A DNA stretch of 20,934 nt, from contig JAUWFX010000012.1 of NCBI GenBank assembly GCA_030606765.1, positions 1 to 20,934 on the forward strand, in the 5' to 3' direction. The position numbers and the translations under genes are program-made. Of the stretch, positions 1 to 20,934 are shown one piece after another. Under the pieces are notes generated by a model. The model was not told where the DNA came from, searched no databases, and was given only the letters and a program-made list of their open reading frames with translations. Source of the DNA: Dehalococcoidia bacterium (GTDB lineage: Bacteria > Chloroflexota > Dehalococcoidia > GIF9 > AB-539-J10). The first letter of the stretch is position 1, and every line of letters begins with the position of its first letter.

Positions 1-951
1 GAAACTCGGGGGCACATAGACCTCAGGGAGGGCATTAAAATTCACTAATGAAAAGTTAGCTTCTTCCTTTTCCGGCAGCAGTTCCTTGAGAGCCAGCCCG
101 ATATTGACCATGAATTCGTTGGGGTTGAAGCCCTCGGGAGGTTCCACAGGCGAGGGCAAGGCTGACACAGAATAGCCTGCCCCGCCAACCGCTGACTGCC
201 AGGTCTCCGGTTCTTCTACCAGGTCGCCGCAGACAAACACGGGCACAGTTGCATCTAAAGGGTTTTCCACGTGGCTTGAATTATAGAAGGCAACGGTCCT
301 GTTGAACTCTTCAGCGATAAGAGGCAGTCTTTCCTCCAGGGATTCAGTCTCACCGGGCAGGGATAGCCTGCGGATGACCTGGGGGAGCCTATCTGCTATA
401 ACTGCAACATCCAGGTGGTCTAACCGGGCATTGACAATGATTGCCCGGGGCTCATCCGGAATTCGGCATAGGGCTAAGGGTGCTAAGTCCATAATATATG
501 GCTTGACACCTGCCTGGCGCAGCGTTCTAACCAGAGCATCAGCCAGATTGCGGGGGAAGGTGACCAGGAAAATACGACTTTCTCCCCTCGCCAGGGAAGG
601 AAGGCGCTGGTATGAGTAATAGACATCTTCCAAAGGCGTCGGTATCGTTCTCTTGGCCTCACGCCTTATCGCCTCAGGAAGTACAGCGTCAGGCAGCTCG
701 GGCAGGGTTATGATACGATACAGGGAATCGTCACCGCTCAAAGCAGTGATAACCTTACTTGTGTTTGCTCCCGTTTCCTTAAATATCTGCTTAACCTTGT
801 CGGCTACCTGCTCTTCGTCAACAATAAGCCCCTGGCTAACCAGACCTGGTTCCAGCGGCAAGCTAGCCCACTTTTCTACCTGTTCGCCCTTCATTACCAG
901 CAGGTTGATGCTGGTATCTCTAATAAATAACGTAGTAACTCTTTTCGCCAT
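1..951 (-). CDS. pilM: PilM-like pilus assembly protein, possibly a PilM-PilN fusion (partial, 3' end outside window)
   Basis: The frame starts at ATG 951 and is open for 317 codons to the left edge. Residues 1-295 follow the actin-like PilM family, which sits on the cytoplasmic face and ties the PilN/PilO inner-membrane subcomplex to the pilus motor. Family-like stretches include 'LPELPDAVLPEAIRREAKR' (83-101) followed by 'IPTPLEDVYYSY' (103-114). The usual N-terminal nucleotide loop (DIGSSS-like) is replaced by 'FIRDTSINLL' (9-18), and the second phosphate loop (DIG-like) by 'IIVNARLDHLDVAV' (171-184), so ATP binding may be lost. From residue 299 'NFSLVNFNALPEVYVPP' resembles the start of PilN (NLLPxxY), which suggests a fusion. 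The start lies 6 bp after the PilO stop, with an AAAGGT ribosome site inside the preceding gene, so the two are probably translationally coupled. The PilM assignment is good; the PilN part is inferred from very few residues. Confidence 0.8.
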   Translation of the reverse strand, partial: MAKRVTTLFIRDTSINLLVMKGEQVEKWASLPLEPGLVSQGLIVDEEQVADKVKQIFKETGANTSKVITALSGDDSLYRIITLPELPDAVLPEAIRREAKRTIPTPLEDVYYSYQRLPSLARGESRIFLVTFPRNLADALVRTLRQAGVKPYIMDLAPLALCRIPDEPRAIIVNARLDHLDVAVIADRLPQVIRRLSLPGETESLEERLPLIAEEFNRTVAFYNSSHVENPLDATVPVFVCGDLVEEPETWQSAVGGAGYSVSALPSPVEPPEGFNPNEFMVNIGLALKELLPEKEEANFSLVNFNALPEVYVPPSF

Positions 952-957
952 TTTTAT

Positions 958-1494
958 TTACCTTTTATAGCCATAGATCACCAGGTTGACGGTAGCTGTT
1001 CCACTGGAAACATTTATTTTTACGCCAGTCACTTCAGCACTCCACGGTAGCTGGAAGTCATCACCAATCCTCAGTGCGTAAATGAACTCCAGTATGTTAT
1101 CGATGCTACCCCGGACAACCACGACAAACGAAGAAACAGAATAGGTAACAGTCCCGACCGTCTTGCTGGTTGGTTTTGATGCGGTGAGCTTCGTTAGGCT
1201 GACATTACAATCGTCGGCAACCTCAAATAAGTCGTCGTCGTACTCAATGCTCTCCACTGATTCAGGGAACTGTGCCTGACCCGCCTCAAGCAACGATTCC
1301 GCTTGAGTTAGTTCGTCTTCCTTCCCTTCCCTGTTATCAGTGAGGCCGGGCAAGAGAGTTTGAGCCCGCGACATCCTATCATTCAACTCGTTCCGCTCTC
1401 TAGCCTGTCCGGAGTAAATCGAGAACAGGATGCCAAGGGCAACAGCGAAAATGACGATTACTACAATCAGCCAGACCTTCTTGCTTAGCTTCAT
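958..1494 (-). CDS. pilO: PilO-like inner-membrane pilus assembly protein
   Basis: This 178-residue protein has a short basic N-terminus, one membrane span (about residues 8-27), a charged, probably coiled-coil stretch (about 30-75), and a compact alpha/beta C-terminal region (about 80-178). That is the layout of PilO/GspM, which dimerises with PilN in the inner membrane and links PilM to the outer parts of the machine. Sequence identity to PilO is not obvious, so the call rests on architecture and on its place directly before pilM. The usual order is pilM-N-O; here the PilO-like gene comes first. The start is supported by GGAG six bases before ATG 1494. A 191-bp repeat-bearing gap separates it from the PilX-like gene upstream, with no clear promoter of its own, so it is probably read from the promoter at 2855-2882. 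Confidence 0.65.
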   Translation of the reverse strand: MKLSKKVWLIVVIVIFAVALGILFSIYSGQARERNELNDRMSRAQTLLPGLTDNREGKEDELTQAESLLEAGQAQFPESVESIEYDDDLFEVADDCNVSLTKLTASKPTSKTVGTVTYSVSSFVVVVRGSIDNILEFIYALRIGDDFQLPWSAEVTGVKINVSSGTATVNLVIYGYKR

Positions 1495-1570
1495 AAATTA
1501 CTCCGATTCCTCGTAATATACCACTGTCCAGAAAGGCTGTCTAGTGCCCCCCTGAACAAAACCCAGATTT

Positions 1571-1668
1571 GAAAATCCAAATGTCAAAGCCCAAATGACA
1601 AAAACCAGGTTTCCAGGTACTAAAACTACTCCTTTTTTTCATTCTTTTGGGCTTTGTCATTTGTCGTT
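1571..1668. repeat. CAAATGTCAAA-type tract with inverted arms (family C)
   Basis: The gap between the PilO-like and the first PilX-like gene holds 'CAAATGTCAAAGCCCAAATG' on the left and 'TTTGGGCTTTGTCATTTGTC' on the right, an imperfect inverted repeat of about 16-20 bases. Similar word-like tracts recur at 4765-4836, 5043-5057, 6006-6115, 7319-7348 and 11190-11235, always in gene-free DNA. Confidence 0.55.
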
Positions 1669-1685
1669 ATTGGGAAGTACGGCTC

Positions 1686-2825
1686 TTATTGCTGGCTAAT
1701 CTCCCACGAATCAATGCTGTAAACTAGCTTCTTAACACCGATAAGGAAGTTGGAGCCTTCGTCCCAGCCTTCTTCTTCCGGGTAATTTATGCTTGAGCCT
1801 GGCTGTAATTGCACCTCGACATTACCAGCTATAGAGCCGTAGAAATCACCATTGGGCTGTGTAAGTGTTTCGCCTGTAACTGACATTATGAATAGGGGTT
1901 CGGTCATGCCTGCCTCTATATTTGGTGCAAAATAGATATCCCCTATAGCTATAATGACGCCGGGACCCTCCACGCTGCATTTGACACCTATTTCAAGTGC
2001 TTTTTGGGGATCAGAAGAATTGCTGGCAACGAAAATAGTATGTCCATTCAAGTCAAGGGTAAAGTCCTTGTTCGTGACGCCGATGTCTGTGTCACCGCTA
2101 ATGTAGACAGTCCCGGTAAGGGTTAAGGTAGCTGGAGTGTTACTCGAGTTCACGATGTCCAGTTCGCCGTCTCTGTAGAACGGCCCTATTTCCATGTCAA
2201 CGCCGGCAAGGTCTATGGTGTCGAAAAGGTATGGCTCCGCGTCTTCAACCTGGTCCCAGTAGAAATCTTCAATTTCCCATATTTCAGGCCAGCCACTTCC
2301 ATAATAGTCGGACGGGGAATGTTCTCCCTCTGAAGGGGTGACATTAGTACCGGGCATGAGGGTAATCTCACCCAGGCTGGTAATAACGTTATTCGTTATG
2401 CCACCATAATCACCATACGGGTTGACCCCCTCAATATAAGCCTCTATTTGCGTCCCGCTGCCATCGGCGGTAGTTGTTGATAGGACGCGATAAGTAAAAG
2501 TCCAGTTACCCACGCCGTAAAAAGAGGAGATGTTAACCTCCACGGTTTTGTTGTTAACAGTTATATTGTAAGGAGGCCAGTCCGGGTCTCCGGGGCAAAG
2601 TTTCACGACTCCTTGCTGTATCTTCCACACGGCATCCTCCACGCCGGCATCGGCGGCATAAAGCTCGACCGTCCTCTTCTCATAGACTTCACCGGCAAGA
2701 AGCCCGGTGCCCATATAAGACAGCAGCGGTGCTGTGATAAGTCCGCTGACGAGAAGCAAAAGGAGCGCCATGACCAGCGCTGCCCCTTTTTCATCTCTTA
2801 TTAATGTCTTCACTGCAATCTTCAT
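1686..2825 (-). CDS. PilX/GspK-like minor pilin with beta-helix C-terminus (copy 1)
   Basis: The N-terminus is a class III (prepilin-type) signal: basic residues, then 'RDEKG' and the hydrophobic run 'AALVMALLLLLVSGLITAP', with cleavage expected after the glycine. Mature position 5 is Met, not Glu, as in GspK-type tip pseudopilins. A conserved helix follows ('YEKRTVELYAADAGVEDAVW'). The C-terminal half is rich in short beta repeats (LTLTGTVYISGDTDIGV-like rungs), suggesting a bactofilin-like beta-helix that would be displayed on the pilus tip. I place the start at ATG 2825, seven bases after GGAGG; GTG 2828 is only four bases away. Copy 2 has the same 14-residue leader length. It has its own promoter (2855-2882) and probably leads a unit with the PilO-like gene and pilM. 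Family membership is firm; surface function is inferred. Confidence 0.8.
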   Translation of the reverse strand: MKIAVKTLIRDEKGAALVMALLLLLVSGLITAPLLSYMGTGLLAGEVYEKRTVELYAADAGVEDAVWKIQQGVVKLCPGDPDWPPYNITVNNKTVEVNISSFYGVGNWTFTYRVLSTTTADGSGTQIEAYIEGVNPYGDYGGITNNVITSLGEITLMPGTNVTPSEGEHSPSDYYGSGWPEIWEIEDFYWDQVEDAEPYLFDTIDLAGVDMEIGPFYRDGELDIVNSSNTPATLTLTGTVYISGDTDIGVTNKDFTLDLNGHTIFVASNSSDPQKALEIGVKCSVEGPGVIIAIGDIYFAPNIEAGMTEPLFIMSVTGETLTQPNGDFYGSIAGNVEVQLQPGSSINYPEEEGWDEGSNFLIGVKKLVYSIDSWEISQQ

Positions 2826-2854
2826 CACTTCACCTCCCTGTTATCCTAGATACC

Positions 2855-2882
2855 AGTATATAGAAATCCTCGTTCGCGTCAA
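2855..2882 (-). promoter_or_regulatory. Sigma70-type promoter of PilX-like copy 1
   Basis: On the minus strand TTGACG (2877-2882) is followed after 16 bp by TATACT (2855-2860), each one base from consensus. The predicted start is near 2848, giving a leader of about 23 nt that includes the GGGAGGTGA ribosome site. The same hexamers with a 17-bp spacer precede copy 2 at 4402-4430. Confidence 0.7.
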
Positions 2883-2930
2883 TCACCCATTGGTAATAGG
2901 AATATAGTATTGGCCCAACCATGTGAGGGT

Positions 2931-2982
2931 GTCATTGCGGTGAGCCAAAGCCCTGAGCATAGCGAAGGGGAAGCGCGGCAAT
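2931..2982. repeat. Degenerate hairpin repeat, family A
   Basis: It starts GTCATTGCGG and ends AAGCGCGGCAAT, so the outer arms ATTGC/GCAAT match other family A copies. The interior (CCAAAGCCCTGAGCATAGCG) is longer and does not form a perfect stem. Confidence 0.55.
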
Positions 2983-3030
2983 TTCACATAGAGATATACT
3001 AAATACGAAATCCGACTGTGAAAATCAAAA

Positions 3031-3056
3031 GAGGGCGGCATTTGTATGCCGCCCTC
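3031..3056 (-). terminator. Strong intrinsic terminator after PilX-like copy 2
   Basis: A perfect 11-bp stem (GAGGGCGGCAT / ATGCCGCCCTC) with a 4-base loop is followed on the minus strand by TTTTGATTTTC. It lies between copy 2 and the promoter of copy 1, so the two paralogs are separately transcribed. Confidence 0.8.
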
Positions 3057-3069
3057 CTTCCTCACTTCT

Positions 3070-3107
3070 GTCATTCTTGAGCCCCGACTGGTCGGGGCGA
3101 AGAATCT
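3070..3107. repeat. Hairpin repeat, ATTCT/AGAAT variant of family A
   Basis: It has the form GTCATTCTTGA, then stem GCCCCGAC-TG-GTCGGGGC (3081-3098), then GAAGAATCT. The outer arms match the copy at 5125-5152, while the inner stem is different yet fully paired. Confidence 0.65.
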
Positions 3108-3126
3108 ATCGTCTTGTTAACGACTC

Positions 3127-3197
3127 TTATTGCTGATTAATTTCCCACGAACAAGTGGCATAGACTAGCCTAGTTTTTTCACACAATCGGGGGAGTC
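3127..3197 (-). pseudogene. Frameshifted tail relic of a PilX-like gene
   Basis: Just downstream of PilX-like copy 2 the minus strand reads 'LVYATCSWEINQQ' and then a stop, closely matching the C-terminus of copy 1 ('LVYSIDSWEISQQ', stop). Upstream, a GTGAAAAAACTAG stretch aligns with the copy 1 codons for VKKL, but five extra bases (a repeated CTAGG-like unit) break the frame. The relic starts about 22 bp after the stop of copy 2 and is not in frame with it. It is either the lost tail of copy 2 or the remains of a third copy. Confidence 0.7.
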
Positions 3198-3219
3198 AAC
3201 ACCTGCATTAGACTATGGA

Positions 3220-4359
3220 TTAGCTCTGAATAATGTTGTAGGTTTTGATTTCCCCTCCATATACCACCACGGGGGGGAATGGGAATGTGCTAGCTTTAGA
3301 CACGTAAGTAAAGGAGCCATCTTTATCGATTTCTATTCCAGCTCCTATAACACTTCCAATTACAGTCATATCCTTGTCGAATGAAATTGTACCGTTGGGA
3401 GCATATATGAATGCCTCTATCGATAATTCATCAGCGGAGTCGCTCTTCTTAAGAGTAATATCACCGTTAAGGGACATGATAATACTATCACCCGTGACGG
3501 TGTAATCGGCCAGCTTGCTCAGATAGATATCACCTTCGGCAACTAGGGAACCTGTCCCCGTGATTGTAAGCGTTTTATCGCACCTAACATAGCCTTCAAC
3601 GTAGACTACACCTGCAAGCGTAATCGTAACGTTTTGTTCGATGTTAAGGTTTCCAGTGATATGTTTTGGCCCTAAGGTCATATCAGAGCCTATTGTCATG
3701 TCGCCTGTATGAGTTCCCCCGACTAGTGCCTCTTCTTCGAATTGCTGGGCAAATGCCTCATTTTGTTCCTGAGTCGGGAATACAGATAGGGGAACTTTTA
3801 CCTGGTCTCCATCCGTATGCGTATAGTCTTTTCCTATAATTCCTCCAACGTAATAGACATCACCTGTTACTGCACAGTCTTTATGAAATGTTACATCACC
3901 AGAACTTACGATAGCACCACCAAGTAGATCAAAAGTCTGAGCCTCTACGTATGCCTCAACCGCGGTACTGCTGTCGATGGCCGCAGTACCGCCACCGTCG
4001 TCGATGGCCGCTATTGAGGTAATACTGTAAGTTGACCAATCTACAAATTCTATAGTGACCTGCACGTTTCTTCCATTTACATCGGTTATAGTGTAAATCC
4101 TGGGCAGGCTGCCCGGGCTGCAGGGCAAGTAACCTGCTTCACTGGGATGCTGTATCTTCCATATGGCATCTTCTACCCCGGCATCGGCGGCATAAAGCTC
4201 AGCCGTCCTTTTTTCGTAGACTTCACCGGCGAGAATGCCGCTGCCCATATGACCCAGCAGCGCAGCGGAGAGAAGCCCGCCGATAAGGAGCAGAATGAGA
4301 GCCAGGATCAGCGCCGCCCCTTTTTCATCTCTTACTAGCTTCTTCATCACACTTTTCAT
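3220..4359 (-). CDS. PilX/GspK-like minor pilin with beta-helix C-terminus (copy 2)
   Basis: This 379-residue paralog of the gene at 1686-2825 shares the class III signal ('RDEKG' then 'AALILALILLLIGGLLSAA', cleavage after Gly, no Glu at mature position 5) and the 'YEKRTAELYAADAGVEDAIW' helix that follows. The C-terminal part is a run of short beta rungs (for example 'GDVTFHKDCAVTGDVYY', 'GNLNIEQNVTITLAGVVYV', 'GDITLKKSDSADELSIEAF'), typical of bactofilin-like beta-helices. Identity to copy 1 is high at the N-terminus and weak beyond, so the exposed part has diverged. ATG 4359 follows GGGTGAAAGG and gives the same leader length as copy 1. It has its own promoter and terminator. Its C-terminus differs from that of copy 1, whose tail survives only as the frameshifted relic just downstream, so this protein may have lost its original end. 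Confidence 0.8.
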   Translation of the reverse strand: MKSVMKKLVRDEKGAALILALILLLIGGLLSAALLGHMGSGILAGEVYEKRTAELYAADAGVEDAIWKIQHPSEAGYLPCSPGSLPRIYTITDVNGRNVQVTIEFVDWSTYSITSIAAIDDGGGTAAIDSSTAVEAYVEAQTFDLLGGAIVSSGDVTFHKDCAVTGDVYYVGGIIGKDYTHTDGDQVKVPLSVFPTQEQNEAFAQQFEEEALVGGTHTGDMTIGSDMTLGPKHITGNLNIEQNVTITLAGVVYVEGYVRCDKTLTITGTGSLVAEGDIYLSKLADYTVTGDSIIMSLNGDITLKKSDSADELSIEAFIYAPNGTISFDKDMTVIGSVIGAGIEIDKDGSFTYVSKASTFPFPPVVVYGGEIKTYNIIQS

Positions 4360-4401
4360 CCTTTCACCCGCAATAGTACCGGATTATGGTTCATTAGTAA
4401 C

Positions 4402-4430
4402 AGTATACCTTCGGTGTTCTCACCCGTCAA
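4402..4430 (-). promoter_or_regulatory. Sigma70-type promoter of PilX-like copy 2
   Basis: On the minus strand TTGACG (4425-4430) is followed after 17 bp by TATACT (4402-4407), the same hexamers as the promoter of copy 1. The predicted start near 4395 gives a leader of roughly 35 nt. Confidence 0.7.
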
Positions 4431-4469
4431 TTTAGTACATTGGTCCTGTTAATTCCACTGCCCAACGCA

Positions 4470-4503
4470 GAGATTGCTTCGTCGCTCTGCTCCTCGCAAT
4501 GAC
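4470..4503. repeat. Hairpin repeat, family A
   Basis: GAGATTGCTTCG, a short imperfect centre, then CTCGCAATGAC. The outer arms ATTGC/GCAAT are conserved; the inner stem is weaker than in other copies. Confidence 0.6.
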
Positions 4504-4862
4504 GAAGGAGGAAAGCGCCCCGCAAAGACAGGTAGGCAAGGATTGCGGAGCCTGTTCCGAGCGTAGGCGAGGAATCTCCTGCCTGCCAAAGACAGATGGA
4601 GCCCGAGATTGCCAGTAGCTCTTCACGACCACCATATCTTTCCATGCGTCTCATAGTATGAATAACCTATTACCTTCGTTATATTATTAGTCGCTGGAGA
4701 AACGAAAATCCCTCGCTTTCGCAGTACTTTTGGGGGATTTGCTGGGGACTAGCGGGAAGAAACCCAAATGTTAAAATCCAAATGACAATTGAAATCCAAA
4801 TGCCAAAGCTCAAATGGCAATTCAAACCCGAATTCCTGATGCCAAGACTATTTCTTGCCTTG

Positions 4863-4975
4863 AATGTCCCCCTAAAAGTAAGGCCCTTTTCTTAAATGTC
4901 CCCCTTAGATTAAGGGGGATAAAAGGGGTTATTTTCGTAACTCCCCTAGGCCCCTCTTATCTTAAGAGGGGGATT
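4863..4975. repeat. CCCCCTTA/TAAGGGGG hairpin block (family D)
   Basis: Two near-perfect hairpins occur here: TCCCCCTTA-GAT-TAAGGGGGA (4899-4919) and CCCCTCTTA-TCT-TAAGAGGGG (4951-4971), with degenerate related arms before and between them. No other full copy is seen in the window, only a resembling CTAAGGGGGAGA before the antitoxin gene. Confidence 0.6.
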
Positions 4976-5077
4976 CTTCGAAAAATTGATGAAATCAGGT
5001 TGCTCAGGTGGCAAAACCGTTTAGTCCTTTGGATTTTGGTCATTTGATATTGTTTAGAGTTTAGAGTTTCCCCTTCA

Positions 5078-5113
5078 GAGATTGCTTCGGCACTATTGTG
5101 CCTCGCAATGACA
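5078..5113. repeat. Hairpin repeat, family A
   Basis: GAGATTGCTTC, inner stem GGCAC-TATT-GTGCC, then TCGCAATGACA. It lies downstream of the toxin gene. Confidence 0.65.
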
Positions 5114-5124
5114 GGAGGAGGGAT

Positions 5125-5152
5125 GTCATTCTGAGCCGAAGGCGAAGAATCT
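5125..5152. repeat. Hairpin repeat, ATTCT/AGAAT variant, reaching the toxin stop codon
   Basis: GTCATTCTGAGCC-GAA-GGCGAAGAATCT. Its last two bases form part of the toxin stop codon (TAG on the minus strand, 5151-5153), so the repeat abuts the coding region. Confidence 0.6.
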
Positions 5153-5405
5153 AAATTTTATAAATCTCACTCCTGTGACCTATAAACTGAATTACGATTA
5201 TCTTACCTTCCACAGTATAAACTGCTCTCCAATTTCCTATACGCAACTTAAATGTTCCTTTCAATTCACCAGTTAAAGGCTCAGGGACAATACTTTGGAA
5301 ATTTTTAGAAAACCAAGCGAGCCTTCTCAAAATTCTTCGGGCTATTGGCTTATCAAGCCTTTCAAGGTCTTTTGTTGCTCCCTCAGTCCACTCAATCTTA
5401 ACCAA
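5151..5405 (-). CDS. RelE/ParE-family toxin
   Basis: This 84-residue protein has the RelE/ParE pattern: an N-terminal strand and helix ('VKIEWTEGATKDLERLDKPI', residues 2-21), a helix pair, then 'LTGELKGTFKLRIGNWRAVY' (44-63) and 'VIQFIGHRSEIY' (71-82). In this superfamily the toxin either cleaves mRNA at the ribosome (RelE) or poisons gyrase (ParE). The sequence alone does not decide which, though the conserved basic residues R55, R60 and R78 are present. It overlaps the antitoxin gene by 8 bp, the usual coupled layout with antitoxin first. The pair interrupts the pilus locus between the second prepilin and PilX-like copy 2 and is flanked by hairpin repeats, which suggests arrival as a cassette. 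Confidence 0.85.
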   Translation of the reverse strand: MVKIEWTEGATKDLERLDKPIARRILRRLAWFSKNFQSIVPEPLTGELKGTFKLRIGNWRAVYTVEGKIIVIQFIGHRSEIYKI

Positions 5406-5586
5406 TCCTGCTCACTACCTCATGATGTGGAATCCTGCTTGAGGGATTTTCCAGGCGCCTTTTCAGTTCCTGTTTAAATTCCTCCTTCAGTTCTAGCCCG
5501 GAGTCGGGGTCCCCGAGAACCTCTAAGATTTTCTGCTCTATTAAATACTCCAACTCATCAATGGTTAGGTCTTTAACATTTGTCAT
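5398..5586 (-). CDS. Antitoxin of the RelE/ParE pair
   Basis: A 62-residue acidic, mostly helical protein ('LTIDELEYLIEQKILEVLGD', then 'DSGLELKEEFKQELKRRLEN'). I know similar small proteins paired with RelE-type toxins in several bacterial phyla, but I cannot name the Pfam family with certainty. It would bind and neutralise the toxin encoded by the overlapping gene, and probably represses the operon. The N-terminal half lacks an obvious helix-turn-helix or AbrB fold. GGGGGAG six bases before ATG 5586 supports the start. No good promoter is seen upstream. Confidence 0.75.
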   Translation of the reverse strand: MTNVKDLTIDELEYLIEQKILEVLGDPDSGLELKEEFKQELKRRLENPSSRIPHHEVVSRIG

Positions 5587-5746
5587 CTCTATCTCCCCCT
5601 TAGCTTAATCAGACCACGTTGTCCTACTTAATTTCAAAAACTACTCCGCTTCTCAGTAATATACCATCGCCTAGGAAGTCTGTCCACTGGTTTCTCGGAA
5701 ACATTCGCCTTTCCAGTATCCTTAGCTGCAACCACAGCAAACTTTT

Positions 5747-5796
5747 GTAGTTGCCTGATTTATCAGGCCAGGTTGCCCAATTTATTGGGCAATTAC
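5747..5796. repeat. Double-hairpin element, family B (copy 1)
   Basis: GTAG, then hairpin GCCTGA-TTTA-TCAGGC (5753-5768), then hairpin TTGCCCAA-TTTA-TTGGGCAA (5773-5792), then TTAC. Both loops are TTTA. The layout matches the copies at 6664, 7239 and 11250, but the stem sequences differ. Confidence 0.65.
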
Positions 5797-5803
5797 AACT
5801 TTT

Positions 5804-5829
5804 GTCATTGCGAGCGAAGCGCGGCAATC
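5804..5829. repeat. Hairpin repeat, family A (short form)
   Basis: GTCATTGCGAGCGAAGCG then CGGCAATC. It is in opposite orientation to the three copies that follow at once. Confidence 0.6.
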
Positions 5830-5844
5830 CCATTGGCACCCACC

Positions 5845-5880
5845 GAGATTGCTTCGGGGCTTTCGCCCCTCGCAACGACA
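5845..5880. repeat. Hairpin repeat, family A
   Basis: GAGATTGCTTC, inner stem GGGGC-TTTC-GCCCC, then TCGCAACGACA. Confidence 0.65.
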
Positions 5881-5896
5881 GGGGGGAAGGTCCACC

Positions 5897-5932
5897 GAGA
5901 TTGCTTCGGCACTGTCGTGCCTCGCAATGACA
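5897..5932. repeat. Hairpin repeat, family A
   Basis: GAGATTGCTTC, inner stem GGCAC-TGTC-GTGCC, then TCGCAATGACA. It is nearly identical to 5078-5113, with the loop changed. Confidence 0.65.
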
Positions 5933-5946
5933 AGGGGGGAACAGCA

Positions 5947-5984
5947 GGATTGCTTCGGCTGACTTCGTCAGCCTCGCAATGACA
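5947..5984. repeat. Hairpin repeat, family A
   Basis: GGATTGCTTC, inner stem GGCTGAC-TTC-GTCAGCC, then TCGCAATGACA. It is followed by GTGTCATTGCTCCAAAC, an extension shared with the copy at 11110. Confidence 0.65.
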
Positions 5985-6040
5985 GGAGGAGAGTGTCATT
6001 GCTCCAAACAAATCCTTTTAAAATGTAAAAATAAAAGTGC

Positions 6041-6089
6041 AAAATGACAGAGTAAAGGTTAAAATTTTTACGTTTTGAGTTGTCATTTT
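6041..6089 (-). repeat. AT-rich inverted repeat after the second prepilin gene
   Basis: The arms AAAATGACA (6041-6049) and TGTCATTTT (6081-6089) enclose a smaller GTAAA/TTTAC pair. On the minus strand a T-rich run follows (rc of about 6015-6040), so it could act as a weak terminator for the prepilin transcript. It belongs to the same word-like tracts as 1571-1668. Confidence 0.45.
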
Positions 6090-6119
6090 GATTTTTGACC
6101 TTTGATTTTTGGATTGCTA

Positions 6120-6617
6120 TTATGAGCCCGGCCTGGGCTGAACCCTATATACCCTCTGTTCGCTTGCCTCGCCCACGGTGGCGGTCACTTTGAAAATAAG
6201 CACGTTACCGTTCCAATAACAATAGGTTTTGGTTGGGTCCGGGTCAATATATTCGGCGACACGAGTCGTCTCTGGAACTCCCTCGCCAATGGTTTCGCTG
6301 CGCCAAAGCTTACCGTCTTCCAGGGTATAGATAACCTCATGAACTGCCGTGCCGTTCCAGCCCAGAATGAGAAACTCTCCGCCTGTGGGGCTATCGTCTA
6401 TCATATCCGGCTGAGCCTCAAGGATATCCTCGCTGACCAGCTTGCCGGCCTGCTGCACCTGGCTGAGAGCAGACATGTGGTTAGCCGTGCGGGTATTCAT
6501 ATCAAAAACCTGGAAGAAGGTCGTAGTGATGGCGGTGGTGATAAGGCCGGTCAGTACGATGACCACTAATAGCTCAATGATGGTTAAACCCCTCTGGTCC
6601 TTATGTAGTCTTTTCAT
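6120..6617 (-). CDS. Type IV prepilin-like protein, PilW/GspJ-like
   Basis: A class III signal is clear: 'MKRLHKDQRG' then 'LTIIELLVVIVLTGL', with prepilin peptidase cleavage after Gly and Glu at mature position 5. The mature N-terminus forms the pilin helix, and the rest (about 155 residues) is a small beta-rich head with 'EDILEAQPDM' and 'VIYTLEDGKLWRSE', like PilW/GspJ minor pilins. I prefer ATG 6617, which gives a normal 10-residue leader with AGG five bases upstream, over the TTG at 6632. It follows the other prepilin gene after a gap of about 165 bp that holds a double-hairpin element. The minor pilin type is inferred from position and length; the prepilin class itself is certain. Confidence 0.85.
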   Translation of the reverse strand: MKRLHKDQRGLTIIELLVVIVLTGLITTAITTTFFQVFDMNTRTANHMSALSQVQQAGKLVSEDILEAQPDMIDDSPTGGEFLILGWNGTAVHEVIYTLEDGKLWRSETIGEGVPETTRVAEYIDPDPTKTYCYWNGNVLIFKVTATVGEASEQRVYRVQPRPGS

Positions 6618-6663
6618 TTTAACCTGCCTCAAATAAACTCCAAATCACAAGTTCCAAATTCAT

Positions 6664-6714
6664 GTAGTGCGACCCTTCAGGGTCGTGCAGCACAAGGCTA
6701 AAGCCTTGCACTAC
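6664..6714. repeat. Double-hairpin element, family B (copy 2)
   Basis: The outer arms GTAGTGC/GCACTAC pair perfectly and enclose two hairpins, GACCCT-TC-AGGGTC (6671-6684) and AAGGCT-AA-AGCCTT, giving a three-way-junction layout. It lies between the two prepilin genes. Confidence 0.7.
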
Positions 6715-6782
6715 ATTTCTATATTTCAAATTCTAAGCTCCTGTCTGCAATTCGGGGTTTCATCTTTGAACTCTCCATGCCT

Positions 6783-7223
6783 CTATGTCTCCGGATTTCT
6801 CTTATAGTCCTCAAGAGTCACCACTACTCGACCGTCATGGCTAACGGTCACCGTTATCTCCTGGATTCCATCATCATCGTTAGGATACTCGTCTTTGTTT
6901 AAGCGAATAGCTGTGGTCACTACACTATAGTCGGGGGGAAGTGTAATATACGGGTCCAAGTAGTATTCGGGATGGCCATCTTCCAGAATATCATCGTAGT
7001 CGCTATACCTAACATACTCCATTTGGGTGCGGGCGATGCTTTCGGAAGTGGCCCGCCTGTCAGCAATAATGAAAGCCAGGGCCGCGGTCTGAAGGGCACT
7101 CAGAACGGAGACGGCAATTATGCCCAGAAGAGCTATAGCTATCACGACCTCAAGTATGGAGAAGCCGCGGGAGCGGCCCCGGAAGGCTTTCCTTGCTTTG
7201 CTATTTAGTCTCATCTTTTTCAT
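6783..7223 (-). CDS. Type IV prepilin-like protein, PilV/GspI-like
   Basis: A basic leader ends in 'RGRSRG' and is followed by 'FSILEVVIAIALLGIIAVSV', a textbook prepilin site (cleavage after Gly, Phe at mature position 1, Glu at 5). The rest is about 100 residues with 'ESIARTQMEYVRYSDYDD', a pattern seen in PilV/GspI minor pilins. ATG 7223 has GGTGAG at a good distance upstream; GTG 7235 overlaps that ribosome site and is less likely. It is followed by the PilW/GspJ-like gene, matching the common GspI-GspJ order. PilC lies about 150 bp upstream, beyond a double-hairpin element. Confidence 0.85.
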   Translation of the reverse strand: MKKMRLNSKARKAFRGRSRGFSILEVVIAIALLGIIAVSVLSALQTAALAFIIADRRATSESIARTQMEYVRYSDYDDILEDGHPEYYLDPYITLPPDYSVVTTAIRLNKDEYPNDDDGIQEITVTVSHDGRVVVTLEDYKRNPET

Positions 7224-7238
7224 TTTCTCTCTCACCCC

Positions 7239-7296
7239 GTAGGGGCGGGGCTTGTCCCCCCTTTTAACGCCAGGCGGAGATAAACTCCGCCACTAC
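7239..7296. repeat. Double-hairpin element, family B (copy 3)
   Basis: GTAG, hairpin GGGG-CTTGT-CCCC, spacer, hairpin GGCGGAG-ATAAA-CTCCGCC, then CTAC. It lies in the pilC-prepilin gap and touches the ribosome site region of the prepilin gene. Confidence 0.65.
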
Positions 7297-7370
7297 ACTT
7301 CTTTCCCCTCTTTCTTATTTGACATTTGAGCTTTGTAATTTGTCATTGCCTCCTCAATAGCCTTCACCTG

Positions 7371-8579
7371 CTAACCTAGCTGACCATAGATAGAATACAT
7401 GGCTGAAAACATAGCTAATACAAGAAAACCAATTACCAAGCCTATAAATATCGTCAGTGCAGGTTGAATAAGCGCCACAGCCGCCTTAGTCTTGTCGGCA
7501 GACAAGACCTCAAAATTGTCGGCTACAGTGGTCAGCGTGTTTTCGAGATTACCGGTTTCTTCACCAACCCTCACCATCTGCGTCATCAAGGGCAGGAAAA
7601 GCTCTCTCTTAGCCATAGGTCGGGATAAACCTTCGCCTCTCATTAACTCCTGCTGAACTCCGGTCAGATTCTCAACCACGAACTTGTTGTTGCTGGCGCT
7701 AGTGGTCATGTTCAGTACTTCCGGTAATGGCAAGCCAATCCTTATCAGCATGGACATAGTCCGGCAGCTACGGGCAAGCTCAGCCAGGTGAACAATACGT
7801 CCGATTACGGGCAAACCGAGCATCATTTTATCCCAGCGGTATCTCCCGGTTGGGGTCCTGATATATATATAGATCGCGGCAACAGCAATTAAAACCCCGA
7901 GCAGAAGATAAAGCCCATAATGGTTAATCCATCCGGTAATGCCTATAAGTATTCTGGTGGGCAAAGGCAAGTCAAACCCAAATTGAGAGTACAGGCCGGC
8001 GAAGGTGGGAAAAACAAAAGTGACCAATACCAGTACCACGGCAATAGCGACAATAACTACGATAATGGGATAGGTCAAGGCACCTTTTATCTGCTTCTGG
8101 GTAACGACTGACCTTTCTATATAATCAGCCATCTGCCTCAGCACCACCTCGAGGTTACCGCCTTGTTCACCGGCAGCTATAGCCTGATGGTACATATGAG
8201 AGAAAGCCCGAGGATGTTTACTTAGTGCCTTTGATAGTGGACTACCACCGCGAATATCCGAGGCTACTTCACCAACTATGCTACCCAGAGTTTGGTTATC
8301 TATCTGGCTTTGTAATAAATCTAAAGAAGTAACAATATCAGTGCCGGATTCTAAAAGTAAAGCCAACTGACGGGAAAACATCACTATTTCCTGCGGCTTT
8401 ATGCTGGAAAAGCTGGCAAGCAATTTCTCCTTGTTAAGAAGGGGTGTGACTGACTTAAGGCTGACCACACGGTACCCTCCATAGCTCAATAATTCGGATG
8501 CCGCCTCTTCAGTGGTAGCCGACACCTTGCCCTTAACTAATTTCTTATCTTCAGTATAGGCTGTATAAGCGAAATCCAT
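7371..8579 (-). CDS. pilC: PilC/GspF inner-membrane platform protein
   Basis: At 402 residues it has the family's usual length and two GspF domains. Domain 1 (about 67-190) has 'AGEQGGNLEVVLRQMADYIE' (136-155) and a membrane span at about 170-192. Domain 2 (about 270-392) has the equivalent 'VGEETGNLENTLTTVADNFE' (338-357) and a C-terminal span at about 370-395; another span lies at 222-240. The protein sits in the inner membrane, is turned by the PilB ATPase, and adds pilins to the growing fibre. GGAGG six bases before ATG 8579 fixes the start, and only 15 bp separate it from pilB, so the two are co-transcribed. I see nothing unusual in it. Confidence 0.95.
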   Translation of the reverse strand: MDFAYTAYTEDKKLVKGKVSATTEEAASELLSYGGYRVVSLKSVTPLLNKEKLLASFSSIKPQEIVMFSRQLALLLESGTDIVTSLDLLQSQIDNQTLGSIVGEVASDIRGGSPLSKALSKHPRAFSHMYHQAIAAGEQGGNLEVVLRQMADYIERSVVTQKQIKGALTYPIIVVIVAIAVVLVLVTFVFPTFAGLYSQFGFDLPLPTRILIGITGWINHYGLYLLLGVLIAVAAIYIYIRTPTGRYRWDKMMLGLPVIGRIVHLAELARSCRTMSMLIRIGLPLPEVLNMTTSASNNKFVVENLTGVQQELMRGEGLSRPMAKRELFLPLMTQMVRVGEETGNLENTLTTVADNFEVLSADKTKAAVALIQPALTIFIGLVIGFLVLAMFSAMYSIYGQLG

Positions 8580-8594
8580 TTGTAACCTCCGTGG

Positions 8595-10964
8595 CTAAGT
8601 AGTAGTGTAGGCATTGCGCAGCACCTCAGAGGGTGTGGTAATACCTTCCTTTACATTACGCATACCATCGTTCAACATAGATATCATACCGTCTTGAAGT
8701 GCTTGAGCCCGTATAGCAGTACTGCTGGCATGATTACAGACCATCGCTCCTATAGTGTCGCTCACAGGTAGAATCTCGAAGATTCCCGTACGCCCCAGGT
8801 AACCGGTATAGGCGCAGGACTTACAACCGGTACCGTAGAGAAACTCAGTCTTCTTCTCCCCCATTGCCTGTTCATAAGCTATCTGCTCGACCAGGGGGGC
8901 CTCAATAAGGCGACCACAATCAGGGCAGACGCGCCGCACCATACGCTGAGCGACAACACCAATAACCGCTGAGGCTATCAAGAAGGGCTCTACCTTCAGG
9001 TCAAGGAGACGGGAGAGCACGCCGGCAACATCATTAGCGTGGATAGAAGACAGCATCAGGTGCCCGGTTAAGGCTGCCTGGACAGCTATATTAGCTGTCT
9101 CGGCATCGCGTATCTCACCAACTAATATTACGTCAGGGTCAAGACGAAGTATAGACCTCAAACCGCTGGCAAAGGTAATGCCAGCCTGGGGGTTAACCTG
9201 AATCTGGTTAATATCCTGAAATCGGTACTCAGCAGGGTCTTCAATAGTAATGATATTTCTGCCGTGAGTATCAAGGGAATTGATTGAGGCATATAGAGTG
9301 GTAGTTTTGCCCGCTCCGGTAGGACCGCTAATCAGAATCATGCCATAGGGAACCTTGAGCATACTTTCATACTTTGCCAGGCTATCAGGTAACATACCAA
9401 GCTCTGCTAACCCGAGAGTAGCCAGTGACTTATCCAGAAGCCGCAGGGTTGCTGTCTCGCCCAGGACAGTGGGAGCGGTGGCGACTCTGATATCTATCTC
9501 TCGCCCTTTAGATACGGCGGAGAATTGACCATCTTGAGGACGAAAATGGTCAGCGATATTCATTTCACCCAGGATTTTAATCCGTGAAATGAGTGCCCGG
9601 TGTACATTCATAGGTAGAGACATCGTATCTTGAAGAGTGCCATCTATCCGGTAGCGTATTCGCACTCTATCTTCTTCCGGCTCAATATGAATGTCAGACG
9701 CCCGGGCTTTGACTGCTTCATCAATTATAAGGTTGAGAGCTTGAACCAGAGGGGTCTCAGTGGCAGCAGTAATGGCAATCTTCTCGTCAGTCGCCTCATC
9801 CGGGATGGAGATGCGAGAAATCTGCGTCTCAATTTCGCCATAAGCTTTATAATTGAAGTCAATAGCGTCCCTGACTTCATGGGCAGTGGCGGCTACAGGC
9901 TTAATTCTCATTCGGCTCTGGGCGGCAATAGCCTCCAGTGCAAAGATATCAGTCGGGTCTGCCATAGCCACTTCCATTGTCCTACCAGATATGGTCAGGG
10001 GTATGACATTGTATCTCCGCGCCATCACCTCGGGAATCAATTGTAGTGCCTCAGGCTGGGGCATCTGCCTCAGTAGCTTGGCATGAGCCTTATCTGCCTT
10101 AACTGGCTTCTGTGATGGCTCAACAGGCAACTCTTCAGTCCCAGGTTTAGCAGGTAGTTTTTGACCCAACTTAATGACTTTTATCTGCTGGTGCCGGGCA
10201 AATTGCTGTGCCCCGGGGCTAAGCTCTACTGATACCACAATGACCTTCTGGTCAACGCCAACCTCATAGGCCTTGGTATCAAATAACATTATCTGCTCCA
10301 GGCTAATTTCCTTCTCCCCATTGAGGAAATCTATAGCCATCCTGTGCTCGACCTGATCGTTTTCAGTATTAGCCAGTATATCAAAGGTGTATTCAACTCC
10401 TGACCGGCCTTTAATTCTGGCCTTCTCTTTTACTCCGTAGCCCAGGTTGGCTAAAGATTTGACCAGGTCCTCCTTTGTCTCAACCTTGACCGGCTCCTCG
10501 GGCTTAGCTGGCTGCGTGGGTGCCGGTGTTGATAGTTTCCCAACTTGTTCTCCATCAATAACCTTTATTCGCTGTTTGAGAGCCAGCTGTTTCGTCTCCT
10601 GACCAAGTTCTGGGATGGCAATGAGAATCCTGTCGAGGATGCCGCAATCATAGGCTTTATTGGCAAAGCTGAAAATGGTGCCCACTTCTATATCTCTATC
10701 ACCACCAGCGGCAATGCCGATAGCAATATTGTAGCTGGTAAGACCATCGTTTCTTTGGCCCAGCATATCAAAGGTATGCTCAATCCCTGATTTCCCGAGG
10801 AGCTTGGCTCCATCGGTTACTTCATACCCCTGCTGCTCCAGATACTTTCTAACCTGAGCTTTTAGCTCCGGACCAATTTTCATACGACGTACTCTCTCAT
10901 CCACTTTCTCCAATTCGGGCAAAGTGTAATTCTCCATTTGGCTAAAGTCAACATTGTTAACCAT
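8595..10964 (-). CDS. pilB: PilB/GspE pilus extension ATPase with a tandem N-terminal domain
   Basis: The C-terminal half is a canonical PilB/GspE hexameric motor: GspE-N/MshEN-like region (about 295-375), Walker A 'GPTGAGKT' (547-554), 'RSILRLDPDVILVGEIRD' with GEIRD at 616-620, a His box ('SSIHANDVAG'), and a zinc site C680/C683 and C714/C717. At 789 residues it is much longer than usual (about 560-580). The extra part is two tandem copies of one domain (about 34-144 and 164-270), sharing 'SGxExTFDxL', 'KAYxxG' and 'QxIKVIxxxQ'. The pattern resembles a PD-(D/E)xK (Mrr-like) fold, but the lysine-bearing third motif is absent, so nuclease activity is unlikely. It heads the pilB-pilC unit behind the promoter at 11021-11048. 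ATG 10964 has only a weak upstream ribosome site. Confidence 0.93.
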   Translation of the reverse strand: MVNNVDFSQMENYTLPELEKVDERVRRMKIGPELKAQVRKYLEQQGYEVTDGAKLLGKSGIEHTFDMLGQRNDGLTSYNIAIGIAAGGDRDIEVGTIFSFANKAYDCGILDRILIAIPELGQETKQLALKQRIKVIDGEQVGKLSTPAPTQPAKPEEPVKVETKEDLVKSLANLGYGVKEKARIKGRSGVEYTFDILANTENDQVEHRMAIDFLNGEKEISLEQIMLFDTKAYEVGVDQKVIVVSVELSPGAQQFARHQQIKVIKLGQKLPAKPGTEELPVEPSQKPVKADKAHAKLLRQMPQPEALQLIPEVMARRYNVIPLTISGRTMEVAMADPTDIFALEAIAAQSRMRIKPVAATAHEVRDAIDFNYKAYGEIETQISRISIPDEATDEKIAITAATETPLVQALNLIIDEAVKARASDIHIEPEEDRVRIRYRIDGTLQDTMSLPMNVHRALISRIKILGEMNIADHFRPQDGQFSAVSKGREIDIRVATAPTVLGETATLRLLDKSLATLGLAELGMLPDSLAKYESMLKVPYGMILISGPTGAGKTTTLYASINSLDTHGRNIITIEDPAEYRFQDINQIQVNPQAGITFASGLRSILRLDPDVILVGEIRDAETANIAVQAALTGHLMLSSIHANDVAGVLSRLLDLKVEPFLIASAVIGVVAQRMVRRVCPDCGRLIEAPLVEQIAYEQAMGEKKTEFLYGTGCKSCAYTGYLGRTGIFEILPVSDTIGAMVCNHASSTAIRAQALQDGMISMLNDGMRNVKEGITTPSEVLRNAYTTT

Positions 10965-11020
10965 GTCTTAACCCGAGTTAACTAGGGCATAATAATGTAC
11001 CTTTTTCACAAGCTAACTAC

Positions 11021-11048
11021 AATTTAGCACATCGTAGTAGTTTGTCAA
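11021..11048 (-). promoter_or_regulatory. Probable promoter of pilB-pilC
   Basis: On the minus strand TTGACA (11043-11048) is followed after 16 bp by TAAATT (11021-11026). The -35 is perfect and the -10 matches four of six bases. Arms AACTAC and GTAGTT overlap the spacer and -10, and could be an operator. The leader would be about 50 nt. Confidence 0.55.
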
Positions 11049-11109
11049 TAGGACTTTTGGGGGGTTCTTTGCGGGTTCTAGTGGATTGGCAGGGAACAAG
11101 TCCCTCCAC

Positions 11110-11148
11110 GAGATTGCTTCGGCTGACTTCATCAGCCTCGCAACGACA
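11110..11148. repeat. Hairpin repeat, family A
   Basis: GAGATTGCTTC, inner stem GGCTGA-CTTCA-TCAGCC, then TCGCAACGACA, followed by GTGTCATTGCTCTAAAC. It is the closest relative of the copy at 5947-5984, including the downstream extension. Confidence 0.65.
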
Positions 11149-11249
11149 GAATGAGGGTGTCATTGCTCTAAACTGTTTCGATCATTGGTATTTGGGGCTT
11201 TGATATTGTTTAGGACTTGGTGCTTGGGATTCAGGATTTCTTCAATACC

Positions 11250-11300
11250 GTAGGGGTGATGCTTTAGCCTCGCGCTGCGGGTCTCAAGACCCGCAACTAC
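11250..11300. repeat. Double-hairpin element, family B (copy 4)
   Basis: GTAG, a degenerate first hairpin around GCTTTAGCCT, then the perfect hairpin GCGGGTCT-CA-AGACCCGC, then CTAC. Confidence 0.6.
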
Positions 11301-11387
11301 ATCAGCTTGGCAATGACAGAAGGAGGTGTTTCACAATGACTTTTGTGTCACTATTTCTGTAAATCACTATTGCCTATAAAGCGGCAT

Positions 11388-12092
11388 TCAAACTTCATCA
11401 AAATCTTCTAATAGCCTCCGCGGTTTTGCTTCTGGTGAAATCCAGCCGCTGTGCAGGGCGAGAGCAACAGCGTGGGCCCTATCATTAGCATTTAGCTTAC
11501 GCAGGATGGCACTAACATGATTTTTAATTGTTTGTTCGCTGATTTCCAGGATACGGGCTATTTCTTTATTTGAGTTGCCCTCAGCAACGTAGGTCAGAAT
11601 CTGCGTTTCCCTCTTGGTAAGGGGAGCGACTATGCCTTCCATAGTTTTCCCCATACCTCGAAATTGGTTTAATACCTGCTTGGCAACCTTAGGTCTAGTC
11701 ATCAGGCTTTCATTTATGGGATATTCACCTTTGCGGGCTCGTCTTATAATGCTAGCCAGTTCGTCGGCAGTGGCGCTCTTACTCAAGCAGGCTACGGCTG
11801 CAGTTTTAATGACTTCAAAAAGCTCTTCATCATTAGGGTCAGGGCTTAGCACCACTACTTTAGTATTTGGATAGTATTGAGCAATTTTTCTACCCAGCTC
11901 AATTCCGCTGAGGCTGGCCAGGTCAGAGCCAAGCAAAGCAACATCAGGGAGATTAGCTTCAATTAGCTCGAGTGCATTCTCAGTTGGGTCGCATTCTAAT
12001 ATCTCCAGGTCAGGTTGTTGAGCCAATGTCTGACGCACCCCGGCTCTGAAAAATGCTTGCTCATCAATTACCATCACTTTGATCTTATTCAT
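11388..12092 (-). CDS. NarL/FixJ-type response regulator lacking the phospho-acceptor Asp
   Basis: It has an N-terminal receiver domain (about 4-120) and a C-terminal LuxR-type helix-turn-helix ('LTKRETQILTYVAEGNSNKE', then 'IARILEISEQTIKNHVSAIL'). In the receiver, D10/E11, the switch Ser ('VVVLSPD') and the Lys ('CLSKSAT') are present. Where the phosphorylated Asp belongs (PDVxLLD) the sequence is 'PDVALLGSDLASLSG', so the site is Gly55. The protein is therefore probably a phosphorylation-independent (pseudo-receiver) regulator unless D57 substitutes. Neither neighbour is a histidine kinase. It lies upstream of pilB on the same strand, separated by about 420 bp, so control of pilus genes is a reasonable guess. 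AAAGGAGG precedes ATG 12092, and a TTGACA-type promoter lies at 12174-12201. Confidence 0.9.
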   Translation of the reverse strand: MNKIKVMVIDEQAFFRAGVRQTLAQQPDLEILECDPTENALELIEANLPDVALLGSDLASLSGIELGRKIAQYYPNTKVVVLSPDPNDEELFEVIKTAAVACLSKSATADELASIIRRARKGEYPINESLMTRPKVAKQVLNQFRGMGKTMEGIVAPLTKRETQILTYVAEGNSNKEIARILEISEQTIKNHVSAILRKLNANDRAHAVALALHSGWISPEAKPRRLLEDFDEV

Positions 12093-12173
12093 CAGCCACC
12101 TCCTTTTGAAGCTTTACATCTTTAATAATTCAAACATTCTCTTGGTTATTTTAATTCAGCTCCAGTGATTTAT

Positions 12174-12201
12174 CGTATAATGTAATGCTCCTTGGTGTCA
12201 A
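12174..12201 (-). promoter_or_regulatory. Probable promoter of the response regulator
   Basis: On the minus strand TTGACA (12196-12201) is followed after 16 bp by TATACG (12174-12179). The leader would be about 75 nt. It is back to back with the plus-strand promoter at 12245-12272. Confidence 0.55.
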
Positions 12202-12244
12202 TAGTCTCTATTATATCACCTTGCACTGATAATTATTGGGGGGC

Positions 12245-12272
12245 TTGACAAGCGCCATTGAGATAGTATAAT
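12245..12272 (+). promoter_or_regulatory. Consensus sigma70 promoter of the winged helix gene
   Basis: TTGACA (12245-12250), 16 bp, TATAAT (12267-12272): both hexamers match consensus exactly. The predicted start near 12279 leaves a leader of about 28 nt. Confidence 0.8.
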
Positions 12273-12307
12273 AGTAATAGGCTAAAGGTAATACATAGTG
12301 GGATAGT

Positions 12308-12595
12308 ATGATGAATCGGCGAAGGTCTAATATAGAGATAATAGCTGATATGCTCAGGGTTGGGGAAAACGGCGCTGGCAAGACGGAGATTATGTATAGC
12401 GCCAATATGAGCTATGCCCAGATACAGAAGTATCTCGGTTTCCTGTTGAGCCACGGGTTCATTAACAAAGTGAAGGTAGGAAATCCCTCAGTTACCTATC
12501 AGGTAACGGACAAAGGGGGAGAGCTGCTCAGAAATATAAACTGCATAATTGAAGTACTCGAGTTCCACAATGGCCATAATGGCAATGGAGCTTGA
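12308..12595 (+). CDS. ArnR1-like winged helix DNA-binding protein
   Basis: This 95-residue protein is a single winged helix: helix 1 'NIEIIADMLRVGENG', helix 2 'GKTEIMYSANMSYAQIQKYL' leading into the recognition helix, then a wing around 'VGNPSVTYQVTDKGGELLRN'. The spacing and the 'TDKG' wing match the ArnR1-like / HTH_45 family, common in archaea and also found in Chloroflexota, whose members are mostly uncharacterised transcription regulators. No ligand or sensor domain is attached. It is transcribed from a perfect-consensus promoter and divergently from the response regulator, so it may bind the shared 215-bp intergenic region. Its target cannot be read from the sequence. Confidence 0.8.
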   Translation: MMNRRRSNIEIIADMLRVGENGAGKTEIMYSANMSYAQIQKYLGFLLSHGFINKVKVGNPSVTYQVTDKGGELLRNINCIIEVLEFHNGHNGNGA

Positions 12596-12682
12596 GGCTT
12601 AAATGTTGTGGAGTTATAGAGGGGTGCCTGGAAGTAGAGTGAGGTCACCCCTTATTTAACATAAAAATCTAAGGAGAGTGTT

Positions 12683-12706
12683 ATGATAGGAGCGGTATAT
12701 GTCTGA
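12683..12706 (+). CDS. Seven-codon leader ORF overlapping the next start
   Basis: AAGGAG precedes ATG 12683 by six to eight bases; the frame reads MIGAVYV and stops at 12704-12706. It overlaps the ATG of the next gene (12699) in another frame, so ribosomes ending here could restart there. Translation is not proven. Confidence 0.3.
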   Translation: MIGAVYV

Positions 12707-13025
12707 AAGAAGGATGCTAATAGTAGATGCTGAGCTGGTGAAAAGGGTAGACGACAATCGTGGTGATATGGGTCAGTCTGAGTTCATCGAATTTCTTATT
12801 GAGACTCAGTTGAAGGAAAAGGAAGAAGGTAAAAAGCAAGGCGACGTAACCCGAGAAGAATTTCACCAGTTTCAGGAAGGCACGAAAGAGCTATTGCGCA
12901 ATTTCCTGGAATTCTTTATCAGCTATGGGTTGGAGCTAGGCAAGCAACCTGGCGATAACGAATTCGAGCAATTAGCTCAGAAACTGCAAAGTCTAGGTAG
13001 CTCAGCAAAGGTAAAAAGCTCCTGA
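12699..13025 (+). CDS. Ribbon-helix-helix-like small protein
   Basis: Residues 4-40 ('RRMLIVDAELVKRVDDNRGD', then 'MGQSEFIEFLIETQLKE') look like a ribbon-helix-helix unit: a beta strand, a helix, a turn with a Ser-Glu-Phe helix cap, and a second helix. This fold binds DNA as a dimer, as in CopG and MetJ. Residues 41-60 are charged, and 'TKELLRNFLEFFISYGLELG' (about 61-80) is an amphipathic helix that could oligomerise or touch the membrane. I do not recognise a named family beyond this. AGGAG six bases before ATG 12699 supports the start. It lies about 100 bp after the winged helix gene, with a weak hairpin (AGGGGTG/CACCCCT) between. No toxin-like partner is next to it, so an antitoxin role is not supported. 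Confidence 0.65.
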   Translation: MSERRMLIVDAELVKRVDDNRGDMGQSEFIEFLIETQLKEKEEGKKQGDVTREEFHQFQEGTKELLRNFLEFFISYGLELGKQPGDNEFEQLAQKLQSLGSSAKVKSS

Positions 13026-13191
13026 CTTTCTTTCCTCGCATTTTCCTCCACAATCACATCCCCCACAGCTTCAAATAGAACTATCTTCTAGAACATAAGC
13101 TCTTCCCAAGTTATTCCCAGCCTTGTCATACTATCTTCAGGATAATGAAGCTCCTGCGTTGTTATTCTGAATAAAGTGAAGAGGTATAGCT

Positions 13192-14856
13192 ATGACAAGG
13201 CCAATTGAGCTACTGCGTCAGGGGAGAAAAGAAGAGCTATGGCAGATGTGCTGCGGCTTTATTACCCTCAGCCTGGAGGAGTTTATGACTATCCAGAAGA
13301 GACTGCTTCTGGAGGAGATTGAGCTATTAAAGAACAGCGAGCTTGGCAAGAGGGTGATGCGTGGTGCCATGCCTGAGACGGTGGAAGAATTCCGGGAGCA
13401 GGTGCCATTGACCACCTACTCTGATTACCTACCTGAGCTTGTGGAAAAAAGGGAAGACGTGTTGCCGACCAATCCTGCCATGTGGGTGCATACGGTAGGC
13501 AGGGTTGGTGAATATAACCTCAAATGGGTGCCCTTATCCGAGAGATTCTTATATGAATTTGTGAGGGCGGCTGGTGGCGTTGGGCTTCTTGCCTCCTGTG
13601 ACCCTCAAGGCAATTTTCTCGTGAAAGAACATCTGAAAACTCTGTCCACTATGGCATCTCGAAATTATGGATCAGGCGTTGTGGGATACTTAATGCAACA
13701 AGCTCTTGGCTTTGACCTCCTGCCTGCCAATGCCGAGGAAATGACATTTCAAAAGAAGATGGAAGCTGGCTTTAAGGAGGCTTTGTGTCAGGGTCTTGAT
13801 TCTTTCGGTGGCTTGCCCTCTATCTTGGTTTATATCGGGGAGATGTTTAAGCGAGGAGCCATAAGTGTAGATACTCGTTTTTTGCTATCTCATCCCAAAG
13901 CATCTGTTCGCTTCATTAAAGGATTAATCAAGAGCAAGTTGGCTCACCGTCCTATGTTGCCTAAAGATTTATGGTCTGTGAAGGTAGTTGTGGGTGGTGG
14001 CATGGACAGTGCCATTTTCGGGAAAGGGATAGAAGAGCTGTGGGGGAGGAAACCTCTGGAGCTGTATGGTGGCACTGAGGGCGGTATTTATGCCGTTCAG
14101 ACTTGGGATTACGAAGGTATGACTTTTATTCCCAACCTCAACTTTTTTGAGTTCATTCCCGAGAGGGAACACTTCAAATGGCAACTTGACCATTCCTATC
14201 AGCCGAAGACTATTTTACTGGACGAGGTAAAAGCAGGCGAGAATTACGAAATAGTCATCACCAATTTCCATGGCGGTATTATGACTCGATATAGACCTGG
14301 CGATATGGTCAGGATAAGTTCGTTGCGAAATGAAAAACTGAATATTGATATTCCGCAGATGGTATTCTATAGCAGGGCTGATGACCTTATTGATATTGCT
14401 AGTCTTGGTCGGCTGACAGGGAGGATAATCGAGGAGGCAGTTGAAAACACTGACATCGCCTATGTGGATTGGGTAGCACGCAAGGAACTAATTGATAATA
14501 AACCTGCGCTGCATCTCTATCTTGAGCCTAGAAATGAATATATTGCCAGTGAGGAAGGTATGGCAGCAGCGATACGCGAGCAATTTAAGAAATTAGATAG
14601 GAAATATCGGTGCAACTTCTACAGCCTTATTGGCAATATGGAAACTGTGCTTGGCTTAAAGCCCCTAGAGGTTACTTTGCTCCCTCAAGGCGCCTTTTCC
14701 AGCTATATGACTCAACGGCAAGCTGAGGGCGCCGATTTAGCTCACCTGAAGCCACCACATATTAACCCTTCGGATGAAATGCTTTCCTTACTCGGAGCAC
14801 CCAAGGTTGTGGTGGAGGCTGCGCCGGTAACTGAAGCCGAACGTGCAGCTGCTTGA
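13192..14856 (+). CDS. GH3-family acyl-acid amido synthetase-like protein
   Basis: At 554 residues it matches the GH3 branch of the ANL adenylating superfamily. In plants these enzymes adenylate jasmonate or auxin and join the acyl group to an amino acid; bacterial substrates are mostly unknown. ATP-binding motif 2 is clear ('YGGTEGG', 292-298), as is motif 3 ('TRYRPGD', 365-371). Motif 1, normally a Ser/Thr/Gly-rich loop, is 'HTVGRVGEYNLKWVPLS' (100-116), with fewer Ser/Thr than usual, so ATP handling may be altered. The C-terminal cap runs from about residue 400. AGAGG seven bases before ATG 13192 fixes the start. It is followed by a strong terminator and appears monocistronic, with no promoter that I could define. 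No neighbour hints at the substrate. Confidence 0.88.
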   Translation: MTRPIELLRQGRKEELWQMCCGFITLSLEEFMTIQKRLLLEEIELLKNSELGKRVMRGAMPETVEEFREQVPLTTYSDYLPELVEKREDVLPTNPAMWVHTVGRVGEYNLKWVPLSERFLYEFVRAAGGVGLLASCDPQGNFLVKEHLKTLSTMASRNYGSGVVGYLMQQALGFDLLPANAEEMTFQKKMEAGFKEALCQGLDSFGGLPSILVYIGEMFKRGAISVDTRFLLSHPKASVRFIKGLIKSKLAHRPMLPKDLWSVKVVVGGGMDSAIFGKGIEELWGRKPLELYGGTEGGIYAVQTWDYEGMTFIPNLNFFEFIPEREHFKWQLDHSYQPKTILLDEVKAGENYEIVITNFHGGIMTRYRPGDMVRISSLRNEKLNIDIPQMVFYSRADDLIDIASLGRLTGRIIEEAVENTDIAYVDWVARKELIDNKPALHLYLEPRNEYIASEEGMAAAIREQFKKLDRKYRCNFYSLIGNMETVLGLKPLEVTLLPQGAFSSYMTQRQAEGADLAHLKPPHINPSDEMLSLLGAPKVVVEAAPVTEAERAAA

Positions 14857-14907
14857 TGACATTAGCATAGTTTAGAGAAAGCCAGGGCACCTTACCAAGA
14901 CAAGGAA

Positions 14908-14936
14908 GGCGAGGTTTTAACCTCGCCCTTTCGTTT
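14908..14936 (+). terminator. Intrinsic terminator of the GH3-family gene
   Basis: The stem GGCGAGGTT/AACCTCGCC (14908-14927) is closed by a TT loop, with CTTTCGTTT after it. It starts about 50 bp after the stop codon. Confidence 0.75.
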
Positions 14937-14954
14937 ATAGCTCCAAGTCCTTCG

Positions 14955-14984
14955 CAGATTCTTCGCCAGCAGCCCAGAATGACA
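14955..14984. repeat. Degenerate hairpin repeat, AGATTCT variant of family A
   Basis: CAGATTCTTCG, a degenerate centre, then CCAGAATGACA. The outer arms ATTCT/AGAAT are kept. Confidence 0.5.
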
Positions 14985-15031
14985 AAGGCAAACCTTCAAG
15001 TAGTACCTTTGGGGGATTACTAAAGTCCTTC

Positions 15032-15060
15032 TTGACAGTTTCCAAATTTATATCAATAAT
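15032..15060 (+). promoter_or_regulatory. Probable promoter of the GGDEF/HD-GYP gene
   Basis: TTGACA (15032-15037), 17 bp, AATAAT (15055-15060), five of six bases to consensus. The leader would be about 48 nt and made almost wholly of the tandem ribosome-site repeats. Confidence 0.6.
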
Positions 15061-15073
15061 AGCTTTATGTTAG

Positions 15074-15114
15074 AGAGGGTGATATATAGAGGGTGATATA
15101 TAGAGGGTGATATT
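15074..15114 (+). repeat. Three 14-bp direct repeats carrying ribosome binding sites
   Basis: AGAGGGTGATATAT occurs twice exactly (15074-15087, 15088-15101) and once as AGAGGGTGATATT (15102-15114), running directly into ATG 15115. Each unit contains GAGGGTGAT, a good Shine-Dalgarno core, and only the third is at working distance from the start codon. Confidence 0.85.
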
Positions 15115-18100
15115 ATGAATGCTAATGTTTCAATTCCCTTAATTGCTACGGTTGCTTATATCCCCTTATTTGTCATTTTGCTATCTAATCGGCCATGGCA
15201 ACGAAGGCATAAGCTTTTCCTTTTGTTTCTCATTCCTGCCGTACTCTGGAGCTTCAGCACATTCCTTAGTATGAGCGACTTGTTAATACACAATAAACCA
15301 CTCGAAGTTAAAATTGTCCTTTGTATTGCTATCTTGATGCTGGTCCAATTCCATTACTTTGTATGTTCTTTTTATCAGTCCGCGCGCATCAAAATACCAC
15401 TGGCTTATCTTTTCCTAGTAGCCACCATTGTCCTGGCGGCATTGGGCCACATACCCCAGAATGTTGAAATCACTACCAGCGGCATCAATGTCGCCTATGG
15501 TCCCTGGCTCATTGCCATATTTTTACTTTTTCTTTCCATAGTAGGCGCCAGGGATATATATTCCTTGATACAAAAGTACAAGCTCTCACCCAACCCATCG
15601 GAGCGTAATCAGATTGTTTATTTATTTGCTGGTATTGCTGTCTTCACGGTGTTCATTCTTGGCGCTACTGGTCCCCGTGGAGGCGAATTTCCTGTGAGCC
15701 ATATTGGCAACCTTATAATTGCCTGTGTCTTAACCTATGCTATTGTGACCTACCGTCTGCTGGACGTCAGGGTTGTATTCCGCCAAGCCCTTATATACGT
15801 AGTCCTCTATGGCGGTAGTATTGGCATTGTATTACTGCTTTTCACCCTCGCTTATCGGTTCGTCGGCTTCCCGCTTAACTTTGCCTCTTTAGCGGTAACC
15901 ATTGGGCTGGGAATTCCAGCTATCCTGTTTCTTGTTCACAAGGTGCGTGACCTTTGGCAAAGGAAGGTGGAGGAAGCCTTTATCGGCGCAAGATACTCCT
16001 ATCGCAGGCAGTTATCTAACTTTATCGCCAGAATACACGATATTCTCACACTCGAGCAGTTGGGCAGCGAATTCATATCACTGCTTGCTCAGTCAATTGA
16101 CTGTCGGAGAGCTTGTCTGCTTTTGCCCGAGGCTGGAAATGGAGGTTTTGGCGCCCAATTTATCTACCCTCCTGTGGAGGATAATCCCATGGGGGAGTTG
16201 AAATTAAGGCAGGATAGTCCTGTTGTGACCTGGCTGGAGCGCGAAAGCACAATATTACCGGAAAGGAACCTCGCTATCTTTCCTGAATTACAATCTATAT
16301 GGCAGGAGGAGAGAGAGGAAATCCAATTGGCAGGAGTAGAGATGTTCGTTCCTTTAAAGAACAGGGGGGAGCTTGTGGCTGTTCTGGCAATAAGTGATAG
16401 GCGAGATGGAAAGCTTTACGCCGTTGAGGATATTGATTTATTGGAGTTTATCGCCGCCAAAGTGGCAGCGAGCATGGAAAAGGAGTATTCCCATGAGCAA
16501 TTGAGGGAACAAGACGAAGAAACAAGCCTAGTTAATCGTTTAACCTCAATCATAACCTCCAGCATGAGCATTCAGATGATATTTGAAGGTTTCGCCCAGG
16601 AACTAAAGAAAGTGGTGGATATTGATTGGGCAACAATTGCTTTAATTGATGGAAACGAGCTTTATTTTCTAGCTCTATCCAGCACAATAGGTTCTGCTTG
16701 GCAGCCAGAGGAAAGGATACCGCTTGAAGGGACGGCTACGGAGTTGGCATGCCGGGAGAAGCAGGCCATATATGAACCTGATCTGAAACGACATCGCAGA
16801 TTCTGGACATGGGAGAGTCACTGGAAGCAAGGAATTTGTTCTGTTGCTTATCTGCCCTTGAGTGTCACAGACCATGTTATTGGCAGCCTGATTTTAGCCA
16901 GTCGCAAACCTAACGCTTACAACCGTAGGCAAATACAACTTCTGGAAAAGGTGGCTTTGCAGATTGCTGGGCCCGTTGAGAATGCTCAACTTTACGCCCA
17001 ATTGGAACAAAGGTCTCGTATTGATGTGCTTACCGGGCTATTTAATCGACGTCATTTTGAAGAACAACTCAAAGATGAGGTTTCCCGGCATTCTCGTTAT
17101 GGCGATTTGTTCTCCATCTTCATGCTTGACCTGGATAACTTTAAGGCCTATAACGATGCATATGGGCATCCCGCCGGGGACATTCTTCTGAACCAGATAG
17201 GGAAAATTGTCAAAAGCTCTGTCAGGAATGTTGACCAGGCTTTTCGCTATGGCGGCGATGAATTTGTTGTCATTTTGCCCCAGACAGCCAGTGATGATGC
17301 CTATGTCGTAGCTGAGCGAGTTCGAGGGCAGATTGCCGAGGAGATGGAGAAGAAGGCAATTGCTGTGACTTGCAGCATTGGTTTGGCTAGCTATCCTGCA
17401 GATGGAGTGGTAGCTGATGAACTTGTTAACGTGACTGATAATGCTCTTTATTATGCCAAGCGGACTGGAGGTAATCGAATCTACCTTTCCTCCAAGATTT
17501 TGCCTAAGCCGCCGGACAATGGAGGAATTACTGGGATTGCTACCAGAAGTGATAGTCTGAGTGTTATTTATGCCTTAGTCTCGACAGTGGAGGCTAAAGA
17601 CCCCTATACTTATGGTCATTCCAAGAAAGTTAACACTTATGCCGTGGCTTTAGCGGGAGCGATTGGACTATCGCCTGATGAGGTATCCAGGGTGAGCACT
17701 GCTGCTTTGCTTCACGATATTGGCAAAATTGGCATTCCCGATAAAGTGCTTAACAAAAAAGGGAAGCTTAGTGGAGAGGATTGGGAAGCGATTAAGGCTC
17801 ATCCCAGGCTAGGGGCAACTATTATCGGTAACATGCCCCATCTAGTTCCCTGTGTAAATAGCATTTTACATCACCATGAGAGGTGGGATGGAGGTGGCTA
17901 TCCTGAAGGGCTGAAAGACGAAGAGATTCCCATAGAAGCTCGCATCCTCGCCATAGCTGATAGCTTTGAGGCTATGACTGCTGCCCGTCCTTACCGTCCT
18001 GCATTGCCCCTTGAGCAGGTGATAAAAGAACTCAGGCAAGGTGCCGGGCTTCAGTTTGACCCTAAGTTGGTGAAGATCTTCATTGGTATTATCGAGGCCA

Positions 18101-18159
18101 GTATTTCTGAGAGAGTGAAGATAGGTCAAGATGCATCCAGCGAACAATCAGGTCCATAG
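15115..18159 (+). CDS. Membrane c-di-GMP enzyme with GAF, GGDEF and HD-GYP domains
   Basis: The protein (1014 residues) begins with about eight membrane segments (within residues 5-275), like the 7TM input region of sensor kinases. Two GAF-like regions follow (about 300-460 and 490-640). The GGDEF domain (about 655-800) has an intact 'YGGDEF' (712-717) and the inhibitory I-site R704-x-x-D707, so it should make c-di-GMP and be feedback-inhibited. The HD-GYP domain (about 825-1000) has H835, H867-D868, H896, H920-H921, 'GYP' at 928-930 and D949, so it should also be an active phosphodiesterase. Carrying both activities implies that the membrane and GAF inputs set the direction. PilB-type pili are classic c-di-GMP targets, which may link it to the pilus locus. 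TTGACA-type promoter and triple ribosome-site repeats lie upstream. Confidence 0.95.
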   Translation: MNANVSIPLIATVAYIPLFVILLSNRPWQRRHKLFLLFLIPAVLWSFSTFLSMSDLLIHNKPLEVKIVLCIAILMLVQFHYFVCSFYQSARIKIPLAYLFLVATIVLAALGHIPQNVEITTSGINVAYGPWLIAIFLLFLSIVGARDIYSLIQKYKLSPNPSERNQIVYLFAGIAVFTVFILGATGPRGGEFPVSHIGNLIIACVLTYAIVTYRLLDVRVVFRQALIYVVLYGGSIGIVLLLFTLAYRFVGFPLNFASLAVTIGLGIPAILFLVHKVRDLWQRKVEEAFIGARYSYRRQLSNFIARIHDILTLEQLGSEFISLLAQSIDCRRACLLLPEAGNGGFGAQFIYPPVEDNPMGELKLRQDSPVVTWLERESTILPERNLAIFPELQSIWQEEREEIQLAGVEMFVPLKNRGELVAVLAISDRRDGKLYAVEDIDLLEFIAAKVAASMEKEYSHEQLREQDEETSLVNRLTSIITSSMSIQMIFEGFAQELKKVVDIDWATIALIDGNELYFLALSSTIGSAWQPEERIPLEGTATELACREKQAIYEPDLKRHRRFWTWESHWKQGICSVAYLPLSVTDHVIGSLILASRKPNAYNRRQIQLLEKVALQIAGPVENAQLYAQLEQRSRIDVLTGLFNRRHFEEQLKDEVSRHSRYGDLFSIFMLDLDNFKAYNDAYGHPAGDILLNQIGKIVKSSVRNVDQAFRYGGDEFVVILPQTASDDAYVVAERVRGQIAEEMEKKAIAVTCSIGLASYPADGVVADELVNVTDNALYYAKRTGGNRIYLSSKILPKPPDNGGITGIATRSDSLSVIYALVSTVEAKDPYTYGHSKKVNTYAVALAGAIGLSPDEVSRVSTAALLHDIGKIGIPDKVLNKKGKLSGEDWEAIKAHPRLGATIIGNMPHLVPCVNSILHHHERWDGGGYPEGLKDEEIPIEARILAIADSFEAMTAARPYRPALPLEQVIKELRQGAGLQFDPKLVKIFIGIIEASISERVKIGQDASSEQSGP

Positions 18160-18334
18160 TACAGCTAGAAATCCTAAAACAACATCAAAAATTGGAAGGC
18201 AATAACCAAAATGACCAGTCAAAATTCAAAGATGGATTCAAGGAACGTGTCTATGAATTTGCACTTCTTGCATTTTAATTCGCCACTTTGACTTTTTATT
18301 TTTGATTAAATAGATTAAATACTTGTAGTTTAAA
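18160..18334. other. AT-rich spacer with family C-like words
   Basis: 175 bp with runs such as ACCAAAATGACCAGTCAAAA and GACTTTTTATTTTTGATTAA, related to the tracts at 1571 and 6006. No terminator is obvious after the c-di-GMP gene. Confidence 0.4.
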
Positions 18335-19054
18335 ATGCCATTCTGGGAAATATATTCATATTTTTATAGTTTGTCTTTAAGAAACTGGTTCCCTTATGGG
18401 TGCCTTTTAGAAGACCTAAATAATACATTAGACATCAGAGAACGGGAGAATATTTTAGATGCTGGTTGCGGACCCGGACTGGTAATAGAAAAAGTTATTG
18501 AAGAACATACGGGAAAAAGAATAAGCGTTATAGGTCTAGATTTTAGCAGGGGAATGATAAAGCGCGCTCGCAAGAGATGTAAAAATTTTTCTAATGTAAA
18601 GCTTCAAATTGCCGATTTAAACAAAAACCTGGAGTTTCCCGGTAATTTTTTTGATAAAGTGATTTGCTCTAATACACTTTATGCCCTTGAAAACCCACAT
18701 AGAGTCATTTTTGAATTTTACAGAGTTTTAAAGCCGGGCGGTGCAGTGATTATTGCCAACCCCAAACCCAACGCCGGAGAAAAAGAACTCATGAGAGAAC
18801 ATCTAACGGCACTTAAAAAAATCACTCCAATTTACAAGAAAATTTACCATATTTTCATATTTCTTCTACTCATTCCTGTAAATTCAGTTGTTATCACGAT
18901 AAATAAAGTCATCATTGAGAAAGGGGAAGGCAAAGAATATCACTTCTTAGGCAAAGAGGAATTACAAAAAATTCTTCAAGAAGTCGGTTTTACGAGTATC
19001 GACATAAGCTCTTGCTACGTTGATCAAGACTGGCTGGTGAGAGCGGAAAAATAA
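18335..19054 (+). CDS. Class I SAM-dependent methyltransferase, UbiE/Methyltransf_11-like
   Basis: At 239 residues it has a class I methyltransferase core: motif I 'ILDAGCGPG' (40-48), the acidic end of strand 2 ('VIGLDFSRGMIKRA'), the 'DLNKNLEFPGNFFDKVIC' region, and 'EFYRVLKPGGAVII' for motif III. A hydrophobic stretch 'IYHIFIFLLLIPVNSVVITI' near residues 170-190 is unusual for a soluble enzyme and may be a membrane or lipid-substrate contact. The substrate is not predictable. The gene is clearly more A+T-rich than its neighbours (many AAA, AAT and TTT codons), which suggests recent transfer. The start at ATG 18335 has no good ribosome site, so it is less certain than the fold. Confidence 0.8.
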   Translation: MPFWEIYSYFYSLSLRNWFPYGCLLEDLNNTLDIRERENILDAGCGPGLVIEKVIEEHTGKRISVIGLDFSRGMIKRARKRCKNFSNVKLQIADLNKNLEFPGNFFDKVICSNTLYALENPHRVIFEFYRVLKPGGAVIIANPKPNAGEKELMREHLTALKKITPIYKKIYHIFIFLLLIPVNSVVITINKVIIEKGEGKEYHFLGKEELQKILQEVGFTSIDISSCYVDQDWLVRAEK

Positions 19055-19071
19055 GAATATGGGCACAATAG

Positions 19072-19284
19072 GTGAGAAAATTCAATATTGCCTCCCAGAC
19101 ATGGAAGGGAGTGGGGATAACCCCAGACATCTGGCTAGAGCTGGACATGCAGAAACGACAGGCTTCTGAAGAACAGGCGCAGGAACTTAAAAAGGAGTTA
19201 GTGACAGTCCAAAAAGCTCGGGCTAGGAGGAATGTCTACATCAGTAATTTTAGACTGAAACAAGGTCTGCGTCTTGATTTTTGA
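19072..19284 (+). CDS. Short ORF of doubtful coding status
   Basis: A GTG-started frame of 70 codons lies between two methyltransferase genes. The middle ('ELDMQKRQASEEQAQELKKE') would be a charged coiled coil; the last dozen residues are translated from a word-like AT-rich tract. The GTG sits inside AGGTGAG and has no separate ribosome site. It could be a fragment of a lost gene. I recognise no family. Confidence 0.2.
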   Translation: MRKFNIASQTWKGVGITPDIWLELDMQKRQASEEQAQELKKELVTVQKARARRNVYISNFRLKQGLRLDF

Positions 19285-19297
19285 TAGAGTTTGGAAT

Positions 19298-19948
19298 TTA
19301 GCAGTTCTTTACCAGAACACATATGTTGCGTGAGAAATTTCTTATCGGAAGGTGATAGGACTTCTCCGGTGACATAGTAACGATTTCCCAGCCAGTTTTG
19401 ACTAGTAGCTTTCTTAGCTCGCCATAAGAGAAAAGGTGATAGTAGCGGTAAACTATTTTCCCTTTTAGCCTCCAAGGGACCTGTTGTTCTTTGGATTTTA
19501 GCCAGAAGCCTGGTTGTCCATGGTTCCACACGGTCAAAAAAGCCTCGCCCTGGGGCTTTAATACCCGCTTTAATTCTACGAATGCTTTTTCCCTTTCCAC
19601 TCTGTCTTTGATGTGGTGGTAAGTAGCCACTGATATTGCCCAATCGAAGGTATCATTGGGGAAGGGCAGGGATAAGGCATCAGTGGCTATTAAGTTGACA
19701 TAAAGCTTAAACTTGGCAGAATATCTCAGAGCTTGCTTGAGCATGGCAGGGGAGGAATCTACCCCCCAGAGTTCAAAGCCCTGGCTGAAAGGCAAGAAGT
19801 CCGGTCCGTGAGCACAGCCCACATTTAGCAGCTTTCCGCTTTGCCATCTTGTCGCCAGCTCCTCTAACTCTTTTTTTAATAAAGGCCAATGCCTCACCCG
19901 ATACCAGCTTTCAGCTATTTTGTCGAAAACTTCTCTATTTGTGGTCAT
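19298..19948 (-). CDS. Trm9/ALKBH8-like tRNA wobble uridine methyltransferase
   Basis: A 216-residue class I methyltransferase with motif I 'LLNVGCAHGPD' (40-50), the acidic D64 in 'WGVDSSPAML', and 'DALSLPFPNDTFDWAISVAT' (90-109) followed by 'YHH'. Two features point to Trm9/ALKBH8 rather than a generic methyltransferase: the N-terminal 'VFDKIAESWYRVRHWPL' resembles the family's 'YxxIAxxFxxTRxxPW', and 'VYRYYHLFSYGELRKLL' (166-182) closely matches the conserved 'YRYYHLxxxGEL' of yeast Trm9. 'VPW' (157-159) is also shared. Trm9 methylates cm5U34 in tRNA to mcm5U34, the step after Elp3. elp3 is the next gene, divergent. The comparison is from memory, so generic methyltransferase remains possible. 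A -10 TATAAT (19975-19980) and palindrome GCTAAACTTTAGC lie upstream; the ribosome site is weak. Confidence 0.72.
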   Translation of the reverse strand: MTTNREVFDKIAESWYRVRHWPLLKKELEELATRWQSGKLLNVGCAHGPDFLPFSQGFELWGVDSSPAMLKQALRYSAKFKLYVNLIATDALSLPFPNDTFDWAISVATYHHIKDRVEREKAFVELKRVLKPQGEAFLTVWNHGQPGFWLKSKEQQVPWRLKGKIVYRYYHLFSYGELRKLLVKTGWEIVTMSPEKSYHLPIRNFSRNICVLVKNC

Positions 19949-19959
19949 AGATACACTTT

Positions 19960-19972
19960 GCTAAACTTTAGC
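19960..19972. promoter_or_regulatory. 13-bp palindrome in the leader of the Trm9-like gene
   Basis: GCTAAACTTTAGC, with arms GCTAAA/TTTAGC around one central base, lies just downstream of the TATAAT at 19975-19980 and 11 bp before the start codon. It could be an operator or a small leader hairpin. Confidence 0.4.
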
Positions 19973-19974
19973 AT

Positions 19975-20001
19975 ATTATAGTGAAATGCTCATGATCGCA
20001 A
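19975..20001 (-). promoter_or_regulatory. Possible promoter of the Trm9-like gene
   Basis: On the minus strand TATAAT (19975-19980) is perfect. The best -35, TTGCGA (19996-20001), is only four of six bases with a short 15-bp spacer. Confidence 0.4.
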
Positions 20002-20071
20002 TTGTCTATGCTGTCACCCTGAGCCAAAGTTATGACTCTGAACGAAGTGAAGAGGAATTGAGTGGAGAGGC

Positions 20072-20101
20072 GAGATTCTTCGCCTTCGCCTCAGAATGAC
20101 A
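20072..20101. repeat. Hairpin repeat, ATTCT/AGAAT variant
   Basis: GAGATTCTTCG, a short centre, then CGCCTCAGAATGACA. It is the reverse-orientation relative of 5125-5152. Confidence 0.6.
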
Positions 20102-20112
20102 CTTTCATCCTA

Positions 20113-20149
20113 TCATTTCGAGGCTGACGAAGTCAGCCGAAGCAATCTC
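20113..20149. repeat. Hairpin repeat, family A (inverted copy)
   Basis: Reads TCATTTCGA, inner stem GGCTGAC-GAA-GTCAGCC, then GAAGCAATCTC, the reverse complement of the 5947 type with one outer mismatch. Confidence 0.6.
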
Positions 20150-20162
20150 ATGGAAGGGTAGG

Positions 20163-20190
20163 GGATTGCTTCGCTCCGCTCACAATGACA
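20163..20190. repeat. Hairpin repeat, family A (short form)
   Basis: GGATTGCTTCGC-TCC-GCTCACAATGACA, with no extended inner stem. Followed by a fragment GCTCAGAATGACA that ends about 13 bp before the elp3 start. Confidence 0.55.
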
Positions 20191-20225
20191 TTAGGGAGAA
20201 AGGCTCAGAATGACATGGAGCTAGC

Positions 20226-20934
20226 ATGAAGAAAGCATCTCGAACTATCTCTGGAGTAACCCCGGTAGCAGTTATGGCCAAGCCATTTCCTTGCCCGGGC
20301 AAATGTGTTTATTGCCCCAGTTCTCCTGAGGCGCCCAAGAGCTATACCGTGGAGTCTCCAGCGGTGCTCCGAGCTCGAAGTTGTGGCTTTAATTCCAAAA
20401 AGCAGGTGGAGGTCAGGCTCAGGACATTGGCTGAAATGGGACATGCCCAGGATAAGGTAGAGCTTCTCATCATGGGGGGCACCTTTCTGTCTTATCCCCG
20501 GGACTATCAGTATCAGTTTATTAAGGATTGCTATGATGCTCTGAACGGCATCCCCTCTAGCAGTTTAGAGGAAGCCAGGGAATTGAATGAAAATGCTGAG
20601 CACCGCTGTGTGGGATTGTGCATCGAGACCAGGCCTGACTTTTGTGGGGAGGAGGAGATAAAGAGCATGCTCGATTTTGGCGCCACGAGGGTGGAGCTTG
20701 GGGTACAGACCCTGGACGATGAGGTTCACTGCCTGACAAAGAGGGGACACGGGGTGGCTGAGGTGATCTCCGCGACCAGGCTATTACGAGATTATGGCTT
20801 TAAGGTGTACTATCATTGGATGCCTGGTTTACCAGGGTCAACACCTGAGCATGACCTGGAGCTATCGCGGCAATTGTTTGAAGACGAGCGCTTTCGACCT
20901 GACGGGCTCAAGCTTTATCCCACGCTGGTAGTTC
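20226..20934 (+). CDS. elp3: Elp3-family radical SAM tRNA uridine-34 carboxymethylation enzyme (partial)
   Basis: The frame is open for 236 codons to the right edge. It matches Elp3 almost word for word: 'RTISGVTPVAVMAKPFPCPG' (6-25), cysteines C23, C27 and C30 for the iron-sulfur cluster (CX3CX2C), 'VELLIMGGTFLSYP', 'CIETRPDFC', 'RVELGVQTLDDEV' and 'FRPDGLKLYPTLV'. Elp3 uses SAM and acetyl-CoA to install a carboxymethyl group on U34 of tRNA; the acetyltransferase half lies outside the window. The protein begins only about 20 residues before the cysteine motif, so it lacks the long N-terminal tRNA-binding region of eukaryotic Elp3. GGAG five bases before ATG 20226 fixes this start. It is divergent from the Trm9-like gene across 277 bp of hairpin repeats. 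Confidence 0.95.
   Translation, partial: MKKASRTISGVTPVAVMAKPFPCPGKCVYCPSSPEAPKSYTVESPAVLRARSCGFNSKKQVEVRLRTLAEMGHAQDKVELLIMGGTFLSYPRDYQYQFIKDCYDALNGIPSSSLEEARELNENAEHRCVGLCIETRPDFCGEEEIKSMLDFGATRVELGVQTLDDEVHCLTKRGHGVAEVISATRLLRDYGFKVYYHWMPGLPGSTPEHDLELSRQLFEDERFRPDGLKLYPTLVV

Follow-up and report, generated by a model that had tools for sequence, protein, structure and literature searches.

Elp3 starts a tRNA mark known from eukaryotes and archaea, and Trm9 finishes that mark in yeast; the present locus raises the question of whether a bacterial elp3 and an adjoining Trm9-like methyltransferase gene could form a two-gene route to it. The window, by which we mean the whole 20,934-nucleotide stretch of Dehalococcoidia DNA analyzed, carries the pair at its end. 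ORF coordinates and strands confirmed the head-to-head arrangement of elp3 and a 216-residue methyltransferase gene that the preliminary description had pointed out:

19298..19948, minus strand: gene for a SAM-dependent class I methyltransferase resembling Trm9 (216 aa; stop codon within the coordinates)
19949..20225, no strand: divergent intergenic region of 277 bp between both start codons
20226..20933, plus strand: first 236 codons of elp3, the ORF being open at the window end

The intergenic region holds copies of dispersed palindromic repeats that are present in the window, and the stretch IVYRYYHLFSYGELRK is likewise present in the window sequence. A promoter and terminator scan of positions 19900-20300 gave no matches. 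At the 29 related loci for which it was measured, the gap between elp3 and the methyltransferase gene was 16-294 bp in 28; the exception, L007, has 3070 bp.

Comparison with TIGR01211 (ELP3) gave 325.8 bits for the window fragment (profile positions 57-300), which, since the gene is cut at the window end, does not reach the cut-off for whole proteins (350); the full-length elp3 product of a close relative (L001, 448 aa) scored 559.9 bits against this cut-off (profile 57-522 of 522). Genome G058 encodes an Elp3 that matches 5l7j_A, the crystallized bacterial Elp3, with full identity over 459 residues, and a Trm9-like methyltransferase gene lies 43 bp from its elp3. The Elp3 of Dehalococcoides is already known, having been crystallized earlier; the literature on the Dehalococcoides mccartyi enzyme (DmcElp3, 5l7j), in the portions available, treats Elp3 alone and leaves the adjoining methyltransferase unmentioned. 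A literature search combining Elp3, Chloroflexi and tRNA modification found no paper. Archaeal Elp3 forms cm5U in vitro, and bacterial Elp3 hydrolyzes acetyl-CoA when triggered by tRNA; the available text of a 2020 review (PMC7663514) rates the acetyl-CoA activity measured for the tested bacterial Elp3 as very weak and describes direct evidence for Elp3-derived nucleosides in Dehalococcoides as missing.

Survey of a class sample of 148 genomes showed the two genes to occur in one common set of 24 genomes, as divergent neighbors in 23 and on different contigs in the 24th (G085). In a phylum sample of 301 genomes, strong matches to the methyltransferase (E < 1e-90) and to the Dehalococcoidia-type elp3 (E < 1e-160) likewise occurred in one and the same set of 24 genomes, adjacent in 24/24. 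Together, the two samples comprised 31 pair-bearing genomes, 30 of which carry the genes as divergent neighbors, G085 being the exception; an adjacency unique to the window, and thus to its source genome, is thereby ruled out. Across 21 loci, elp3 was kept in 20 and the methyltransferase in 19, compared with 12 for the best-kept neighbor cluster, a GNAT protein located beside the pair; these figures leave out the methyltransferase genes of L120 and L127 and the elp3 of L130, which gene coordinates place at those loci. These co-occurrence counts are not independent events, and one acquisition may be ancestral to the pair-bearing genomes.

The usual bacterial pathway, MnmE/MnmG, likewise modifies U34 at C5, and in tRNAs of the same kind, although its chemistry differs from that of the Elp3 route. 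MnmG was detected in 39 and MnmE in 34 of the 148 class genomes, whereas neither exceeded its cut-off in any of the 24 pair-bearing ones. The result was the same for all 31 pair-bearing genomes (0/31) and for the elp3-bearing Chloroflexota genomes searched (MnmG 0/59, MnmE 0/59; control genomes positive in 9/14). The possibility that Elp3 is an extra alongside MnmE/MnmG is ruled out for the 59 elp3-bearing genomes searched, neither enzyme having been detected in them. This absence is not specific to the pair, since 82 of the 148 class genomes lacked Elp3, MnmG and MnmE alike at the thresholds used. Among the matches listed, sub-cut-off MnmE matches in pair-bearing genomes covered roughly positions 192-369 of 446; we take these for a GTPase domain common to other proteins, and a search for MnmE at a stricter limit returned no match in these genomes. 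MnmA was found in 27 of the 31 pair-bearing genomes, and the predicted product is therefore mcm5U34 and, with MnmA, mcm5s2U34. The searches for MnmE, MnmG, MnmA and Trm112 covered genomes other than G002-G009.

Bacteria that have an elp3 paired with a Trm9-like gene, and in which the usual MnmE/MnmG were not found, therefore probably use a reduced route to a eukaryote-type mark. We consider it likely that the gene pair is a minimal wobble-uridine pathway, running from cm5U34 (Elp3) through mcm5U34 (Trm9-like enzyme) to mcm5s2U34 (MnmA), that stands in for MnmE/MnmG. In split-box tRNAs, Elp3 alone would form cm5U at position 34 from acetyl-CoA by radical chemistry, and SAM-dependent methylation of the cm5U carboxylate by the Trm9-like enzyme would produce the ester mcm5U34. 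In tRNA-Lys, -Glu and -Gln, thiolation by MnmA, which is the usual 2-thiolase of bacteria, would then lead to mcm5s2U34. The possible bacterial mcm5U34 route raised in the preliminary description thus finds support at the gene level in the pairing, the MnmE/MnmG result and the Trm9 profile match described below, from which we infer its function; the substrate of the methyltransferase, its ester product and the thiolation step are predictions of this kind. It is improbable that the methyltransferase esterifies cm5U34 only for the ester to be converted onward, for example to the amide ncm5U, such that mcm5U would not accumulate. In the accessible parts of the sources, a yeast trm9 mutant accumulates ncm5U and an extra step is proposed (PMC3110198), and ncm5U is known from the archaeon Thermoplasma (PMC5372719), but no further candidate gene is consistently found at the pair, with the GNAT cluster the most frequent neighbor.

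The proposed mcm5U34 pathway has archaeal counterparts. According to the available portions of PMC2584109 and PMC5372719, Elp3 without other Elongator subunits is clustered with a Trm9 homolog in Sulfolobus solfataricus, and Elp3 and a Trm9 homolog are predicted in Haloferax volcanii. Thiolation in the archaeal system is assigned to Tuc1 in those portions, whereas most of the bacterial pair-bearing genomes have MnmA. Regarding bacteria, the accessible text of a 2020 review (PMC7694415) gives neither mcm5U nor mcm5s2U, which are regarded as eukaryotic nucleosides, and that of a 2017 review (PMC5372719) reports that no bacterial homologs of the Trm112-partner methyltransferases were found; the same text counts at least 15 proteins in the yeast pathway for the side chain together with thiolation. 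If the proposed route is true, the pair would offer a two-gene model for the side chain, with a Trm9 possibly working without Trm112, and it points to the nucleoside to seek in a bacterium for which an Elp3 structure is available.

Eukaryotic Trm9 works with the activator Trm112, and the preliminary description had envisaged a route lacking this partner in the window. Among the 24 pair-bearing class genomes, Trm112 (PF03966) was undetected in 11, including the genome with the crystallized Elp3; another 11 have a small separate ORF that matches, and in two the domain occurs only inside a larger ORF. In that genome and several others, the route would run without a recognizable Trm112. The Trm112 search covered the class sample; the phylum sample adds seven pair-bearing genomes beyond it.

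Sequence comparison of the 216-aa methyltransferase returned generic Pfam methyltransferase domains, and no NCBIfam model reached its cut-off, the best UbiE model giving 36.3 bits against 216. The best PDB match by single sequence was 5cm2_Z, annotated as 'tRNA methyltransferase' (E 7.3e-14), in an alignment that runs through the RYYHL motif, and this chain (Trm9) also ranked first in a PDB profile search with the methyltransferase family. Profile-profile comparison of the family gave E 2.7e-33 with fungal Trm9, E 7.7e-13 with UbiE and E 5.5e-8 with CmoM (residues 5-143 only), values that are not like for like because UbiE and CmoM were single sequences. The AlphaFold2 model (pLDDT 90.4) superposed on 5cm2_Z at 1.8 A over 171 residues with 27% identity, and none of the other best 50 VIA-align rows had a lower rmsd or a higher identity. 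By VIA-align Z, the Trm9 chain was 14th among the matches listed (21.1 vs 22.6), and in Foldseek, Trm9 came second, directly below an uncharacterized clostridial methyltransferase; the fold is therefore generic. CmoM, which has this fold in common with the model, was row 38 of the VIA-align list, and the absence of a family from these best 50 rows is no evidence against it. A plasmid search yielded one haloarchaeal protein with Trm9-like motifs, the rest being weak generic methyltransferases, some of which served as outgroups.

The counterparts of active-site residues of yeast Trm9, whose roles are taken from the available part of PMC5372719, were located as follows:

19892..19894, minus strand: R19 codon (aligned position of yeast Trm9 R29)
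19613..19618, minus strand: H111-H112 codons (HH pair; yeast Trm9 H115)
19430..19447, minus strand: RYYHLF motif, residues 168-173 (yeast Trm9 R241 and Y243)
19325..19327, minus strand: N208 codon (yeast Trm9 N271); N208 opens the last strand of the model

The counterparts of R29, H115, R241 and N271 are invariant in the family, and that of Y243 is kept in 29/31 rows (Y170, with V in the other two). R19 is R in 31/31 family, 12/12 fungal and 9/9 haloarchaeal rows and in 0/16 outgroup rows. Both histidines are present in all 31 family, 12 fungal and nine haloarchaeal rows, and H112 is matched by H in 5/16 outgroup rows. At the positions of R168 (31/31 in the family) and Y170, outgroup rows have R in 3/16 and Y in 2/16, with R in 7/14 in the tree-2 alignment. 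N208 is N in 31/31 family rows; in the 31-row alignment used for residue counts it stands opposite a gap rather than the Trm9 asparagine, with which it is aligned in two other alignments, and the tree-2 alignment has N at this position in 19/19 family, 12/12 fungal and 9/9 haloarchaeal rows and in 0/14 outgroups. The family thus has in common with the eukaryotic Trm9/ALKBH8 domain the fold, the SAM domain, the N-terminal arginine, the HH pair, RYYHL and the last-strand asparagine, as well as the link to Elp3. It differs from the eight aligned fungal Trm9 rows, to which it is 28-34% identical, in being bacterial and in having a shorter stretch ahead of RYYH.

In molecular phylogenetic analysis, the family grouped in tree 1 with Trm9 of fungi and Trm9-like proteins of haloarchaea (support 95/92). 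This Trm9 placement was not recovered in tree 2, to which a second, distant methyltransferase family had been added, and a topology holding the family and Trm9 together in that tree was not rejected by an AU test (p 0.341). The bacterial methyltransferases formed their own group in both trees. Tree 1 comprised 31 family rows, with L001, L003, L020, L028, L030 and L039 omitted (near copies; no start codon was found for L028) along with the fragments L008, L009 and L042; tree 2 used 19 of these 31 rows and omitted L010 and L011 from the outgroup. Genes already in use recur at loci L012-L019 and at most of L077-L099, and alignment A1 has 27 rows. An ordinary UbiE-type enzyme is ruled out: no NCBIfam cut-off was reached, and E. 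coli UbiE as sister was rejected (AU p 0.0154).

A broader alternative would make the enzyme a member of the Methyltransf_11 group that acts on small molecules or proteins, with adjacency reflecting a common regulatory region. The generic Pfam domains and generic fold agree with this, and in tree-1 AU tests joins of the family to individual long outgroup rows were not rejected (p 0.215 for CmoM, 0.317 for the second methyltransferase of the window and 0.156 for two weak Chloroflexota matches), but the R19 distribution, the rejection of UbiE and the retention of the pair while neighbors differ make it unlikely. It is further opposed by a second, more distant Trm9-like methyltransferase type, which occupies the same divergent position beside a second, longer type of elp3 in 23 of 28 other Chloroflexota genomes.

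E. coli CmoM likewise esterifies a U34 carboxylate and has a class I fold. It does not carry the arginine and the HH pair at the aligned Trm9 positions; it is sister to the family in neither tree, but a join with it was not rejected by the AU test given above. A position-34 carboxyl methyltransferase acting, as CmoM does, on a substrate such as cmo5U instead of Elp3's cm5U is very unlikely, since CmoM matches the family profile only weakly compared with fungal Trm9 and since the methyltransferase is strictly paired with elp3.

In the second methyltransferase type (about 240 aa), the active-site Tyr and Asn of Trm9 are missing, and its specificity may be shifted. Alignment A5 contains 16 of the 23 linked members, L146 and L151 being cut and L159-L163 lying outside the alignment. 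On balance, we slightly favor the view that Chloroflexota harbor two lineages of a divergent Elp3 and carboxyl-methyltransferase pair that replaces MnmE/MnmG, giving mcm5U34 and, with MnmA, mcm5s2U34, with Elp3 acting alone and Trm112 not obligatory. Pfam analysis of ten ORFs beside long elp3 genes returned mixed genes, among them a methyltransferase that helped to bring the second family to light.

The preliminary description had placed elp3 head-to-head with a 216-residue methyltransferase gene, and inspection of the open reading frames and sequence bore this out: the two genes lie divergently at the end of the window, with start codons separated by 277 bp.

19298-19948, minus strand: Trm9-like methyltransferase, 216 residues
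20226-end, plus strand: elp3, start at 20226, cut by the window end

The Elp3 fragment aligned with TIGR01211 (profile positions 57-300), and the complete elp3 of the close relative L001 encodes 448 aa and scored 559.9 bits, above the cut-off of 350. For the 216-aa protein, Pfam returned generic methyltransferase domains and no NCBIfam model scored above its cut-off; the top PDB sequence match was chain 5cm2_Z, Yarrowia Trm9 in the Trm9-Trm112 complex. The closest relatives of the window were Dehalococcoidia assemblies, and among the 120 best matches listed, JGI applied the name tRNA (uracil-5-)-methyltransferase TRM9 to several members of the family and UbiE to others.

The search for relatives returned nine clear ones, from assemblies named Dehalococcoidia, Chloroflexota, or Chloroflexi, plus two weak matches. 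Within the class sample, the methyltransferase (E <= 1e-20) and Elp3 each occurred in 24 of 148 genomes, and the two sets were identical; the genes were divergent neighbours in 23, and in genome G085 they lay on separate contigs with the methyltransferase at a contig end. The adjacency, which the preliminary description had proposed to test across Dehalococcoidia, is conserved and not unique to the window. In the phylum sample, Elp3 was found in 52 of 301 genomes: 24 had the Dehalococcoidia type (E < 1e-160), and the other 28 had a type that is both longer and more distant (best piece 38-50% identity). The family profile gave strong matches (E < 1e-90) in the same 24 genomes as the Dehalococcoidia-type Elp3, and eight weak matches (E 1.1e-20 to 5.4e-19). 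With both samples joined, the pair was present in 31 genomes and divergent and adjacent in 30, with a start-to-start gap of 16-294 bp in 28 of 29 measured loci; in L007 the gap was 3070 bp and the orientation still divergent. Because the genomes are related, these counts are not independent events, and a single ancestral acquisition could account for all of them. When the neighbours of 21 loci were clustered, 20 loci yielded elp3 and 19 yielded the methyltransferase (the script missed pair genes three times where gene coordinates place them), and the next-best cluster, a GNAT protein, was in 12; ruvB was near the pair in 11 and the queuosine-synthesis gene queH in seven. Since the pair persists while its neighbours vary, a working link between the two genes is favoured.

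MnmG was detected in 39 and MnmE (above cut-off) in 34 of the 148 class genomes, and neither was found in the 24 that carry Elp3; by random draw ignoring kinship, zero overlap with MnmG would be expected in 3 of 10,000 cases. Both genes, which the preliminary description had proposed to look for, were likewise not found in any of the 59 elp3-bearing genomes of either type (0/59 for each), with 9 of 14 control genomes positive. In eight pair-bearing genomes (G022, G058, G077, G092, G133, G155, G380, and G424), the locus contig of 1.12-2.07 Mb approximates the whole stated genome, so an assembly gap is an unlikely cause there. However, missing MnmE and MnmG do not by themselves demand Elp3, because 82 of the 148 class genomes, whose completeness is not stated, had none of the three at the thresholds used; many relatives therefore seem to be without any known C5 modification of U34. 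The bacterial 2-thiolase MnmA was present in 53 of the 59 elp3-bearing genomes and in 27 of the 31 with the pair (not found in G019, G020, G056, and G080). Trm112 (PF03966) was found in 117 of 148 class genomes. The preliminary description had remarked on a route with no Trm112 partner in the window; at genome level, among the 24 pair-bearing class genomes, 11 had a small separate ORF, two (G092 and G144) a match only within a larger ORF, and 11 no PF03966 match, including the near-single-contig G022, G058, G077, G133, and G155. By this distribution, Trm112 does not track the pair, nor does every genome have it.

Mutation of R29, H115, R241, Y243, or N271 of yeast Trm9 strongly affects tRNA affinity and activity, according to the available text of a 2017 review (PMC5372719). 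An alignment was examined that holds 31 rows of the family, 12 of fungal Trm9, nine of haloarchaeal proteins, and 16 of other methyltransferases. Its columns of R19, H112, and R168 were invariant in the first three groups (31/31, 12/12, and 9/9 each), with the same residue in 0, 5, and 3 of the 16 other rows, respectively; the Y170 column held tyrosine in 29/31, 12/12, 9/9, and 2/16 rows. R168 is less discriminating, because 7 of 14 outgroup rows of a second alignment also carry arginine. N208, invariant within the family, aligned to the Trm9 asparagine in two alignments and opposite a gap in the third (that with 31 family rows); its column held asparagine in 0 of 14 outgroup rows of the second-tree alignment. 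The proposed closeness to Trm9 over UbiE was also seen in profile comparisons, where the family matched fungal Trm9 at E 2.7e-33 and the haloarchaeal set at E 1e-27, against E 7.7e-13 for E. coli UbiE and E 5.5e-8 for CmoM, a comparison tilted towards the former two because UbiE and CmoM were single sequences.

An AlphaFold2 model of the methyltransferase (pLDDT 90.4) returned 5cm2_Z second by E-value in Foldseek. VIA-align superposed the model on this chain at 1.8 A over 171 residues (27% identity), the best by rmsd and identity among 50 rows listed and 14th by Z; the modelled fold is a common one and is no proof of function. Tree evidence on Trm9 membership was mixed. The proposed placement held in a 68-row tree, in which a branch (95/92) set the family, fungal Trm9, and the haloarchaeal proteins apart from the rest. 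It was not recovered in a 70-row tree with a second family added, where outgroup row L100 grouped with the family (96/91) and the outer branch (92/91) included other rows. On the 70-row tree, AU testing did not reject a Trm9 clade held together (p 0.341), also with the second family included (p 0.254). On the 68-row tree, joins of the family with CmoM (p 0.215), the window's other methyltransferase (p 0.317), or two weak Chloroflexota matches (p 0.156) were not rejected either, and UbiE as sister of the family was rejected (p 0.0154). In our reading, about 220 columns carry too little signal to settle the placement, and the identification is based on the residues, the profile scores, and the pairing of the genes.

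Across its full 459 residues, the Elp3 of G058 is identical to PDB chain 5l7j_A, the Dehalococcoides mccartyi Elp3 entry. In this genome 43 bp separate elp3 from the Trm9-like gene; the pair is arranged alike in G022, whose Elp3 is closely similar. The crystallised enzyme is called DmcElp3 in the literature passages available, which do not mention the neighbouring methyltransferase. The pair in G058 has ruvB, queH (queuosine at position 34), and a GNAT gene next to it (L114, 4663-7004).

A second, distant methyltransferase family (A5) accompanies the longer elp3. The haloarchaeal profile, searched against the 28 long-type genomes and three first-pair genomes, matched 12 of these 31, lying beside elp3 in six long-type genomes. 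All 28 long-type elp3 regions (L138-L165, from other Chloroflexota) were fetched, and 23 contained a methyltransferase of ~240 aa (two copies cut by the end of the fetched region), divergent to elp3 in 23/23. Start gaps ranged from -201 to 1992 bp; values below zero reflect the use of the farthest-upstream elp3 start. No second-type gene was found in the fetched stretch of G330, G285, G314, G242, and G372; the G285 contig stops ~3.4 kb upstream of elp3, and a weak haloarchaeal-profile match lies elsewhere in the genomes of G242, G314, and G372. With a profile of 16 A5 members, the top PDB match was again 5cm2_Z (E 8.9e-12), and profile comparison gave E 4.6e-23 with the first family and E 2e-19 with fungal Trm9. 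All 16 retain the arginine, the HH pair, and both R and H of RYxH, but the tyrosine is replaced by V, A, or T and the asparagine by G, A, or S; the full Trm9 residue pattern is not present. This enzyme may be distantly related to Trm9, with its role either unchanged or shifted.

In the proposed pathway, the Trm9-like protein would esterify the cm5U made by Elp3 in these bacteria, and MnmA would be able to thiolate the esterified product. According to the available passages of one 2020 review (PMC7663514), the tested bacterial Elp3 showed very weak activity, and Dehalococcoides has yielded no direct evidence for such nucleosides. The accessible part of a 2008 paper reports clustered Elp3 and Trm9 genes in Sulfolobus solfataricus and predicts for Haloferax a nucleoside similar, not identical, to mcm5s2U (PMC2584109). 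In its section on prokaryotes, the 2017 review states that homologs of Trm112-partner methyltransferases were not found in bacteria (PMC5372719), and neither mcm5U nor mcm5s2U is assigned to any bacterium in the available text of another 2020 review (PMC7694415). Both nucleosides are named in a figure legend on bacterial and mammalian use in a 2024 profiling study of 23 bacterial species, whose accessible portion does not show the group assigned to each (PMC11708014). Literature searches limited to open-licence papers listed no title devoted to a bacterial Elp3-Trm9 pair.

The window contains several further features, including dispersed palindromic repeats of the GATTGCTTCG...CAATGACA type, which recur several times and are also found between elp3 and the Trm9-like gene.

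1686-2828 and 3220-4359: two paralogous genes, ~380 aa
4451-6009, 11102-11173, 14956-14984, and 20073-20189: palindromic repeat elements
5151-5405: RelE/StbE-type toxin homolog, among the repeat elements (TIGR02385, 38.1 bits against a cut-off of 27.9)
13192-14856: GH3-family protein (Pfam)
18335-19054: second class I methyltransferase, 239 aa, adjoining the Trm9-like gene

The ~380-aa paralogues share 80% identity over 221 nt around their starts and presumably, from the look of the ORF translations, lie within a type IV pilus or secretion cluster. The 239-aa methyltransferase is kept at the same place in L001 (96% identical) and L022 (57%), and GH3-family homologs occur near the pair in L001, L003, L004, L005, and L006.
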